Assembly: GCF_000744415.1 (NCBI RefSeq)
Contig: NZ_JQLW01000006.1
Span: forward strand, 1-64,000
Source of the DNA: Ghiorsea bivora
GTDB lineage: Bacteria > Pseudomonadota > Zetaproteobacteria > Mariprofundales > Mariprofundaceae
Direction of reading: 5' to 3'
Length of the DNA stretch: 64,000 nucleotides
The notes beneath the pieces are model-generated. The model saw only the letters and a list, made by a program, of their open reading frames with translations, had not been told where the DNA came from and did no database searches. Made by a program: the position numbers and the translations under genes. This document shows positions 1 to 64,000 of the stretch, piece after piece; positions within the stretch are counted from its first letter, which is position 1, and every line of letters begins with the position of its first letter.

Positions 1-243
1 AACTTCACCATGATCACCAATTAAACGCTTGCGGGAATAACCATTACGATGGTTATTTGTATCGCTACGCTCATGATGACCATAACCAAGATGTTCTTCC
101 ATCTCTGCACCAAGGGCTGTTTCAACCGTGAGTTTCGTTAATAGCTGACTAAGGCTCGATATGTCAGACTCAGTCTTCATATGCTTCGCCAACTCACTGG
201 CTAAGGCGACCAACTTTGGGTCATATTTGTCTTTCTTCTTCAT
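1..243 (-). CDS. IS256-family (mutator-type) transposase, N-terminal part, cut by the window edge
   Basis: The reverse strand reads from an ATG at 243 through 81 codons to the window edge with no stop. The protein starts MKKKDKYDPKLVALASELAK and contains ETALGAEMEEHLGY followed by NNHRNGYSRK, the usual N-terminal signature of IS256/mutator transposases (ExxxHLGY, then RNG). The catalytic DDE part would lie outside the window, so I cannot say whether the element is intact. It reads away from the neighbouring VOC gene, and its probable terminal repeat lies just upstream. Confidence 0.85.
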   Translation of the reverse strand, partial: MKKKDKYDPKLVALASELAKHMKTESDISSLSQLLTKLTVETALGAEMEEHLGYGHHERSDTNNHRNGYSRKRLIGDHGEV

Positions 244-280
244 TATAAATACTCCTGTCAGCATTCTAGCTGTTTGAAAT

Positions 281-307
281 ATTTACACAGTTGGATTTAC
301 AGTCTCC
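281..307. repeat. Probable terminal inverted repeat of the IS256-type element
   Basis: Read outward-in on the minus strand this begins GGAGACTGTAAATCC and continues AACTGTGTAAAT, the style of end known for IS256-family elements (GAGACTGTAAAT...TGTGTA). It lies about 40 bp upstream of the transposase start and 8 bp from the stop of the VOC gene. The second end and the target duplication are outside the window, so the exact boundary is inferred. Confidence 0.6.
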
Positions 308-315
308 ATTTTTAC

Positions 316-669
316 TTACTTATCTGACCACACGGCAAACTCATTACCCACAGGATCTTTAAAATGAAAACGTCGCCCACCGGGGAACATAAAAATGTCC
401 TTACAAATCATTCCACCCGCATCTTGTGCTTCACCCTGAGTCTGCTCCAAATCAGCACTATACAAGACCACCAATACACTGCCCTGATCTATAGAAACAG
501 TTTCACTTGATTGATAAAAAACACCATCTATTCCTGCATCAACAAAAGCGGTGTATTCAGGTCCATAATCTTTAAATGACCAGCCAAACACTTGGCTAAA
601 AAAGTTTTTACTAACCAATATATCTTTACTCGGAATTTCCAAGTAATTAATCTTATGTTGCACACGCAT
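316..669 (-). CDS. VOC-family (glyoxalase/bleomycin-resistance fold) protein
   Basis: A 117-residue single-domain protein, the usual size of one vicinal-oxygen-chelate unit. The N-terminus (NYLEIPSKDILVSKNFFSQV, then FGWSFKDYG) and the C-terminal DPVGNEFAVWSDK match the VOC pattern of a beta strand, a helix and a closing DPxGNxxxLW-type motif. Such proteins are metal-dependent lyases, dioxygenases or binding proteins and the substrate cannot be predicted here. The gene is downstream of the DUF188 gene (2 bp between them) and probably shares its transcript. Start ATG at 669. Confidence 0.8.
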   Translation of the reverse strand: MRVQHKINYLEIPSKDILVSKNFFSQVFGWSFKDYGPEYTAFVDAGIDGVFYQSSETVSIDQGSVLVVLYSADLEQTQGEAQDAGGMICKDIFMFPGGRRFHFKDPVGNEFAVWSDK

Positions 670-671
670 AA

Positions 672-1142
672 CTAACCTCCCTGTTTACGGTATCGGGTTA
701 AAATCTTGTCCAACTGATTGGCAAAAGTTTGTCTATCTGCATGACTAAATGCAGCCTGCCCACCTGTAACCACGCCGCTACCTCTAAGTTCATCCATAAA
801 ATTACGCATGGTCAGCTGTGCTTTAATCGTTTCCGGCGAAAACAAACTTCCACGTGGACTTAATGCCAAACCTCCTTTCTTAATCACATCTGCAGCCAAG
901 GGTACATCCGCCGTAATCACCAAATCCTTTCCCTTTAAATGCTCTACAATCCAAGCATCAGCAACATCAGCCCCACTATCTACCTTCACACTAAAAATAT
1001 AAGTCGACTTGGGCACTTGCATTTTACTGTTGGCAACCAAAGTTGTTGTGATTTGTGTACGCTCTGCAGCACGAAATAACATCTCTTTCACAGGCACAGG
1101 GCATGCATCGGCATCTACCCAAATTTTCATAGACTCACTCAT
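672..1142 (-). CDS. YaiI/YqxD family protein (DUF188)
   Basis: 156 residues. [20 protein letters not shown] near the start and [14 protein letters not shown] in the middle are hallmarks of the YaiI/YqxD (DUF188) family, a PIN-like fold of unknown function with conserved acidic residues. The later segments [11 protein letters not shown] and [18 protein letters not shown] are also typical. Two starts are possible: the ATG at 1142, or the ATG at 1130, which has a GAGTGAG sequence in front of it and matches the usual family N-terminus better. The first ATG is only 8 bp from the MITE at 1150. Confidence 0.88.
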
Positions 1143-1149
1143 TTGCTAA

Positions 1150-1209
1150 AAAAGGTCTAAATAAGTCTGGACAAAGCAGGTTGTGGTTCATGATTTATTC
1201 AGATCTTCC
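1150..1209. mobile_element. Short MITE-like element (60 bp), CTAA target duplication
   Basis: The element lies between two CTAA direct repeats (1146-1149 and 1210-1213). Its right end, read inward, is GGAAGATCTGAATAAATCA. The left end, AAAAGGTCTAAATAAG, is a degenerate mirror of it. The GGAAGNNCTGAATAA-type end and the YTAR target duplication are as in the IS5 subgroup (E. coli IS5 starts GGAAGGTGCGAATAAG). No room for a transposase. It forms the 3' end of the DUF2164 gene. Related copies are at 20710-20869, 40306-40455 and 46500-46562. Confidence 0.7.
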
Positions 1210-1451
1210 CTAAATGTCGTTGGTTTTTCAAGCTCATAAATAGCATCTTGAATCACATCCAAACGCTCAGCCAATACCGCTTGTGCATCCAATAAACCAC
1301 GGTTATAAAAAGAACTTCCCACCTCGGTTGCGAAAAAGTCCAACACAGCCTCTGCCTCAAACTGCCCTAAATCTTGATCCAGTTCTTGATCAAAATAACG
1401 CTTAATTTTATGCACCAATACTTCTTTTTCACCATCAGAAAATGCAATCAA
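1188..1451 (-). CDS. DUF2164 family protein, C-terminus rewritten by a MITE
   Basis: 87 residues. The core (KIKRYFDQELDQDLGQFEAE, then AVLDFFATEVGSSFYNRGLLDAQA) matches DUF2164, a small family of unknown function. Translation appears to start at TTG (1451), preceded by a strong GAGGGG ribosome-binding site; the family N-terminus fits this start and no upstream ATG exists. The gene begins 3 bp after the methyltransferase stop, so it is probably translationally coupled. The last seven residues (REDLNKS) and the stop codon are read from the MITE at 1150-1209, so the native C-terminus has been replaced. Confidence 0.85.
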   Translation of the reverse strand: MIAFSDGEKEVLVHKIKRYFDQELDQDLGQFEAEAVLDFFATEVGSSFYNRGLLDAQAVLAERLDVIQDAIYELEKPTTFREDLNKS

Positions 1452-1454
1452 GAT

Positions 1455-2066
1455 TTATCCCCTCTCTGCTTTGCGCGCCATAACAAGAAAAATGGGATAT
1501 GCATTATCATCTTTATAAACGGTTGTTACCGTTTCAAAATGCACATCGAGGAAGCCAGCTTGCTCTAATTTCTTTTGTAGCGCACTTCGCTCAAATCCAT
1601 CATGAAACACCCCTTCAATATCCGCAGGATGAAAACTTCCATCTTCCGCATCTAAGTCTGCCAAAGCCACCCTTCCATCATCTTTCAAATGTTCATAAAA
1701 GCTTTGCAACAAAACATCTGTATCTTGCACATGGTGCATAGCCATAGCGCTCACAATCACATCAAACTTCTCATCAATGGGACAATCTAAAATATCCTGA
1801 CAAACCGTAGTCACTTTGCCCTGCAACTCAGGTTTAGCTGCCAATCGTTCCAACATCGAAGGCGAAATATCCACTGCCGCAATACTTTGCACATGTGGCG
1901 CAATGGCTGAGCAAATCAACCCCGTACCCGCGCCAAAATCCATCACATGATGTTGTTTCTCAAAACCAACCTTTTGCACCATCGCTCCACCAATCGCTTG
2001 GGAAAGCATCTGCTTCATATCACCCTTATCCCAATCACCCGCTTTGTTTTCAAATAAATCTGTCAT
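1455..2066 (-). CDS. Class I SAM-dependent methyltransferase
   Basis: 203 residues. HHVMDFGAGTGLICSAIAPH is the glycine-rich SAM-binding motif I. AAVDIS supplies the acidic motif II, and FDVIVSAMAMHHVQDTDVLL is motif III of the ubiE/methyltransf_11 type. The substrate cannot be told from sequence. The ATG at 2066 follows the TAA of the upstream amidotransferase directly, so the two are almost certainly co-transcribed. Confidence 0.85.
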   Translation of the reverse strand: MTDLFENKAGDWDKGDMKQMLSQAIGGAMVQKVGFEKQHHVMDFGAGTGLICSAIAPHVQSIAAVDISPSMLERLAAKPELQGKVTTVCQDILDCPIDEKFDVIVSAMAMHHVQDTDVLLQSFYEHLKDDGRVALADLDAEDGSFHPADIEGVFHDGFERSALQKKLEQAGFLDVHFETVTTVYKDDNAYPIFLVMARKAERG

Positions 2067-2786
2067 TTACGCTCCTAATGCCTTCAATACTTTAACCATG
2101 CTTTGATTTAAACGGCTAAACCGTTGTTGATCAGCAAGCATTTCCTTTGCCAACTGCACATAACTGTTTTGCTTCGACAAACTGGCATCCAGTTCATCAC
2201 CACAGTTTTCTATCAATGCAGCAGCTGATTCAGGCGTGGTTTCTAGATGAAACTGCAAACCCAATACCCGATTATCATAAATAAAACCTTGGTTAGCGCA
2301 TGCTTCACTCGCCCCCAAAGCTTTCACGCCTGCTGGCACATCAAAGGTATCCCCATGCCAATGGAAAGCTTCGAAGGTTTGAGGAAACACCCCATCCAGC
2401 ACTGTTTCCTGTAATTCAGGCGAGCATTGAATATCAAACCAGCCGATTTCCTTACGTTTGCTTGCATACACTGCTCTTTTATCTCCTGAACCACCCATGA
2501 CATCAGCAATCAACTGCGCCCCCAAACACACACCCAACACCGTTTTACCCGCATCAATAGCTTGTTTGATAAAAACCTTCTCAGTTTGTAACCATGAATA
2601 CTCATCATAGTCATAAATACCCATGGGGCCACCCATGGCAATCAACCAATCAAATGTATCCACACTTGGCAAATGCTCACCAGCATACAGCCTCGTCACA
2701 CTTAAATCATGACCCTGAGCTTGCAAATAAGGCTGTATCGCCCCTAACCCTTCAAAAGCTACATGTTGGATATAATGTACACGCAT
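2067..2786 (-). CDS. Class I glutamine amidotransferase-like protein (GuaA-N type)
   Basis: 239 residues. WLIAMGGPMGIYD forms the oxyanion region. VLGVCLGAQLIADVMGG holds the nucleophilic cysteine in a GxCLGxQ elbow, and LGLQFHLETTPE supplies the catalytic histidine and glutamate. This is the GMP-synthase amidotransferase-like family that occurs as a stand-alone protein; the acceptor is unknown. A TTG precedes the chosen ATG at 2786 but adds only one residue. First gene of a short minus-strand operon with the methyltransferase and DUF2164 genes. Confidence 0.85.
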   Translation of the reverse strand: MRVHYIQHVAFEGLGAIQPYLQAQGHDLSVTRLYAGEHLPSVDTFDWLIAMGGPMGIYDYDEYSWLQTEKVFIKQAIDAGKTVLGVCLGAQLIADVMGGSGDKRAVYASKRKEIGWFDIQCSPELQETVLDGVFPQTFEAFHWHGDTFDVPAGVKALGASEACANQGFIYDNRVLGLQFHLETTPESAAALIENCGDELDASLSKQNSYVQLAKEMLADQQRFSRLNQSMVKVLKALGA

Positions 2787-2806
2787 CAAACTACCCTCAC
2801 ACAGCT

Positions 2807-3166
2807 TTAATGATTATATTTCTCAGCAAGTTTAGCAAAGCGTTTGCACTCTGCCGTTTCATTTTGCATAGCATCGCAGCTTTGTTTCTCCAAGCTTTGA
2901 TAACATGCCAATGCAGGCTGATACAAATCATGATTTTTTACAGCCCTATCATAATTATCCACCATATCCAAACACAAGTAATCCAAAGATTGCTCCATCA
3001 TTTGCAACGTACCTGCTGGCATACTTTGCATATTCTGAGCACTCATCTGCGCCTTGGTACACTGTTTCAACTTTTCGCAATACCCTTTTAAGCTATCTGC
3101 CAGCTCATCGGCAAATACTGGTTGTGTAAACAACAATAACATCAAACTTAATATGATCTTCTTCAT
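2807..3166 (-). CDS. Small secreted cysteine-rich protein of unknown function
   Basis: 119 residues from the ATG at 3166, which has GGGAGTAGGG in front of it. A TTG 18 bp upstream is open but lacks a ribosome-binding site. MKKIILSLMLLLFTQPVFA is a clear signal peptide with cleavage after VFA. The mature part carries six cysteines (YC, QC, LC, AC, SC, EC), suggesting up to three disulfides in a helical periplasmic protein. I recognise no family. It ends 20 bp before the amidotransferase gene and may belong to its transcript. Confidence 0.7.
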   Translation of the reverse strand: MKKIILSLMLLLFTQPVFADELADSLKGYCEKLKQCTKAQMSAQNMQSMPAGTLQMMEQSLDYLCLDMVDNYDRAVKNHDLYQPALACYQSLEKQSCDAMQNETAECKRFAKLAEKYNH

Positions 3167-3450
3167 GTTCCCTACTCCCTTCAAACAGCAAAATACTTAT
3201 GATTACCACCATAAGCATGGCTACCTCTAGTTCACACCCTGATACAATCAAAGAAACAAGCAAAGCACAATCCAAAATTGACAATATCCATGTTTATAGC
3301 TTATATAAGGTATTATCAGGGGTGGGAGCAACAATCCTCTTTTACTGTTTAATATTCAATATAATGGAAAATATATCCACCTATAGAAATCAATAATGTG
3401 GAATTTTTTATTGCTCCTGTATAGTTAGTTAAGGTAATAAGGGGCTACTC
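3167..3450. other. Intergenic stretch with one doubtful small reading frame
   Basis: This gap separates divergent genes. It contains a 65-codon open frame on the plus strand (3199-3396) with one hydrophobic segment (LSGVGATILFYCLIFNI), but no ribosome-binding site precedes its ATG and nothing resembles a known family. I do not call it a gene. The sequence TTGCTC...TAATAA at about 3410-3440 could be a weak promoter for the gene at 3451. Confidence 0.35.
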
Positions 3451-4143
3451 ATGAAAACAAAATCAAAATTAGTATTTCTTGAACTCATTACTAGTCTATT
3501 TGGGTGGATCTGGATTGGCGCATCAATAATAGCACTGTATTCTCTTATCGTAGCTCTATTCTCTGATGGTACATGGTCTCAGTTTTTCTGGGCATTGGGT
3601 GCAAGTATTATTGCAAAATGGCTTACAAGAGGCTTCGAAGATAACAGGGAACGAATTGCGTATGAAGCCAAGTTAGTAAATGAGGGGTATTCGGTTGAAG
3701 AAGCGGGGCAAATATGGTTTCAGCAGTATTCCAAAACATCTGAATCAGGCAACCAATCAAATGACTTAATGGCTATTATTCAGGCATACGGAAAAGCAAT
3801 AGAAACATCGGCTCCTTCTCCTAGTTGTGTAGCCGACGAAAACAAACTTCCCTATCCAAAAAATAAAATCAAAAAAGCCATAATTGCTGGATTACGCAGC
3901 ACTGAAGATCCTCAAATAAAAGAGCACCTCAAGATCAGTTATATTCAGCTAGCTGATTGGCAAAAGGATGTTGGGGAATTAGATCAAGGCTTTAATCTAA
4001 CGAATATCGATATAAACCAAGATACAGAGTCTCTTGCTAAAGCGGTTCTAAAACAACCATCTTCTTCAAGAAATTGGGCTACAATTACACAGAAAGAGCA
4101 AGAAATTCTAAAGCAAGAATTGCAGGACTTGGGTCTGTGGTAA
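3451..4143 (+). CDS. Hypothetical membrane-anchored protein
   Basis: 230 residues, family not recognised. The N-terminus has two hydrophobic segments (about residues 8-36, LVFLELITSLFGWIWIGASI onward, and 42-57, SQFFWALGASIIAKWL), followed by a charged cytoplasmic-looking region of about 170 residues with a proline break (about residues 120-140) and a glutamine/glutamate-rich C-terminus. The start has AAGGGGCTACTC before ATG. It lies beside IS30 debris and a toxin-antitoxin pair, so it is probably accessory. Confidence 0.6.
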   Translation: MKTKSKLVFLELITSLFGWIWIGASIIALYSLIVALFSDGTWSQFFWALGASIIAKWLTRGFEDNRERIAYEAKLVNEGYSVEEAGQIWFQQYSKTSESGNQSNDLMAIIQAYGKAIETSAPSPSCVADENKLPYPKNKIKKAIIAGLRSTEDPQIKEHLKISYIQLADWQKDVGELDQGFNLTNIDINQDTESLAKAVLKQPSSSRNWATITQKEQEILKQELQDLGLW

Positions 4144-4168
4144 AAGTCCCAATAAGAAAACGGTGAAT

Positions 4169-4411
4169 TCAAGTTCCAAGTGCACCACGTTTAGCCGCAT
4201 TGAAGACCTCATGAGGTGTTCGATAGTTGAGGCACTTTCTGGGTCGATGATTAATCTTTCGCACAGCTTGAGCAAGCATTTCATCAGTCATATTTTTAAA
4301 GCTGGTGCCTTTAGGGAAATATTGGCGTAACAATCCATTCGTATTTTCATTTAAACCCCGCTGCCATTTTACTGGACCACTACAGTCTTCATTTCTAGGC
4401 TTGTGGTGCAC
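4169..4411 (-). pseudogene. IS30-family transposase, C-terminal remnant
   Basis: The frame encodes RGLNENTNGLLRQYFPKGTS, then INHRPRKCLNYRTPHEVF, the highly conserved C-terminal end of IS30 transposases, including the last catalytic glutamate (N-E-N). The residues before KWQRG do not match the family, so homology starts near 4375 and the N-terminal two thirds are missing. It therefore cannot be active. The fragment is bounded by a 12-bp inverted repeat (4177-4188 and 4403-4414). Confidence 0.85.
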
Positions 4412-4414
4412 TTG
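4177..4414. repeat. 12-bp perfect inverted repeat around the IS30 remnant
   Basis: CAAGTGCACCAC at 4177-4188 is the exact reverse complement of GTGGTGCACTTG at 4403-4414. The first copy lies in the last codons of the transposase remnant, the second just upstream of the recognisable transposase homology. It could mark a rearrangement that deleted the body of the element, or be part of an IS30 end. Confidence 0.5.
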
Positions 4415-4481
4415 CTAGTTGGGTTCACCAACTCTCTCGGAGCAAACGGGGTCAGTGCTTGATTCGCGTATTTCTGTTATC

Positions 4482-4548
4482 TTATTCAATCACCCAACCC
4501 TGCTTGGCTTTGAAGCTTTAGTGAAACCCATACTTTAAGATATAGCCA
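4482..4548 (-). pseudogene. Decayed copy of the hflX 3' end
   Basis: Read on the minus strand, this gives WLYLKVWVSLKLQSQ, then after a 2-nt shift QGWVIE and a TAA stop. The real hflX 735 bp downstream ends WLQIKVRISPKFQSQ then VQDWVVKG and a TAA stop. Residue pattern and stop position correspond. Upstream of the tryptophan codon the similarity stops, so only about 67 bp remain. It is either the scar of an insertion or recombination event at the hflX 3' end or the relic of a second hflX-like gene. Confidence 0.65.
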
Positions 4549-4585
4549 TTTACCCTATTACATAAACATACCTTTTGAGATATGA

Positions 4586-4615
4586 TTGCAATAGGCACAC
4601 AAATTGTGCTATCCT
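4586..4615 (+). promoter_or_regulatory. Candidate promoter and operator of the toxin-antitoxin pair
   Basis: TTGCAA (4586-4591) and TATCCT (4610-4615) are separated by 18 bp and fit a sigma-70-type promoter moderately well. Between them lies GCACA-CAAAT-TGTGC (4595-4609), a perfect 5-bp inverted repeat that could bind the CopG-type antitoxin, as autoregulation by the antitoxin is normal for such modules. The -10 ends only 7 bp before the toxin ATG, so a transcript from here would be nearly leaderless. Confidence 0.4.
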
Positions 4616-4622
4616 CCCTCTT

Positions 4623-4901
4623 ATGAAACCCATCAACTGGAATCCCGACAAAAATCGCAAGCTTATTGAAGAGCGAGGTGTTTCATTTGAAGATATTATT
4701 TTTTCTCTTCAGTCAGGTTGTTTGCTTGATGATATTTCGCACCCGAACCAAGAGAAGTATTCCCACCAACGGGTGTTTATCGTTGCAATCGACGATTACG
4801 CATATTTGGTGCCCTATATTGAAAATGACGAGGAAATATTTCTTAAAACCGTAGTGCCAAGCAGAAAAGCGACAAAACAGCACCTTGGAGGAAAAACATG
4901 A
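4623..4901 (+). CDS. BrnT-like toxin of a type II toxin-antitoxin pair
   Basis: 92 residues from the ATG at 4623. INWNPDKNRKLIEERGVSFE, then FLKTVVPSRKATKQHL, are the conserved ends of the BrnT-type RNase-fold toxins (WxxxKxxxxxxxxGVSF and the SxRKAxxxE/H motif). The upstream in-frame ATG at 4575 precedes the likely promoter and is rejected. No ribosome-binding site is visible before 4623. The stop overlaps the antitoxin start by 4 bp (ATGA), as expected of a coupled toxin-first module. Confidence 0.75.
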   Translation: MKPINWNPDKNRKLIEERGVSFEDIIFSLQSGCLLDDISHPNQEKYSHQRVFIVAIDDYAYLVPYIENDEEIFLKTVVPSRKATKQHLGGKT

Positions 4902-5188
4902 AAAAGGTCAAATTAAACAAAGAAGAACAAGACATTCTCAATGCTTACGAGTCTGGTGAATTTGAATCTGTGATGACGGATGAGCGGAAAGAATCTATTG
5001 AGCAGATAGCTGCCGCCACTTTCAAAAAAGATAAGCGAATCAATATAAGATTATCTGGAAGGGATTTATCCGCAATTCAGAGAAGAGCTTTGGAAGAAGG
5101 TATTCCCTATCAAACATTAGTGACTAGCATTTTGCATAAGTATGTTTCAGGTAGTCTGTATGATGCCACAGCTAATAAAAGCAACTAA
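4898..5188 (+). CDS. CopG/BrnA-like antitoxin
   Basis: 96 residues. The C-terminal half, DKRINIRLSGRDLSAIQRRA followed by LEEGIPYQTLVTSILHKYVSG, is a ribbon-helix-helix domain with the usual RINIRLS beta strand and a G-[IV]-P-Y-Q-T-L turn. The N-terminal half (EEQDILNAYESGEFESV) is the part expected to wrap the toxin. It has a strong GGAGG ribosome-binding site, in contrast to the toxin, which would favour antitoxin excess. It should neutralise the toxin and repress the shared promoter. Confidence 0.78.
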   Translation: MKKVKLNKEEQDILNAYESGEFESVMTDERKESIEQIAAATFKKDKRINIRLSGRDLSAIQRRALEEGIPYQTLVTSILHKYVSGSLYDATANKSN

Positions 5189-5201
5189 CTGATGCTAGGC
5201 G

Positions 5202-6494
5202 TTAACCTTTCACCACCCAATCTTGCACTTGGCTTTGAAATTTGGGTGAAATCCGCACTTTAATTTGTAGCCACTCATCATCAGCTTGCTGAGATAACAC
5301 TAGGCCGTGCTCATGACACCAAGCAAGGGTTTTACCATCGGCGATGGGTAGTTTGAGGGCAAGTTCAACCATATTTTGCTCACTCCACTTGGCAAGCAAT
5401 GTCATCAAATCATCCATGCCTTGACCTGTAATTGCAGACAATGCAATGCGCGAACCATCAATATCTTCACGAATGGTAGTGGTCACTTGTGGAGCCAAAT
5501 CAATCTTGTTTAACACTTCCACAATCGGTGGCGCATGATCACCATCTAGCCCAAGTTCTTTTAGGGTTTCAATTACTACAGCTTTATGATTAGGGCTTTC
5601 AGGGTCTGAAATATCACGCACATGTAAAATCAAATCGGCTTCAATCACTTCTTCCAAAGTAGCGCGAAAAGCATTCACCAGCTCATGGGGCAATTCTTGT
5701 ACAAAACCCACAGTGTCCGACATCATCAAAGTAACACTGTTGGGCAGCTTAATTTGCCTCAGCGTGGGGTCTAATGTAGCAAATAATTGGTCGGCAACAT
5801 AAGCATCGGCTTGGGTGATTTTATTAAATAATGTGGATTTACCAGCATTGGTATAACCCACCAATGCCACAGTTAATACATCCCTACGTTTACGACCTTC
5901 ACGTTGAGTTGCCCGCATTTGACGTACTTTGGCGAGGTCTTGCTCAATGCGTTTGATGCTATCGCGAATCATACGTTTATCCAGCTCCAGTTGACGCTCA
6001 CCAGGGCCACCCATAAAACCAACACCACCACGTTGCCGCTCAAGATGTGTCCAAGTGCGAACCAACCTACTGATTTGATAGTTAAGGCTAGCAAGCTCCA
6101 CTTGCATCACCCCTTCCCTTGTTTGGGCTCTTGCGCCAAAGATTTCCAGAATCAAACCTGTTCTATCAATCACTTTACAATTAAAAGCTGTTTCAAGATT
6201 ACGCTGTTGAATGGGTGATAATTGATGGTCCACAAACACCACGGCAGCTTCATGAATTTCAACACGCCGTGCAATATCTTTGGCTTGCCCTGAACCTATC
6301 AATGTGGCGGGCAATGCTCGGCGCACATTCATCAACACCGATTCTTCCAACGGACAACCCAACGACAAAACCAAACGTTCAAACTCTTCAAATCGAGACT
6401 TACTCGCCGCATCACCCCAGCGCATTTCGGCAAGCCGAGGATGCAGCGCAATCACTTTGTCTTGTTGATGTTCCGTTTCTGTCAGTTCGCTCAT
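5202..6494 (-). CDS. hflX: Ribosome-associated GTPase HflX
   Basis: 430 residues, the normal length. The N-terminal HflX domain (about 25-195) contains GGVGFMGGPGERQLELDKR. The GTPase domain has G1 GYTNAGKS (213-220), G3 DTVGF (260-264) and G4 NKID. HflX binds the large ribosomal subunit and splits stalled ribosomes, notably after heat stress. No hfq lies upstream, unlike in enterobacteria. A decayed copy of its last codons lies at 4482-4548. It is divergent from regB. Confidence 0.95.
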   Translation of the reverse strand: MSELTETEHQQDKVIALHPRLAEMRWGDAASKSRFEEFERLVLSLGCPLEESVLMNVRRALPATLIGSGQAKDIARRVEIHEAAVVFVDHQLSPIQQRNLETAFNCKVIDRTGLILEIFGARAQTREGVMQVELASLNYQISRLVRTWTHLERQRGGVGFMGGPGERQLELDKRMIRDSIKRIEQDLAKVRQMRATQREGRKRRDVLTVALVGYTNAGKSTLFNKITQADAYVADQLFATLDPTLRQIKLPNSVTLMMSDTVGFVQELPHELVNAFRATLEEVIEADLILHVRDISDPESPNHKAVVIETLKELGLDGDHAPPIVEVLNKIDLAPQVTTTIREDIDGSRIALSAITGQGMDDLMTLLAKWSEQNMVELALKLPIADGKTLAWCHEHGLVLSQQADDEWLQIKVRISPKFQSQVQDWVVKG

Positions 6495-6563
6495 GAATAC
6501 CCTTAAAATTTATCTGTTTATTGACAAGCCTGCCTTTATCAGCCCATGCTTTAGCGCACAAGT

Positions 6564-7919
6564 ATGACAACAAACGACGCGAAACCTAGCATTTCGCACA
6601 CGGGAGCAAGCAACCCCATCATGACAGCAGCAAGCAACACTGCCAATATTAATATTTACCACCTCAACCGCTTGTTTTTATTTCGAGCAAGCATGGTGGT
6701 TGCATATGAAATTTTATTGCTGACCATTGCTGTTCGTTTGAGTGACAACCATTTTCCTTTGCTGCAAGTGATGTTTATTGTCGGCTTATACGCTGCATTC
6801 ACCATCATCACATGGCTAAAACAACCCAAAACATCCACCATTTCGCCCAACTATTTATTTTTTCAGCTTTGCATCGATGTATTGGCACTCACCTTATTGC
6901 TTTACTACACTGGCGGCTCAAACAACCCATTTGTGTCCTTATTTTTATTACCCCTACTGCTGGTCGCTGCGATTTTCCCCAAACCCTATATTTGGAGCAT
7001 GGCGATGGTAACCACCATCAGTTATGCCATTCTTCTCTTATTCCCCTACCAACAAAACCAAGGCATGGGATACATGAACCCCGCAAACATGAGCAACTCC
7101 GCTATGAACAGCCATGCCATTGGTATGGCAGCGAGTTTTTTATTTAGTGTGGTGGTGATTTTATTTTTTGTGGTTTCCATGGCGGAATCCCTGCGTGACC
7201 GCGAACGTAAACTTGCGATTGCCCATGAAAAAAGCTTGCGTGATGAACATGTGATTGCCCTCGGCACATTGGCAGCAGGCGCTGCCCACGAACTGGGCAC
7301 ACCATTGGGAACCATGGCTATTTTAACCAAAGAAATGGAACGTGAGTATACCGATAATACAGAGCTTTTAGAGCAAGTTCAGATTTTAAGAGAACAAGTG
7401 AATCGCTGCAAAACCACGATTTCGCAAATGAGCAGCAGTGCTGGGCAATTGCGCGCCACAGGTGGCAAAAACATGGTCATCACCGATTATATCACTAACA
7501 TTGGTAAACATTGGCAAAACGAACATAAGCTCACCCAACTTGAAACCCACTTCCCCTCAACAAAAGATGCACCTGAACTTGTGGTGGACGACACCTTGCA
7601 ACAAGCCTTGATGAGTCTACTCAACAATGCAGCAGATGCAGGAGCACAACATATCAAACTCAATCTCAACTGGAATGATACGCATTTGAATATCGATATT
7701 TGCGATGATGGTGAAGGTTTAAGCAAGGAAGTACAAAGAACCTTAGGCAAACCATTTGTGAGCACCAAACCCAATGGGCAAGGACTAGGCTTTTATTTGG
7801 CGCAAGCCGTAATTTCACGCATGAGTGGCAATATTCACATTGAAAACCAAAGCAATAACCGTGGTGCTTGTGTCTATATTCAACTACCACTGCAAAACAT
7901 AAGGTCATCCCATGCATGA
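6564..7919 (+). CDS. regB: Redox-sensing histidine kinase RegB/PrrB/ActS type
   Basis: 451 residues. Several transmembrane segments (about 38-60, 66-84, 100-160, 185-205) precede the kinase core. The loop GGSNNPF (117-123) matches the quinone-sensing heptapeptide of RegB. The H-box is AAGAAHELGTPLGT with His242, and Cys282 in VNRCKTT sits where RegB has its redox-active cysteine. N, G1 and G2 boxes follow (LLNNAADAGA, DDGEG, GQGLGFYLAQ). It should report the redox state of the respiratory chain to RegA. A TTGACA at 6521 may be part of its promoter. Overlaps regA by 8 bp. Confidence 0.92.
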   Translation: MTTNDAKPSISHTGASNPIMTAASNTANINIYHLNRLFLFRASMVVAYEILLLTIAVRLSDNHFPLLQVMFIVGLYAAFTIITWLKQPKTSTISPNYLFFQLCIDVLALTLLLYYTGGSNNPFVSLFLLPLLLVAAIFPKPYIWSMAMVTTISYAILLLFPYQQNQGMGYMNPANMSNSAMNSHAIGMAASFLFSVVVILFFVVSMAESLRDRERKLAIAHEKSLRDEHVIALGTLAAGAAHELGTPLGTMAILTKEMEREYTDNTELLEQVQILREQVNRCKTTISQMSSSAGQLRATGGKNMVITDYITNIGKHWQNEHKLTQLETHFPSTKDAPELVVDDTLQQALMSLLNNAADAGAQHIKLNLNWNDTHLNIDICDDGEGLSKEVQRTLGKPFVSTKPNGQGLGFYLAQAVISRMSGNIHIENQSNNRGACVYIQLPLQNIRSSHA

Positions 7920-8472
7920 AATAATGGACGATATGATTACACCCCACCCCACCTTGCTTTTGGTGGATGATGATGAATTATACTGTCGTATTTTGGGCAA
8001 TGCGCTTAGCAAACGTGGTTTTTCTGTGCTCACCGCTCACAATGTACAACAAGCGCTTGAAGTAGTCGGCGAAGTACCGCCCAAATATGCAGTGATTGAT
8101 TTAAACATGCCTGGCGACTCAGGCTTGGTATTGATTGAAAAAATCCACAAGTTAGACCCTGAGTCACATATAGTGGTGCTCACAGGTTATGCCAGCGTTG
8201 CCACAGCTGTGGAAGCCATCAAACTGGGTGCAACCCACTATCTCGCTAAACCCGCCGATGCTGATGAAGTGCTCAAAGCCTTGGGCAAAAGCGAGGGCGA
8301 TACAGGCATTGAAGTCAAACAACAGCCCATGTCACCCAAACGTTTGGAATGGGAACATATCCAAAAAGTGCTCACAGAAAATGGCGGTAATATCTCCGAA
8401 ACTGCAAGGCAGCTAGGTTTACACCGCCGCACCTTGCAACGCAAGCTACAAAAGCGCCCTGTCAACGAATAA
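7912..8472 (+). CDS. regA: Response regulator RegA/PrrA/ActR type
   Basis: 186 residues. The receiver domain has LLLVDDDE for the acidic pocket, the phospho-acceptor Asp63 in VIDLNMPG and the conserved lysine in YLAKPAD. The C-terminal Fis-type helix-turn-helix, ISETARQLGLHRRTLQRKLQ, is nearly invariant in RegA orthologues. Alternative in-frame ATGs lie at 7924 and 7933. In related bacteria RegA controls respiration, carbon and nitrogen fixation and hydrogenase genes in response to oxygen and redox state. Confidence 0.92.
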   Translation: MHEIMDDMITPHPTLLLVDDDELYCRILGNALSKRGFSVLTAHNVQQALEVVGEVPPKYAVIDLNMPGDSGLVLIEKIHKLDPESHIVVLTGYASVATAVEAIKLGATHYLAKPADADEVLKALGKSEGDTGIEVKQQPMSPKRLEWEHIQKVLTENGGNISETARQLGLHRRTLQRKLQKRPVNE

Positions 8473-8554
8473 TCTAAACCCTGCGGCATCGTGTCGCATG
8501 TTCAAGCCTTCACCTACTTCCTAAAGTTTGTCCATCAAATTTTGGGAGAAATCA

Positions 8555-9637
8555 ATGAATACGGTAAAAACTTTAAGCATCGCAACAGCTTTGCTATGTA
8601 GCAGCTTAGCATTATCACAACAATCAAACGCTAGCGAATGTGGACTTTCATGTTGTATCGCTGCGGGGATGGATGGTGTTGGTTCAAACAATGGGTTTAA
8701 CATTTCATTGCAATACGACACCATGATTATGAAAACCAATAAAACAGGGACATCCACAATCAGTTCGACCCAAATTATCAATAACAAACTGGCCGGTGTA
8801 ACAACTGGTATGTATACCGTATCCACAAAAATGGTGATGCAAAAAATAGCAGCTAATGTTTCATATCGTATTGACCAAGATAATGCCTTACTTCTGACTT
8901 TACCTTACATTATCAATGATATGGATATGCAAATGGGCATGAAAATGATGGGGAACATTACATACAAAAACATGACGATGGATACCATTCAAGGCATTGG
9001 AGATGTATCACTTCTTTATATCCGCAATCTTTACAAAGATAGCGAATTCAGAACCCGAAAACGCATTTCTATTGGCATTGGTATTAAAGCTCCAACAGGC
9101 ACATCTGATGCCAGAAATGCAAAAGGCGAGCTCGTCCACATGATGATGCAAGCAGGCACCAATGCATGGGATGCCTTATTTAGCATCAATAGTGTTTTAG
9201 CCTTTGGACAACATGATGATGGTGGTGCCCAGTGGATAATATCGCCTTCATTGTTTTACCAAGCCAATACAAGAAACGATCTAGGGTATAAGGTGGGCAA
9301 CCGCTTAAACTACGACATTTCCACCCGCTATCGGCTTACATCTCTATTTAATATCAAGTTCGATTTAAACGGCGTAAAATCAGAGCAAGACAGCACAGAT
9401 GGAACCATAGATACTGCAACAGGTAACATTGCATACCAAAATGTAAATGGAAATGTTTTGGATAATATTGCCAACACAGGATTGCACTCCATTTTTATCT
9501 CACCCGGCTTTCAATGGATTCTCGATGATGGCTATAATTTAAGCGGCGAATATCGAATTCCTGTGTATCAAGATGTTAACGGCATCCAACAAGTGACGGA
9601 TAACTGGTACTTTCTACGCGTAAGCAAAAGTTTCTAG
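8555..9637 (+). CDS. Putative outer-membrane beta-barrel protein
   Basis: 360 residues from the ATG at 8555, preceded by GGGAGA. A signal peptide (TLSIATALLCSSLALSQQSNA) ends near residue 29 and is followed by a short Cys-rich stretch (ECGLSCC). The remainder alternates polar and hydrophobic residues in strand-length runs and ends WYFLRVSKSF with a terminal phenylalanine, the typical BAM recognition end. It is methionine-rich around residues 105-145 (MDMQMGMKMMG), which could be a metal-binding trait. Family not recognised. A strong terminator follows. Confidence 0.65.
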   Translation: MNTVKTLSIATALLCSSLALSQQSNASECGLSCCIAAGMDGVGSNNGFNISLQYDTMIMKTNKTGTSTISSTQIINNKLAGVTTGMYTVSTKMVMQKIAANVSYRIDQDNALLLTLPYIINDMDMQMGMKMMGNITYKNMTMDTIQGIGDVSLLYIRNLYKDSEFRTRKRISIGIGIKAPTGTSDARNAKGELVHMMMQAGTNAWDALFSINSVLAFGQHDDGGAQWIISPSLFYQANTRNDLGYKVGNRLNYDISTRYRLTSLFNIKFDLNGVKSEQDSTDGTIDTATGNIAYQNVNGNVLDNIANTGLHSIFISPGFQWILDDGYNLSGEYRIPVYQDVNGIQQVTDNWYFLRVSKSF

Positions 9638-9651
9638 CCTAATTTCGCATA

Positions 9652-9683
9652 AAAACAGAGCAACCTAACCGCTGCTCTGTTTT
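9652..9683. terminator. Strong hairpin terminator
   Basis: AAAACAGAGCA (9652-9662) and TGCTCTGTTTT (9673-9683) form a perfect 11-bp stem with a 10-nt loop. The A- and T-runs at the two ends let it work in both directions. It ends the outer-membrane protein gene and insulates the helicase gene. Confidence 0.85.
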
Positions 9684-9737
9684 CATAGGCATATGCAAAT
9701 AAAATAGTTAGCTTACCGCTCTGCGAAAGAGGATTCT

Positions 9738-10994
9738 ATGAAATTTGAGCAATACCACATCTCTGAAGACATCAAAAAAAACCTAAGTAAGTTAGGTTTT
9801 AAACGCCCAACGGATATTCAATTCAAAGCCATTCCATCCATTATGGCAGGTGAAGATGTGCTCGCGATTGCTCAAACGGGTACAGGTAAAACCGCAGCTT
9901 TTGCGATTCCTGTGATTGATAAAATTCATAAATTTAAAAGCAGTAAACGTTCGTATGGCATCAAATGTATTGTGCTTGCCCCTACCCGCGAATTAGCCCA
10001 GCAAATTGGCGAAGTATTTACCAAGTTGGCACGACATACCCGCGTTAAAACCTTTGCTTTGTATGGTGGCGTAGAGCAAGAGCAACAAATTGCCAAGCTT
10101 CAAGATGGTATTGATGTTTTGATTGCAACCCCAGGGCGAATGTTTGATTTGATTAACCAAGATGTGATTAAACTGGAAGGCGTGAGCACGCTGATTTTGG
10201 ATGAAGCCGACCATATGCTTGATTTGGGTTTTATTGAAGACATTAAATACATCAAAAAGATGGTCTATCATAAACACCAAACCCTATTCTTTTCCGCAAC
10301 CATCAATGATGAGATTAAAAAACTTGCGTATTCCCAAGTAAAATCGGCTGCCATTCGTATTCAAGTTTCACCCAAAGACAAAGTGTCCAAAAACATCACG
10401 CACTTTGTCATGTTTGTCGATATGGATGATAAACGTTTCTTTTTGGAGCGGTTTATCAACGAAAACCCTGATAGTCGTATGATTGTCTTTGTACGTACGC
10501 GTGTTCGCGCAGAGCGCGTTGCCAAAGCCATGGCTAGGGTTGGCATTGAAACAGTCACCATTCATGGCGATAAAGATCAACATGAACGTTCAGACATTAT
10601 GCGTAGCTTTAAACAAGGGCATGGCAATATCCTGATTGCCACCGATGTCAGTGCGCGCGGCATTGATATTGCCGATATTGATTATGTGATTAACTATGAC
10701 CTACCCGAACGCGAAGAAAATTATGTACACCGAGTTGGGCGTACAGGGCGCGGTGTGAATAAAGGCACAGCCATTTCCTTTTGTGCACCTGAAGAAAAAG
10801 AACTGCTTGAAAATATCCAAGCATTTTTGAGCAAACCCATTGAAGTGCTCAAAGTATCCAAACACGAATACGAACAAACCCGTACTATTCCTGATGAACC
10901 AGCTAGCCTTCGCGCTATTATCAATGATGATGTGCTGCCTAAGAAAAAGCGAAAAACCAAGAAAAAAGTTAAAAAACCAAAAAAGAAAAAATAA
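9738..10994 (+). CDS. DEAD-box ATP-dependent RNA helicase (RhlE-like)
   Basis: 418 residues. Motifs in order: Q motif (FKRPTDIQFKAIPSI), Walker A AQTGTGKTAAF, PTRELAQQ, DEADHM, SAT, and the C-terminal ARGIDIADID and HRVGRTGRG. The last 30 residues are lysine-rich (KKKRKTKKKVKKPKKKK), a basic tail expected to hold RNA. Likely roles are ribosome assembly or RNA turnover, often at low temperature. Best match is the RhlE group, but I do not assign a symbol. Confidence 0.92.
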   Translation: MKFEQYHISEDIKKNLSKLGFKRPTDIQFKAIPSIMAGEDVLAIAQTGTGKTAAFAIPVIDKIHKFKSSKRSYGIKCIVLAPTRELAQQIGEVFTKLARHTRVKTFALYGGVEQEQQIAKLQDGIDVLIATPGRMFDLINQDVIKLEGVSTLILDEADHMLDLGFIEDIKYIKKMVYHKHQTLFFSATINDEIKKLAYSQVKSAAIRIQVSPKDKVSKNITHFVMFVDMDDKRFFLERFINENPDSRMIVFVRTRVRAERVAKAMARVGIETVTIHGDKDQHERSDIMRSFKQGHGNILIATDVSARGIDIADIDYVINYDLPEREENYVHRVGRTGRGVNKGTAISFCAPEEKELLENIQAFLSKPIEVLKVSKHEYEQTRTIPDEPASLRAIINDDVLPKKKRKTKKKVKKPKKKK

Positions 10995-11095
10995 AGTTAA
11001 AGTCCAGCATACTATTGCCGATGGTTTGTTCTGAAAGGGTGAATGTGTAACAGCATACATTCTAAGAATAAGATTTAAAAGAGGTTGGTACCGTT

Positions 11096-11356
11096 ATGAC
11101 GATTCGTCCTACAGATGGTTTGGTTTCACGACTACTGCAACAGCAGTCGCGCACATCAAATACACCTACGCCAACAAGCGAATCGCGTAAAACTGCAGAT
11201 CATGTCAATATTTCTGCTCAAGCCCGTGAGCAAGGTAGTGAAGCCCAGCCCCAAAAACAAAATGGCACCAATACCTATGGGCAAAAACAAGAAAAACTAG
11301 AATCCCAATTGATTGGTTTATATACCAAACATGAACGGTATGAGTCAAAAGATTGA
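11096..11356 (+). CDS. Small hydrophilic protein, faintly FlgM-like
   Basis: 86 residues, rich in Q, S, T and N, probably disordered. The segment DHVNISAQAREQ resembles the (D)xVxLSxxAxE motif seen at the start of flagellar FlgM-like and hook-related proteins, but the rest does not match. A GAGG lies upstream. Its stop overlaps the TTG start of the next gene (TTGA), so it heads the operon with the receiver, HD-GYP and PilZ genes. Confidence 0.6.
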   Translation: MTIRPTDGLVSRLLQQQSRTSNTPTPTSESRKTADHVNISAQAREQGSEAQPQKQNGTNTYGQKQEKLESQLIGLYTKHERYESKD

Positions 11357-11847
11357 CTGTCCCCAAGCTACTTATCGCCGAAGATGATGAAGCTTTAGGC
11401 GCATTACTTGAAGAATATCTCGATTCTTCTGGTTACCAAGTCACCTTGGTTCAGCGCGGTGATGATGCAGTCGCTGCTATCAAGTCACAACATTTTGACA
11501 TTGTACTCACCGATATTGTCATGCCTGGTGCAGATGGTCTGCATGTCTTGGCAGAAAGCAAAGGAAATCCAAGTAAAACCCTTGTCGTTTTAATGACAGC
11601 TTATTCTGGCATCGAAGATGCTATACATGCTGTAGAACAAGGAGCCTATGATTTTGTTAGTAAACCATTCCAATTGCCTGAAATACGTGTTCGCCTTGAT
11701 AATGCAGCACGCTACCAATCCCTTCTTCGCAAGTGGTCTGCCGTTGAGCGCCAAGAAAACAATGAAGAGTTCACACCTTATATTGCACCTGATTCATCCA
11801 TATATGCACCTGCTGCCATCAAAGCTTATGGTGTCCGCAAAGGTTAA
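11353..11847 (+). CDS. Single-domain response regulator
   Basis: 164 residues. The receiver has LLIAEDDE, Asp54 in IVLTDIVMPG, the threonine of LMTAYSG and the lysine of FVSKPF. After about residue 120 there is a 40-residue tail without a recognised output domain, so it probably acts by protein contact. The TTG start at 11353 overlaps the preceding stop and no internal ATG would keep the first beta strand, so TTG is well supported. Second gene of the c-di-GMP-type operon. Confidence 0.85.
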   Translation: MTVPKLLIAEDDEALGALLEEYLDSSGYQVTLVQRGDDAVAAIKSQHFDIVLTDIVMPGADGLHVLAESKGNPSKTLVVLMTAYSGIEDAIHAVEQGAYDFVSKPFQLPEIRVRLDNAARYQSLLRKWSAVERQENNEEFTPYIAPDSSIYAPAAIKAYGVRKG

Positions 11848-11850
11848 GCC

Positions 11851-13449
11851 ATGTTAAAAATCCTTGTCATTGAAGACCAGCCTGCTGTCCGTGAAATTAT
11901 TTCCGAAGTGATTCAAGGTATGCACATCAAAATGGACATTGGGCAGTCAAGCAGCCTCAAAGAAGCCGAAGTTGCCTTACATGAACAGAGCTGGGATATG
12001 GTTGTCACCGACTTAAGTCTAGGTGATGGTAATTCGTTGGATTTAATTTCAACACTACAGCAGAAACACATCACATTGCCACCCATTGTGCTCATCAGTG
12101 GTTTTCTCACCGACAAACATGTCCAACAAGCAAAAAGTCTCAATATTGAGCATATACTTGCCAAACCCTTTGACCCTGATGTGTTGTTGGGTTGTGTACA
12201 AGATGTACTGGATCTAAAGAATATCATTAAAGTTCCAGCCACATCAAACAACCACGCACATGATAGTAAGTTACTGCCTGAAATGTTTGAAATGGACAGA
12301 AAACTAGGGCTTTTGTTTCGTATGTTTGACGAAATGCCCAAAAGCCCCGATGTATCTTCAGTATGTGATAGCGCACTAAAAATAGCCATTGATATGGTGC
12401 ATGCCCAAGGTGGTTACCTTGCCTTGTATGAGCGCAATAAAGAAACATTGGTGCAAGTCGCATTCCAAGGCAGTAATTCGCCTAATCCTATTGCGAAAAC
12501 ATGTCACTTACATGATACACCTTTTGCACCTTTGATTCATGCTTCACAAGAGTTTATTGAGGTGCTGCCCCAACAGCAGGTCAAACCATGTTGGCCAGAT
12601 ATTGAAAGTAATGCTTACTTGGCAATCCCTGTTTACCTTCAAGGTATTCCTATGGGGGTTTTATGTTTAACCAATCGTTTAAACACATCACCTTTAACCG
12701 ATGAATCCCGGTACATGCTCAGTTTGCTCATCAAGAAACTGGATACGCTTTTGGATAACCGTGCTGTGCATGCAGCACTTGCTGACAGCATGAATGAAAC
12801 ACTGATTGCATTGGTACGCTCTTTGGAAGCAAGGGATAGATATACCAAAGACCATTCATCTCGAGTCAGCCTACTTTCTGTTCAGTTTGCTCGAGCTTTA
12901 GGGCTGGATGATGAAAGTGTTCAACTGATTAAAACGGGTGGTTTGTTACATGATATTGGCAAAGTTGGTATAGCAGACTCTGTACTACTCAAACCGGGTC
13001 GGTATACCGACCAAGAATATAATATTATGAAAGCCCACCCTGCCATTGGTGATTCTATTCTTAAAAATATGGATACTTTGGTTCGTGAACGTTTAATTGT
13101 ACGCCATCATCATGAACGTTGGGATGGCAAAGGTTACCCCGATAAAATTGGCAGCACTGAAATTCCTTTTGAAGCACGTATTGTTTGTGTAGCCGATGCT
13201 ATTGATGCCATGACCACCCACAGGGTTTACCGTCAAGCCAAACCCTTATCTTTTTGCGCTGAGCAGTTAGAGTTTGCCTCAGGAAGCCAGTTCGACCCAC
13301 AAGTTGTTGCCGTAGCTCTTGAGGCAATTCGCCAAGGTAATATTTTCACACAAGCCAAATCTGACAATTGTGATGAAGGTGTGATGCCTATCCAAGCTTC
13401 TATGGGCCAAGATAAATCAATAAAACAACAGGAGTTGCCTTATGCCTGA
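11851..13449 (+). CDS. Receiver-GAF-HD-GYP protein, probable c-di-GMP phosphodiesterase
   Basis: 532 residues. Receiver (1-125, Asp54 in VVTDLSLGDG), a GAF-like domain (about 155-310, starting FRMFDEMPKSPDVSSVCDSA), then HD-GYP (about 325-505). The HD motif is GGLLHDIGKVG and the signature HHHERWDGKGYP is intact, so hydrolysis of c-di-GMP is expected. The GAF segment could bind a small ligand or mediate dimerisation. It ends inside the PilZ gene (8-bp overlap), linking enzyme and receptor. Confidence 0.92.
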   Translation: MLKILVIEDQPAVREIISEVIQGMHIKMDIGQSSSLKEAEVALHEQSWDMVVTDLSLGDGNSLDLISTLQQKHITLPPIVLISGFLTDKHVQQAKSLNIEHILAKPFDPDVLLGCVQDVLDLKNIIKVPATSNNHAHDSKLLPEMFEMDRKLGLLFRMFDEMPKSPDVSSVCDSALKIAIDMVHAQGGYLALYERNKETLVQVAFQGSNSPNPIAKTCHLHDTPFAPLIHASQEFIEVLPQQQVKPCWPDIESNAYLAIPVYLQGIPMGVLCLTNRLNTSPLTDESRYMLSLLIKKLDTLLDNRAVHAALADSMNETLIALVRSLEARDRYTKDHSSRVSLLSVQFARALGLDDESVQLIKTGGLLHDIGKVGIADSVLLKPGRYTDQEYNIMKAHPAIGDSILKNMDTLVRERLIVRHHHERWDGKGYPDKIGSTEIPFEARIVCVADAIDAMTTHRVYRQAKPLSFCAEQLEFASGSQFDPQVVAVALEAIRQGNIFTQAKSDNCDEGVMPIQASMGQDKSIKQQELPYA

Positions 13450-14032
13450 TCAAAATCGAAGACAAGATTTTCGCATTGATGATATTCTGCCCATGCAAGA
13501 TACATTGCTCACCAAAGATGAGTATGAAGCCCAAAGTGAACAAATTGGTATTCGTTCTCGACAAAATAGTATGTTACAAGAAATGGTCGGCCGTGATATT
13601 TTTTCTTCAAATATGAAAGAAAGCCTTAATCATGATATGGCAGCTGCTATTGAAACCTTAGATGCCAAGCTTAACTATTTGATTGGCGTTAATATGCTTA
13701 ATGATGCCAACCGCAGCGATCTTAAAGAACGCTCTGTAAATTTAAGTGTTACGGGCACAAGTTTTTTTACTAAAAAGTCATATCAGAAAGGTGACTACAT
13801 CAAAACCACCATGATGCTCCCCTCTTTCCCACCAACCATTCTTGAACTTGTGGGTACGGTGACATGGGTAAAAAAACAAGACAGCGACGCATTACATATT
13901 GGTGTACGCTTTCACTACCGTTGTGATGAAGAAGAAAACAGTATTGCCAAATATGTATTCCGCCGCCACCGCGAAAGCATACGCCTGCGAGCCAAACAAG
14001 AGCAGCAACGCAACAATTCGCAAGCATCATAG
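13442..14032 (+). CDS. Atypical PilZ-domain protein with a helical insertion
   Basis: 196 residues. RRQDFR at 6-11 gives the PilZ RxxxR motif (Arg7, Arg11) and NLSVTG at 100-105 gives the [D/N]xSxxG motif. Both are needed for c-di-GMP binding. Normally they are some 25 residues apart; here about 88 residues of helix-rich sequence (TLLTKDEYEAQSEQIGIRSR onward) lie between them. The C-terminus ends in a basic helix (RLRAKQEQQRN). With the HD-GYP enzyme upstream it is a likely receptor controlling motility or surface attachment. Confidence 0.8.
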   Translation: MPDQNRRQDFRIDDILPMQDTLLTKDEYEAQSEQIGIRSRQNSMLQEMVGRDIFSSNMKESLNHDMAAAIETLDAKLNYLIGVNMLNDANRSDLKERSVNLSVTGTSFFTKKSYQKGDYIKTTMMLPSFPPTILELVGTVTWVKKQDSDALHIGVRFHYRCDEEENSIAKYVFRRHRESIRLRAKQEQQRNNSQAS

Positions 14033-14088
14033 TACCCCCGCGATGCATGCCGCAACCCTGCATCCAAGGTCAACCTCAGATTTTTGGG

Positions 14089-15441
14089 TTACATCAACGT
14101 TTTGATAGTAAAAGTAAGCTCTTCAACCAAACGATTACCAACATCTAACATCAAAGTTTCACTTTCCGCTTCAAGCATGACCCGAAGTTTTGGTTCCGTA
14201 CCCGATGCTCGCACATTAATCCGACCTGTATTGCCCAAGCTTTGCTCTGCATTTTGAATCAATGTTTGCACAGATGCATCACTTAACACATCCACTTTCT
14301 TTTCCATCACAATATTCCACAGTTTTTGTGGATAAAGCGTTAAATCTTTAGCCAATTCAGAAAGCGGTTGCGCTGTTTCTTGCATTGCACATAACAACTG
14401 CAAGGCAGTCATTAAACCATCCCCCGTGGTATTGCTATCCAATAAAATCATGTGACCCGATTGTTCACCACCAAGATTACAACCTTTATCCCGCATCATT
14501 TCCAACACATATCTATCGCCAACGTTTGCTCGCAACATTTGCACACCACGTTGTTCAAGGAACTTACCCAGCCCCATATTGCTCATCAAGGTGGTCACCA
14601 CTGCCTGCCCTTTGAGTTTTCCTTGCTTGAGTAAATGGTCAGCCAAAATAGCAATCACTTGATCACCATCCACAAGCTGACCTTGGGCATTACAAGCAAT
14701 GAGTCTATCTGCATCACCATCCAGTGCAAAACCAATATCCGCACCTACATCAATCACTTTCTGACACATCGTTTCAGGATATGTCGAGCCACACTGTTGA
14801 TTGATATTGTAACCATCAGGTTGGTCAAATAAGGAAATGACTTCACAACCCATTTCTTTAAACAAACTTGGGGCAACATCATAAGCTGCACCATTGGCAC
14901 TATCGATGACCACTTTTAGCCCATCAAAACGAACACCTCGCGGCAATGAAGACTTTAAAAACTCAATATAACGACCCCGTGCATCATCAACACGCACAGC
15001 TTTACCAATCTCCAAAGCAGGTGGTAATGGTGGCAAGTTATCAAGTGCGGCTTCAATTTCTAGCTCCACACTATCAGGAAGTTTAAAACCATCGGCAGCA
15101 AAAAACTTAATACCATTATCACCCGCTGGATTATGTGAAGCAGATAACACCACACCCGCATCAGCCCGTAGGCTTCGCGTCAAATAAGCCACTGCAGGTG
15201 TAGGCACAGGACCAACAAGCAATACATTCATACCTTGGGCTGTAAGCCCTGCACATAAAGCTGATTCAATCATATAACCCGAAAGCCGCGTATCTTTACC
15301 AATCAAGACATGTGGTTTGTGTTTTAAATGTTTGGTCAAAACATGACCAGCGGCTCTACCTAAACGCAAAGCAAATTCAGCAGTCATTGGGTCAGTATTC
15401 ACTACCCCTCTCACACCATCTGTACCAAAATAACGACGCAT
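14089..15441 (-). CDS. glmM: Phosphoglucosamine mutase
   Basis: 450 residues, normal length. Active-site loop LSASHNPAGDNG with the phospho-serine Ser102, metal-binding loop DGDADR and the C-terminal phosphate-binding RASGTEPKLRVM. Converts glucosamine-6-phosphate to glucosamine-1-phosphate for UDP-GlcNAc, which feeds peptidoglycan and lipid A. It is the last gene of the ftsH-folP-cdaA-ybbR-glmM block, 2 bp after ybbR. Confidence 0.97.
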   Translation of the reverse strand: MRRYFGTDGVRGVVNTDPMTAEFALRLGRAAGHVLTKHLKHKPHVLIGKDTRLSGYMIESALCAGLTAQGMNVLLVGPVPTPAVAYLTRSLRADAGVVLSASHNPAGDNGIKFFAADGFKLPDSVELEIEAALDNLPPLPPALEIGKAVRVDDARGRYIEFLKSSLPRGVRFDGLKVVIDSANGAAYDVAPSLFKEMGCEVISLFDQPDGYNINQQCGSTYPETMCQKVIDVGADIGFALDGDADRLIACNAQGQLVDGDQVIAILADHLLKQGKLKGQAVVTTLMSNMGLGKFLEQRGVQMLRANVGDRYVLEMMRDKGCNLGGEQSGHMILLDSNTTGDGLMTALQLLCAMQETAQPLSELAKDLTLYPQKLWNIVMEKKVDVLSDASVQTLIQNAEQSLGNTGRINVRASGTEPKLRVMLEAESETLMLDVGNRLVEELTFTIKTLM

Positions 15442-15443
15442 AC

Positions 15444-16145
15444 TTATTTATCCCCAATACTCTTTTGTGTATTCGCATCTGGCACATCAGCATCAGCTGT
15501 TGCATCGATATGACTCAGTTCCCCACGAATACGTATACTCAAATCTTTATCTAATAAATGGATGCCTTGCCCACTCAATGGCACAAGCTCGGCTTGCACA
15601 TCAAACAAGCCCTCTTCCAATGGCAATCGCACAGCAACAGTATCCACTTTGTTTAATGTGCTTAACCAAACCTCTGGACCTGAAAGTTTCACAATCGATG
15701 GGGTTACTACCACATGTTGTACTTCCCACCCTTGTGGCAAATCAAACGTAGGAACCACATCTAAAATACGTGTGACAATATGATCCACTTGTAATTGCAC
15801 ACTATCTGGCTGAATTTTTTCAACCTTTAATCCAACAGGTAAATCAATGGTTTCAACATCCAATGCCTGCTCAATCACACCAGGCATATTCAATGATGAT
15901 GCATCCACAGATACAAATAAGTTTTTGGTATCCAAAGCATTTAGTTGCGCCTGCAAACCAGAAATAGTCACACTTACCTGATCGGGTAAATCATTCACAA
16001 TCACCATATCAGCAGGCACATCACGTACTTGTAATGCAACATCCATGCGTACTGAACCCATACCTTGACCGTGAACCTGCACCCACAATACAACTGCAAT
16101 CAACACTGACCAAAATGGTAACCCCAATACACGAAGCATTCTCAT
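15444..16145 (-). CDS. YbbR-domain protein (CdaR-like)
   Basis: 233 residues. One N-terminal membrane anchor (VLGLPFWSVLIAVVLWVQVH) is followed by a periplasmic part with YbbR repeats, for example DQVSVTISGLQAQLNALDTK and VKLSGPEVWLSTLNKVDTV. In Firmicutes the equivalent protein, CdaR, binds and modulates the membrane diadenylate cyclase CdaA. Here it overlaps cdaA by 4 bp (ATGA) and precedes glmM, the same order as the Firmicute triad. Confidence 0.85.
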   Translation of the reverse strand: MRMLRVLGLPFWSVLIAVVLWVQVHGQGMGSVRMDVALQVRDVPADMVIVNDLPDQVSVTISGLQAQLNALDTKNLFVSVDASSLNMPGVIEQALDVETIDLPVGLKVEKIQPDSVQLQVDHIVTRILDVVPTFDLPQGWEVQHVVVTPSIVKLSGPEVWLSTLNKVDTVAVRLPLEEGLFDVQAELVPLSGQGIHLLDKDLSIRIRGELSHIDATADADVPDANTQKSIGDK

Positions 16146-16930
16146 GTTTTACTTTTCCCATTGGCTTTCATGGAAACCAATTTTTTCTTCAGCTTTAATT
16201 TTAATGTTTTGGCATCCAAAGCTTCGCCCAGCTCACCATTTTCAACCAAGTGTACATCACCGCGTTCTTCTGAAACAACCAAAACCAAAGCATCATTTTC
16301 TTCTGTCAAACCAATAGCTGCTCTATGCCGAGTACCTAAGTCGCCATCAACACTTTTCGACTTGGCTAGCGGTAATAATACTCGGGCGGATCTTATTTCG
16401 GGAAGATTTTCCTCATTTAAGGCAATCACCACAGCACCATCATGCAATGGTGTGGAGGGTGAGAATAGTGTTAATATCAACTCAGCATCTGCGCGTGAGT
16501 GCAACAAAACACCACTTTCATCCAAGTGTTTCAAGCCTGTTTCCCGTTCAAAAACAATCAAAGCTCCCCATCGCTTATTGATAAGTCTAGTCGTTGCTTT
16601 AACAACTGCAGCGATAAGCTCATCCTTAGGCGTGGCTGAAACCGCAAGCGGGTTCACAGCCACACGCATCAAACCTTTACGAATCTCAGCTTGAAAAAGA
16701 ACCACTAAAATCACAATAAAAACAGAGAAAACTTGATCAAATATCCACTCAACCGTCAGTAAACCGAAAGTACGCGCCACTTCATACAACACAAACATCA
16801 AGGCTAGCCCAATCAGCATTTTCTCAGCATGTGTGCCTCGAATTAAACGCAGCACATAATAGACCACAAACGCAACAAGCCCTATATCAATCAAATCGAG
16901 TAGGCTAACTTGCATATTACCAATCAACAT
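16142..16930 (-). CDS. cdaA: Membrane diadenylate cyclase CdaA
   Basis: 262 residues. Hydrophobic segments at about 9-30, 38-57 and 62-79 form the membrane part. The DAC domain holds the two catalytic motifs, DGAVV (164-168) and RHR (201-203, in TRHRAAIG). It makes c-di-AMP from two ATP. The messenger is well studied in Firmicutes, Actinobacteria and cyanobacteria and uncommon in proteobacteria. It overlaps folP by 7 bp and ybbR by 4 bp. No c-di-AMP phosphodiesterase is seen in the window. Confidence 0.93.
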   Translation of the reverse strand: MLIGNMQVSLLDLIDIGLVAFVVYYVLRLIRGTHAEKMLIGLALMFVLYEVARTFGLLTVEWIFDQVFSVFIVILVVLFQAEIRKGLMRVAVNPLAVSATPKDELIAAVVKATTRLINKRWGALIVFERETGLKHLDESGVLLHSRADAELILTLFSPSTPLHDGAVVIALNEENLPEIRSARVLLPLAKSKSVDGDLGTRHRAAIGLTEENDALVLVVSEERGDVHLVENGELGEALDAKTLKLKLKKKLVSMKANGKSKT

Positions 16931-17757
16931 ACGCTAAGCTGCCTATAATCAGCTAGTTTCGCTGCCACCATCATGGGATGGTGAAGTGTGCAATCATGGA
17001 CTCGAACCATATCCACACCATTAAACACCCCAATTGCCGAAGCAACAGCTGTTTCCACTTCACGGTGATGAATATCTGAACCCGTAATTTTCCCTAAGAA
17101 AGACTTGCGAGATGCACCCAACAACACAGGCAAAGCAAACTTTCGTTTTATTTGGTCTATATTGGCAATCAAAGTTAAATTATCTTCAAGATTTTTACCA
17201 AAACCTATGCCAGGATCAAGAATAATTGATGTTCTCTTAATCCCTGCCGCTAAACAGGCATCGATACGACGTTCAAAAAACTGTATCACTTCAGCAAGCA
17301 CATTCACATACTTCGGCGCTTGTTGCATGGTTTCTGGTGTGCCTTGCATATGCATTAAACATACATCGACACCTGACTTTGCCACGACAGCCAAACTATC
17401 GCGATCAAACGTCAATGCGCTCACATCATTCACTAAACTGGCACCTGCCTCAATCGCCTGCCGCATCACCTCAGCTTTCATGGTATCAATAGAGATCACG
17501 ATATCATTAGGCAATGCCTGAATCACAGGAATCACACGGGCAAGTTCTTCCTCAAGGCTGACAGGCTCAGCATTAGGGCGCGTTGATTCACCACCAACAT
17601 CAATAATATCCGCACCTTGTGAAAGCATGACTTCAGTTTTACACACAAGCTCGGATACACTCAGGCCTGCACCATCAGAAAAAGAATCTGGTGTGCAATT
17701 GAGCACCCCCATCAGCCACGTAGGCTGCCCTTTTTTACGATGCCAACGCGCCGTCAA
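16924..17757 (-). CDS. folP: Dihydropteroate synthase
   Basis: 277 residues. MGVLNCTPDSFSDGA, DVGGESTRP and the later ILDPGIGFGKN and LLGASRKSFLG are the pterin- and pABA-binding loops. Joins pABA to the pterin diphosphate in folate synthesis. The start is uncertain: the frame opens with TTG at 17757 just after the ftsH stop, and the first ATG (17712) lies inside the conserved core, so TTG is the better choice. Confidence 0.95.
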   Translation of the reverse strand: MTARWHRKKGQPTWLMGVLNCTPDSFSDGAGLSVSELVCKTEVMLSQGADIIDVGGESTRPNAEPVSLEEELARVIPVIQALPNDIVISIDTMKAEVMRQAIEAGASLVNDVSALTFDRDSLAVVAKSGVDVCLMHMQGTPETMQQAPKYVNVLAEVIQFFERRIDACLAAGIKRTSIILDPGIGFGKNLEDNLTLIANIDQIKRKFALPVLLGASRKSFLGKITGSDIHHREVETAVASAIGVFNGVDMVRVHDCTLHHPMMVAAKLADYRQLSVC

Positions 17758-17759
17758 GC

Positions 17760-19688
17760 TTAACTCTCTTGACCTGTCTCTTTCCCATCTTTGGGTTCAT
17801 GTTTTTCTTCACCAGCATCCATGGCGATATCTTCTTCGCCCGTATCATCATTGTTACTGGAAAAAGTACTTTGATCCACAGGACGTTGAAGTTTTTCACC
17901 ACGCAATAAAGCAGACACTTCTTTACCCGACAATGTTTCATACTCCAGCAATGCTTGAGCAATAATTTCCAACTCATCACGGTGGTCTGTTAAAATTTTA
18001 CGCGCTTTTTCTTCGGCTATATCAACAAAAGCTCGAATTTCTTCATCAATAATCAGCGCTGTTGCATCAGACACATGTTTATTTTGTGTCACTGAACGAC
18101 CCAAAAATACCTCTTCTTCATTTTCAGAAAAACGCAAACGTCCCAAACGTTCACTAAAGCCATACTCTGTCACCATAGCTCTAGCAATTTTTGTAGCTTG
18201 CTGAATATCATGACCTGCACCTGTGGTAATGTTTTCAGGACCAAATACCAATTCTTCAGCCATGCGTCCACCAAACAAAGATGCCAAACGTGACTCCAAC
18301 TCAATACGCGACTGACTTAAACGATCGCGTTCTGGCAAGTTCATGGTCACACCCAAAGCACGACCACGCGGAATAATCGTCACCTTATGCAAAGGATCAT
18401 GTTTAGGGCTGTGAATACCAACAAGCGCATGACCTGCTTCATGGTAAGCCGTTAATGCTTTTTCCTCATCGGTCATTGCCATGGATTTACGCTCAGCACC
18501 CATCATGACTTTATCTTTGGACTCTTCAAAATCTTGATTGGTCACTTTATCACGATTGTATCGTGCAGCACTTAATGCAGCTTCATTCACCAAGTTTGCC
18601 AAGTCCGCGCCTGAGAACCCAGGTGTACCCCGTGCCAAAGCTTGTACATCCACATCCGATGATAAAGGCACTTTTTTCATGTGTACTTTAAGAATCTGTA
18701 CACGACCTGCCATATCAGGATTACCAACAACCACTTGACGGTCAAAACGGCCCGGACGAAGTAATGCAGGGTCAAGCACATCTGGGCGGTTGGTGGCAGC
18801 CACCAAAATCACACCTTCATTGGCCTCAAAGCCATCCATCTCCACCAACAATTGGTTCAATGTTTGTTCGCGTTCATCATTACCACCGCCAATGCCTGCA
18901 CCGCGGTGTCTACCCATAGCATCAATCTCATCAACAAAAATAATGCATGGTGCATGTTTTTTAGCTTGTTCAAACATATCACGCACGCGTGATGCACCTA
19001 CACCTACGAACATTTCCACAAAATCTGAGCCTGAAATAGAATAAAATGGAACCTCAGCTTCACCAGCAATCGCACGACCCAACAACGTTTTACCTGTGCC
19101 CGGAGGTCCTACAAGCAGGATACCTTTAGGAATTTTACCACCCAATCGGGTGAATTTGGTCGGGTCGCGTAAAAACTCAATGACTTCAGTGACTTCTTGT
19201 TTGGCTTCATCACAACCCGCTACATCTTCAAATGTTACACGGTCTTTATGTTCGGTAAGCAACTTGGCTTTAGATTTACCAAAACCCATGGCTCCACCTT
19301 TGCCACCACCTTGCATTTGACGCATAAAGAAAATCCATACACCAATCAATAACAACATAGGGAACCATGAAATCAAAATGGTTAAGAACATAGATTCTTC
19401 ACGATGCGATGCTTTCACTTCAACTTTATTATCAATCAAACGTTGCACCAAGCTAGGGTCATCGGGCAACTCAAGTTCGAATCGTGTAACATTACCAGAC
19501 ATGTCGCGGTAATGACCCACTGCTTTTTTATCTTGGATGGTAACATCATCCACAAGCCCTTGGTCTACTTTTTCAATAAACGCGGTATAACTTAGCGGCT
19601 GTGTTTTGCCCATTGGCGCACTGAACATATTAAAAATGCTCATCATTGTCATACCAATTACAATCCATAAAAGTAGGTTTTTATTCAT
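17760..19688 (-). CDS. ftsH: ATP-dependent zinc metalloprotease FtsH
   Basis: 642 residues. Two membrane segments (about 5-22 and 101-121) flank a periplasmic region. The AAA domain has Walker A GPPGTGKT (194-201), Walker [12 protein letters not shown] and the second region of homology ([19 protein letters not shown]). The protease has HEAGH. The C-terminus is long and acidic ([14 protein letters not shown]). It degrades membrane proteins and, in enterobacteria, LpxC. Downstream of tilS with a 15-bp gap, the tilS-ftsH order seen in several bacteria. Confidence 0.97.
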
Positions 19689-19703
19689 ATTTTATCACTA
19701 TCC

Positions 19704-20684
19704 TTATGTTTCACTATTCATACATCTTTTGCGCAAACTCACCTTTCCTTGGCAAAGTTGCAAGTCTTGTTCATGCCGATACAAACAACATCCTGACAGA
19801 TTCAGCCAACCATGACCACCCTGTTCACGCCATGTCTCAATGGCATGAATATGTCTTCGCCCCAACACACTTCCATCAACAAACAACATACCAACCATTT
19901 TTTGCAACAAATAAACACGCACTGGTAACAACTGCCCACACCAATCTTCCCAATTCATCGCACATACTACGATAGAATCTTGCTGCCATCGTTGCAAAGT
20001 CACAGCTTGCGCAAGCCCTTCTATCTCTGTTTGTATACGTTCAGCTTGTTTCTGCCAACGTAAAAACAACGCACTGGGTTCAATCTGGCGTGCTTTCATT
20101 GCTGGAAACAACTTATGCCTTATTTTATTTCGCCAAATGGTAACATCTTGATTGCTTACATCTTCGTGCCACTCTATTTGGCGGCAGATTAAGAATTGCT
20201 TAAGCCGTTCTTTACGCACAGTTAACAGTGGTCGCCAAAGTGTTACACACTGTTGCTGCCTAACATTCTTCATACCTTGGCAACCGGCAACCCCAGCACC
20301 TTGTAACAAACGCATACACACCGTCTCTGCTTGGTCTTCAGCATGATGCCCCAACACAATATGTTTACACCCTGTTTCTTTTGCCAATGCCGCAAAGGCT
20401 TGATAACGATGTTTCCGCGCTTCAGCCTCAATATTGCTTTTAGCCTTATGTGTATGCCTTAAATGAAAGCTTAAGCCCCAAAATTTAGCCTGCTGTGCTA
20501 ACGCCTCGGCGATCAATCCAGACTGCTTACTCCATCCATGGTCGACATGCCACAATTGAACATCAAAACCTGCATCCTGCAATAACAAAACAAGCGCCGT
20601 AGAGTCCAAACCTCCAGACCATGCCACAGCAACTTGTTTAGGCATGGTGCCCAATAATGGTAAATCAAATGGCATTGTAGTCAC
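19704..20684 (-). CDS. tilS: tRNA(Ile)-lysidine synthase
   Basis: 326 residues. The PP-loop AWSGGLDSTAL and HIVLGHHAEDQAET are the ATP- and substrate-binding signatures. It changes C34 of the CAU-anticodon isoleucine tRNA to lysidine, an essential step. The C-terminal part is shorter than in E. coli TilS (432 residues). The frame opens with GTG at 20684; an ATG three codons later (20675) is also possible and neither has a clear ribosome-binding site. The MITE at 20710 lies just upstream. Confidence 0.92.
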   Translation of the reverse strand: MTTMPFDLPLLGTMPKQVAVAWSGGLDSTALVLLLQDAGFDVQLWHVDHGWSKQSGLIAEALAQQAKFWGLSFHLRHTHKAKSNIEAEARKHRYQAFAALAKETGCKHIVLGHHAEDQAETVCMRLLQGAGVAGCQGMKNVRQQQCVTLWRPLLTVRKERLKQFLICRQIEWHEDVSNQDVTIWRNKIRHKLFPAMKARQIEPSALFLRWQKQAERIQTEIEGLAQAVTLQRWQQDSIVVCAMNWEDWCGQLLPVRVYLLQKMVGMLFVDGSVLGRRHIHAIETWREQGGHGWLNLSGCCLYRHEQDLQLCQGKVSLRKRCMNSET

Positions 20685-20709
20685 GCTTAATAAAACACTG
20701 TCGTTTTAG

Positions 20710-20869
20710 GGAAGTTCTGAATAAACATGGATGAAGTAGCTTGTGATTCAGCGTATTCAAAATCTAGGCGTGAGTTACCTGAAATAGCCAAGCTATTGCG
20801 CAAACTCACAACACAGCGTTTGAATGCTCTGGACACAAAATACAGTTTCATGGTTTATTCAGAACTTCC
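20710..20869. mobile_element. MITE, 160 bp, TTAG target duplication
   Basis: Flanked by TTAG direct repeats (20706-20709 and 20870-20873). The left end is GGAAGTTCTGAATAAACATG and the right end, read inward, is GGAAGTTCTGAATAAACCATG without its final base here: about 20 bp of near-perfect terminal inverted repeat. No coding sequence inside. Ends and YTAR target match the IS5 subgroup. It fills the whole gap between tilS and the 714-residue gene and separates the tilS start from its own upstream DNA. Confidence 0.85.
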
Positions 20870-20873
20870 TTAG

Positions 20874-23018
20874 TTACTTCCAACGAGGTAAACCATCATT
20901 ATAAATACGTTTACCCACTACACTTGTCATATCAATCAACTCATACAAATCGGTATCCACACCAGCCAATGCTGGGCGACCAGCTCGAATAAACAAATAC
21001 ACCTCATCATCCTGACGTGAGCGAATACATACCACCTTCAAACCTTCTGGCGGCAAGCGAAACTCAGGTAATACAGATTGTGCAGCTTTTGATGTTGGTC
21101 GAAACTCTTTAACCACCGCTTTATTTTGCATGGATGCACAAAGCTCTGTTAACGCCTGAGATGTCAGGGCAAAACCATTATTGTACAAAACATATTCTGA
21201 ATGACCTGTACCACTCTCTAAACTATCTACACGCACCCCACCCAATGGGCTTTTACGCATTTTTTGGTCACGGTAAGAAATCAATCGACCCACACCAACA
21301 TCACGTACCACGCCAGCATCTGCTTGTGAGACAGCCAGACTAAATGCCAAGGTATGTTTTCCCAACTTCGGATGTTCAAAAGTCGCAAAGTCCCAATCTC
21401 CCATCAATGCCGCACACATAGATACTGCGGGCATGCTGGCTGCTGCACCTTCTTCAGTAGCTTCTTCAAACCATAACCTCAATTGGACACGCAACTCTTT
21501 TCCTACATCAACCAACCCCTTCACGCTACCTCGAAGCAAACATCCTGATGCTGAAATTTGATCAATATACACATGTTCGTGCTGACTCACCAAATCCATC
21601 ACATTGGGCATAAAATATTTGCTCAAAAACTCCATACGGTTTTTCACGGTAATAGTCATACCTGCAAGGTAATCCGACCACTCTACACGCAAACAACCCT
21701 GTTTATTTGCCAGCGATGTACCGCCATGCAAAGACTTATTAGCATCAGGCTGAAAATAAACAATATCACCATCCATATAAGCCTTTTCAATCAAAGCATT
21801 AGCTTCTTTACCTTTTTTACCCGCCGTAATGTCCGCAGTTTTATCCATCCATAATGATTCTTGTTCTCGTCTGGTGACTTCTACTTTGACATCTTCTTCA
21901 AACACACGAAAAGCATTCAATACAACATCTTCATGTAACCAAGGTGAAGCTGCATTTTTCGCAGCTTTACCACCCTCTCTTACCGCCAATAGCCAACTTG
22001 CGACTGGGTGTTCTTTCTGCGCAGATGCAAGCAGTTTCACCACAGCATCAGGTAATTTTTCAGGGCGCGCTAACAATAAGTCCAGCTTTTTAGCATCCAA
22101 GACCCATTGCATCCACACACCTTGTTTGGTTTTTTGTGCCAATGTCCACAGTGCCAAACGTGCCCAGCTGCGTTTCACCATATGTTCGCCCATGCGATCT
22201 TGTGCCAGTAAAGGCAAAATACCGGCTTCATTTTTTGCGCCAACTTTAAGCCTAATCTCACGCATACGCGGCAACAAGTCTGGCTCTAAACCATAAGCTT
22301 TAATCATGATTCGTGAGTCTGCCAACAAATTAGCATCGGGCTGCTGATAAAAGAACGCCATGGGTGTTGCGGGAATAATCATGGTTTCATAGGTAGCAAT
22401 ACGTGTCATTTCCACGGCACCACCCACAAATTTTTTCAAAAATAAACGCAGTGCCCAATCATATAAACCACCCAACACCGACACCATGACATGGTCGTTA
22501 TGTTCCGCGTGTTCATTGGGTAAACGTCCAATCGCATCACGAATCAACCGCAATACCAACACATTCACTGCGGGCACCCAAGGTGCTGTATCCTCTTGAT
22601 CTTGTCGCCAAGATTGTGTCCACATATCTTGCCAAACTTTAAAAAGAGCCAGTCCCCCATTTTCATCTGCGCACCAATGATGCAGCAATGTTTGCGGAAA
22701 ATGGGGATACAATGATTGCAAATGTTTCATCATTTCGCGGGCAACAGGGTTCATTTTAGGTAGCTGGTGCGCCGACACCCGCTGCTTATTTATCATGTAT
22801 TTTACAGAATAATCATACAACCGTTTCACCGCATTATTAAACACCGAAGATATTTGCGAGTGCATCACATATGGCACATATTCACGTGCATCTTCACCCG
22901 GTACATACAACGGCAAACGTCGTGCATCCACACGACAACGTTTTGCAGCACTCTCACCTTGCTGCAAGATGGGGCGATACCAACTCCAACGATAATCAAA
23001 ATATTCAGGTGAAAGCAT
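20874..23018 (-). CDS. Large soluble protein of unknown function
   Basis: 714 residues, no signal peptide or membrane segment, many tryptophans. I recognise no family. The first 330 residues look helical (FNNAVKRLYDYSVKYMINKQ). Around residues 485-525 the segment YIDQISASGCLLRG followed by GKELRVQLRL vaguely resembles the second half of a PilZ domain, with Q instead of D/N in the SxxG motif. Strong GGAG ribosome-binding site at 23018. The only structured DNA at its 3' end is the MITE. Confidence 0.75.
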   Translation of the reverse strand: MLSPEYFDYRWSWYRPILQQGESAAKRCRVDARRLPLYVPGEDAREYVPYVMHSQISSVFNNAVKRLYDYSVKYMINKQRVSAHQLPKMNPVAREMMKHLQSLYPHFPQTLLHHWCADENGGLALFKVWQDMWTQSWRQDQEDTAPWVPAVNVLVLRLIRDAIGRLPNEHAEHNDHVMVSVLGGLYDWALRLFLKKFVGGAVEMTRIATYETMIIPATPMAFFYQQPDANLLADSRIMIKAYGLEPDLLPRMREIRLKVGAKNEAGILPLLAQDRMGEHMVKRSWARLALWTLAQKTKQGVWMQWVLDAKKLDLLLARPEKLPDAVVKLLASAQKEHPVASWLLAVREGGKAAKNAASPWLHEDVVLNAFRVFEEDVKVEVTRREQESLWMDKTADITAGKKGKEANALIEKAYMDGDIVYFQPDANKSLHGGTSLANKQGCLRVEWSDYLAGMTITVKNRMEFLSKYFMPNVMDLVSQHEHVYIDQISASGCLLRGSVKGLVDVGKELRVQLRLWFEEATEEGAAASMPAVSMCAALMGDWDFATFEHPKLGKHTLAFSLAVSQADAGVVRDVGVGRLISYRDQKMRKSPLGGVRVDSLESGTGHSEYVLYNNGFALTSQALTELCASMQNKAVVKEFRPTSKAAQSVLPEFRLPPEGLKVVCIRSRQDDEVYLFIRAGRPALAGVDTDLYELIDMTSVVGKRIYNDGLPRWK

Positions 23019-23162
23019 TATTTCCCGCTCCTTTCAAACTTAACCACTTGACCCTAACACATACAACATTGGTTCATTGCCCATTCACAGGTAGAGTGCG
23101 CCCCTAAGTTAAGGTAAAAAGCATGCAAAATGCAACATTTACAACAACCACAGGAAAAAACG

Positions 23163-23984
23163 ATGAAACTTTTTATCACGCTATCTCTATCTTTTATAGC
23201 ACAAATGATGCTAATCACAAGCACAAATGCTGCCAATTTACCGACAAAACCCAAAAGTATTATCGTCACCTTACCTCCACTTTCAGGTTTAACCACCATG
23301 CTACTGCCTGAAGTAAAAAACCAATGTTTACTGTCTGCTGGTGCTGACCCACACCATTTTCAACCCTCGCCCAAACAAGTGGATCTCATCAACCAAGGGC
23401 ATTTATTGATTCGTGCATCACACGATGATCAAGGCTGGCCTATTCAAACCCAGCCTGAACACACCTTGGATTTATCACCCACACAAAACCATGCTTGGCT
23501 ACAGTTTTCCCAAGTTAAGCACATGCTTCCTATCCTTGCCCAAGCATTGATAAACAACTTTCCACAATACCAACAACAAATTCAAACGCGTTTAAAACAA
23601 AAGCTCAAAGACATAACGCAACTCGAAACAACTTGGGACAAACAATTACAAGTGTTAAAAAAACATGGTGTTTTTATGCAGCACCCTGCATGGCAAGGTT
23701 TGTTTGATAACAAGAACATTCCCGTTTGGGCGGTATTAGAATCTGAACAACATGGGCATGAACAAGGCCCAAGACATTTAGAAGAAGCGCTTTATACATT
23801 AAAAAAACATCCTTCAGCCATATTGATTGGTAGTACCCGTCACAGCAACCGCAGTTTGGAATGGTTAAGCAGACATCATACCCCCAAAAAGGAAATTATT
23901 CTACTCGATGAGTTGGGCACATGCAATCAAGCATGGGATGTACTCATGCGACACAATTTGGATGTTTTAGCAGGTAAACTGTGA
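23163..23984 (+). CDS. znuA: Zinc/manganese ABC transporter, substrate-binding protein (ZnuA/TroA type)
   Basis: 273 residues from the ATG at 23163. Signal peptide LFITLSLSFIAQMMLITSTNA. The cluster-9 binding-protein fold shows the metal ligand loop SAGADPHHFQPSPKQVDLI, a long backbone helix and the second ligand region MQHPAWQGLF. The His-rich loop of true ZnuA is missing, so the metal (Zn or Mn) is not certain. It ends in a 4-bp overlap with the ATPase gene. Confidence 0.82.
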   Translation: MKLFITLSLSFIAQMMLITSTNAANLPTKPKSIIVTLPPLSGLTTMLLPEVKNQCLLSAGADPHHFQPSPKQVDLINQGHLLIRASHDDQGWPIQTQPEHTLDLSPTQNHAWLQFSQVKHMLPILAQALINNFPQYQQQIQTRLKQKLKDITQLETTWDKQLQVLKKHGVFMQHPAWQGLFDNKNIPVWAVLESEQHGHEQGPRHLEEALYTLKKHPSAILIGSTRHSNRSLEWLSRHHTPKKEIILLDELGTCNQAWDVLMRHNLDVLAGKL

Positions 23985-24835
23985 GCACACCCATCATTAG
24001 TTTATCCCATGTCCGCTTTGGCCCTGCCAAGAAACCCATTTTAGACAATCTATCCTTGGAAGTACCAGCAGGTCATTTCATGGGCATTATTGGCCCCAAT
24101 GGCGCAGGTAAAAGTACGCTTTTAACCATCATCGCAGGGCTAACCAAACCTGATGCAGGACATATCGACTTATTTGGACGCTGTTTAAACAGTAAAACCC
24201 GCATATCTTTGCAAGAAAACATTGGTTACTTGCATCAAAAACATGCCAATCAACCCGATATACCCATGCGTGTATATGATGTGGTTGCTATGGGGCTGAC
24301 CAGCTTTAACCAATCACTTTGGCATGGTTTATTCGCAGATAAACAAGCTGAAAAAGATGCTATTCATCATGCCCTCACCTTGGTTGAAATGGATAACCAT
24401 ATACATACTGATTTCAGAAACTTATCAGGTGGACAACAGCAGCGTGTTCGTTTGGCAAGAGCCTTGGTTCGTCAACCCAAACTGTTACTTTTAGATGAAC
24501 CTTCTGCCGCTTTAGACAGCCCGCGCCAAGAAAAACTCTACAAACTGCTACGCAAACTATGCGATGAAAACAATATGACCGTATTGATGGTTGAACATGA
24601 TGTTGCAGCCATTACATCCTACGTGGATTCGGTTGCCTGCTTAAATAAACAAATGCATCACCACGCCAAAAAAGGCGAAACCATCCCTGATGAGGTATGG
24701 CGTGAAATGTATGGTGAACATGTGAATATTGTTGCCCATGATGCAAGCTGTATTGGTTGCGTGCCCTCACCCCAGAATCATTCGCAGAAGCAGTCGTCAC
24801 CAGAACAACATCACCACGAGTTTCATCATGATTGA
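23981..24835 (+). CDS. znuC: Zinc/manganese ABC transporter, ATPase (ZnuC type) with a His-rich tail
   Basis: 284 residues. GTG start at 23981 overlapping the znuA stop. Walker A GPNGAGKST, Q-loop region, signature LSGGQQQRVR, Walker B LLLLDEPSAAL and H-loop MVEHD are intact. The last 40 residues are unusual: SCIGCVPSP and then EQHHHEFHHD, giving two cysteines and six histidines that could bind metal. The gene overlaps the permease gene by 8 bp. Confidence 0.9.
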   Translation: MSTPIISLSHVRFGPAKKPILDNLSLEVPAGHFMGIIGPNGAGKSTLLTIIAGLTKPDAGHIDLFGRCLNSKTRISLQENIGYLHQKHANQPDIPMRVYDVVAMGLTSFNQSLWHGLFADKQAEKDAIHHALTLVEMDNHIHTDFRNLSGGQQQRVRLARALVRQPKLLLLDEPSAALDSPRQEKLYKLLRKLCDENNMTVLMVEHDVAAITSYVDSVACLNKQMHHHAKKGETIPDEVWREMYGEHVNIVAHDASCIGCVPSPQNHSQKQSSPEQHHHEFHHD

Positions 24836-25661
24836 TTTCCTTAACCAGTTTTTTAACAGCCCCGTCATGCAAGATGCATTGCCCCCTGCATTATTGATTG
24901 CATTTATCACTGCATCCATGTCCATCATGGTTGTTGCCCATAGATTATCCTTCCTCACGGTTGGTGTATCCCATGCTTCACTGGCAGGGCTTGGATTGGC
25001 TGTCGCTTTAAGCTTACCACTTTTACCAACTGCTGCTGCAACTGCCATCGCTATTGCCCTTTTATTGGCAGTCTTACCCAACCGTCAAGGTATCAATGAA
25101 GATGCTGGCACGGGTATGTTGTTTGCGGGCAGTATGGCTTTGGGTGTGGTCTTAATTTCCAGCACCAGCCGCAATGAAGTAGATTTATTTGGGTTGTTAT
25201 TTGGTAATATTTTGACTGTATCCCCTGATGATATGCAATGGATTATGGGCGGAAGCATACTCGTTGTGTTCAGCATCATACTTTGGGCAAAAAGCTGGTG
25301 GAGTATGGCTTTTGATATGATTACCGCCAAAGCTTCAGGCATTGCCACATCAAGATTGCGCTTAATCTTACACGGCATGATTGGTTTAACCGTGGTGATG
25401 TGCGTTAAACTTGCAGGTATTGTGTTAACCACGGGATTATTGGTCTTACCCGCTGCTTGCGCTTGGTTTTGGGGGCGTTCGATGTTTAACCTTTGGTGGC
25501 TAAGCCTCTCTTTTTCATTGGTAGGCACATTGGGTGGTTTGATGTGGTCATATCAGTATGATTGGCCATCAGGTGCAGCGATTATTTTAATGTTATGTGT
25601 ATTGTTTACCATCAGCTGGGCAGCTTCTTGGCTGCAACAACAATACCAAAAAAGTAGGTAA
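24828..25661 (+). CDS. znuB: Zinc/manganese ABC transporter, permease (ZnuB type)
   Basis: 277 residues from the ATG at 24828; a longer open frame upstream overlaps znuC and is discarded. Seven or eight hydrophobic segments, with LSFLTVGVSHASLAGLGLAV as the conserved ABC-3 segment near the start. It forms the membrane channel of the znuACB system. ilvA follows after 2 bp, so it may share the transcript. Confidence 0.9.
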   Translation: MIDFLNQFFNSPVMQDALPPALLIAFITASMSIMVVAHRLSFLTVGVSHASLAGLGLAVALSLPLLPTAAATAIAIALLLAVLPNRQGINEDAGTGMLFAGSMALGVVLISSTSRNEVDLFGLLFGNILTVSPDDMQWIMGGSILVVFSIILWAKSWWSMAFDMITAKASGIATSRLRLILHGMIGLTVVMCVKLAGIVLTTGLLVLPAACAWFWGRSMFNLWWLSLSFSLVGTLGGLMWSYQYDWPSGAAIILMLCVLFTISWAASWLQQQYQKSR

Positions 25662-25663
25662 CC

Positions 25664-27172
25664 ATGAGTTTTGATTATATAAAAGCCATTGATGAAGCCA
25701 AAGTGTATGATGTTGCGATTAAAACACCGCTCACGGCTGCACCCAAATTATCCAAACGTTTAAACAATGATGTGGTATTCAAACGCGAAGACTTACAACC
25801 TGTATTCTCGTTTAAGCTTCGTGGTGCATACAATAAAATCGCCAACCTTAGCCAAGAAGACAAAGACAAAGGTGTGATTTGTGCATCTGCAGGCAATCAT
25901 GCCCAAGGTGTTGCCATGAGTGCCGCCAAGCTTGGCATTGCAGCCACGATTGTGATGCCTGAAACCACGCCCGATATCAAAGTGTCTGCCGTAGAAGCCA
26001 TGGGCGGTAATGTGGTGTTGATTGGTGATTCCTATTCCGATGCTTCAGCACATGCCAAAGTCTTGTGCGATGAAAATGGATACACCTTTATCCACCCTTA
26101 CGACAATGAACTGGTGATTGCAGGGCAAGGCACTGTCGCCAAAGAATTAATCAAACAAAGCAAGCGACCGATTGATGCCGTGTTTATTCCTATCGGTGGT
26201 GGTGGTTTAGCTGCGGGTATTGCCGCATATTTCAAAGCCAAATCCCCACAAACCAAGTTGATTGGTGTTGAGCCCGTGGACTCCGCAGCCATGTTTGAGT
26301 CTATAAAAGCAGATAAACTGGTCACTTTAGACCAAGTGGGTATTTTTGCAGATGGTGTAGCGGTCAAACAAGTCGGTGACATCACATTTGACCTATGCAA
26401 ACAATATTTGGATGAAGTCATCTTGGTCGACACTGATGAAACATGTGCCGCCATCAAGGATATTTACGATGAAATTCGCGCTATTGTTGAGCCTGCGGGC
26501 GCATTGGCTTTGGCAGCCTTGAAAAAATATGTCAAACGTGAAGCTGTCAATAAACAAACATTGGTTGCTATCAATAGCGGTGCAAACATGAATTTTGACC
26601 GTCTACGCCATGTTTCAGAGCGCGCAGAATTGGGAGAACGTCGTGAAGCGTTGTTCACTGTACAAATTCCTGAAAGAGCAGGTTCATTCCTTGAATTTTG
26701 CAATCAACTGGGCGCATACAATGTCACTGAATTCAATTATCGTATGTCCAGCCGCCATGAAGCTTATGTATATGTAGGCGTTGCCATCAAACATGGTTCA
26801 CAAGCTGAAAAAATCACCACTGAATTGCGTGAGCATGGCTATCAAATCACCAGTTTGATGGACAATGAAGCTGCAAAATTGCATTTAAGGCATTTGGTGG
26901 GCGGTAAGTCTGTGGATGTGCATGATGAACACCTATATCGCTTCGAATTTCCAGAACGCCCGCGTGCATTGCTCGATTTCTTAACCAAACTTGCAGGTCG
27001 CTGGAATATATCCCTATTCCATTATCGCAATCATGGTGCTGCATTTGGTCGCGTTTTGGTTGGTTTTGAAGTACCTGATAAGGACTTAAATACTTTCCAA
27101 GCTTTCCTCGAAGATGTGGGTTACACCTATGTTGATGAAAGCAATAATGAAGCCTTAAAGCTATTTTTATAA
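25664..27172 (+). CDS. ilvA: Threonine ammonia-lyase, biosynthetic, with two ACT-like domains
   Basis: 502 residues. The PLP lysine is in FSFKLRGAYNK, and the glycine loop is IGGGGLAAG. Two C-terminal regulatory domains start LFTVQIPERAGSFLEFCNQL and LYRFEFPERPRALLDFLTKL, as in the isoleucine-inhibited biosynthetic enzyme. It makes 2-oxobutanoate for isoleucine. Its place after znuB is not functionally obvious. A perfect palindrome follows the stop. Confidence 0.96.
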   Translation: MSFDYIKAIDEAKVYDVAIKTPLTAAPKLSKRLNNDVVFKREDLQPVFSFKLRGAYNKIANLSQEDKDKGVICASAGNHAQGVAMSAAKLGIAATIVMPETTPDIKVSAVEAMGGNVVLIGDSYSDASAHAKVLCDENGYTFIHPYDNELVIAGQGTVAKELIKQSKRPIDAVFIPIGGGGLAAGIAAYFKAKSPQTKLIGVEPVDSAAMFESIKADKLVTLDQVGIFADGVAVKQVGDITFDLCKQYLDEVILVDTDETCAAIKDIYDEIRAIVEPAGALALAALKKYVKREAVNKQTLVAINSGANMNFDRLRHVSERAELGERREALFTVQIPERAGSFLEFCNQLGAYNVTEFNYRMSSRHEAYVYVGVAIKHGSQAEKITTELREHGYQITSLMDNEAAKLHLRHLVGGKSVDVHDEHLYRFEFPERPRALLDFLTKLAGRWNISLFHYRNHGAAFGRVLVGFEVPDKDLNTFQAFLEDVGYTYVDESNNEALKLFL

Positions 27173-27190
27173 TGTTCAACATAAACAATT

Positions 27191-27251
27191 CCGTCATTCC
27201 CGCGAAGGCGGGAATCCATGAAGTAGATTCCCGCCTTCGCGGGAATGACGG
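27191..27251. repeat. 26-bp perfect palindromic repeat (REP-like hairpin)
   Basis: Arms at 27191-27216 (CCGTCATTCCCGCGAAGGCG, then GGAATC) and 27226-27251 are exact reverse complements with a 9-nt loop. Sequences containing CGTCATTCCCGCGAAGGCGGGAAT are found dispersed in many proteobacterial genomes. It is much more GC-rich than its surroundings. It may also end ilvA transcription or protect the 3' end. Confidence 0.85.
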
Positions 27252-27264
27252 CTAAGTTTGAATC

Positions 27265-28491
27265 ATGTCTAACTCAGCATGGGAACGCGAGCATATTTGG
27301 CATCCCTATGCCGCTATGCCCAACCCTTCACCTATTTACCAAGTTGAATCCGCACAAGGCGTAAACCTCACCCTCAGCGATGGGCGAACAGTCATTGATG
27401 GCATGAGCTCATGGTGGTCTGCGATTCATGGTTATAATGTGCCAGAATTGAACCAAGCCATTGAAAAACAACTCAAAAACATGGCACATGTGATGTTTGG
27501 TGGCTTAACCCATCAACCTGCCATTGATTTAGCCAAAATATTGCTAGAAATCGCACCGAATAACCTAAAACACGTCTTTTTTGCCGATTCAGGCTCAGTT
27601 TCCGTCGAAACTGCCTTAAAAATGGCATTACAATACTGGCAAGGTCAAAAAAATACTAAAAAGACCAAGTTTTTAAGCCTCACCCACGCTTATCACGGCG
27701 ACACATTCGGCGCGATGAGTGTCTGCGACCCTGATAATAGTATGCATCATCTATTCAGAGACATATTACCCCAACATATCTTTGTGCAACCCGAGATTGA
27801 AAGTTTGCGAACAACTTTTGCCCAACATCACCATGAACTTTCCGCCATGATTATTGAACCCATCGTGCAAGGTGCTGGTGGTATGCTATTTTATGATGCC
27901 GAAGTATTAAAAGAAATCCGCGTATTGTGTAATGAATATAATGTACTCCTCATTGTCGATGAAATAGCCACAGGTTTTGGGCGCACAGGTAAATTATTCG
28001 CCTGTGAACACGCCAATATTCAGCCTGACATCTTATGTCTAGGCAAAGCCTTAACAGGTGGCTACATGACACTCGCCGCCATACTCTGTGACCCTAAAAT
28101 CAGCCAAGGCATCCAAAAAGAAGGTAATATCCTCATGCACGGCCCCACCTTTATGGCAAACCCATTAGCATGTGCTGTTGCCAAAGCATCCATTGATTTA
28201 TTACTGGTTTCGCCTTGGCAACAACGCATCCAAAACATCGAAACCCAACTCAAAAATGGTTTAAAGCCCTGCCTACAATCGAATAAAGTTGCAGATGTGC
28301 GGGTGATAGGTGCGATTGGCGTGGTCGAAATGAAAGAGGTCATGGATATATCATCCATTCAAGCCAAACTCATCGAACAGGGCGTGTGGCTGCGTCCTTT
28401 TGGTAAGTTATTATACACCATGCCACCATTCATCGCTTCCCATGCAAACATACAACAAATAAACAACGCCATTACCATGCAGTGCTCTTAA
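27265..28491 (+). CDS. bioA: Adenosylmethionine-8-amino-7-oxononanoate aminotransferase
   Basis: 408 residues. HIWHPYAAM at the N-terminus and DGMSSWWSAIHGY are BioA signatures, and LGKALTGGYMTL holds the PLP lysine. Catalyses the SAM-dependent amination step of biotin synthesis. No other bio gene is nearby, so the pathway is split in this genome. The REP-like palindrome is just upstream, and no clear promoter is visible between it and the ATG. Confidence 0.95.
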   Translation: MSNSAWEREHIWHPYAAMPNPSPIYQVESAQGVNLTLSDGRTVIDGMSSWWSAIHGYNVPELNQAIEKQLKNMAHVMFGGLTHQPAIDLAKILLEIAPNNLKHVFFADSGSVSVETALKMALQYWQGQKNTKKTKFLSLTHAYHGDTFGAMSVCDPDNSMHHLFRDILPQHIFVQPEIESLRTTFAQHHHELSAMIIEPIVQGAGGMLFYDAEVLKEIRVLCNEYNVLLIVDEIATGFGRTGKLFACEHANIQPDILCLGKALTGGYMTLAAILCDPKISQGIQKEGNILMHGPTFMANPLACAVAKASIDLLLVSPWQQRIQNIETQLKNGLKPCLQSNKVADVRVIGAIGVVEMKEVMDISSIQAKLIEQGVWLRPFGKLLYTMPPFIASHANIQQINNAITMQCS

Positions 28492-28559
28492 AAAGCATTT
28501 CAATTCCCAAATAATTCTGCTAAAATATTTCATGTGCGCACAAACCAACTGAGGGTAAC

Positions 28560-29840
28560 ATGAGAAAATTTCTTTTACTGCTTCCAATTCTGTTCTCATG
28601 TGCGCTCATTGTTTTTGCATTTTACCCTGAAAAAGAATCACCGCCGATTAAAGTAGGCATTCTCCATTCTTTAACGGGCACTATGGCCATCAGTGAGAAA
28701 CCAGTGATGCAAGCGACTCTGCTAGCAATCGAGGAAATCAATGCACAAGGTGGTTTGCTTGGGCGACAAATAGAGCCTGTTATTATTGATGGAAAATCAG
28801 ACTGGGATACTTTTGCCAAACAAGCTGAATATTTGATTACGCAAGAAAAAGTACGCGTTATTTTTGGTTGTTGGACATCGGCAAGCCGAAAAAGAGTGCG
28901 CCCCATTGTAGAGAAATACCATCACCTACTCTTTTACCCTGTACAATATGAAGGTTTAGAAACATCGCCCAATATTATTTATATGGGGGCAGCTCCCAAC
29001 CAACAAATTATTCCTGCCGTATCGTGGTCTATCCGAAACTTTGGGTCACGAATATATTTGATTGGTTCTGATTATGTGTTCCCGCGCGTTGCGAGCTGGT
29101 TAATCCATAAACAAACACCACTATTAGATGGTGCGATTATCGGCGAACATTATATGCCATTGGGTGCCACAGACATGACACAAGTGATTGCCGACCTCAA
29201 ACAATTAAAACCTGATGTGGTGATCAATAGTATCAATGGTGACTCCAATATCGCCTTCTTTTCAGCTTTGCAAAAAGCGAGTATTACCGCAAGTGATATA
29301 CCTGTCATGTCACTCAGTATTGGTGAAGCTGAGCTATCCAAGATACATAAAAGCACCAATATTCAAGGGCATTACGCCGCTTGGAATTATTTTCAAAGCA
29401 TCAACACCCCTGAAAATCATAAATTTGTCCAAGCTTACCAGTCCCATTATGGGAAAAACCTTCCCGTAAGCGACCCTATGGAAGCTGCTTGGAATGGGGT
29501 TCACCTATGGTCACAGGCAGTGCTTTCAGCACAAACCGATGATACGGCAACCGTACGTCAAACCGTACGCCACCAAAGTTTCACTGGACCTGAAGGCATT
29601 GTTTCTATTGATAATCGCACCCAGCATACATGGAAAACTGCACGCATAGGTCAAATCCAAGAAAATGGTCAGTTTAAGATACTTTGGTCTTCAACTCAAC
29701 CTATCCGCCCTATGCCTTACCCAGCATTGGTTTCCGTACAGGAAGCAGACCAGTATCTCAAACAACTCTACCTCGGATGGCATAAACACTGGGCAAGCCA
29801 AACCACACATGCGAAGCCTGCAAAACAGGGGCAACCATGA
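28560..29840 (+). CDS. UrtA/AmiC-like periplasmic ligand-binding protein
   Basis: 426 residues. The N-terminal hydrophobic stretch (LLLLPILFSCALIVFA) is a signal peptide or anchor; the cysteine lacks a clean lipobox. IKVGILHSLTGTMAISE, then INAQGGLLGRQIEPVIIDG and FGCWTSASRKRV match urea/short-chain-amide binding proteins (Peripla_BP_5). There are no urtBCDE genes nearby. Instead it overlaps a hybrid sensor kinase gene by 4 bp, so it probably presents a ligand to the kinase. TAAAAT at 28521-28526 could be its -10 box. Confidence 0.85.
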   Translation: MRKFLLLLPILFSCALIVFAFYPEKESPPIKVGILHSLTGTMAISEKPVMQATLLAIEEINAQGGLLGRQIEPVIIDGKSDWDTFAKQAEYLITQEKVRVIFGCWTSASRKRVRPIVEKYHHLLFYPVQYEGLETSPNIIYMGAAPNQQIIPAVSWSIRNFGSRIYLIGSDYVFPRVASWLIHKQTPLLDGAIIGEHYMPLGATDMTQVIADLKQLKPDVVINSINGDSNIAFFSALQKASITASDIPVMSLSIGEAELSKIHKSTNIQGHYAAWNYFQSINTPENHKFVQAYQSHYGKNLPVSDPMEAAWNGVHLWSQAVLSAQTDDTATVRQTVRHQSFTGPEGIVSIDNRTQHTWKTARIGQIQENGQFKILWSSTQPIRPMPYPALVSVQEADQYLKQLYLGWHKHWASQTTHAKPAKQGQP

Positions 29841-32587
29841 GTAAGCTTTTAGGCAAAATTCCCCTTATCACCACAAAGCCCAGCATTTTTAGTGTGCTTA
29901 TGCTACTTATACTCAGTATCATCATCATACTTTCGCTTACCTCAGGTTGGCATACACTTAGCAGCCTAAAAAAAATAGCAGTCGAAGAAAAAATAGCCGC
30001 GTTACAAAGCCTTGCTGACAATAAAATAAATACACTCAATACCTATATTGATCAGCATTTGATACAGATTGAAGTATTAAGTAACATGCAGACAACACAA
30101 ATCGCCACAAAAGCAATCATCCATGCATTTCATCACCAAACCCAAAACCCTAAAGTTTACAAGTTCGTCAACACGCACTATGGAAAATCCTTTGAGCATT
30201 TTTTATCAAGCTGGGGTTATTACGACCTGTTTATCATCGATTTGCAAGGCAATATTGTTTATACGATAAAGCACGAAAAAGACTTTGCGACCAACCTTAT
30301 CCATGGACCATACAAAAACACAGGTTTAGGGTTTGTTTTCAAACAGGCTAAAGACTTTTTGCAAACCAGCAACTCAACATTCGCTTACTACCCACCATCA
30401 GATGCACCAGGTGCTTTTGTTGCCACGCCGATTATCAATGATGGTGTCATGCTTGGTGTCATTGCATTGCAATTTGACACCCTTGCTTTCTATGATGAAC
30501 TCGATGACCTTGTCGGCATCGGTCAAACAGGGGAAATCGTAACAGGGCAACGCAGCAACCAACAAATTTTGATTACTGCACCACTTCGTCATGATGCCAA
30601 TGCTGCTTTTAAACGCACTGTCCCCTTACATTCAGAGCAGCCTCTACCCATTGAACAAGCTTCTTCTGGACACAATGGCTCAGGTATATTTTACGACTGG
30701 CGTGGTCAAGAAGTTATCGCCGTATGGGAATATATTCCTGCTTTGCAATGGGGGATGGTGGTTAAAGTTGACACCCAAGAAGCCTTTGCATTTTTACATC
30801 AAGTACAACGCAATTATATCATGTGGGTTGGGGTTAGTTTATTATTCGCTTCCTTACTTATTTATATTTTTACCCGCCGATTAACCATGCCCCTGCATCA
30901 ACTGACAAAAATCACAACAGAAATTGCCCATAACCCAGACCTTCATTTGACACAAGATACTTTCCATGCTCCTCGCACCATCACAGCAGAAGTCAATGCG
31001 CTCAGCCAAGCTTTTATAAGCATGATTCACAAAGTACAAGCGTCACAACGCAAGTTAAAAGATCATGTGGTCTCCTTAGCCAACCAAAATACAGCACTTG
31101 ATTATCAAGTCTCAGAACAAACAGCCCGTATGCAAGCTGTGATTGAGAATGCAGCCGATGGCATTATCACCATCAGTGAAACAGGTGTTATTCTAAGCCT
31201 CAATCCAGCAGCATGCACGATTTTTGCATACGAAGAAGAGACCTTGTTGGGTCAACCCATCCAACAGCTAATCACAGCAGAAACACTAGATTTCCAAGTA
31301 TTACAACAAAACAGCGAATCAGAAGGCAAACGAAAATCAGGAGAAATATTTCCCTTAGAAATAAGTTGTGCGGACATGTATGTGTTCACCCAGAAGTTAT
31401 TTCTTGTCACCGTGCGTGACATTACCCAAGCTAAATATGAACGCGAACAACTCGAACATACCCAACGTTTGGAATCGCTAGGCGTGCTCGCAGGTGGTAT
31501 TGCCCATGATTTCAACAATATACTGACCGCAATTTTGGGCAATGCAGCCATTGCCAAAGCACGAACAGATGCCTTATCCCCTATCTCACCCATGTTGGAT
31601 AATATCGAGAAATCCAGTGAACGTGCCGCTGAATTGTGCAAACAAATGTTGGCTTATTCAGGTAAAGGCAAGTTTATTATTAAACATATCAGCCTCACCG
31701 AAATGGTCGAAGAAATGCTTGCCTTATTAGAGGTTTCGATACAAAAAAATATTGTGATGCGCTTAGACCTCACCCAGCAACTGCCCTATATCGAAGCTGA
31801 TGTATCCCAAATTCAACAAATCATAATGAATCTTGTCATCAATGCATCAGAAGCCATTGGTAAAAATAGCGGTACCATCACCGTACACACTAGTGTCGTT
31901 CATGTTAGCGATGATTATATCAAAACCACCTACATCCATGACGATATTCAAGCCGGGCGTTATGTAACCCTTGAAGTATCCGATACTGGCTGTGGGATGA
32001 GCAAAGAAACCCAAAAACGGCTTTTTGACCCATTTTTCACCACCAAATTTACAGGGCGTGGTTTGGGCATGAGTGCGATTCTTGGTATTATCCGCGGTCA
32101 TAAAGGTGCAATCAAAGTGTATTCTGAAGAAGGAAAAGGCTCAAGCTTTAAACTCCTTTTCCCATGTGCAACATCCGATAAACCCACAAATGCAGCAGAC
32201 ATTAAACCCATTATTCAACATCAACATGGCATCGTGCTTGTTATCGATGATGAAGAAAGTGTACGCGAAATTGCCAGTATTATGCTTGAAGAAGCAGGAT
32301 ATACAGTGCTTACTGCATCAGGAGGTGTAGAAGGCATCGCCATCTTCAAAGCGCAACAAAAAGACATTATTGCCATCTTACTCGACATGACCATGCCAGA
32401 CATGGACGGCAGCACTGTTTTTCGTGAATTAAAAATCATACAACCTGATGTCACGGTCATTCTATCATCAGGTTATAATGAACAGGATGCAACCAACCGT
32501 TTTGCTGGTAAAGGTTTGGCTGGCTTCTTACAAAAACCTTATACACCTGATGCATTGTATAAAAAATTATCTGATGTCTTAAAATAA
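29837..32587 (+). CDS. Hybrid sensor histidine kinase: Cache-HAMP-PAS-kinase-receiver
   Basis: 916 residues. Membrane segments at 16-36 and 327-346 enclose a periplasmic dCache-type domain of about 290 residues (ends WGMVVKVDTQEAFAFL). A HAMP-like linker, a PAS domain (about 432-540), the kinase core with His557 (LAGGIAHDFNNILTAI), N and G boxes (NLVINASEA, DTGCGM, RGLGM) and a C-terminal receiver with Asp850 (AILLDMTMPDMDG) follow. No downstream DNA-binding regulator is adjacent, so the phosphorelay partner is unknown. Confidence 0.9.
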   Translation: MSKLLGKIPLITTKPSIFSVLMLLILSIIIILSLTSGWHTLSSLKKIAVEEKIAALQSLADNKINTLNTYIDQHLIQIEVLSNMQTTQIATKAIIHAFHHQTQNPKVYKFVNTHYGKSFEHFLSSWGYYDLFIIDLQGNIVYTIKHEKDFATNLIHGPYKNTGLGFVFKQAKDFLQTSNSTFAYYPPSDAPGAFVATPIINDGVMLGVIALQFDTLAFYDELDDLVGIGQTGEIVTGQRSNQQILITAPLRHDANAAFKRTVPLHSEQPLPIEQASSGHNGSGIFYDWRGQEVIAVWEYIPALQWGMVVKVDTQEAFAFLHQVQRNYIMWVGVSLLFASLLIYIFTRRLTMPLHQLTKITTEIAHNPDLHLTQDTFHAPRTITAEVNALSQAFISMIHKVQASQRKLKDHVVSLANQNTALDYQVSEQTARMQAVIENAADGIITISETGVILSLNPAACTIFAYEEETLLGQPIQQLITAETLDFQVLQQNSESEGKRKSGEIFPLEISCADMYVFTQKLFLVTVRDITQAKYEREQLEHTQRLESLGVLAGGIAHDFNNILTAILGNAAIAKARTDALSPISPMLDNIEKSSERAAELCKQMLAYSGKGKFIIKHISLTEMVEEMLALLEVSIQKNIVMRLDLTQQLPYIEADVSQIQQIIMNLVINASEAIGKNSGTITVHTSVVHVSDDYIKTTYIHDDIQAGRYVTLEVSDTGCGMSKETQKRLFDPFFTTKFTGRGLGMSAILGIIRGHKGAIKVYSEEGKGSSFKLLFPCATSDKPTNAADIKPIIQHQHGIVLVIDDEESVREIASIMLEEAGYTVLTASGGVEGIAIFKAQQKDIIAILLDMTMPDMDGSTVFRELKIIQPDVTVILSSGYNEQDATNRFAGKGLAGFLQKPYTPDALYKKLSDVLK

Positions 32588-32614
32588 ATACGCTACACAT
32601 AACCCACTATATCA

Positions 32615-32649
32615 GATAAATGCCCGCTTTAAAAAAGCAGGCATTTATC
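32615..32649. terminator. Bidirectional hairpin terminator between convergent genes
   Basis: GATAAATGCCCGCTT (32615-32629) pairs with AAGCAGGCATTTATC (32635-32649), a 15-bp stem with one mismatch and a short A-rich loop. It lies between the 3' ends of the hybrid kinase and katG, which face each other, so it can serve both. Confidence 0.8.
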
Positions 32650-32685
32650 CTTCATTTGAATCAATGTTAAACGATTACTGATTCA

Positions 32686-34911
32686 TTAAAAGCGATCAAG
32701 ATTCATCACTTTTGTCCATGCTTGGATGAAGTCATGTACAAATTTTTCTTTGGAATCATCAAATGCATACACTTCAGCAACAGCTCTTAGCTCTGAGTTT
32801 GAACCGAAAATCAAGTCAACGGATGTGGCACTCCACTTGTGTTGACCTGTTTTTCTATCAAACCCTTCATACATACCCTCAGCTTTATCGGATTTTTTCC
32901 AAGCTGTTGCCATATCAAGCAAGTTGACGAAGAAATCATTGCTTAATGTGGCGGGTTTAGCCGTGAATACACCATGTTTTGATCCATCGACATTGGTATC
33001 AAGCACACGCATACCCCCGACCAACACCGTCATTTCAGGCACAGTGAGATTCAACAAGCTTGCTTTATCCACCAACATTTCCACAGGACCACGATAGCTA
33101 GACGCATCATAATAATTGCGGAAACCATCGGCAGTCAGCTCTAACACGGCAAATGATTTCACATCCGTTTGCGCTTGTGTTGCATCAGCACGGCCTGGTG
33201 CAAATGGTACTTTCACAGTAAACCCTGCATCTTTAGCCGCTTTTTCAATCGCTGCTGCACCGCCAAGCACAATCAAATCTGCCAAGGATACTTTAGTCCG
33301 ACTAAAGAAAGCATGGTTAAAGTCTTGCTGAATACCTTTCAACACGTTAAGCACTTTCGCCAATTCTTGAGGGTTATTCACCGCCCAATCCTTCTGTGGT
33401 GCTAAGCTAAGGCGAGCACCATTGGCACCACCACGCATATCACTGCTACGGAAACTGGCTGCCGATGCCCAAGCAGTACGCACAAGCTCTGGCACAGTTA
33501 ACCCCGAGTGAAGGATGTCTTGTTTAAGCGATTTAATATCTCCTGCATCAATCAACTTATAATCAACACTGGGAATCGGATCTTGCCAAACCATGACTTC
33601 ACTTGGCACATCAGCCCCAACATAACGTGTACGCGGTCCCATATCTCTGTGGGTTAGTTTAAACCAAGCACTCGCAAAGGCATGTTCAAACGCTTCGGGA
33701 TGCTCTTGAAAACGTTTGGCAATCACTTTGTAACTGGGGTCAAACTTCAATGCCAAGTCTGTGGTAAACATGATAGGCGTATGAAACTTACCATCCACAT
33801 GCGCATCAGGCACAATTTTTGCAGATTCATCGGTTGGAACCCATTGAATTGCACCCGCTGGACTTCTGGTTTTTTTCCACTCAAAGTGGAACAAGTTTTC
33901 CAAATACAAAGTTGTCCATTCGGTAGGTGATGATGTCCACGCACCTTCTAAACCACTGGTTACTGTGTCCTCAGCATTACCTTTGCCACACTTGTTCTTC
34001 CAGCCAAAACCCTGATCTTCGATGGGTGCCGCTGCTGGCTCTGCACCCACACATTTGGAGGGTTTATGTGCACCATGCGCTTTACCAAAGGTGTGACCAC
34101 CTGCAATCAACGCAACCACTTCTTCATCATTCATCGCCATGCGACCAAAAGATTCACGAATCGATTGCGCCGCAGCCAATGGGTCTGGAATACCATTCGG
34201 GCCTTCAGGATTTACATAAATCAAACCCATTTGCACAGCCGCAAGTGGTTTTTCTAACTCACCATCTTTATTGCGACGTTTATGGTCCATGAATTTTGTT
34301 TCTGAACCCCAATAAATTAAATCAGGCTCCCAATCATCCTCTCGACCACCAGCAAAACCTAAGGTTTTAAAACCCATGTTTTCCATGGCTACATTGCCTG
34401 CAAGAATCATCAAATCAGCCCAAGAAATATGTTCGCCATATTTCTGTTTTACAGGCCACAATAAACGTCTGGCTTTATCAAGATTGCCATTATCAGGCCA
34501 ACTGTTTAATGGCTCAAAGCGTTGTTGCCCACCTGCCGCACCACCACGGCCATCATGCACACGGTATGTGCCTGCACTATGCCAAGCCATACGAATAAAG
34601 AATGGCCCATAATTGCCATAATCGGCAGGCCACCAATCTTGCGATGTGGTTAACAAGGCATCAATATCCTTCTTCACCGCTTGCAAGTCTAACTGCGCAA
34701 ACGCCTTGGCATAGTTAAAACTTTCACCCAAAGGATTGGATGAAGCATCGTGAGCACGAAGTGGGCTGAGGTTAAGTTGTTCAGGCCACCAAAATTGATT
34801 GGTTTTTGCTTCCCCTTTATGCACGTTGGGGTCGGCAAAAGTCGTCGTTGATAGCGGTACGGCTAACAAGCTTGCCACCGCTATACTCATTAATAGATTT
34901 CTTGTTTTCAT
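32686..34911 (-). CDS. katG: Catalase-peroxidase KatG, exported form
   Basis: 741 residues from the ATG at 34911, preceded by GGAGGG; an upstream TTG is rejected. Active site residues line up with the M. tuberculosis enzyme: Arg107, Trp110 and His111 ([11 protein letters not shown]), Tyr232 and Met258 completing the Trp-Tyr-Met adduct, and proximal His273 ([10 protein letters not shown]). The first 26 residues ([20 protein letters not shown] onward, ending TFA) are a signal peptide, so it should act in the periplasm. Divergent from oxyR. Confidence 0.96.
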
Positions 34912-34981
34912 GGGTTTTACCCTCCTTGATTTCAAACTTCATGTGAAAACCGCGTGTATTTTCACATTTGAAATGGTATCA

Positions 34982-34996
34982 ATAGCTAAAACCTAT
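34982..34996. promoter_or_regulatory. OxyR-type binding box 1
   Basis: ATAGCTAAAACCTAT matches the OxyR consensus half-element ATAGnTnnnAnCTAT at every fixed position. It lies 71 bp upstream of the katG start and covers the expected -35 region of the katG promoter on the minus strand, the position from which OxyR usually activates. Confidence 0.8.
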
Positions 34997-35023
34997 GTAC
35001 AAGCGATGTTTTGTATGATAACA

Positions 35024-35038
35024 ATAGCTTTTAACTAT
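35024..35038. promoter_or_regulatory. OxyR-type binding box 2
   Basis: ATAGCTTTTAACTAT also matches ATAGnTnnnAnCTAT at every fixed position. Its centre is 42 bp from that of box 1, four helical turns, so both lie on the same face. It lies 29 bp before the oxyR start and overlaps a TATGAT sequence (35036-35041) that could be the oxyR -10 box, fitting autorepression. Confidence 0.8.
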
Positions 35039-35066
35039 GATGAAAGAGGCAATATAAGGAGTAATC

Positions 35067-35936
35067 ATGAACTTACGTGAAATGTCATACTTGGTTGCCG
35101 TCGCTGAATTGCGCAATTTCACCAAAGCTGCAGAACATTGTCATGTTAGCCAGCCCACACTGAGCGCACAAATCAAAAAGATGGAAAAATACTTGGATGT
35201 AAAAATCTTTGAGCGCGATAACAAACAAGTGATGATTACCGAAGAAGGTAAAGACATCATCCAATCAGCTGAAAAAATCCTACAAGAAGTGGCGCGAATC
35301 GAAGAAATTGCAGAACACGCGCACAATCCATTTTCAGGCAAATTTAGGCTTGGCGCATTCCCAACCCTTGCCACTTATATATTCCCCGGCATGGTGCCAA
35401 AAATCAAAGCGCTCATGCCTGACCTTCACCTGATTCTTATTGAAGAAAAAACGGCTGAGTTGCTCGACCGTCTGCACAAAGGTGAAATTGATGCAGCCCT
35501 ACTCGCTCTGCCCGTGCTTGGTGAGTCGCTGGAAATCAATGCCTTGTTTGATGATAATTTCTTCCTAGCCACTAGCCCCACCCACCCTTTGGCAAACACT
35601 GCTAGGATTAACATCGATACACTTGCCCAATACAGATTATTGCTGCTTGAAGAAGGTCATTGTTTACGCGACCACGCTTTGGAAGTTTGTCACCAACATA
35701 ATATTGGTGAAGAGCAAGACTTTCGCGCTACAAGCCTTGAAACACTTAGGCAAATGGTCAAAGCTGGCACAGGCATCACCATGATACCTGAAATCGCCAT
35801 TAATCATGTGGAAACGGACATCCATTATATCCCTTTTATCAAACCCCAACCCTACCGAACCATTGCCATGGTTTACCGAAAAACATCAACAAAAAAAGAA
35901 ATCATCAAACATATTGAAGATATATTGAGAGCTTAG
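35067..35936 (+). CDS. oxyR: Hydrogen-peroxide sensor OxyR (LysR family)
   Basis: 289 residues. N-terminal helix-turn-helix FTKAAEHCHVSQPTLSAQIK. The regulatory domain holds Cys199 and Cys208 (EEGHCLRDHALEVC), the same spacing and numbering as the redox-active pair of E. coli OxyR. Peroxide oxidation should form the disulfide and switch it to activate katG. The ribosome-binding site AAGGAG precedes the ATG. Divergent neighbour of katG. Confidence 0.95.
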   Translation: MNLREMSYLVAVAELRNFTKAAEHCHVSQPTLSAQIKKMEKYLDVKIFERDNKQVMITEEGKDIIQSAEKILQEVARIEEIAEHAHNPFSGKFRLGAFPTLATYIFPGMVPKIKALMPDLHLILIEEKTAELLDRLHKGEIDAALLALPVLGESLEINALFDDNFFLATSPTHPLANTARINIDTLAQYRLLLLEEGHCLRDHALEVCHQHNIGEEQDFRATSLETLRQMVKAGTGITMIPEIAINHVETDIHYIPFIKPQPYRTIAMVYRKTSTKKEIIKHIEDILRA

Positions 35937-36042
35937 CTATCTTATCAGCTACATGCCTTGTGATTTCAGCATATAAACTGGCATAAGTGTTTAAAAACGA
36001 TAGGTTTCAATTTAAAGATACATCAAAAACCTTGGAGGAAAC

Positions 36043-36975
36043 ATGGCTTATCCCATTGATAAAAAATTAGTGATTGCGGTGTCATCCAGTGCATTGTTTG
36101 ATTTAAGTGAATCGGATAAAGTCTTTAGAGAACAAGGTGCAAAAGCTTACAAGGCTTATCAAGAGGAGCATTTGGATGATGTGTTGGGCAAAGGTGTTGC
36201 TTTCCCTTTTGTTCGCCGTTTTCTAAGTATCAATGACCGTTTTGCTGAGCAGCAACCTGTAGAAGTGGTGTTATTATCGCGCAATTCAGCAGTGACTGGC
36301 AAACGCGTGTTCCGATCTATCCAACATTATGACTTAAACATCTCCCGCGCCGCGTTTATGGAAGGCAAATCACCCTATGCCTATATCCCCGCGTTTAATG
36401 CCTCTCTATTCCTTTCTGCCAATGAAGGTGATGTGCTCAAAGCCATTGATTCAGGTTATCCAGCAGGCATGGTATTACCCTCTAAAGTCAATGATGATAA
36501 TAATGACCATGAACTACGCATTGCCTTTGATTTTGATGGTGTAATTGCCGATGATGAAGCCGAATCTGTGTTTCAAGATGGTAAGCTTGATGAGTTTGTT
36601 CAACATGAAATTAACAACAAGCTCAAACCACACAATCCAGGTCCACTTGCGGACTTGTTCAAAAAACTATCGGATCTACAAGCCTTAGAAGCTGATGAAG
36701 AAACCAAAGATTCATCATATCAACGTATCATTCGCACCAGCATTATCACCGCCCGTAGCGCCCCTACCCATGAGCGTGTGATTACCACCTTAGAAAATTG
36801 GGGAGTAAGTGCCAATGAAACTTTTTTCTTGGGTGGCATGAAAAAAGAACATATCCTCAACACCTTAAAACCACACATGTTTTTTGATGACCAAAAGAAT
36901 CATTTACAATCAAAACTTGGTAATATTCCTATGGTACATATCCCTTTCGGCATCACCAATAACGGTAGAATATAA
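36043..36975 (+). CDS. 5'-nucleotidase (cytosolic type, PF06189-like)
   Basis: 310 residues. IAFDFDGVIADDEAESVF is the HAD-like nucleophile motif (DxDG) and MFFDDQKNH the closing acidic motif. ISRAAFMEGKSPYAYIPAFN, then LFLSANEGDVLKAI are typical of the 5-nucleotidase family related to cytosolic 5'-nucleotidase I. Likely dephosphorylates nucleoside monophosphates. Strong GGAGG ribosome-binding site. No operon partners visible. Confidence 0.85.
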   Translation: MAYPIDKKLVIAVSSSALFDLSESDKVFREQGAKAYKAYQEEHLDDVLGKGVAFPFVRRFLSINDRFAEQQPVEVVLLSRNSAVTGKRVFRSIQHYDLNISRAAFMEGKSPYAYIPAFNASLFLSANEGDVLKAIDSGYPAGMVLPSKVNDDNNDHELRIAFDFDGVIADDEAESVFQDGKLDEFVQHEINNKLKPHNPGPLADLFKKLSDLQALEADEETKDSSYQRIIRTSIITARSAPTHERVITTLENWGVSANETFFLGGMKKEHILNTLKPHMFFDDQKNHLQSKLGNIPMVHIPFGITNNGRI

Positions 36976-37041
36976 TTCTCTTATGCTTTGGCATCATCAT
37001 TGCATAGCTATCATGGTATAACAGTACAATAAGGAGCACTT

Positions 37042-38040
37042 ATGGTCAGTAGTAAACAAGATTGGGGACAGTACCCCGTCACTGTCTTTTATCTTGATGA
37101 CCAACGAAGTGTGACCAAGTCTGTTAAAAAGATGTTAAAACACACCCCACATATTCATTACCATGAATGCAATGACCCTAAGCTTGCCATTGAACAAATA
37201 TTAAATATTGGTCCTACTGTTATTCTTTTGGATTTACACATGCCCATTATGGATGGTTTTGCCATACTTCAACAACTGCAAACCCATGAAGCCACCCAAG
37301 ATATTCCCGTGCTTATTCTTACTATGGATGCCAGTATTGAGTCTCATAAAAAGGCTTTTGAACTTGGTGCCAATGATTATTTGCTGAAAATGCCTGATAA
37401 AATGGAATTAATTTTACGTTTGCGCTACCACACACGTTCATATATTGACCATTTAGAACGCCAAGCCATGTACCAAACACTGCTGGAGAACAAAAAGAAA
37501 TTGAAACAAGTGATTGAAAAATTGGAGCGTTCATCACTTGAAGATAGTTTAACTGAAATACCCAACCGCCGCTCTTTTGACCAATATTTTGAAGTGGAGT
37601 GGCAACGCGCTATGCGTGAAACCACATCACTATCCTTAATTTTCATCGATATTGACCACTTTAAACTATACAATGATTTTTATGGTCACCTAGCTGGTGA
37701 CGACTGCCTTAAAGAAGTCGCCCAAGCCCTCAAAAACACCTTGCAACGCCCCACAGACTTACTTGCTCGTTATGGTGGGGAAGAGTTTGTTGCTTTATTG
37801 CCCAATACCCATGGGCAAGGTGCCATGCTAATTGCAGACCGTTTGCGTAAAAAAGTTCTCTCACTTCAACTTGAACACCAGCAATCTCCAACCAGCGACA
37901 TTATTACCATCAGTCTTGGCGTTGTCACAACATCACCCATGATCAAACACCATGCCCGTGATTTTGTCCATGTCGCAGATGAAGCATTATATGAAGCAAA
38001 GAAAGCTGGGCGAAACTGTGTCATATGTAAAAGTATTTAG
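37042..38040 (+). CDS. Response regulator with diguanylate cyclase (GGDEF) output
   Basis: 332 residues. Receiver with Asp64 in VILLDLHMPIMDG, a helical linker (about 135-165), and a GGDEF domain with the active-site GGEEF at 245-249. An RxxD product-inhibition site (RPTD, 236-239) lies five residues before it, so feedback inhibition is expected. Same layout as WspR. It makes c-di-GMP, the signal degraded or read by the HD-GYP and PilZ proteins at 11.8-14.0 kb. No sensor kinase is adjacent. Confidence 0.93.
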   Translation: MVSSKQDWGQYPVTVFYLDDQRSVTKSVKKMLKHTPHIHYHECNDPKLAIEQILNIGPTVILLDLHMPIMDGFAILQQLQTHEATQDIPVLILTMDASIESHKKAFELGANDYLLKMPDKMELILRLRYHTRSYIDHLERQAMYQTLLENKKKLKQVIEKLERSSLEDSLTEIPNRRSFDQYFEVEWQRAMRETTSLSLIFIDIDHFKLYNDFYGHLAGDDCLKEVAQALKNTLQRPTDLLARYGGEEFVALLPNTHGQGAMLIADRLRKKVLSLQLEHQQSPTSDIITISLGVVTTSPMIKHHARDFVHVADEALYEAKKAGRNCVICKSI

Positions 38041-38094
38041 TATATGAATAAATTTTAACTTGCATGCATTCTCCCTTCGTGTTGAAATGACTAA

Positions 38095-40266
38095 ATGGCA
38101 ACGAAAAAAGTTAAACAACAAGCAAAAAATGTATTAAAAGAAGTATTCGGATATGATGAATTCCGCCCCCCACAAGAAGAAGTAATATGCTCAGTGCTCG
38201 ATGGCAAGGATGCCTTCGTATTGATGCCAACAGGTGGAGGTAAATCTTTATGCTACCAAATTCCATCCATCATGCGCGAAGGTACAGGCATTGTCATCTC
38301 CCCACTGATTTCATTGATGAAAGATCAGGTGGATGCTCTCAATCGATGTGGTGTGTCAGCAGCATATTACAACTCCTCTTTAAAGGCTGCCGAAGCCAAA
38401 GAAGTGATGGAAAAATTTGAAAACGGTCAACTCGACTTATTATACGTCGCACCTGAGCGGCTATTAACCAAGGCATTCCTTTCTCGCTTGGAGAAAGTAA
38501 AGGTTGCGCTCTTTGCTGTCGATGAGGCACACTGTGTATCCCAATGGGGACATGATTTCCGTCCCGAATATGTGCGTTTGGGTGAGTTACGTGAAAACTT
38601 CCCAAATGTGCCTATGATTGCACTCACCGCAACAGCAGATATTCATACCCGCGATGATATTGTAAAACGTTTGGGCATGCGTCGCTCTAAACGGTATGTA
38701 TCCAGCTTTGATCGCCCAAATATCCGTTATTTAATCGCCGAAAAGCGTCAACCCTTAACCCAAGTCCTTCAATTCTTGGATGATTGGAAAGATTGCTCTG
38801 GTATTATTTACTGTTTATCGCGCAAACGCGTGGAAGAAATGGCGGTAAACTTGCAACGCCATGGTATCCGTGCTTCAGCATACCATGCAGGTATGCCTGG
38901 TCGCGTGCGTGAAAAAGTACAAGATGATTTCTTGCGTGATCGCGTTAAAGTGATTGTGGCAACCATTGCCTTTGGTATGGGCGTCGATAAACCCAATGTT
39001 AGGTTTGTGATTCATCATGATTTACCCAAATCCATGGAATCCTACTACCAAGAAACAGGTCGTGCTGGGCGTGATGGTTTGGAATCTGAAGCCATGCTTT
39101 TATACGGCTCTGGTGATGTAAACTTGGTTCGTCGTTTGATTGAAAACGTTGAAAACCCCGATCAGCGACGTGTAGAAGTACACAAACTCAACAGCATGAT
39201 TTCATTAGCAGAATCACTCACCTGTCGCCGTAAAGTTTTACTGGGTTATTTTAATGAATACTTAGAACATGACTGTGGCAACTGCGATGTTTGTTTGGAC
39301 CCACCTGAAACATACGACGCTAGAGAACTTGCATATATGGTCGCCAAAGCTATTGAAGAACTTAATGGTGATTATGCCGTAGGTTATATTGTTGATGTGC
39401 TTCGTGGCTCTAAGAGCAAACGTATTGTAGACAAAAAACATGATGAACTGCCTTGTCATGGAGCCGGTAAAGATATCAATGCAGATGAATGGACATCGAT
39501 TGTACGCCAACTTGTGCATCGCGGTTATTACAACCAAGATATTTCACGCCGTGCCGCATTGGTGCCCACTGAAATGGCTGCTTCATTGCTGGAGAAAAAA
39601 CAAGCTGTGATACTTGCCAAATACCAACCAGGCATTAAACGCAAGCTTAAACGTTTCACTGTTGCCAAAGACAACAACTTATTCAAAAAACTTGTTGAAC
39701 TAAGAGCCGAACTTGCTGAAAAAGAAAATGTAGCACCGCATACTTTGTTTAGTGATGTGACACTGACTGAACTAAGTCAGTTGGGAAATATCAATGACAA
39801 TGACAATCCATTTACGCTAGTCAGTGGTATGGGTAAACATAAAATCGACACATATGGTGATGCTTTCTTAGAAGTGATTCGCTCGCATGTAGGTAAAAAA
39901 TCATCTAAAAAGTCGATGGCAGATAGCAAACCTGTATTGCTTGCCAAAGGACCATCAGCAACTGATGGTCAAGTCTATACTTGGAACCTATACAAGTCTG
40001 GAAAATCACTGGATGAAATTGCAGCTGAGCAAGGAGTAAGTCAAAAAACAATTTTGAACCACTTTATTGCTTTGGTGCGCGCTGCCCATTATGTCGAAGT
40101 AAAAGATATTATTGGCGAAGAACGCTTCAAGCAGGCCATGGATGAACTTAAAGATGCTGACCCTTATGCTTCACTCTCTGAAATCAAAGGTGATTTAGAT
40201 GTTGAACTCACCAATGAAGAGTTTCGTCTTATTCTTGCATGGCGTGAAGGTATTGGCGTTTCATAA
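38095..40266 (+). CDS. recQ: ATP-dependent DNA helicase RecQ
   Basis: 723 residues. Walker [16 protein letters not shown] box ([19 protein letters not shown]), motif [12 protein letters not shown]. The zinc-binding cysteines ([11 protein letters not shown] and CGNCDVC), RQC region, an HRDC domain (about 545-605) and a C-terminal HTH_40-type domain ([20 protein letters not shown]) follow. Somewhat longer than E. coli RecQ (609) owing to that last domain. Unwinds DNA in recombination and fork repair. No clear ribosome-binding site. Confidence 0.95.
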
Positions 40267-40274
40267 AACAAACC

Positions 40275-40298
40275 TGTGCTCTTCTTACGAGGAGCACA
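40275..40298 (+). terminator. Hairpin after recQ
   Basis: TGTGCTCTTC (40275-40284) can pair with GAGGAGCACA (40289-40298) around a 4-nt loop, including one G-U pair. There is no T-run after it, so it is either a weak terminator or a 3'-end stabiliser. It is 9 bp after the recQ stop and right before the MITE. Confidence 0.45.
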
Positions 40299-40305
40299 CC
40301 CTTAA

Positions 40306-40455
40306 GGAAGCGCTGATTTATTCAGTACTTCCGTGCAGCCCATGGACGGGCTGCCAAATCAATAGCCTAATCGTTTGATTTGTAAGAGAAAAGAAAACCA
40401 CGCTTTTCCTTTCTCGCCCTGATTTTTGGCAGGATACCAATAAATCAGCATCTCC
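40306..40455. mobile_element. MITE, 150 bp, TTAA target duplication
   Basis: Flanked by TTAA direct repeats (40302-40305 and 40456-40459). Ends read GGAAGCGCTGATTTATT and, from the right, GGAGATGCTGATTTATT. Inside is a GC-rich hairpin GCAGCCC-ATGGAC-GGGCTGC but no gene. Its right half is almost the same as the copy at 46500-46562, inverted. The right TTAA contains the TAA stop of the minus-strand hybrid kinase. Confidence 0.88.
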
Positions 40456-42405
40456 TTAATATAAAAAAGCCTCGATATTTTCTTGTAAAGTATCGGGGTG
40501 AAAGGGTTTGGACATCAGCATACTGTGCGCAAAATCCTTGGTGGCTTTAATCGATATCGACTGATCATAAGCAGTGGCAAAAATAATAGGAACATCAGGA
40601 TAAAGTTGGCGAATTTGGCTTGCTGCAGCCGTGCCTACCAAACGTGGCATCACCATATCCATAACTATCAAATCCACCTGATCACCATGTTCACGCATCA
40701 TATCAACAGCACATTGCCCATCTTCTGCCTGCAATATTTGATACCCCAATACATCAAGAAGTTCGGCACATGTATCCCGCACCAAACCATCATCATCCAC
40801 CAGCAATATCGTCTGGTTCATTGTTTCACGAGGTAGTATCGAATGAATCTCTTCACTCTTTTTATCTTCCAATAAGGGTAACCAAATATGCACCACTGTA
40901 CCGTCAGGTTTGGATTCAATATCAATCATGCCATGATTATTTTTGATATTACCAATGGCAACAGCCAAACCCAAACCGCTACCCAATGTTTTTGTCGTAA
41001 AAAATGGGTCAAAAACCTTATGAATATCTTCGTCTTTGATGCCTGAACCATTGTCAGCAATGGTAATATGGGCAAACCTACCCTCTGCAAGTGCTGCATG
41101 TTTTTTAACCCAAAGTGAATCGTTATCCGCATCCCAGCTTTGCAAACCCAGAATAATTGTAGGTTCTCTCGTATCTACTGCTGCATCCACGGCATTTTGT
41201 ATAATATTTAACAGCGCTTCTTGCAAACTTTCTACATCACCCTGACACGAAAAATCAGCGCGCTGAAAATCAATGCTAAGCTTGATATTATCAGGCACGG
41301 TATGCTCTGCTAAGCGAATAAATTCTTTGATAAAAGACCCTAAAGGAAACCTTCTTTTTTTCACCTCACCTTTGCGCGCAAAGGTCATCAACTGCTGAAC
41401 AATACCAGCAATATCATTGGCAACACCTTGTATTTTACCTAACCTTACAGAGGTTTTAGGCATATCCTTTACTTCCCGATTCGCCAAATACAAATGCCCT
41501 AACATACCCGATAATAAGTTATTAAAATCATGCGCAATGCCACCAATTAAAGTTGCCAAGGCTTCTTGTTTCTCACTTTGCCTATATTGCATTTCAAACT
41601 TAAGCTGCTCACTAATGTCTTCTTGCACCACCACAGCATGGGTCACTTTGCCTTGTGGGTTAACAATCGGGGCAATGCTCACCGATGCCATGAAACAAGA
41701 ATCATCCTTACGCTTGATTTCAAGCCTGCCTTGCCATGTTTCAGCACCTGATACAACCTGCTTTACAGTAAGGTTAAGGTTGTCTTCTAAAGGCATAATA
41801 TATGTGTCCCAATACGATTCGCCAAGCACATGCTCAGAACTTAAACAACCCGTTTGTGCAAGGAATGCTTTATTCACATATTCAATGTCACCATGAATAC
41901 GCATAATTACAAAAGCTTCAGCGGCTTTATCCACAGCGCGCACAAGTATATTATTTTGTTGTTCCAGCTGTTTTCGTTGTTCAATTTCATGCTCATAAGA
42001 AGCCAAAACTTTTTTGTGCTTCTCTTCACGTAACACCGACCGCGTCATATCTACAACTGTAAATAAAGCCAGTGTTTCATTATCATTGCGTAATGAAGTG
42101 ACTGTAACCCGCTGTGCTTGCAAGCTCCCATCAGGTTTCTGGAAATCAAAAAGATGATGGTGCAACAACATAGAAAAAAATGCAGGCGACCCGTTGTGTA
42201 AAACTTGGTCTATACGTGTTTTATAAGCAAGACCAGCCAGGCGAGGGTACAAATCGGTTAACTTTTGACCAACAAACACACTTTCCGCCTGTTGTGACCA
42301 TTGTACCAACCTTTTATTCCAAAAGACAATTTTATAATCTTTATCAACAATACATACGCCATCAGGTAAAGTCTGCAACACATCAAAGCACATGAGACTT
42401 TTCAT
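40456..42405 (-). CDS. Hybrid sensor histidine kinase: PAS-PAS-kinase-receiver, soluble
   Basis: 649 residues from the ATG at 42405, with GGAGTGGAG before it (a GTG 15 bp upstream is possible). PAS 1 (VLQTLPDGVCIVDKDYKIVF), PAS 2 (DKAAEAFVIMRIHGDIEYVN) with a PAC-like end, kinase core (GGIAHDFNNLLSGMLGH; N box IIQNAVDAA; DNGSGI; GSGLGLAVA) and a C-terminal receiver (DLIVMDMVMPRLVG). No membrane segment, so it senses a cytoplasmic signal. It follows the CheC-like gene by 1 bp. Its stop lies in a MITE target repeat. Confidence 0.92.
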   Translation of the reverse strand: MKSLMCFDVLQTLPDGVCIVDKDYKIVFWNKRLVQWSQQAESVFVGQKLTDLYPRLAGLAYKTRIDQVLHNGSPAFFSMLLHHHLFDFQKPDGSLQAQRVTVTSLRNDNETLALFTVVDMTRSVLREEKHKKVLASYEHEIEQRKQLEQQNNILVRAVDKAAEAFVIMRIHGDIEYVNKAFLAQTGCLSSEHVLGESYWDTYIMPLEDNLNLTVKQVVSGAETWQGRLEIKRKDDSCFMASVSIAPIVNPQGKVTHAVVVQEDISEQLKFEMQYRQSEKQEALATLIGGIAHDFNNLLSGMLGHLYLANREVKDMPKTSVRLGKIQGVANDIAGIVQQLMTFARKGEVKKRRFPLGSFIKEFIRLAEHTVPDNIKLSIDFQRADFSCQGDVESLQEALLNIIQNAVDAAVDTREPTIILGLQSWDADNDSLWVKKHAALAEGRFAHITIADNGSGIKDEDIHKVFDPFFTTKTLGSGLGLAVAIGNIKNNHGMIDIESKPDGTVVHIWLPLLEDKKSEEIHSILPRETMNQTILLVDDDGLVRDTCAELLDVLGYQILQAEDGQCAVDMMREHGDQVDLIVMDMVMPRLVGTAAASQIRQLYPDVPIIFATAYDQSISIKATKDFAHSMLMSKPFHPDTLQENIEAFLY

Positions 42406-42406
42406 G

Positions 42407-43021
42407 CTACTCCACTCCACCTGCTTCTAGCGCACTAAAAAAAGAAGTTAAACTTTCTTGTTCGATTTGAAGCATCAATAAACTAGATAAATACAACCCA
42501 GAAACACAAAAATGTACATTAGCAGTCATAACCACACTACCTTGCTGCCCAACAGATAAACAATCATCAGCTGACAACTCCTCATAATCGGGAAAATCAA
42601 AAGACACTTCACCTTGTTTCGTATCACAAAGCTTACCTATCACGCCATTCATCAGAATATTACCAACTTCGGTTATCGCACCCATACGAAAAATATCCAT
42701 TTCATAGCTGCGCATTGTGCTTTGCGTGAGTGTATTGATAAGTACAGTTATCGAATCTGAAGGAAACAATATTGCAACCGAACCAGACACCAACCCCGTA
42801 AACCGCATAAAGACCCATGATAAATGAACATCATAGTTCTCAGCCACTTGCTGCTGCAAACGCGGCACATCAATCACCTGCACAGCATCCACCGCAACTT
42901 GCATAGGTTGGGCGACCATCGCCTCAAATACCGACTCAGCTTGCGTCACCCCATGCACAAACATATCCTGCACCAAAGCGCGCTGCTGTTCTGATATTGA
43001 TTGCTGTATTCCATCCATCAT
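42407..43021 (-). CDS. CheC-like chemotaxis phosphatase-family protein
   Basis: 204 residues. ITEVGNILMNGVIGKL has the E-x-x-N pattern of CheC/CheX phosphatases, and the preceding SGSVAILFPSDSITVLINTL and the following SVVMTANVHFCV fit the fold. Only one such motif is visible, while CheC often has two. CheC-type proteins dephosphorylate CheY-like receivers. Here the partner may be the hybrid kinase encoded 1 bp downstream. Two ATG codons open the frame (43021 and 43018). Confidence 0.7.
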   Translation of the reverse strand: MMDGIQQSISEQQRALVQDMFVHGVTQAESVFEAMVAQPMQVAVDAVQVIDVPRLQQQVAENYDVHLSWVFMRFTGLVSGSVAILFPSDSITVLINTLTQSTMRSYEMDIFRMGAITEVGNILMNGVIGKLCDTKQGEVSFDFPDYEELSADDCLSVGQQGSVVMTANVHFCVSGLYLSSLLMLQIEQESLTSFFSALEAGGVE

Positions 43022-43066
43022 AGCACTATTACAGCAAAAAGTAAGCCAACAATCAATTTAAGCGTA

Positions 43067-44671
43067 TCAGAGTGCTGTAAAAGCATGGGTAATGGGGTAA
43101 CGCCTATCCCGACCAAATGCTTTTTCCGTAATTTTAATGCCCGGTGGTGATTGACGACGTTTATATTCAGCCAACTGCACCATGCGTACAATACGCTGCA
43201 CTTCTTTTTGGTCATAACCAAACTGGGCAATTTCCTTCACGCTCAAACGTTCTTCAATGCTCGCCTTTAAAATCGCATCCAAAATCGCATAATCAGGCAA
43301 TGAGTCTGAATCTTTTTGCTCAGGACGTAGTTCAGCCGATGGCGGTTTATCAATGGTATGTTGTGGAATCACTTCTTTATCTTTATTCAAATACCTGCAC
43401 AGCGCAAACACTTCCATTTTATACACATCTTTAAGCACGGCAAAACCACCTGCCATATCCCCGTATAAGGTGGCATAACCCACTGCCATTTCCGATTTGT
43501 TTCCCGTTGTCAACAACATACGCCCTGTTTTATTGGAAATTGCCATCAACAACACACCACGAGCGCGCGCTTGAATATTTTCCTCGGTTACATCTCTATC
43601 TGTTTTTCCCCAAGCTTCAAAGGTTTCTGCCAAAGTATGTTCAATAGCAGCTACGCTTTCAGCAATCGGTAAGGTAATGCTTTCAATGCCAAGGTTTTCA
43701 ACCAAATCCAGTGCATCCTTGATGGAATGGTCACTGGAAAATGATGAGGGCAACAATACACCCAACACATTCTCTTTACCCAAGGCATCCACAGCAATCG
43801 CGGCCGTAAGTGCCGAATCAATGCCACCCGACAAACCAAGCACCACTTGTGTACTACCATTACGCAACACATAATCTTTGGTGCCCAAAACCAAAGCTTG
43901 GTAAATTTGCGCCGTTGGCTCTTCAATCACAGCTAGCATCGCTGGTGTTAAAGGCTCAGTATCTATTTCAGCCGTAGCTTCAACAAACATAGGCAAACGA
44001 AGCATCACCTGCCCATCTTGATTCACCACATGTGACCCCCCATCAAATACCACTTCATCTTGTCCACCCACTGGGTTCACATACACCACAGGACATCCGA
44101 ATTGTTTGGCACGTTTGGCTGTTAACGCCTCACGTTCATATTGTTTATTGATATGAAAGGGTGATGCATTGAGATTAAGCCAAACATCACAACCCAAATC
44201 TTGCTGCGAAGCTGCCAAATCATCATCCCATAAGTCTTCACACACACCCACACCAACCTTAACACCTTTAAGGTTAAACACAGCATGCCCTGCACCTTCC
44301 GTAAAATAACGCTGCTCATCAAAGACACCATAATTCGGCAGTTTTTGTTTATCATAAATGCCAATCAGTCTGCCGTGTTGCGCCATAAAAACACTGTTAT
44401 ACAACTTATCTTCTTCAGCTCTAGGCGCACCAAAAACCACCACAGCTTCACCGCTGCTCTGCACTATCGCACCAATCGCCTCATCCACCTCAGCCAAAAA
44501 AGATGCGCGCAACAATAAGTCTTCGGGTGGGTAACCTGTAATCACAAGCTCTGGAAACACCAGTAAGTCAGTCGGTGTGCCACTGGCATCTTGCATGGCA
44601 TGATACACCTTTCTCGTATTGCCTAAAATGTCGCCCACACGGGGTATAATCTGCATCAATTTGATTTTCAT
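43067..44671 (-). CDS. nadE: Glutamine-dependent NAD+ synthase
   Basis: 534 residues. N-terminal nitrilase-like glutaminase domain (LLVFPELVITGYPPEDLLLR; catalytic cysteine in GVGVCEDLWDDD) and a C-terminal synthase domain with the PP-loop VLGLSGGIDSALTAAIA and GNKSEMAVGYATLYGDMAGG. Makes NAD+ from nicotinate adenine dinucleotide using glutamine as ammonia donor. Divergent from pabC with 56 bp between. No recognisable regulatory site. Confidence 0.95.
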   Translation of the reverse strand: MKIKLMQIIPRVGDILGNTRKVYHAMQDASGTPTDLLVFPELVITGYPPEDLLLRASFLAEVDEAIGAIVQSSGEAVVVFGAPRAEEDKLYNSVFMAQHGRLIGIYDKQKLPNYGVFDEQRYFTEGAGHAVFNLKGVKVGVGVCEDLWDDDLAASQQDLGCDVWLNLNASPFHINKQYEREALTAKRAKQFGCPVVYVNPVGGQDEVVFDGGSHVVNQDGQVMLRLPMFVEATAEIDTEPLTPAMLAVIEEPTAQIYQALVLGTKDYVLRNGSTQVVLGLSGGIDSALTAAIAVDALGKENVLGVLLPSSFSSDHSIKDALDLVENLGIESITLPIAESVAAIEHTLAETFEAWGKTDRDVTEENIQARARGVLLMAISNKTGRMLLTTGNKSEMAVGYATLYGDMAGGFAVLKDVYKMEVFALCRYLNKDKEVIPQHTIDKPPSAELRPEQKDSDSLPDYAILDAILKASIEERLSVKEIAQFGYDQKEVQRIVRMVQLAEYKRRQSPPGIKITEKAFGRDRRYPITHAFTAL

Positions 44672-44727
44672 GGGGCAAGTGTATCGTTGCTGGTGCGTGA
44701 TGGGTAGATTCTGTGTAAGCTTTGCCT

Positions 44728-45510
44728 ATGAATGATGCGCTAGATATTCAAATCGTCCAACATCTCAACCGTGGTTTAAGTTATGCAGAAAGCTGCTTTG
44801 AAACTTTTCGAGTCATTGATGGTGCTATTTTTTTATGGGATAAGCATTGGCAACGTTTGCAGCATGGGTTTGCAAGTTTCGGGCTTTGTTTGGCTGATAA
44901 ACATCAAGAAAACATCAAACAAAACTGTTTACACGCGGCAAAAAAAGAAGGTTCGGATTGTCTGGTTCGGCTGACACTAACTGGTGGTGAAGCTGCTTGG
45001 GGGCTTATGCAACAGGCTACACCCCAAATTTTCATTCAAACGCTTCCCTTTTTAACCCAGCAACAAACCATACACTTACAAAGCGTTGAATATCCCTTTG
45101 CCTTGCTTCCCAAACCTGCCAAGTTCACAGCCGATTACGCGCTCATGCTTCGCGCCAAACAACACTGGACCTTACAAGATGGAAAAAGCCCCCTGATATG
45201 CAAAAATAATGTGCTTTTAAGCGGATTGGTTGCCAATATCGCTTTGTTTAACCAAGGAAAATGGCTTACACCACAAGGTGATGGTATTTTAGCTGGAAAC
45301 ATTCGAAATTACTTCATACAACAAGGTTTAATGACCCCACAATCATGTTCAGCCCAGCTTTTAGCACAAACTGAAGCTGCTGTACTGCTCAATTCAGGGT
45401 CTTTTTTACAGGTTGTGCAAAGCATAGATAACCAACCACTGCAAACACAACACCCTGCCATTGCTGATTTGCAACAAAATTTACAAGCCCAACAAGGTGT
45501 ACGTTTATGA
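44728..45510 (+). CDS. pabC: Aminodeoxychorismate lyase-like (class IV PLP) protein
   Basis: 260 residues from the ATG at 44728. GLSYAESCFETFRVIDGAIF and the PLP lysine in PAKFTADYALMLRAK fit PabC. The segment NNVLLSGLVANIALF aligns with GWVTECCAANLFW of E. coli PabC, placing serine where the glutamate that contacts the PLP ring nitrogen is normally found. The gene overlaps mltG by 4 bp, and pabC-mltG is a widely conserved pair, which supports the assignment. Function makes p-aminobenzoate for folate. Confidence 0.78.
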   Translation: MNDALDIQIVQHLNRGLSYAESCFETFRVIDGAIFLWDKHWQRLQHGFASFGLCLADKHQENIKQNCLHAAKKEGSDCLVRLTLTGGEAAWGLMQQATPQIFIQTLPFLTQQQTIHLQSVEYPFALLPKPAKFTADYALMLRAKQHWTLQDGKSPLICKNNVLLSGLVANIALFNQGKWLTPQGDGILAGNIRNYFIQQGLMTPQSCSAQLLAQTEAAVLLNSGSFLQVVQSIDNQPLQTQHPAIADLQQNLQAQQGVRL

Positions 45511-46499
45511 AAAGAACTTGGCTTATTCTGATTGTTGTTGTCTTGGTTTTGGCAGGCTCAGCTTTGTTTGCACAAACAAAAATCAACCAGTTACAAACGG
45601 TTGCAGCACAAGATATACAAATCCCCAACGGCGCATCGAGTAAAAGTATTGCCCGAATTTTAGAAACCAACGGTATTATCTCATCGGCAACCCTTTTTGC
45701 TTGGTACACCCGCCTATCCGACCAAGCATCCAAGCTTAAACCTGGTTTGTATCACTTTGAAGGCGCACTCAATATGCCTTATGTGTTGAATATACTTACC
45801 CAAGGCAAAGTGCTTCAGTTTAAAGTCACCATCCCTGAAGGTTTGCGCACCGATGAAATGCTTCATCTGCTGGCGAAGAAAACCCAAACACCCCTTCAAA
45901 ACTGGCAAAACGCTCTCCAATCCATCGTTGGTACAGGTGAATATGAAGGTTTATTTTTACCTGAGACCTATGTCTATAACAAACCCATAAAGCCTGAGTC
46001 CATCTTGCAGCAAATGTATGATGCACGCGCCAAAATCGAAGGAAAACTTGCACAGGAACTTGATTGGAATGAGGCACAAATCAAACGCAATCGAATTATT
46101 GCTTCCATTGTCGAAAAAGAAACAGCCCTTGCCAAAGAGCGCGTTTGGGTATCAGCTGCCATTCATAACCGTTTAAGAAAAAACATGCGTTTACAAATGG
46201 ACCCTACGGTCATTTATGGCATGTATCGCACCCAAGGTACATTTGATGGCAATATCAGGCGCAAGGATTTAAGAGCCGACACCCCTTGGAACACCTACAC
46301 ACGCAACGGTTTGCCACCGACGCCAATCTGCAACCCAGGAGCTGAAAGTTTACGCGCAGCGGCATACCCCGCCGATGTCGATTATTTATATTTTGTCGCC
46401 GATGGCACAGGCGGTCATGCCTTTGCTTCCACATTGGAAGAACACAATGCCAATGTACGCAAATGGATTCGCATTGAACGAAAGTTACATAAAAACTAA
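45507..46499 (+). CDS. mltG: Endolytic murein transglycosylase MltG
   Basis: 330 residues. One N-terminal membrane anchor (LILIVVVLVLAGSALFAQT), a LysM-like region, then the YceG domain with the catalytic glutamate in IIASIVEKETALAKER and the closing PTPICNPGAESLRAAAYPAD. It cuts nascent peptidoglycan and helps set strand length. Starts in the pabC stop (ATGA). The TAA stop lies in the CTAA target repeat of the MITE that follows. Confidence 0.94.
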   Translation: MKRTWLILIVVVLVLAGSALFAQTKINQLQTVAAQDIQIPNGASSKSIARILETNGIISSATLFAWYTRLSDQASKLKPGLYHFEGALNMPYVLNILTQGKVLQFKVTIPEGLRTDEMLHLLAKKTQTPLQNWQNALQSIVGTGEYEGLFLPETYVYNKPIKPESILQQMYDARAKIEGKLAQELDWNEAQIKRNRIIASIVEKETALAKERVWVSAAIHNRLRKNMRLQMDPTVIYGMYRTQGTFDGNIRRKDLRADTPWNTYTRNGLPPTPICNPGAESLRAAAYPADVDYLYFVADGTGGHAFASTLEEHNANVRKWIRIERKLHKN

Positions 46500-46562
46500 G
46501 GAGATACTGATTTATTGGTATCCTGCCAAAAATCAAGGCGCAAAAGGAAAAACGAGGCTTCC
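46500..46562. mobile_element. Deleted MITE copy, 63 bp, CTAA target duplication
   Basis: Between CTAA repeats (46496-46499 and 46563-46566). The left end GGAGATACTGATTTATTGG and about 60 bp onward match the right half of the 40306-40455 copy in inverse orientation. The right end keeps only GGAAG (read inward). It is an internally deleted derivative or a solo half with a minimal second end. Confidence 0.8.
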
Positions 46563-46570
46563 CTAAAGAC

Positions 46571-47542
46571 CTAATCTTTTTCGGGAAGCCCTGTAAACTC
46601 AATGTAAATATGTTTGGCTTCTTCGGATTCTTTACTCACCGCTTCTTCTAGGGATGCTCGCACATTATCCAACCTATGCATAAAACGAATCGCTTGTTGT
46701 ACTTCAGCCTCTGTCATATCGGCAAACAGCTCTTCTTCTCTTAGCTCAAGCTCTGCCATCAAAATACTTGCTTCAGGCGAGAGAACGATGCTGCGAATAT
46801 GACGCACATTTTGTACCCGTTCATCAGCAGTCCAAGCCTTTAAAGCCACTTGGTTAATTTCCTCATCGGACACATTGAGCAAATACTTTTTATTGGTTGC
46901 AGCCAAAAATATTGCCAATAAACCCATCAACAACGCAATACCCATCGCTGCTGCCACATCAAAAATAGCTGACCCTGTATAAGCTGCCAACCCCATACCA
47001 ACAAGGGCAAAGGTTAAACCCAGCACAGCAACAGTATCTTCAATTAAGATTGCCAACGTTGTTGGGTCTCGCGTTTCTTTCACATATTGCATAAAACCCA
47101 TGTTTTCAGCTTTACGTTGACGGGTAAACTCCACAAATGCCACATAAAACGAGTAACCTTCCACCACAAAAGCAAAACCCAAAATACCAAAAGCAAGCCA
47201 GCTCATTTCTGGTGCATGCCCACTTTCCAACTGCCCAACAGCATGCATCATGGTGTAAATACAGCCTAAAAAGAAAATGGTAATGGCTGACACCAGATTC
47301 CAAAAATAACGTTCTTGCCCATAACCAAAGTGATATTTGCCATCAGCAACACGTTTCGACCGCTTTAGACCCAAAAACAATAAACCTTGATTCGCCGTAT
47401 CAGCCAATGAATGAATCGCTTCAGCAAGCAAAGCACTCGAACCTGAAAATGCAAAACCAACAAATTTTGCAATCGTTACCGAACCATTGGCAACAATTGC
47501 AGTTATCACTGCTTTCGTTGAACCATCTTCACTATGTGACAT
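46571..47542 (-). CDS. Cation diffusion facilitator transporter (ZNT9/SLC30A9-like group)
   Basis: 323 residues, six likely membrane segments. The first metal site LLAEAIHSLADTANQ has the usual HxxxD. At the second site, where most CDF proteins have another HxxxD, this one has LIEDTVAVLGL, as in the SLC30A9-like branch. The C-terminal cytoplasmic domain is present (RVQNVRHIRSIVLSPEASIL). Probably exports zinc or another divalent metal. The MITE remnant starts a few bp after its stop. Confidence 0.85.
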   Translation of the reverse strand: MSHSEDGSTKAVITAIVANGSVTIAKFVGFAFSGSSALLAEAIHSLADTANQGLLFLGLKRSKRVADGKYHFGYGQERYFWNLVSAITIFFLGCIYTMMHAVGQLESGHAPEMSWLAFGILGFAFVVEGYSFYVAFVEFTRQRKAENMGFMQYVKETRDPTTLAILIEDTVAVLGLTFALVGMGLAAYTGSAIFDVAAAMGIALLMGLLAIFLAATNKKYLLNVSDEEINQVALKAWTADERVQNVRHIRSIVLSPEASILMAELELREEELFADMTEAEVQQAIRFMHRLDNVRASLEEAVSKESEEAKHIYIEFTGLPEKD

Positions 47543-47569
47543 TCATCAAACTCCGTTTACACTTGCCCA

Positions 47570-48358
47570 ATGTGGACATACCAACATCAGCACTTCATCG
47601 TACATCAGTTGCCCGTACTTCGAGACAACTATATTTATATTATTCAAGACCGCCACAGTCCTGTGGTTTGTGTGGTTGATCCCGCCTTGGCCCAACCTGT
47701 GATTGAAGCATGTAAACAACACAACATCACCCCCACCCATATCCTCAACACACACCACCACTGGGACCATACCGATGGCAACAAGCAACTAGTAGAAACC
47801 TACCAATGTGCCGTGGTTGGCAACCAAGCTGATGCTTCACGCATTCCATACATCAAACAAGCAATAACCGCCAACAGTCACTTTTCACTAGGGCATTTGA
47901 ATATTCAAAGTCTCGAAGTTAATGGCCACACACTAGGGCATATTGCCTTTGTGATTGATGACGCGCTATTTTGCGGGGATACTCTGTTTGGTGCTGGATG
48001 TGGTAGGTTATTTGAAGGAAGCTTTGCACAAATGTGGGAAAGTTTACAAAAACTTGCCGAACTCGACCAACAAACCAAAGTATATTGCGCCCATGAGTAC
48101 ACCCTTGTGAACCTAGCGTTCGCCCAAAGCGTTGATGCCGATAATAACCATCTTCAACAACGCATAGACGATGACAAATACAAACGCCTTCACAACCAAC
48201 CAACCATTCCCTCTACCATAGGTTTAGAGGTTCAAACCAATCCCTTTTTACGCCCTTTAGACCCCACATTCTGTTTGGCTTACAGCCAAACCCATCAAAC
48301 CAAGTCACAGCCCTTACAAGTGTTCACATCCATCCGAGAAGCAAGAAATAATTTTTAA
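47570..48358 (+). CDS. gloB: Hydroxyacylglutathione hydrolase (glyoxalase II)
   Basis: 262 residues. The metallo-beta-lactamase zinc motif is LNTHHHWDHTDGN, with further ligands in VNGHTLGHIAF, CGDTLFGAGCG and YCAHEYT. The C-terminal HAGH-C domain ends VFTSIREARNNF. It hydrolyses S-lactoylglutathione in methylglyoxal detoxification. Divergent from the CDF gene, with only 27 bp between the starts, so promoters must overlap coding sequence. Confidence 0.95.
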   Translation: MWTYQHQHFIVHQLPVLRDNYIYIIQDRHSPVVCVVDPALAQPVIEACKQHNITPTHILNTHHHWDHTDGNKQLVETYQCAVVGNQADASRIPYIKQAITANSHFSLGHLNIQSLEVNGHTLGHIAFVIDDALFCGDTLFGAGCGRLFEGSFAQMWESLQKLAELDQQTKVYCAHEYTLVNLAFAQSVDADNNHLQQRIDDDKYKRLHNQPTIPSTIGLEVQTNPFLRPLDPTFCLAYSQTHQTKSQPLQVFTSIREARNNF

Positions 48359-48382
48359 ACTGCGGGCAGCTGTTTGAGACAA

Positions 48383-49843
48383 CTAAATTTGTGCTTGCAA
48401 CTCAGGACCAATATCATTGATAAACTGCAAGTACTCTTCTTTGAGTTTTTCACCTTTGACATCTGCTGCATTCAACAAACCATAATTAAAGCGCATTTTC
48501 ACCCACAGCGTACGTTTGCTATTTTTATAAGGTAACACTTCATATTTATCAGCAAAGTTTGGGAAATTACTGTCGATATAATGCTCAACCTTACGCGTCA
48601 CATCTTCAATATCATGTCCTTTGGCTACAGTTTTAATTAATGAAAGTTCCATATATGTTTTATAGTTGGTGATAATATATGCCACACCTTTGTATTTAAA
48701 CTTCCACTGACCATCGGCATACTGCGTCTCATACTGTGGTAAACCTTCCAAACCATCATTCATCAGTGCCATAAAATCTCTAGCAGACAATGTTTTCACA
48801 ACTTGTGTCACCATATCTGCTGTATATTTATGAGTAATTTTACGCAAACTTGGGTAAATACCTCGCACATAATTAATAAACTTCTCATGATAATTGCGAA
48901 TATCTTCACCTGAAGGTTCTTTATCTAAAGGATATTCCAATACAATCATGGTGATACCTTGTTTGTTCGGGTGCGCCAATACCTTGGTTGACTTAGCGCC
49001 TTTAGGTAACCTTGCTAAGATCCGCTTTCTTAAATCAGCATACATCTTTTCTTGTTTATATTCGGATAAACTTCCTGTATTTAACCATATACGTTCCTCA
49101 AAATACCGCCCATAATTCACCGTTTCAACATCAATATCATCCACTTTCCACTGCCAATGCCCTAGTTTGGAATCTTTGCGTCGCAATTGATTGCGCTTAC
49201 TAAAACCATGACCAACCACCTCAACAAATACTTGTGTATCAACAATCGCCGCGTAATCTTTATTTAACACATGCTCAAAATAATCAGCCAAAGCTTCTTG
49301 GTTAGCATGATCAATCTCATAATACAAATCTGCCGTTTCTTCTCGCAAATCTTTCAACAGATTTTTCACTTCATCCAAACTTTTTCCAGCTACACTTACA
49401 CTTCCTTTAAAGTTCATCCGTTTGCCATCAAAAGACACTTCACCCTGAAAACCCGATAAATCGGACATCATGGCATCATAGTTCTGTAAATCTTCAATAT
49501 GACTGGTGGCATCACTATCATGAAGCACCACATCCGCTACGCGAGCATCGACTTTAGGCATCACTTGCACAATATGGATGCGACTTCCCGCATATCTAAG
49601 CATAGTAGGAATACCTACCTCATGACTTTCTTCATCTTCTTTGTCTGCTGTTTTGGCTAAAAACTTCATATGCCAACGGTTATTATAACCCTCATCTTCT
49701 TGGACATCGACGATATGTTTCTTATCCGCAGTAAGAATAGCCTCATATATTTCTGTGGTCGTAAAAGCATATGCTTGTACCGACCACATACCCAGAATAC
49801 CCCACAGCACAACATGAAAGAAATTTGTTTTTTTTAACATCAT
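48383..49843 (-). CDS. Exported protein of unknown function
   Basis: 486 residues. Signal peptide MLKKTNFFHVVLWGILGMWS onward, cleaved after AYA. The mature protein is charged and seems to contain two similar 90-residue alpha/beta units near the end (for example VTQVVKTLSARDFMALMNDG and YMELSLIKTVAKGHDIEDVT). No cysteines stand out and no family is recognised. GTG and ATG codons cluster at the start (49846, 49843, 49840); AAGGTGTG precedes 49843. Monocistronic as far as can be seen. Confidence 0.7.
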   Translation of the reverse strand: MMLKKTNFFHVVLWGILGMWSVQAYAFTTTEIYEAILTADKKHIVDVQEDEGYNNRWHMKFLAKTADKEDEESHEVGIPTMLRYAGSRIHIVQVMPKVDARVADVVLHDSDATSHIEDLQNYDAMMSDLSGFQGEVSFDGKRMNFKGSVSVAGKSLDEVKNLLKDLREETADLYYEIDHANQEALADYFEHVLNKDYAAIVDTQVFVEVVGHGFSKRNQLRRKDSKLGHWQWKVDDIDVETVNYGRYFEERIWLNTGSLSEYKQEKMYADLRKRILARLPKGAKSTKVLAHPNKQGITMIVLEYPLDKEPSGEDIRNYHEKFINYVRGIYPSLRKITHKYTADMVTQVVKTLSARDFMALMNDGLEGLPQYETQYADGQWKFKYKGVAYIITNYKTYMELSLIKTVAKGHDIEDVTRKVEHYIDSNFPNFADKYEVLPYKNSKRTLWVKMRFNYGLLNAADVKGEKLKEEYLQFINDIGPELQAQI

Positions 49844-49904
49844 CACACCTTATTCTTCATCATTTTAAACAAGTATAGCTTACCTTACCTATTCTTTAAA
49901 CCCA

Positions 49905-50729
49905 TTATCTACAGTGTACAGCAAATAAACGCGGCATTTTCTCTTGATCAAGCCTAGCCAAGGTCAACTGACCACCCCATACACATCCTGTATCTAGACC
50001 CAAAACATACGGGTGTTCAGCAACCAAACCTTTGGCTGCCCAATGTCCAAACACGAATCGCGTTTTCTTTTTTCCATCTTTTTTCCACTTGGCATGTTCG
50101 TGTTCAAACCATGGTTGACTATGTTGATCTGTGGTATCTGCTGTTTTTTGTTGCCAATCAAATGTGCCAACATCACTACAAAAACGTGTTCGCGTGAATA
50201 CGGCTGTATTAAACAATAGTCTCACATGTTTATCTTTAGGTTCCTGCGTTGGAAAACCTTTACTTTGCAATGCCTTACAAAAAGAACCCCAATCATCGGA
50301 TTGTAAAACAGCCTCAACCTTTCGTGCGCGTTTCTTGGCTTTTTTGAGGCTCCAAAGCGGGCTAACCCCTGCATGAACCATGGCCCAACCCAAAGTTTTA
50401 TCATGATGCAATAAGGGTTTATGCCGAAGCCAATCGATCAATGCTGCACCATCTTTAGCATGCACCACTTCATCCAAGGTATCCCCTTCAAATGATTTCC
50501 CACCCGCATAATACGCCAACAATTGAATATCATGATTGCCTAATACACATACACAAGCGTCACCCAATTTTTTCAAGAAACGTAAGACTTTCAACGAATC
50601 AGGGCCTCGGTTGACCATGTCTCCAGCGCACCACAACATATCTTCCTTGGGGTTAAAGTTGACTTGCTTTAACAACTTTTTTAAAGGTTTATAACAGCCT
50701 TGAATATCACCCACCACATATACAGCCAT
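49905..50729 (-). CDS. apaH: Bis(5'-nucleosyl)-tetraphosphatase, symmetrical
   Basis: 274 residues from the ATG at 50729; an upstream GTG-type extension overlaps lpxB and is rejected. VVGDIQGCYKPLKKLL, WCAGDMVNRGPDSLKV, and LGNHDIQLL are the three metallophosphatase motifs. Hydrolyses Ap4A to two ADP and in enterobacteria also removes Np4 caps from RNA. The ATG shares one base with the lpxB stop (TAATG), so it is the last gene of the envelope operon. Confidence 0.94.
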   Translation of the reverse strand: MAVYVVGDIQGCYKPLKKLLKQVNFNPKEDMLWCAGDMVNRGPDSLKVLRFLKKLGDACVCVLGNHDIQLLAYYAGGKSFEGDTLDEVVHAKDGAALIDWLRHKPLLHHDKTLGWAMVHAGVSPLWSLKKAKKRARKVEAVLQSDDWGSFCKALQSKGFPTQEPKDKHVRLLFNTAVFTRTRFCSDVGTFDWQQKTADTTDQHSQPWFEHEHAKWKKDGKKKTRFVFGHWAAKGLVAEHPYVLGLDTGCVWGGQLTLARLDQEKMPRLFAVHCR

Positions 50730-51895
50730 TACTTCAACATCTCCTGCCAGCACAAAGCCGCAAGTTTTTCTGCAGGGTTACCTGTGCCCAGCAATGCACG
50801 CAAATCTGCAAAGGCTTGTGTTTGCTGCTGTGTCTCACCGCACAATAATGGATGAATGTTAGCTTCAATATTTTCTATCGTTGCATCATGCTGCAATAAC
50901 TCTGGCACAATACCTTGCGAACTTGGCGCATCACCCAAAAGCAAGATATTAGCAAGCCCTACACACCGCCCCTTAATCAAGCGTTGTCCAATAAACCAAG
51001 AAAATGCCGATGTTTTGTACACCAATACTGTAGGCGTATCCCAAAGTGCCAATTCCAGCGTCGCCGTACCTGAAACAGCAATCGCAGCATCAGCTCTGAG
51101 CGCATAATAATTTTCCGTACGCTCTAAAAGCATTACACCCACATCCGTAAGAGGTTTTAATGCTTCGGGTTTGACACTTGGTGCAAGCGTTGCCACCGCT
51201 TGAAGTGCTGGTTGTTGTTTTTGTAAACGGACAAACGTATCCGCTAAAAGTTGCACATGCTGTTTTAATTCCGATGGGCGAGAGCCAGGCAGTAAAGCCA
51301 ACAGTGGTGTATCCTCTATCAAACCCAAGCGCTTTTTAAGCGCAGCCTTGCTCCAACCACCCTGACAAGCATACGCACTGGGGTTACCCACATACACGAC
51401 ATCTTGAATACCACGTTCGCTAAACCACGTTTGCTCAAACGGAAAAATACATGCCAAACGATTTTGTGATTGCTGCAGTTTGGTAATGCGTTTCGCACCC
51501 CATGCCCAAAGCTTGGGTGCAATATAATGCGTCACAAACAAACCTTTGGCACGAAGTTTACGCCCAAGCCCCAAATGGAAACTGGTGAAATCAGTAAGAA
51601 TCACTACATCAGGCTTAAACGCATCGGCAAATGCCAATATATCCTTTTCTACACGCTTGATACGTGGTAATGCCTTGATGACATCGCCAAAACCCATCAC
51701 ATTCAAATCAGCCATATCACGCACAGGTTTACAACCTGCTTTCTGCATCATCGGCCCTGCAATACCAGAAACTTCAAGCGTCACATCATCAGGTGTTTGC
51801 GCTTGAAGTTGTTTAACCACCGCAGCAGCATGCAAATCACCAGAAGTTTCCCCTGCTGACATCAAAACGCGATATGTTTTTGAATTACTCACCAT
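50729..51895 (-). CDS. lpxB: Lipid-A-disaccharide synthase
   Basis: 388 residues. VLMSAGETSGDLHAAAVVKQ is the LpxB N-terminal signature, then YIAPKLWAWGAKRITKL and LLPGSRPSELKQH, which bind UDP-2,3-diacylglucosamine and the second sugar. Joins lipid X to UDP-2,3-diacyl-GlcN at the inner membrane. Downstream of lpxI but separated from it by 189 bp, so it may have its own promoter in that gap. Confidence 0.95.
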   Translation of the reverse strand: MVSNSKTYRVLMSAGETSGDLHAAAVVKQLQAQTPDDVTLEVSGIAGPMMQKAGCKPVRDMADLNVMGFGDVIKALPRIKRVEKDILAFADAFKPDVVILTDFTSFHLGLGRKLRAKGLFVTHYIAPKLWAWGAKRITKLQQSQNRLACIFPFEQTWFSERGIQDVVYVGNPSAYACQGGWSKAALKKRLGLIEDTPLLALLPGSRPSELKQHVQLLADTFVRLQKQQPALQAVATLAPSVKPEALKPLTDVGVMLLERTENYYALRADAAIAVSGTATLELALWDTPTVLVYKTSAFSWFIGQRLIKGRCVGLANILLLGDAPSSQGIVPELLQHDATIENIEANIHPLLCGETQQQTQAFADLRALLGTGNPAEKLAALCWQEMLK

Positions 51896-52084
51896 GCTTG
51901 CAAGTCTATACAGATTTTGCGTTTTTCACCAATCTTGAACCACAGAGGACGCAGAGTTTCACAGAGACAATGCATTATTTGCCACTCTGTTAAAACACCC
52001 CACCACACTCGGCATAACCACCTAATTTTATCCATGTTTACCTGCGTTTATCAGCGGCTAAAATTTATCGAATGTATATTGCTA
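51896..52084. other. Gap between lpxI and lpxB with repeat-like debris
   Basis: No gene. GAACCACAGAGGACGCAGAG (51938-51957) followed by TTTCACAGAGA, and CCATGTTTACCTGCGTTTAT (52032 onward) resemble short dispersed sequences found in non-coding DNA of many bacteria. I see no clear hairpin, terminal repeat or target duplication. Confidence 0.4.
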
Positions 52085-52903
52085 TTATTTTGCCTGAAAC
52101 CCAATCACCGAAATACCCAAACGACTTGCAGTATCTGCCAGTTTATATTTTTCAATCAACAGCGTTTTCCCTGCTTCAATACCTATGGCTGTACAACCTG
52201 ATGCTGCCATGGTTTCTAATGTGCCAATACCCATAGCTGGCACATCAAACCTAGGGTCTTGATTGGGTTTGGAGACTTTGACGACTGTCACATCGGATTT
52301 ACCTAAAGCTCCACCACGTTTAATCGCTTCATCCGTGCCTTCAATGGCTTCTACGGCAAGCACGGCTTCATCTTTAACAACAATGGTCTGCCCGATGTCT
52401 AAACTTGCAATCGCTTTAGCTTGAGGGAAACCAAATTTAATGTCTTTAAGCATTTGTTCTATGGGTTTGGGGCCAAACAAATGACCTTCACTTGCCAATA
52501 AGTCATCTGCAAATTCAATTTGCGAGCGCACCGTGATACCTGCTTTTTCTAGTGCAGCAACAATACCTAACATCAAGGAATCATCTTTTTTGTCTTTGGC
52601 TTGAAATAAAATTTTAGCCGCCAATAAATCAGGTTTAAAATTACGAAATAAATGTATCTTTTGCACTTTACCTGCAAAAATAAGGTCAGAAACATCATGG
52701 ATCTGCATGGTTTTAATCATTTTTTTGATTTGACCAACCGATACCCAAGTCACACTATCGGCAATGCTTTCTATGTCTTTGGATGCTTCTTCTTGAATGG
52801 CGGCAACATGCACCATAAAACCTTTGTTTTTCAATGTTTGACACAGCTCTAGGGGAAACGCACCGTAACCCGCGACCAAACCAATCGATTGAGACTCAGA
52901 CAT
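52085..52903 (-). CDS. lpxI: UDP-2,3-diacylglucosamine pyrophosphatase LpxI
   Basis: 272 residues. IGLVAGYGAFPLELCQTLKN at the start, FAGKVQKIHLFRN and KVSKPNQDPRFDVPAMG, then IGIEAGKTLLIEK match the LpxI (DUF1009) family, which replaces LpxH in alphaproteobacteria and some other lineages. Produces lipid X for LpxB. Starts 8 bp inside lpxA. Its presence helps exclude a typical gamma- or betaproteobacterial host. Confidence 0.93.
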   Translation of the reverse strand: MSESQSIGLVAGYGAFPLELCQTLKNKGFMVHVAAIQEEASKDIESIADSVTWVSVGQIKKMIKTMQIHDVSDLIFAGKVQKIHLFRNFKPDLLAAKILFQAKDKKDDSLMLGIVAALEKAGITVRSQIEFADDLLASEGHLFGPKPIEQMLKDIKFGFPQAKAIASLDIGQTIVVKDEAVLAVEAIEGTDEAIKRGGALGKSDVTVVKVSKPNQDPRFDVPAMGIGTLETMAASGCTAIGIEAGKTLLIEKYKLADTASRLGISVIGFQAK

Positions 52904-53714
52904 CCTTATCTTTTTTGGAGTGCATCATCACGCCGCGTTCACTGCTGCGCACAAAATCAATCAACTCGTCCACATAAGCATTACCCAAGCTCAAACCTTC
53001 AACTTCAGCCAAGCGGTCTTTAAGCAAACCTGAACCCATAAATATCATTTTATATGCCGTTTTAAGGGCTCGAATATCATCGTTAGAAAAACCTTTGCGC
53101 TTCAAACCAACCGTGTTCAAACCTGATAAACTCATGGTGTATCCGCCGCCAGCAATGGTGAACGGAGGCATATCTTTAAGCACAGTACACGTTGCGCCCA
53201 ACATGACATTTTTACCAATGCGACAGAATTGATGAACCGCAGACATCGCACCCACAATCGCCCCATCGTGTACTTCAACATGCCCTGCCAAAATCGCGCT
53301 GCATGCCAATACAATGCCATTGCCAATCTGACAGTCATGCGCCACATGGGTATAGGTTTGGAAAAGGTTGTTATCACCAATTTTGGTGAGCATACCGCCA
53401 CCTTCTGTGCCTCTGTGTACAGTGACATACTCTCTAAAAGTGTTGTTATCACCAATGATAACTTCTGATGGTTCATCATGAAACTTTAAATCTTGCGGTA
53501 CACCACCAATACTGGAAAAGGGTGAAAAAGTATTCTGTTTACCAATCGTTGTGCGTCCAGTGATGGACACATGCGAAACAAGCTCACAACCCGCGCCCAA
53601 TGTTACCCCTTCATCTACCGTACAAAATGGTCCTATGCTTACCCCTTTACCAATACTTGCCTTGTCTGAGACAACAGCAGTTGGGTGAATGCTTGTCGCC
53701 TGGGCTTTGTTCAC
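52896..53714 (-). CDS. lpxA: UDP-N-acetylglucosamine acyltransferase
   Basis: 272 residues. Hexapeptide repeats form the left-handed beta helix (IHPTAVVSDKASIGKGVSIG and onward). The catalytic histidine is in YTHVAHDCQIG. The C-terminal part (LNTVGLKRKGFSNDDIRALK) is typical. First step of lipid A synthesis. GTG start at 53714 overlaps the fabZ stop (GTGA); the start is fixed by the short N-terminus common in the family. Confidence 0.96.
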   Translation of the reverse strand: MNKAQATSIHPTAVVSDKASIGKGVSIGPFCTVDEGVTLGAGCELVSHVSITGRTTIGKQNTFSPFSSIGGVPQDLKFHDEPSEVIIGDNNTFREYVTVHRGTEGGGMLTKIGDNNLFQTYTHVAHDCQIGNGIVLACSAILAGHVEVHDGAIVGAMSAVHQFCRIGKNVMLGATCTVLKDMPPFTIAGGGYTMSLSGLNTVGLKRKGFSNDDIRALKTAYKMIFMGSGLLKDRLAEVEGLSLGNAYVDELIDFVRSSERGVMMHSKKDKDV

Positions 53715-54154
53715 ACTTCGTCCTTAGGAAAAACAGATGCCATCAAAGTTGCCGAACAAACCAAGCTACCATCCACAAATGCTTCGCCCTTAAATTTATA
53801 CATCGCACCACGTTTTCTAAGTACATTGATTTCAAAAATAATTTGGTCGCCTGGACGCACAGGTTTACGAAACTTAACACCATCAATACCTGTAAAATAC
53901 ATCAAATATTCTTTGTCATCATCATTCGCAGACAGCGCCAACACACCACCCACTTGTGCCATGGCTTCCACAATCAAGACACCCGGCATAATGGGGTGAC
54001 CAGGAAAATGTCCATTAAAATGAGGTTCATTAATACTAACATTTTTTAAGGCTTTAATCGATTCACCTTCTGTTAGCTCCAACACTCTATCCACCAATAA
54101 AAAGGGGTAACGGTGTGGTAACCTATCCATTATTTCATCAATATTAAAAGCCAT
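53711..54154 (-). CDS. fabZ: 3-hydroxyacyl-[acyl-carrier-protein] dehydratase FabZ
   Basis: 147 residues. The hot-dog fold signature FPGHPIMPGVLIVEAMAQVG holds the catalytic histidine and, in the helix, the glutamate. LPHRYPFLLVDRVLE is the N-terminal motif. Dehydrates 3-hydroxyacyl-ACP and competes with LpxA and LpxD for the same substrate, hence its place between their genes. 14 bp after lpxD. Confidence 0.96.
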   Translation of the reverse strand: MAFNIDEIMDRLPHRYPFLLVDRVLELTEGESIKALKNVSINEPHFNGHFPGHPIMPGVLIVEAMAQVGGVLALSANDDDKEYLMYFTGIDGVKFRKPVRPGDQIIFEINVLRKRGAMYKFKGEAFVDGSLVCSATLMASVFPKDEV

Positions 54155-54168
54155 GCATTACTCCAACT

Positions 54169-55185
54169 TTAACTTAAACGCTTAATTTTATTCCAAATAG
54201 CGGGCAGCCTATCAAACAAAGCAGAAGCTTTCAGCCAATGCCTGTGAGGTACAGCAGGAAAACCTGAAACCATACCTTTCTCTTTAATATCACCAATCAC
54301 ACCAGCTTTGGCGCCAACTATCGTACCATCCACTAATTTTAAATGACCGGCTACACCTGATTGTGCACCAAACTGGCACCCTTTACCAATCACTGTTGAG
54401 CCTGCAAAACCAGCTTGTCCTGCAATCACTGTATGTTCACCAACTTCAACATTGTGGGCAAGTTGAATCAAATTATCCAACTTCGCACCCTGTTTGATCA
54501 CGGTATTACCAATGGCACCACGATCAATGCAAGTATTGGCACCAATCTCTACATCATTTTCTATCACCACATGCCCCACCTGTGGTATTTTTAAATAATC
54601 TTCACCCGTCCAAGCGAAACCAAAACCATCAGAGCCTATCACTGCCCCAGCTTGAACAATTACCCTGTCACCTAATGTTGTACCTTGAGCAAGCACAACC
54701 CTTGGGTGCAACAAACAATTCTCACCAATACGAACACCCTTCTCCAACACACAACCTGAACCAATAATACTACCTGCACCCACCGATACATCTTCGGCAA
54801 TGCTCACAAATGCATCAAGCTGCACCTGTGCTGCAAGATTAGCCTTGTCATGAACACTTGCTGACGCATGAACCACACCTGTTGATACAGGTGCAGGGTG
54901 AAAGTACTGTTGTAACTTGGTAAAACCAACATACGGATTGTACAAACGAATTACAGCAAAAGAATTTTTCGCGGGTAATTCTATATCCTGACCCAATAAA
55001 ACAAGGCCAGCCTGCGTGCTTTGCAAGTCATTTTTATACTTCATATTACTTAAAAATGAAGCTTGATTTGCTTTCGCTTTCGCCAAGGTTTGTACCCCAG
55101 CAATAACAATACTGGAATCATTGCAAATTAGCTCACCACCAAGAAGTTCAGCGACTTCCGCAAGCGTGAGAGGAGTAATGCTCAC
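54169..55185 (-). CDS. lpxD: UDP-3-O-(3-hydroxyacyl)glucosamine N-acyltransferase
   Basis: 338 residues. N-terminal UDP-binding domain (LTLAEVAELLGGELICND), then hexapeptide repeats, and the catalytic histidine in LIQLAHNVEVGEHT. Adds the second 3-hydroxyacyl chain in lipid A synthesis. GTG start at 55185, 5 bp after the skp stop; no ATG near it would keep the N-terminal domain. Confidence 0.96.
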   Translation of the reverse strand: MSITPLTLAEVAELLGGELICNDSSIVIAGVQTLAKAKANQASFLSNMKYKNDLQSTQAGLVLLGQDIELPAKNSFAVIRLYNPYVGFTKLQQYFHPAPVSTGVVHASASVHDKANLAAQVQLDAFVSIAEDVSVGAGSIIGSGCVLEKGVRIGENCLLHPRVVLAQGTTLGDRVIVQAGAVIGSDGFGFAWTGEDYLKIPQVGHVVIENDVEIGANTCIDRGAIGNTVIKQGAKLDNLIQLAHNVEVGEHTVIAGQAGFAGSTVIGKGCQFGAQSGVAGHLKLVDGTIVGAKAGVIGDIKEKGMVSGFPAVPHRHWLKASALFDRLPAIWNKIKRLS

Positions 55186-55190
55186 GAAAT

Positions 55191-55697
55191 TTACTTTGTT
55201 TTGTCTAATATTTTCGTGATATCAGCGGTAATATCGTAAGGTTCGCTGCCATAAATAATCGCAGACCGTGGCAAAATAATATCAAACTTATGCTGTTTGC
55301 CATACGTTTTAACTGCATTGTAAAATTTACCAAACATGGTTTGATCCAACTGACGTTTTTCACGTTTTAATTCATCTGTTGCATCTTGAAGGTCGCGATC
55401 AAACTCTTTCTTCAAACGTGTTAACTCTTGCTGTTTTTCCATAAGGTGCTCAGAAGTCATTGCCATGGATTGCATTTGTAGTTCTTTATCCAAATCTGTT
55501 AATTTTTTACGTTTGGCATCAAGCTGCTTTCTTTTTTTGTTTTGTAAGGCTTCAAAACGTTTTACACCTTGTTTATAAGCCTTGGTGTTTTCCATCGAGA
55601 CTTTGATGTCCACATAGGCAATTCTCATCTCTGAAGCGAAACTTTGACCTACCCACAAGCAAGACACGGCGATACATACTGCGATAATTTTCTTCAT
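55191..55697 (-). CDS. skp: Periplasmic chaperone Skp/OmpH
   Basis: 168 residues. Signal peptide KKIIAVCIAVSCLWVGQSFA. The mature protein starts with the strand MRIAYVDIKVSMENTK and then a long coiled coil (ALQNKKRKQLDAKRKKLTDL onward), the tentacles of the Skp trimer. Holds unfolded outer-membrane proteins on the way to BamA, encoded just upstream. Confidence 0.92.
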   Translation of the reverse strand: MKKIIAVCIAVSCLWVGQSFASEMRIAYVDIKVSMENTKAYKQGVKRFEALQNKKRKQLDAKRKKLTDLDKELQMQSMAMTSEHLMEKQQELTRLKKEFDRDLQDATDELKREKRQLDQTMFGKFYNAVKTYGKQHKFDIILPRSAIIYGSEPYDITADITKILDKTK

Positions 55698-55755
55698 TTA
55701 ATCAACTACACCTTTTACCTTTATTATCTCAAACAAACTTCAAATGGGAACTATC

Positions 55756-58026
55756 TCAAAAACCACGACCAAGTGCAAACTCAAAGCGTCGAACATCATC
55801 CAATGGCTGCGCATTCACAGCCGTAGCCCATGTTAAAGTAATGGGACCAACAGGTGAGCTCCATTCAATACCAAAACCATATGAACCACGAATAGAACCT
55901 TTATCAAAAGCAATATCGGATATCCCCCAAACTGTACCAGCATCTACAAAAAATGCGCCTCTAAATCCTGCTTGCTCCATATAAGGCAAGGGAAATTGTA
56001 AATCTACAGAAGCCGTTGCTTTTTTCGTGCCACCCAAAATGTCTAATGTCTGCGGGTCTACAACAGATATACCATAATAGTTATAACCACGCATACTTCC
56101 TACACCACCCAGCGAATACCGGCGATATACAGGTACTTCTTTACCAGCATAACCTTGGATTTGCCCCAACTTCATAGCTGTACGCAGAGTCCAGAAATCG
56201 GTCAGTGGAAGGTAGTATTGTGTCGAAACTGTGGTTTCATAAAACTTCCTATCACCTGTAGCCCCAGCATAACCCAAAGATACAGAAGACAAACCTCCTT
56301 CTGTAGGTAGCAATGTTCGGTTGCGCGTATCATAAGAAAGCGATTGTACCAGTTCACCCGTAGTATAAGTACCCTCTTGCGAACGTAATGCCAATGATGA
56401 TGTTATCGGTACACCTGAAAGGGTTGTAGTTGTCAAATAATAACCTACTGAATAACGCATATACTCGTTCAACGCCATACCTACATTAAATGAAGCCCCT
56501 TTACTGTCTTGGTTGTACAAAACAATTGTTCGTATATCTGTTTGATTTTGAAAAACACGTACTGAAGCACTCACATCTTCTCCGAAGAAGTATGGGTCAG
56601 TTAAACTGATATCATAATTGTTGACTGCACCACCAACGTCTGCACTTACACTTGTTTTATAACCACCACCCAAAAAGTTATTTTCCGAAACAGACCCCAC
56701 AAAACCTGTACCATAAAGTTGTGAGTAATTGATACCTGCAGAAAAAGAACCACTTTTCCCTTCTTCAATATCCAACTTCATATCCACAGTATTGGCAGCT
56801 TTACCTCTAGGTGTAGATATTTTACTTTTAGAAAGGTAGCTAATGCGTTGTAAACGTTCTTTACTGCGTCGAATTTTACTCGCACTGTAACGTTCACCTT
56901 CTGCTTGCCTTAACTCACGTCTAACCACATGTTCTTGTGTTTTATTGTGCCCTTGGATTTCCACCCGTTCCACATAAACTTCTCGCCCTTTTTCAATATC
57001 AAACTCAATAACAACAGTATTGGTTTTTAAATTCCTATGAAACATAGGCGTCACATTGGCAAAAGCATAACCTTCATCACCCACTTTTTCTGTCATCGCC
57101 TGAATAGATTCGCGCAATTTGGTGAGTGAATACAATTCACCTTTTTTTAGTTTTATAACATCCATCAATGCTTCTTTGGATGGTGTCACATCACCTGTCA
57201 GCTGAATAGCACTGACCGTAAATGCTTTACCTTCATATATACTCAAAGATAAATAAAAATCCTCTTTATTCGGCGTTAACATCAAACGTGTGGACTCAAC
57301 TTTTGCATCCAAATAACCAGCATCTTGATAAAACATACGTATCATCTGTGCATCAGCTTCAAAACGCCTACGACTAAACACATCATTATTACTAAACCAA
57401 CTGCCCAAACCAGAAACCGCAGAAGCTAAAACATTACGCAACTTATCACTTGAAAAGGACTTATTACCTATAAAACGAATGTCTTTGATATGTGTGACCG
57501 TACCCTCATCAATGGTTACCTTTACATCTACACGCCCATCATCCAATGGTATGGCGTCAATATGCACATCCACTTGGTAATAACCCTTGGCTAAATAAGC
57601 TTTGCGTATCATATTGGTATCAATACTTTCGACCAAAGGACTCAAAATCATGCTGGGTTTAATCTTCATTTTAGGTCGCAGTTTTTTATTCGACAGCTCT
57701 TTATTACCTTCAAAGGAAACACTGGCAATAACAGGGTTTTCTTTCACCATGTAAATAAGTTTAATACCACCATCAACCCGTTCACCTTCAGCATACACAT
57801 CAGAGAAATACCCTGTTGCAAACAGGCGTCGAATATCTTGGCTAATCACGCGTCTATCCAGTGGTAAACCAGCTTTACTATGCACCTTTGCCATCACCGC
57901 TGGTGCTTCTACATACCGGTTGCCTTCAATAGCTACAGCTACCACCACATCTTCCGCAATTGCAATCCGTGCAAACGACAGCAGTAATACACAGCCTATC
58001 AGTGCCTTAAACCCAAATTTTTTCAT
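55756..58026 (-). CDS. bamA: Outer-membrane protein assembly factor BamA
   Basis: 756 residues. Signal peptide, then five POTRA domains (about 25-420) and the Omp85 barrel. VRGYN-type motif is seen as GSMRGYNYYG, which is the conserved lid-lock loop. The protein ends RRFEFALGRGF with the terminal phenylalanine. Inserts beta-barrel proteins into the outer membrane. Between rseP (2 bp away) and skp, the usual order. Confidence 0.97.
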   Translation of the reverse strand: MKKFGFKALIGCVLLLSFARIAIAEDVVVAVAIEGNRYVEAPAVMAKVHSKAGLPLDRRVISQDIRRLFATGYFSDVYAEGERVDGGIKLIYMVKENPVIASVSFEGNKELSNKKLRPKMKIKPSMILSPLVESIDTNMIRKAYLAKGYYQVDVHIDAIPLDDGRVDVKVTIDEGTVTHIKDIRFIGNKSFSSDKLRNVLASAVSGLGSWFSNNDVFSRRRFEADAQMIRMFYQDAGYLDAKVESTRLMLTPNKEDFYLSLSIYEGKAFTVSAIQLTGDVTPSKEALMDVIKLKKGELYSLTKLRESIQAMTEKVGDEGYAFANVTPMFHRNLKTNTVVIEFDIEKGREVYVERVEIQGHNKTQEHVVRRELRQAEGERYSASKIRRSKERLQRISYLSKSKISTPRGKAANTVDMKLDIEEGKSGSFSAGINYSQLYGTGFVGSVSENNFLGGGYKTSVSADVGGAVNNYDISLTDPYFFGEDVSASVRVFQNQTDIRTIVLYNQDSKGASFNVGMALNEYMRYSVGYYLTTTTLSGVPITSSLALRSQEGTYTTGELVQSLSYDTRNRTLLPTEGGLSSVSLGYAGATGDRKFYETTVSTQYYLPLTDFWTLRTAMKLGQIQGYAGKEVPVYRRYSLGGVGSMRGYNYYGISVVDPQTLDILGGTKKATASVDLQFPLPYMEQAGFRGAFFVDAGTVWGISDIAFDKGSIRGSYGFGIEWSSPVGPITLTWATAVNAQPLDDVRRFEFALGRGF

Positions 58027-58028
58027 GC

Positions 58029-59393
58029 TTATCCTCGAAATAATCGCATAATGTCATTGTAAAATGCAAACAACATCAGTGTCATAATCAGTAACATCCC
58101 TACCATCTGAAAACGCATTTGCATTTCTGGACTCAAGGCTTTACCTCGAACTTGCTCAATAGCTAAAAATAGCAACATGCCACCATCCAGAACTGGAATC
58201 GGCAATAAATTTAAAATCGCCAAATTCACTGAAAAGAAAGCCAAAAACATGATAAAATAAACCAACCCACGGTCTGCGGTATTACCCGCCATTTGGGCAA
58301 TGGCAATGGGACCACCCAAGTTATCTGCAGAGATAGAACTGCTCACCATACGTTTGAACATTTCACCCGTCATCACAGTAACTTCCCAGGTACGAACAAA
58401 ACCATATACCACACCATCCCAAATGCCTTTACGTTGCCATTCTGGTTCAGCCCATGGTTTTGCACTCAGGCGCACTCCGATTAAACCTCGCCCAGCCTCA
58501 TTCCCCTTGGGTGTAACTGCCAATTGTAACTGTGAACTACCACGTTGCACCTGTATTTGCACAGTATCGCCAGCATGTTTACCAATCACATCAATCAAAC
58601 CGTGTACCGACTTCACAGGTTCACCATTGACGGCCAATATTTGGTCCCCTGCCTGAAGCAAGGCTTTTTCCGCTGGAGAATCAGGCATCACCTCTTGCAC
58701 AAGAATATCCAGCCCTAGGCCCAAGCCCAACACTTCTTCCGCCACGTTAGACAAAAACACATCTTTTTCAGGGTGTGATAAATACACAGGTAATTTGATA
58801 TGTTGACCATCCCTATCAATGGACAAAAGGTGCTCACCACCAACGTTTAGCTTCAAGGTTTCTTCAAATGCTTGCCAAGAAGTAACCTTGGTTTCATCAA
58901 CAGCCACAATCCTATCGCCCACCAATAGCCCTTGATGCTCCGCCTCTGAGTTTGGATTTACCGAGCCAATGACTGGCGGTAAGACCTGATGCCCCATCCA
59001 AGCCACCAACATATATGCAAAAATAGCAAATATAAAATTGAAACCAGGGCCTGCCACTGCAACGGCAGCACGTTTCCACACGGGCTGATTATTAAATGCT
59101 CGTTTTTTATCTGCTTCGGATAATACAACCCGCGTTTCATTTTCTTCGAGCTGCTCATAGGGGTTCTCACCCAGCATTTTCACATATCCACCCAAAGGGA
59201 TTGCCGCAATCACATACTCCACTTCACCATCTTTACCACGCCATGAAAATAATGAAGGACCAAAACCAATAGAGAACTTTTCAACTTTAATGCCAAGTTT
59301 ACGCGCAACGATAAAGTGACCATACTCATGAAAGCCAATCAAAATAACAATTGCGGAAATAAAATATAGTGTGGTGTGAATGGTTTCTATCAT
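58029..59393 (-). CDS. rseP: Site-2 zinc metalloprotease RseP
   Basis: 454 residues. HEYGH (22-26) in the first membrane segment is the zinc site, with NLLPIPVLDGGMLLF in a later one. Two PDZ domains lie between (about 125-200 and 215-300; for example LQAGDQILAVNGEPVKSVHG). It cuts anti-sigma factors and remnant signal peptides within the membrane. Overlaps dxr by 4 bp. Confidence 0.96.
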   Translation of the reverse strand: MIETIHTTLYFISAIVILIGFHEYGHFIVARKLGIKVEKFSIGFGPSLFSWRGKDGEVEYVIAAIPLGGYVKMLGENPYEQLEENETRVVLSEADKKRAFNNQPVWKRAAVAVAGPGFNFIFAIFAYMLVAWMGHQVLPPVIGSVNPNSEAEHQGLLVGDRIVAVDETKVTSWQAFEETLKLNVGGEHLLSIDRDGQHIKLPVYLSHPEKDVFLSNVAEEVLGLGLGLDILVQEVMPDSPAEKALLQAGDQILAVNGEPVKSVHGLIDVIGKHAGDTVQIQVQRGSSQLQLAVTPKGNEAGRGLIGVRLSAKPWAEPEWQRKGIWDGVVYGFVRTWEVTVMTGEMFKRMVSSSISADNLGGPIAIAQMAGNTADRGLVYFIMFLAFFSVNLAILNLLPIPVLDGGMLLFLAIEQVRGKALSPEMQMRFQMVGMLLIMTLMLFAFYNDIMRLFRG

Positions 59394-60547
59394 AGGGGAA
59401 TCATTTCCTTAGCTTGAATACGTGCTTGCTTATCCAGCTGCCAAACTTGTTCAAGCGTTTCAACAGGTTGTTCTTTAGTTGTTGCCATTACTTTTTCAAC
59501 CGTACTTACAATATCCATAAAACCAAGCTTACCATCTTGAAAAGCTTGGTTTGCCACTTCATTGGCAGCATTTAAAGCAATCGCTAAGCTATCTTCACCT
59601 GCAAGCACGGCTTTCACCAAACGCATAGCTGGAAAACGTGCTTCATCTATTGCTTGAAATTCTAAAGGTTGCGTTTGCGCCAATTCAAGCCATGGAATGC
59701 CACTTTCCAATCGTGGTTCCGCCTGCATAGCATACACAATGGGTGAACGCATATCTGGCATAGCCAACTGCGCTAAGACCGATCCATCTCGATATTCTAC
59801 CATAGCATGCACAATACTTTGCGGGTGAATAATGGCAGATAATTGTTCTGCTTTGGCATCAAACAACCATTTGGCTTCTATCAATTCCAAGGCTTTGTTC
59901 ATCATGGTTGCTGAATCAATACTAATTTTTGCACCCATACTCCAATTCGGATGAGCAACGGCTTCTTCAACTGTAATGTTTTTTAAACTTTCAGGCGCTC
60001 TGTTGCGAAAAGGACCACCCGATGCCGTCAAAATAATACGTGTTACCGAAGCCCTATCATGACCGGCCAATGCTTGATGCACAGCTGCATGTTCAGAATC
60101 TACAGGAACAACTTCAGCACCATATTGCTTGGCAGCCTGCATAAAAATACGTCCTGCTGTAACCAAACACTCTTTATTCGCCAGCCCCACACGTTTGCCA
60201 GCACGTACCGCAGCCAATGTTGCGGGCAAACCCGCCGAACCAACCATCGCTGCCATCACCATATCCACTTCATCCGCAGATGCGACGGCTTCTGCTGCAT
60301 CCATACCAAACTCTAGTTTTGTTGCTTTAGGTAATTTGCCTTTTAAAGCCTGATAAGCTGATTCATCCGTCATTACAACAAATGCAGGTTTCACTTGTTC
60401 TGCAAGTTTTTGCATCAACGTTACGTTTTTATGTCCAACCAAAGCAAAAGCTTGAAACTGTTCGGGATGCCTCAGCATGACATCAATCGTACTCGTACCA
60501 ATCGAACCCGTAGCACCCAAAATGGTTAATTTCATAGGTTTACTCAT
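59390..60547 (-). CDS. dxr: 1-deoxy-D-xylulose 5-phosphate reductoisomerase
   Basis: 385 residues from the ATG at 60547, which overlaps the cdsA stop (ATGA); a GTG 15 bp upstream is less likely. KLTILGATGSIGTSTIDVM is the NADPH-binding motif. VPVDSEHAAVHQAL and ILTASGGPFRN are substrate and metal loops, and IDSATMMNKALELIEA the active-site helix. First committed step of the MEP isoprenoid pathway, feeding UppS two genes upstream. Confidence 0.97.
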   Translation of the reverse strand: MSKPMKLTILGATGSIGTSTIDVMLRHPEQFQAFALVGHKNVTLMQKLAEQVKPAFVVMTDESAYQALKGKLPKATKLEFGMDAAEAVASADEVDMVMAAMVGSAGLPATLAAVRAGKRVGLANKECLVTAGRIFMQAAKQYGAEVVPVDSEHAAVHQALAGHDRASVTRIILTASGGPFRNRAPESLKNITVEEAVAHPNWSMGAKISIDSATMMNKALELIEAKWLFDAKAEQLSAIIHPQSIVHAMVEYRDGSVLAQLAMPDMRSPIVYAMQAEPRLESGIPWLELAQTQPLEFQAIDEARFPAMRLVKAVLAGEDSLAIALNAANEVANQAFQDGKLGFMDIVSTVEKVMATTKEQPVETLEQVWQLDKQARIQAKEMIPL

Positions 60548-61341
60548 GATAATACCATCCACAACATGGCTACAAAAGGAATAGAAGGCAGCAACGCATC
60601 AATCCTATCCAAAATACCACCATGCCCAGGCAGCATACTGCCACTATCTTTAACCCCTACAGCACGTTTCAATGCCGATTCACCCAAATCACCCGCCACA
60701 GAAATCACCACCAATAACAAAGCCAATACCAGCGCAGTTAACATCGGCATAGCTAACATTTGCAGCCAAAAAACAGCCGCTGTTATCGTGCCAAAAAACA
60801 TGCCGCCCATAAAACCTTCCACACTTTTACCTGGGCTAATCGATGGACAAAGTTTATGTTTACCCATGGCTTTACCTGTAAAATAAGCCGCAATATCTGC
60901 TGCCCACACACCCAAAAAAGCACCTGATAAAAATAACACACCATCGGGCAAATGATGTACTTCAATCAAAGTATAACAAAATAACATCAATAATAGGGTC
61001 ATGCTTTGTAAGTAGACAAAACGTGCAAAATGTTCAGGTGTATTGTTATGGCGATGTGTCACTAAGAAAATCAGCAACCAAAGTACAAAAGGTGTTAACA
61101 ACGGAAATAAAACGGGGATAGTATCAGCACTCCAAATCCAAAATAAACTTGGGATTGCCAAAGTTCCAACATAAAGCAGACCCACACCTAAAGAAAGCAT
61201 GGCAAGCAACTCAACAACAGCCAGTAACCCCAAACCTACGGTGAGCATGTTAAATACACCCTCAGAAGTATAAAACATCCAGTATACCGCTACTGCAATC
61301 AAGAAAACCGCAGTAATGACGCGTTTTTTAAGCTCACTCAT
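60544..61341 (-). CDS. cdsA: Phosphatidate cytidylyltransferase
   Basis: 265 residues from the ATG at 61341; a longer frame overlaps uppS and is rejected. Seven to eight hydrophobic segments. The signature S-x-x-K-R-x(3-)KD appears as GDLGESALKRAVGVKDSGSM, and ends with LPGHGGILDRIDALL. Makes CDP-diacylglycerol for phospholipids. Overlaps uppS by 8 bp and dxr by 4 bp. Confidence 0.96.
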   Translation of the reverse strand: MSELKKRVITAVFLIAVAVYWMFYTSEGVFNMLTVGLGLLAVVELLAMLSLGVGLLYVGTLAIPSLFWIWSADTIPVLFPLLTPFVLWLLIFLVTHRHNNTPEHFARFVYLQSMTLLLMLFCYTLIEVHHLPDGVLFLSGAFLGVWAADIAAYFTGKAMGKHKLCPSISPGKSVEGFMGGMFFGTITAAVFWLQMLAMPMLTALVLALLLVVISVAGDLGESALKRAVGVKDSGSMLPGHGGILDRIDALLPSIPFVAMLWMVLS

Positions 61342-62101
61342 CCCTATCACCTGCCTGAACCTGCTCACTGGTCTTACCAAAACGGCGCTCTCGGTGGGCA
61401 AAGTCTTGAAGCGCCGCAATTAAATCTTGCTCACTGTATGCAGGCCAGTTGGTATCGGTAAAATAGAGTTCTGCATATGCAGCATCCCACAAATGAAAAT
61501 TGGAAATGCGTTTTTCTCCGCCTGTACGAATAAGCAAGTCCACAGGTAAAATATCATCACGACCTAAAAATTTATAAAGTGTTTCAGGTGTAAGTTCAGA
61601 AAAAGCTTTCGCTCGTGTTTGTTCATCATCAAAAGATGCATAAAAAGATTTTACACCATCAACAATTTCTTGTTGACCGCCATAATTTAGGCATAAAATC
61701 ACATCAATTTCAGTATTATTCTTCGTAGCTTGCACCGCTTTATCTAAAGCACGGCGCGCCAACCATGGGAATTTGGATATATCACCTAAAATTAAAAGCC
61801 TAGCACCTTTTTCTTGCATTTTAGGCACTTCTAATGGAAGAAGTGTCGCCAAGAGTGTCATTAGACCTGCAATCTCTAATTTTGGACGTTTCCAGTTTTC
61901 AGTTGAAAACGCATACAAGGAAACTTGTTTTACCCCAGCATCTTTTGCCCATTGAATCACATCACGAAGACGTTTGGCACCTTGTTTATGTCCTTCAAGA
62001 CGGGAAAGACCCTGAGCTTTTGCCCAGCGCCCATTTCCATCCATAATAATAGCAACATGTTTGGGCACACGTTGTAGCGGCAGCCCTTCAGCAGAAGACA
62101 T
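61334..62101 (-). CDS. uppS: Undecaprenyl diphosphate synthase
   Basis: 255 residues. HVAIIMDGNGRWAKAQGL is the catalytic motif with the metal-binding aspartate. LSLYAFSTENWKRP (here VSLYAFSTENWKRP) and LLIRTGGEKRISNFHLWDAA are the other conserved regions. Makes the C55 carrier lipid for peptidoglycan and O-antigen. Its ATG shares one base with the frr stop (TAATG). Confidence 0.97.
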   Translation of the reverse strand: MSSAEGLPLQRVPKHVAIIMDGNGRWAKAQGLSRLEGHKQGAKRLRDVIQWAKDAGVKQVSLYAFSTENWKRPKLEIAGLMTLLATLLPLEVPKMQEKGARLLILGDISKFPWLARRALDKAVQATKNNTEIDVILCLNYGGQQEIVDGVKSFYASFDDEQTRAKAFSELTPETLYKFLGRDDILPVDLLIRTGGEKRISNFHLWDAAYAELYFTDTNWPAYSEQDLIAALQDFAHRERRFGKTSEQVQAGDRDE

Positions 62102-62646
62102 TAAACAGTTAAAATATCCTGTTCTTTTTTCTCAATCACAGCATCCACTTCTTTCACAAAGCTATCTGTAATTTTCTGGATTTCATCCTGCAATCGTTTG
62201 GATTCGTCTTCAGGCAAACCTTCTTCTTTCACCTGTTTTTTCACTGCTTCATTGGCATCACGACGCAAATTACGCAATGATACTTTTGATTTTTCAGCCA
62301 TAGACTTAGCTTGTTTAACAAACTCTTTACGGCGATCTTCCGTTAATTCAGGTAAAATCAAACGAATCACTTCACCATCATTGGAAGGTGTTAAACCCAA
62401 GTCTGAAGCCAATAACGCTTTCTCCAAATCTTTCAACACAGCCTTTTCCCAAGGCGTAATCATCAAAATACGCGGCTCGGGTACAGAAATGCTTCCCACT
62501 TGGCTTACAGGCACATCTGAACCGTAATAAGGAACACGCACATGATCCAATAAGGCGGCATTTGCCCGACCTGTACGAATCGTTGCCAATTCAGTTTTTA
62601 GTGCCGAAATCGTCTTGTTCATTCGCTCTTTCAAATCTTCAAACAT
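62101..62646 (-). CDS. frr: Ribosome recycling factor
   Basis: 181 residues, slightly shorter than the usual 185. SALKTELATIRTGRANAALL and VPYYGSDVPVSQVGSISVPE are typical, followed by the long three-helix bundle (LRNLRRDANEAVKKQVKEEG). Releases ribosomes after termination together with EF-G. Follows pyrH after 1 bp. Confidence 0.97.
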   Translation of the reverse strand: MFEDLKERMNKTISALKTELATIRTGRANAALLDHVRVPYYGSDVPVSQVGSISVPEPRILMITPWEKAVLKDLEKALLASDLGLTPSNDGEVIRLILPELTEDRRKEFVKQAKSMAEKSKVSLRNLRRDANEAVKKQVKEEGLPEDESKRLQDEIQKITDSFVKEVDAVIEKKEQDILTV

Positions 62647-62647
62647 C

Positions 62648-63370
62648 TCAACTCTCCTGGACTACTGTGCCCACAGGTTCACCCATCACAGCTTTTAACA
62701 TCTGTCCTTGTGTTGTCACATCAAACACCACAATTGGCATTTGGTTATCGCGACATAATGACATCGCCGTAGCATCCATCACACCCAATTGTTTGGTTAA
62801 TGCTTCGGTAAATGTCAGGGTATCATAACGTGTAGCCGTTGGGTCTTTGACTGGGTCAGCCGTATAAACACCATCTACTTTGGTACCTTTAAGCACCACA
62901 TCTGCATTGATTTCCATAGCGCGTAAACTAGCGGCTGTATCTGTTGTAAAATAAGGATTGCCTGTACCTGAGGCAAAAATAAGAATCCGACCTTTTTCAA
63001 GGTGGCGCACAGCGCGCCTACGGATATAGGGTTCGGCTACTTCTTTGATGTGTAATGCTGAAATCACACGAACCTTAGCGCCTTGTCGTTCCAAAGCATC
63101 CTGCAAAGCAATCGCATTCATCACGGTTGCCATCATACCCATATAATCAGCACTTGCTCTGTCCATACCAGAAGCTGTACCCATATTACCACGGAATATG
63201 TTACCACCACCAATCACAATGGCTAAGTCCACCTTGCTATCACGCACTTCAATCAGCTCGCTCGCCAAACGATTAATCGTATCAGGATCAATACCATAAC
63301 CACTTTGGCCCATCAATACCTCACCAGATAGTTTGAGTAATACCCGTTTATATTTGGTGCTTGATGCCAT
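62648..63370 (-). CDS. pyrH: Uridylate kinase
   Basis: 240 residues. [32 protein letters not shown] and [20 protein letters not shown] are the amino-acid-kinase-fold motifs of bacterial UMP kinase. Makes UDP and is usually controlled by UTP and GTP. Between tsf and frr, the order conserved in most bacteria. Confidence 0.97.
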
Positions 63371-63418
63371 ACGAACTCCTTAAAGCTTTGATACCAACAT
63401 GCCTTACTATAAAATGAA

Positions 63419-63452
63419 TGCCTCAAGCTTGCGCAAAAACAAACTTGAGGCA
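63419..63452 (-). terminator. Hairpin between tsf and pyrH
   Basis: TGCCTCAAG (63419-63427) and CTTGAGGCA (63444-63452) form a perfect 9-bp stem with a 16-nt loop. On the minus strand it is followed by TTCATTTTAT, a weak T-run. It probably lowers read-through from rpsB-tsf into pyrH rather than ending it fully. Confidence 0.6.
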
Positions 63453-63474
63453 ATCATAATTGTTTAACTTGTTA

Positions 63475-64000
63475 TTAACCTTTGATTTGCGCTGCAACTT
63501 CAGCAGCGAAATCTTCTTCTTTTTTCTCAATACCTTCACCCAAAGCAAAGCGAGCAACAGCAACGACTTTCGCGCCCGATTGAACATCAGATACGGCTTT
63601 AGCTACAGTTTTATCCGTATCCATCACAAAAGCTTGATCCAACAAACAGTTTTCTGAATAAAATTTATTCATTTGCCCAGCAACAATCTTTTCAACAATC
63701 GCTTCAGGTTTACCGCTTGCCAATGCACGCTCAGTTAATACCTTACGTTCACGCTCAATGGCTTCATCCGTAACAGAATCACGTGAAATAAATTCAGGGT
63801 TTACTGCTGCAACATGCATAGCAACATTGCGTGCAATCGCTGCAAGCGCATCATCAGCTTCGCCTTCAACTGCAACCAATACACCAATTTTACCTGCACC
63901 ATGGATATAACCAGAAACCACACCATTGGTTTCCAAGATTTGGAAACGGCGAACGCTCATATTCTCACCAATCGTTGCAATCAATTGCGACAATGTTTGT
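63475..64000 (-). CDS. tsf: Elongation factor Ts, C-terminal part, cut by the window edge
   Basis: The last 175 or so codons. QTLSQLIATIGENMSVRRFQ is the core start and AIARNVAMHVAAVNPEFISR, then LLDQAFVMD are the dimer and EF-Tu contact regions. The frame stays open to the edge, so the N-terminal UBA-like domain and start are outside. Exchanges GDP for GTP on EF-Tu. A TTG at 63993 is inside the gene and is not the start. Confidence 0.95.
   Translation of the reverse strand, partial: QTLSQLIATIGENMSVRRFQILETNGVVSGYIHGAGKIGVLVAVEGEADDALAAIARNVAMHVAAVNPEFISRDSVTDEAIERERKVLTERALASGKPEAIVEKIVAGQMNKFYSENCLLDQAFVMDTDKTVAKAVSDVQSGAKVVAVARFALGEGIEKKEEDFAAEVAAQIKG

Follow-up and report, generated by a model that had tools for sequence, protein, structure and literature searches.

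A conserved cdaA-ybbR-glmM locus in Ghiorsea bivora and other Zetaproteobacteria, probably an old inheritance lost by nearly all their relatives

The window analyzed here, a stretch of 64,000 nucleotides from the iron-oxidizing Ghiorsea bivora (contig NZ_JQLW01000006.1, positions 1 to 64,000), carries on its minus strand the gene order tilS-ftsH-folP-cdaA-ybbR-glmM, all six genes being identified by family models. The conserved block opens with tilS (tRNA(Ile)-lysidine synthetase, 19704..20684; NCBIfam models), continues with ftsH (ATP-dependent membrane metalloprotease, 17760..19688; NCBIfam FtsH 877 bits against a cut-off of 600, Pfam Peptidase_M41 237 bits), folP (dihydropteroate synthase, 16924..17757; NCBIfam DHPS 300.5 bits against 162.6, Pfam Pterin_bind 284 bits), cdaA (a membrane diadenylate cyclase of 262 residues, 16142..16930) and ybbR, also called cdaR (233 residues, 15444..16145), and ends with glmM (phosphoglucosamine mutase of 450 residues with all four PGM_PMM domains, 14089..15441; NCBIfam glmM 603.6 bits against 447.6). 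The intergenic distances, in order from tilS to glmM, are 15, 2, -7, -4, and 2 nucleotides. A preliminary description of the window had proposed a cdaA-ybbR-glmM cluster in a Gram-negative genome, with overlapping genes and with linkage to ftsH and folP. Pfam and NCBIfam matches and gene order confirm that the cluster is complete and that ftsH and folP both lie upstream of cdaA in the same operon; the overlaps hold for cdaA and ybbR (4 nucleotides), and also for folP and cdaA (7 nucleotides), but ybbR and glmM are 2 nucleotides apart. A scan for promoters and terminators returned no more sites than were found in shuffled sequence. This is a real, conserved c-di-AMP gene locus, and its conservation across Zetaproteobacteria argues against chance; to judge from sequence, it is probably functional in c-di-AMP signalling.

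The Gram-negative character of the host, likewise asserted from the presence of LPS and BAM genes, is borne out at roughly 50-58 kb of the window by LpxD, a FabA/FabZ-like domain protein, an LpxA-type protein, LpxI, and LpxB, together with an OmpH-like protein and a BamA-type Omp85 protein with 4 POTRA domains. A calcineurin-like phosphoesterase gene adjoins lpxB there, though lpxI is also near (49905-50753 and 52085-52903, minus strand). Convergent to the operon, an HD_5/HD response regulator and a PilZ protein (Pfam; 11851-14032, plus strand) make c-di-GMP-type signalling genes the neighbors of a c-di-AMP operon.

CdaA matches the Pfam families DAC (PF02457, 115.8 bits, cut-off 27) and CdaA_N (PF19293, 37.9 bits, cut-off 23.8). 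Its best NCBIfam match is the equivalog TIGR00159 at 183.5 bits, against a cut-off of 188.8; we take this shortfall of 5 bits as a mark of divergence rather than of a different protein, the cut-off being a naming threshold and not a functional feature. The DAC motifs are intact (GALI at residue 122; DGA at 164, preceded by His as HDGA; RHR at 201 within GTRHRAA; SEE at 220 within VSEE), DGA and RHR are kept in all 54 zetaproteobacterial CdaA rows of the alignment, and the structure model places three N-terminal membrane helices at residues 10-30, 35-55, and 58-90 ahead of the DAC domain, so that both catalytic motifs and the three membrane segments stand as first described. Superposition of the modelled DAC domain on B. 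subtilis CdaA gives 1.4-1.5 A; for solved CdaA/DacA structures in general the fit is about 1.4-1.5 A and the identity about 40%. The DAC gene is single in the Ghiorsea genome, and with its catalytic motifs intact CdaA is most likely an inner-membrane enzyme that synthesizes c-di-AMP. YbbR matches Pfam YbbR (PF07949, 38.4 bits, cut-off 22.3); Pfam finds one extracytoplasmic YbbR-like domain, and the model shows a membrane helix at residues 3-25 and two such domains, beta domains matching the YbbR structures 4qdy, 3lyw, and 5hqh, with the two-domain structure 4qdy aligning over 202 columns. Anchored beside CdaA and facing the periplasm, YbbR would most likely modulate the cyclase. Across the class YbbR varies in length from about 216 to 400 residues while CdaA is steady at 251-271.

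Among 398 Pseudomonadota genomes (78 Zetaproteobacteria and 320 outside the class), DAC is present in 71 of the 78 zetaproteobacterial genomes, including 38 of the 39 good ones, and a full-length DAC is found in only 2 of the 320 others, designated G017 and G234. Named relatives by CdaA, at 93-96% identity, are MAGs of Ghiorsea (Zetaproteobacteria). Weak DAC matches in G085, G105, G144, G147, and other Pseudomonadota were rejected as cyclases: none of the four examined has both DGA and RHR, and two carry DACNV. In these DACNV proteins (L212:181-2274, plus strand; L215:1296-2816, minus strand) the weak DAC match is C-terminal, and one of them also carries response-regulator and PAS domains. The 0.9-Mb genome G234, listed among Pseudomonadota, has its cdaA (L099:5642-6400, plus strand) on its own, without ybbR or glmM; its neighbors, named by eye, are a dnaN-like gene and a large gene of AsmA type, and no GlmM was found in the genome at E 1e-60.

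The order ftsH-folP-cdaA-ybbR-glmM is common to Zetaproteobacteria, to Acidobacteriota, and to one Myxococcota MAG, among others, and G017, a member of Pseudomonadota outside the class, has the same arrangement; in Bacteroides (Bacteroidota) folP adjoins cdaA. folP adjoins glmM in 19 of 28 other Pseudomonadota, with no cdaA or ybbR match between them; two of the 28 have unrelated ORFs between folP and glmM, and in the rest folP is absent from the flank examined. The shared order across phyla, taken with the folP-glmM junction in other Pseudomonadota, makes the linkage to ftsH and folP a widespread Gram-negative arrangement. The label "Firmicute-style" which the cluster had been given is misleading, because the extended order recurs in Acidobacteriota and the Myxococcota MAG and because other Pseudomonadota have the operon minus cdaA-ybbR. 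One variant was seen in G014, the only genome of its family (f3 of the same order) with enough flank, where cdaA-ybbR-glmM (L097) is detached from ftsH-folP and the upstream frame resembles chorismate synthase by eye. An apparent folP-cdaA fusion in this genome (a 605-residue frame) was discarded, since its added stretch comes from reading neighboring genes out of frame and the real CdaA start is at L097:4402. A literature search by title and abstract, with most subscription papers outside its reach, returned no paper on c-di-AMP signalling in Zetaproteobacteria, and none treating four of cdaA, ybbR, glmM, folP, and ftsH together.

The preliminary description held that a genome with neither c-di-AMP nor any phosphodiesterase or receptor would tell against it. 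No homolog of a PgpH-type 7TM-HD protein is found in the genome, but a candidate phosphodiesterase is: at the thresholds used there are two DHH proteins, a RecJ-sized frame of 582 residues and a DHH-DHHA1 protein of 326 residues whose gene sits in infB-rbfA-DHH-truB. Among solved structures the latter best matches Rv2837c (M. tuberculosis CnpB) at 132 bits, whereas chains named NrnA or Pde otherwise score lower, at 30-76 bits, and against the NrnA model it scores 82.7 bits where the cut-off is 350; by sequence it is closer to CnpB than to NrnA/Pde2. CnpB-like proteins hydrolyze c-di-AMP directly, while NrnA/Pde2 proteins do not (PMC9757072), which makes a c-di-AMP role for the Ghiorsea protein plausible. 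Strong DHH matches occur within the class, and outside it, in the 398-genome sample, they are confined to G017 and G234, the same two genomes that have a DAC (Fisher p about 2e-5, although the genomes are not independent, the co-occurrence amounts to about three independent lineages, and the G234 match is only 26% identical). The order rbfA-DHH-truB is also present in the Acidobacteriota examined, several of which have infB-rbfA-DHH-truB, and truB has no DHH neighbor in those DAC-negative Pseudomonadota that were examined. The pairing of DAC and DHH is not universal: among 28 DAC-positive genomes of other phyla the DHH query had no match in 7 (Omnitrophota and the Myxococcota-like L018 and L037 among them) and very weak matches in two more. 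The protein could instead be a nanoRNase (NrnA), or serve pGpG turnover in c-di-GMP signalling, and so be unrelated to c-di-AMP; the NrnA model does match, if weakly, NrnA proteins cleave pGpG (PMC6256023), and the c-di-GMP-type PilZ and HD_5 genes adjoin the locus. We think this possible but rather unlikely, since oligoribonuclease (Orn) is already present in the genome, so that nanoRNase activity need not depend on the DHH-DHHA1 protein alone, since its nearest solved relative is a direct c-di-AMP hydrolase, and since DHH presence tracks the cyclase in the Pseudomonadota sample. The protein encoded between rbfA and truB would thus most likely hydrolyze c-di-AMP.

GlmM inhibition of CdaA, carried over from Firmicutes in the preliminary description, is unsupported at residue level. 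In B. subtilis, D151, E154, and D195 of GlmM contact R126 of CdaA (PMC8573169), and E. coli and P. aeruginosa GlmM, which have R at 151, neither bind nor inhibit S. aureus DacA (PMC8573169, PMC6368335). At the three contact positions zetaproteobacterial GlmM has R/D/E, as do E. coli and Pseudomonas, in 46 of 47 rows, Ghiorsea among them, and R/D/gap in the 47th; with R at 151 in all 47, the Firmicute interaction code fails at its discriminating position. R/D/E is also found in most Pseudomonadota that lack CdaA, and the GlmM surface therefore bears no sign of selection for CdaA binding. Regulation as in Firmicutes, with GlmM binding the DAC domain, blocking active oligomers, and tying c-di-AMP to the supply of peptidoglycan precursors, would accord with the presence of the same three genes nearly abutting, and with a basic residue at CdaA position 126 (B. 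subtilis numbering; lysine in the window, and lysine or arginine in most other Zetaproteobacteria); two of the three acidic GlmM contacts remain as D/E, and alanine variants at the contact positions of B. subtilis GlmM hardly affected binding (PMC8573169), so that GlmM may bind CdaA through other contacts. Given an arginine shared with GlmMs that do not bind, and a surface shared with Pseudomonadota that have no CdaA to bind, we nonetheless consider such regulation unlikely, and the GlmM brake known from Firmicutes is doubtful here.

Candidate receptors are TrkA, with two RCK_C domains, and a 612-residue K+/H+ antiporter with RCK domains, its C-terminus being TrkA-like, and TrkH is also present; TrkA_C matches in E. 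coli as well, so the presence of TrkA says nothing about c-di-AMP binding. No c-di-AMP riboswitch of the ydaO type (RF00379) was found in the genome. The signal would probably act on potassium or turgor homeostasis.

In the CdaA tree Zetaproteobacteria form one clade (100/100), and G017 is nearest to them (86/97), a weak join flagged as prone to long-branch effects. In the GlmM tree, a quick tree, Zetaproteobacteria again form one clade (100), inside the Pseudomonadota set (83). These trees fit vertical descent with loss in other classes, without proving it. Two loci titled Bifidobacterium breve and Acidimicrobiia (L043 and L055) are placed within the Acidobacteriota clade by both trees; mislabelling or contamination of these MAGs is the probable reason. 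Alternatively, the ancestor of Zetaproteobacteria might have gained the cdaA-ybbR pair at the folP-glmM junction by horizontal transfer, with Acidobacteriota, Myxococcota, or another Gram-negative phylum as the source, which would account for its absence from nearly all other Pseudomonadota, and the lone cdaA beside unrelated genes in G234 suggests that single-gene CdaA transfer into Pseudomonadota does seem to occur. We regard such an insertion as improbable: i) it would have to hit the exact position that the pair holds in the same operon of other phyla; ii) the closest CdaAs outside the class are only 43-44% identical, none exceeding 44%; iii) G017, itself a member of Pseudomonadota, shows the same arrangement; and iv) the DHH gene would need to have landed, in a separate event, just as exactly between rbfA and truB. 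Arrival of the entire block from another phylum, or a single ancient transfer, is a further alternative that we hold less probable than retention. Recent transfer from Firmicutes can be dismissed, as Bacillota CdaAs are about 34-37% identical and the zetaproteobacterial CdaA forms its own clade. The cdaA-ybbR pair of Zetaproteobacteria is thus probably an old inheritance lost by nearly all their relatives, not one borrowed from Gram-positives.

Descent with loss might have run as follows. The cdaA-ybbR pair and the DHH gene were probably present in the pseudomonadotan ancestor; all three would have been lost on the lineage that gave rise to most other classes, so that ftsH-folP-glmM and infB-rbfA-truB are what is left there; and the Ghiorsea cdaA, the only diadenylate cyclase gene of its host, would have been kept at its ancestral place in tilS-ftsH-folP-cdaA-ybbR-glmM. 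An ancestral cdaA-ybbR locus with a predicted cyclase, modulator, and hydrolase, lost in other classes, is in our view, held with reasonable confidence, the best explanation as a whole of the observed gene content, gene order, motifs, distribution, and co-occurrence. A bolder version we advance only tentatively, thinking it a little more apt to prove wrong than right: that c-di-AMP was in use in the last common ancestor of Pseudomonadota, that cdaA-ybbR and a CnpB-like hydrolase were deleted from two housekeeping operons of which ftsH-folP-glmM and infB-rbfA-truB are the scars, and that Zetaproteobacteria kept the system class-wide with CdaA free of the GlmM brake.

The interest of the locus lies in class-wide retention within Pseudomonadota and in the parallel absence of the synthase and the candidate hydrolase from two shared operons elsewhere. 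The Gram-negative group that has been studied best is regarded as lacking c-di-AMP, a loss still to be explained. An entire class of Pseudomonadota that keeps a cyclase, a membrane partner, and a candidate hydrolase makes a role for c-di-AMP in an LPS-bearing cell testable, and lets one ask what replaced c-di-AMP in E. coli and its kin; the coexistence of CdaA with an E. coli-type GlmM surface also lets the interaction code that has been proposed be tested on a natural case.

Compared with known systems, the Ghiorsea locus has the same three genes in the same order as the CdaA-CdaR(YbbR)-GlmM module of Bacillota (B. subtilis, S. aureus, and L. monocytogenes), the same DAC motifs, the same three-helix CdaA N-terminus, and a YbbR that combines a single membrane helix with YbbR-like domains. 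It differs from that module in being embedded in tilS-ftsH-folP, in a YbbR modelled with two domains where B. subtilis CdaR has a larger number, in GlmM contact residues that are R/D/E rather than the D/E/D of Bacillota, and in a genome without a PgpH homolog or c-di-AMP riboswitch. M. tuberculosis CnpB (Rv2837c) is a standalone DHH-DHHA1 protein like the Ghiorsea 326-residue protein, although identity is about 30% or less (by eye from the alignment) and the Ghiorsea activity is predicted. Leptospira interrogans, whose cells are of Gram-negative type, has a functional cyclase of the CdaA type with cdaR as the next gene, but its operon, unlike that of Ghiorsea, has no glmM and neighbors dapA and dapB (PMC12974146). 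The E. coli-type ftsH-folP-glmM operon has the same flanking genes in the same order, a GlmM of the same clade and in most cases the same contact residues, but lacks cdaA and ybbR. The loci of Acidobacteriota and of the Myxococcota MAG share the extended gene order of Ghiorsea, with CdaAs about 33-43% identical to its own, although Acidobacteriota GlmMs mostly have other residues at the positions that contact CdaA.

Follow-up and report, generated by a model that had tools for sequence, protein, structure and literature searches.

LuxP/LuxQ and TorT/TorS are hybrid kinase systems that depend on a binding protein (SBP), the gene of which lies beside that of the kinase; the periplasmic domain of LuxQ is a tandem PAS/Cache domain. 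A regulatory use of a UrtA-related domain is found in AmiC, a cytoplasmic protein that acts on AmiR. For most sensor kinases, the signal is unknown. A literature search, with most subscription journals outside it, returned no paper on a UrtA-like SBP acting together with a kinase.

The window analyzed here, a stretch of 64,000 nucleotides of Ghiorsea bivora (contig NZ_JQLW01000006.1, positions 1 to 64,000), contains a gene pair in this arrangement (Table 1). The two ORFs agree exactly with those given in the first-pass annotation, and the stop/start overlap claimed there is borne out by the junction CAACC-ATGA-GTAAG, in which ATGA is common to the stop of the UrtA-like gene and the start of the kinase gene. 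An exact -4 overlap is present in about one-third of 44 relative SBP-kinase pairs; the apparent coupling is only suggestive of a 1:1 use of the two products. As in LuxP/LuxQ and TorT/TorS, the SBP gene adjoins that of a hybrid kinase, the periplasmic part of which is of the tandem PAS/Cache type known from LuxQ. In contrast to these systems, the SBP family and the predicted ligand are of urea type instead of AI-2 or TMAO, and the kinase carries a PAS linker and a single receiver. On balance, it is probable that the two genes encode one receptor in the manner of LuxP/LuxQ or TorT/TorS, composed of a dedicated SBP sensing urea or a near analogue and a dCache hybrid kinase, and the two-part-sensor reading put forward earlier is, overall, supported. 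If this is true, urea would provide a ready assay for a widespread kinase family, and the pair would show a nutrient-uptake protein turned into a dedicated co-receptor.

Table 1. Features of the SBP-kinase locus in the window
Feature	Position	Strand	Basis
UrtA-like binding protein gene, 426 aa	28560..29840	+	ORF list, Pfam, NCBIfam
N-terminal hydrophobic segment, predicted uncleaved membrane anchor	28560..28646	+	read from sequence
Layout of UrtA-like protein: hydrophobic helix, residues 2-20; Venus-flytrap domain, ~29-391; C-terminal helix, 393-406			
Predicted urea pocket: W105, S107, Y126, Q129, E131, Y172, F174, N226, S253	28872..29318	+	alignment
ATGA stop/start overlap of the UrtA-like and kinase genes	29837..29840	+	sequence
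Hybrid sensor histidine kinase gene, 916 aa	29837..32587	+	ORF list, Pfam
Periplasmic dCache domain between TM helices (~residues 16-38 and 326-347)	29960..30790	+	model, weak Pfam
PAS domain, residues 431-529	31127..31423	+	Pfam PAS 7e-12
HisKA and HATPase_c; His557 at nt 31505-31507	31487..32167	+	Pfam, sequence
Receiver domain; phospho-acceptor Asp850 at nt 32384-32386	32234..32569	+	Pfam, sequence

Conservation of the gene pair

Relatives were sampled both from the UrtA-like gene and from the sensor of the kinase, and the two samplings agree. The first comprised 74 genomes of the family, with Ghiorsea and Mariprofundus as named relatives. The UrtA-like gene occurs in 28 of them, and at every one of the 29 loci complete enough to be judged a sensor kinase is located beside it or fused to it. 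In the second, a UrtA-like SBP is encoded directly upstream in 27 of the best 80 GTDB relatives of the sensor, all 27 ranking within the top 35; of the others in the top 35, three end at a contig edge and a few, such as L154, are without an SBP, and below the top 35 none of the best 80 has an SBP directly upstream. The hosts of the pair include Mariprofundaceae, Methylobacter, Sulfuritalea, Gallionellaceae, Myxococcota, Planctomycetota, Ca. Chloroploca, and a Bacteroidetes MAG, the phyla represented among the closest GTDB sensor relatives being Proteobacteria, Myxococcota, Planctomycetota, Chloroflexota, and Bacteroidota. The pair, for which a search in other genomes had been proposed, is thus widely conserved within and beyond the family, its conservation in many genomes rules out pairing by chance, and the UrtA-like SBP and the dCache kinase constitute a conserved module, with adjacency and joint conservation as in the LuxPQ and TorTS type. 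In a tree of 95 sensors, paired and unpaired sensors are separated with three label changes; the mirror correlation of SBP and sensor distances over 44 pairs is 0.77, a value to which shared species history contributes. One contig filed as Nitrosomonas (L142) carries an SBP that groups with Ghiorsea in the tree, reflecting either transfer or a mis-binned contig.

Adjacency of an SBP gene and a kinase gene can be misleading, as is seen from three SBPs of P. aeruginosa, which are encoded near the kinases AgtS/AruS with no evidence of activating them (PMC11113362). By this precedent, the two genes could be neighbors without functional link that are merely co-transcribed, but the pair is kept constant across phyla while its flanking genes vary between genomes, and one-chain fusions exist (see below), which renders such an explanation highly improbable. 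Screening of the locus for promoters and terminators gave no signal above the shuffle background, and a scan of viral contigs gave no matches.

Binding protein, ligand pocket, and missing transporter

The UrtA-like protein matches the Pfam family Peripla_BP_5 (1e-155). Against the NCBIfam model of UrtA (TIGR03407) it reaches 488.4 bits and stays slightly below the curated cut-off of 492.75; its kinase-paired relatives mostly score 402-489 and transporter UrtAs mostly above 509, with two chemoreceptor-paired SBPs near the cut-off (490.7 and 512.9). The predicted structure (pLDDT 91.7) is nearest to the Caldicellulosiruptor urea-binding protein 8TG1 (Z 59.6, rmsd 1.0, 54% identity). In the urea complex of UrtA from Prochlorococcus (P. 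marinus), the pocket is formed by W120, S122, Y141, Q144, E146, Y190, F192, N246, and S274, and binding is lost or strongly lowered when W120 or any one of the four residues engaged in hydrogen bonding is mutated (PMC10392092). According to the alignment, all nine are identical in the UrtA-like protein, which shares with UrtA of UrtABCDE (TIGR03407; 8HIC, 7S6E, 7S6F) both the fold and the pocket. The pocket identity, together with 8TG1 as nearest structure, points to urea or a very close analogue as the predicted ligand and narrows the first-pass suggestion of an amide, urea, or amino-acid-like compound. AmiC (1PEA, 1QNL; structure Z 53) resembles the present protein in employing a UrtA-related domain for regulation, not transport, but differs at five of the nine pocket positions, on which ground an AmiC-type amide receptor was rejected, and the protein described here would be periplasmic and work with a kinase.

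With either F or Y accepted at position 192, the nine residues are kept in 46 of 51 signalling SBPs. Five signalling SBPs have changed pockets, from which it follows that the scaffold can be retuned; the pocket of L146 (Y S Y P E Y W V A) is amide-receptor-like. The kinase-linked SBPs with altered pockets L146:4588-5847, L097:6802-8073, L031:2454-3710, and L087:569-1969 are natural test cases for a change of specificity. Such retuning would also be in line with the same two-part receptor having another urea-like or amide compound, for instance formamide, acetamide, or guanidine, as its natural ligand, as would the lack of urease in the family; a urea receptor leaves it unexplained why lithotrophs that oxidise iron and lack urease would monitor urea, which counts against urea. 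Yet the UrtA-like protein retains the complete set of urea contacts, a urea-binding protein is its closest structure, and the FmdA-type amidase is absent from the family as well, so that a different ligand is regarded as unlikely, if worth keeping in view, and urea is preferred.

No clear AxA cleavage site is recognizable at the N-terminus, as judged by eye against 30 transporter UrtAs, nearly all of which start with cleavable-looking AxA-type or RR signals. In most of the kinase-linked UrtA-like proteins, the N-terminus is an anchor-like helix or shows a lipobox-like cysteine (also by eye), either of which would fit the role of a tethered co-receptor; the present protein is probably periplasmic and tethered to the inner membrane. 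In the main subgroup of the kinase-linked proteins, the C-terminal helix contains an L-Y-x-x-W-type motif.

The source genome (2.15 Mb, 13 contigs, completeness score 100%) has a single UrtA-like gene. A permease of the family BPD_transp_2 (PF02653), to which UrtB, UrtC, LivH, and LivM belong, was detected neither there nor in any of the 74 family genomes, with the same search giving matches in 12 of 14 control genomes. The orphan status assigned earlier therefore holds, and urtBCDE genes without a urtA of their own did not turn up elsewhere, UrtB/C-type permeases being absent from genome and family alike. Urease above the cut-off and the FmdA-type amidase are likewise missing from all 74 genomes. 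Urea catabolism via urea carboxylase was dismissed for the source genome, where only generic biotin-carboxylase-like matches far below the cut-off are present, as was an internal urea source, arginase/agmatinase being absent from that genome.

In the tree, the kinase-linked UrtA-like proteins form one clade with the transporter UrtAs on the other side (one change; support 99/94 and 100/98); the transporter sample consists of the 30 UrtAs with the highest scores in the phylum, and most of these lie beside a hydrophobic UrtB-like ORF. Wider sampling could soften the split. The sequence of the SBP is closest to transporter UrtA, as would suit a leftover of, or a component serving, an ABC transporter encoded elsewhere. 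Against this stand the separate clade, the anchor-like N-terminus in place of a cleavable signal, and the absence of BPD_transp_2 from the own and the 74 family genomes, on account of which a transport remnant was rejected; the probability of such an origin or function is practically negligible. With UrtB/C-type permease, urease, and FmdA lacking throughout the 74 genomes, a transport role is very unlikely. Unlike transporter UrtA and 8TG1, the UrtA-like protein is coupled to a kinase instead of permease partners, scores below the family cut-off, and possesses an extra C-terminal helix with the L-Y-x-x-W motif besides its anchor-like N-terminus and its separate position in the tree. The recurrence of the pair across several bacterial phyla argues for a receptor and not for uptake or use of urea, which the pair would probably sense rather than help to consume. 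Because a well-studied transporter pocket is intact in a protein hardly able to serve transport, the ligand can be named from sequence alone with unusual precision.

Sensor kinase and proposed signalling route

Pfam matches above the cut-off were obtained for PAS, HisKA, HATPase_c, and Response_reg, and His557, the N and G boxes of the ATPase, and Asp850 of the receiver are all present, as befits a hybrid histidine kinase. The match of the sensor to dCache_1 is weak (36.2 bits versus a gathering score of 45), with relatives reaching 61.2 (L035) and 54.3 bits (L047). The AlphaFold2 model of the sensor, built with 33 sequences (pLDDT 88.8), displays a clear dCache domain, a periplasmic fold of tandem PAS-like type carried by a long N-terminal helix, and matches the DctB sensor 3by9 with Z 19.6 over 229 residues. 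Thus, of the domains originally assigned to the 916-residue protein, PAS, kinase, and receiver are confirmed by Pfam and dCache by the predicted fold, but HAMP was not detected by Pfam in this kinase; its presence may be deduced from relatives, in which it exceeds the cut-off at the same place. The same genome encodes a second dCache hybrid kinase (L032:6877-10299 (-), contig C10), the sensor of which is 32% identical and has no UrtA-like partner.

Since dCache domains usually bind ligands directly, a dual input is conceivable, with a small ligand bound by the dCache domain itself and a second signal added or modulated by the SBP. The sensor aligns with residues 353-593 of 5ERE (Desulfohalobium retbaense Dret_0059, "extracellular ligand binding receptor"; Z 19.0), a dCache domain listed as cytosine-binding; the N-terminal part of 5ERE was not found by sequence search with the UrtA-like SBP. 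LuxQ-type Cache domains that work via an SBP, however, are listed as ligand-free with small cavities (PMC8694187), and the presence of the SBP tracks the sensor lineage, so that a second ligand appears decidedly improbable.

For the receptor with the SBP as the sensing partner, we infer the following route, including the docking, the direction of the switch, and the output. Urea would close the two lobes of the UrtA-like flytrap, and the closed form would dock on the dCache domain of the kinase. The resulting change would cross the second transmembrane helix and the PAS linker and alter autophosphorylation of His557, from which the phosphoryl group would pass to Asp850 of the receiver and onward to a partner encoded elsewhere, either an Hpt protein or a response regulator.

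That the output partner is not nearby, as had been noted, is confirmed, the neighbors of the locus offering no dedicated one. An output gene within an operon was rejected, because the flanking genes (znuBC-like, ilvA, bioA, katG, LysR, and 5'-nucleotidase) are kept with the pair solely in the closest relatives. The nearest receiver-output gene, REC-GGDEF at 37042-38040, is separated from the pair by katG and two other genes, and no link is claimed. Co-occurring Hpt regulators, also suggested in the first-pass annotation, were sought in the source genome; of its three Hpt domains, one is a small ORF beside a CheY-like gene and two reside in large proteins, and none could be tied to the locus as a dedicated partner.

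The catalase-peroxidase gene downstream (32686-34935 (-)) encodes a signal-peptide-like N-terminus and is divergent from that of a LysR-type (OxyR-like) regulator (35067-35936 (+)). Further along the window, a PAS hybrid kinase gene (40456-42420) overlaps a CheC/CheX-like-looking gene (42407-43021), both on the minus strand.

Natural fusions and further outputs

A wider proposal, for and against which the chances are evenly balanced, is that of a signalling-only UrtA branch extending over several phyla, which would act as a plug-in urea co-receptor for hybrid kinases, kinase plus receiver, chemoreceptors, and cytoplasmic one-chain UrtA-kinases. Its users would be bacteria, Ghiorsea and Mariprofundus among them, that have neither urease nor urea ABC transporters, urea being an environmental signal and not a nutrient.

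The binding protein looks like a plug-in signalling input by virtue of its fusions and varied outputs. The 909-aa ORF L083:5365-8094 (-) unites UrtA domain, PAS, kinase, and receiver without a signal peptide. L084 has a comparable UrtA-PAS, likewise signal-less, with a kinase fragment behind it; these are apparently cytoplasmic versions of a UrtA-kinase. L081:5129-6910 (-) and L082:2571-4358 (+) are UrtA-like SBPs with a C-terminal segment matching dCache_1. L081 adjoins an HD-GYP response regulator. Within one subgroup, the SBP is paired with a shorter kinase and a single receiver protein. The natural UrtA-Cache and UrtA-kinase fusions, together with chemoreceptor pairs, support a direct role in signalling. 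In the latter, the SBPs L217:4016-5272 (-) and L228:3091-4395 (-), both with an intact urea pocket, adjoin 4HB methyl-accepting chemotaxis proteins and possibly represent urea chemoreceptor pairs; from these two pocket-identical SBPs it is evident that Cache is not the sole type of partner.
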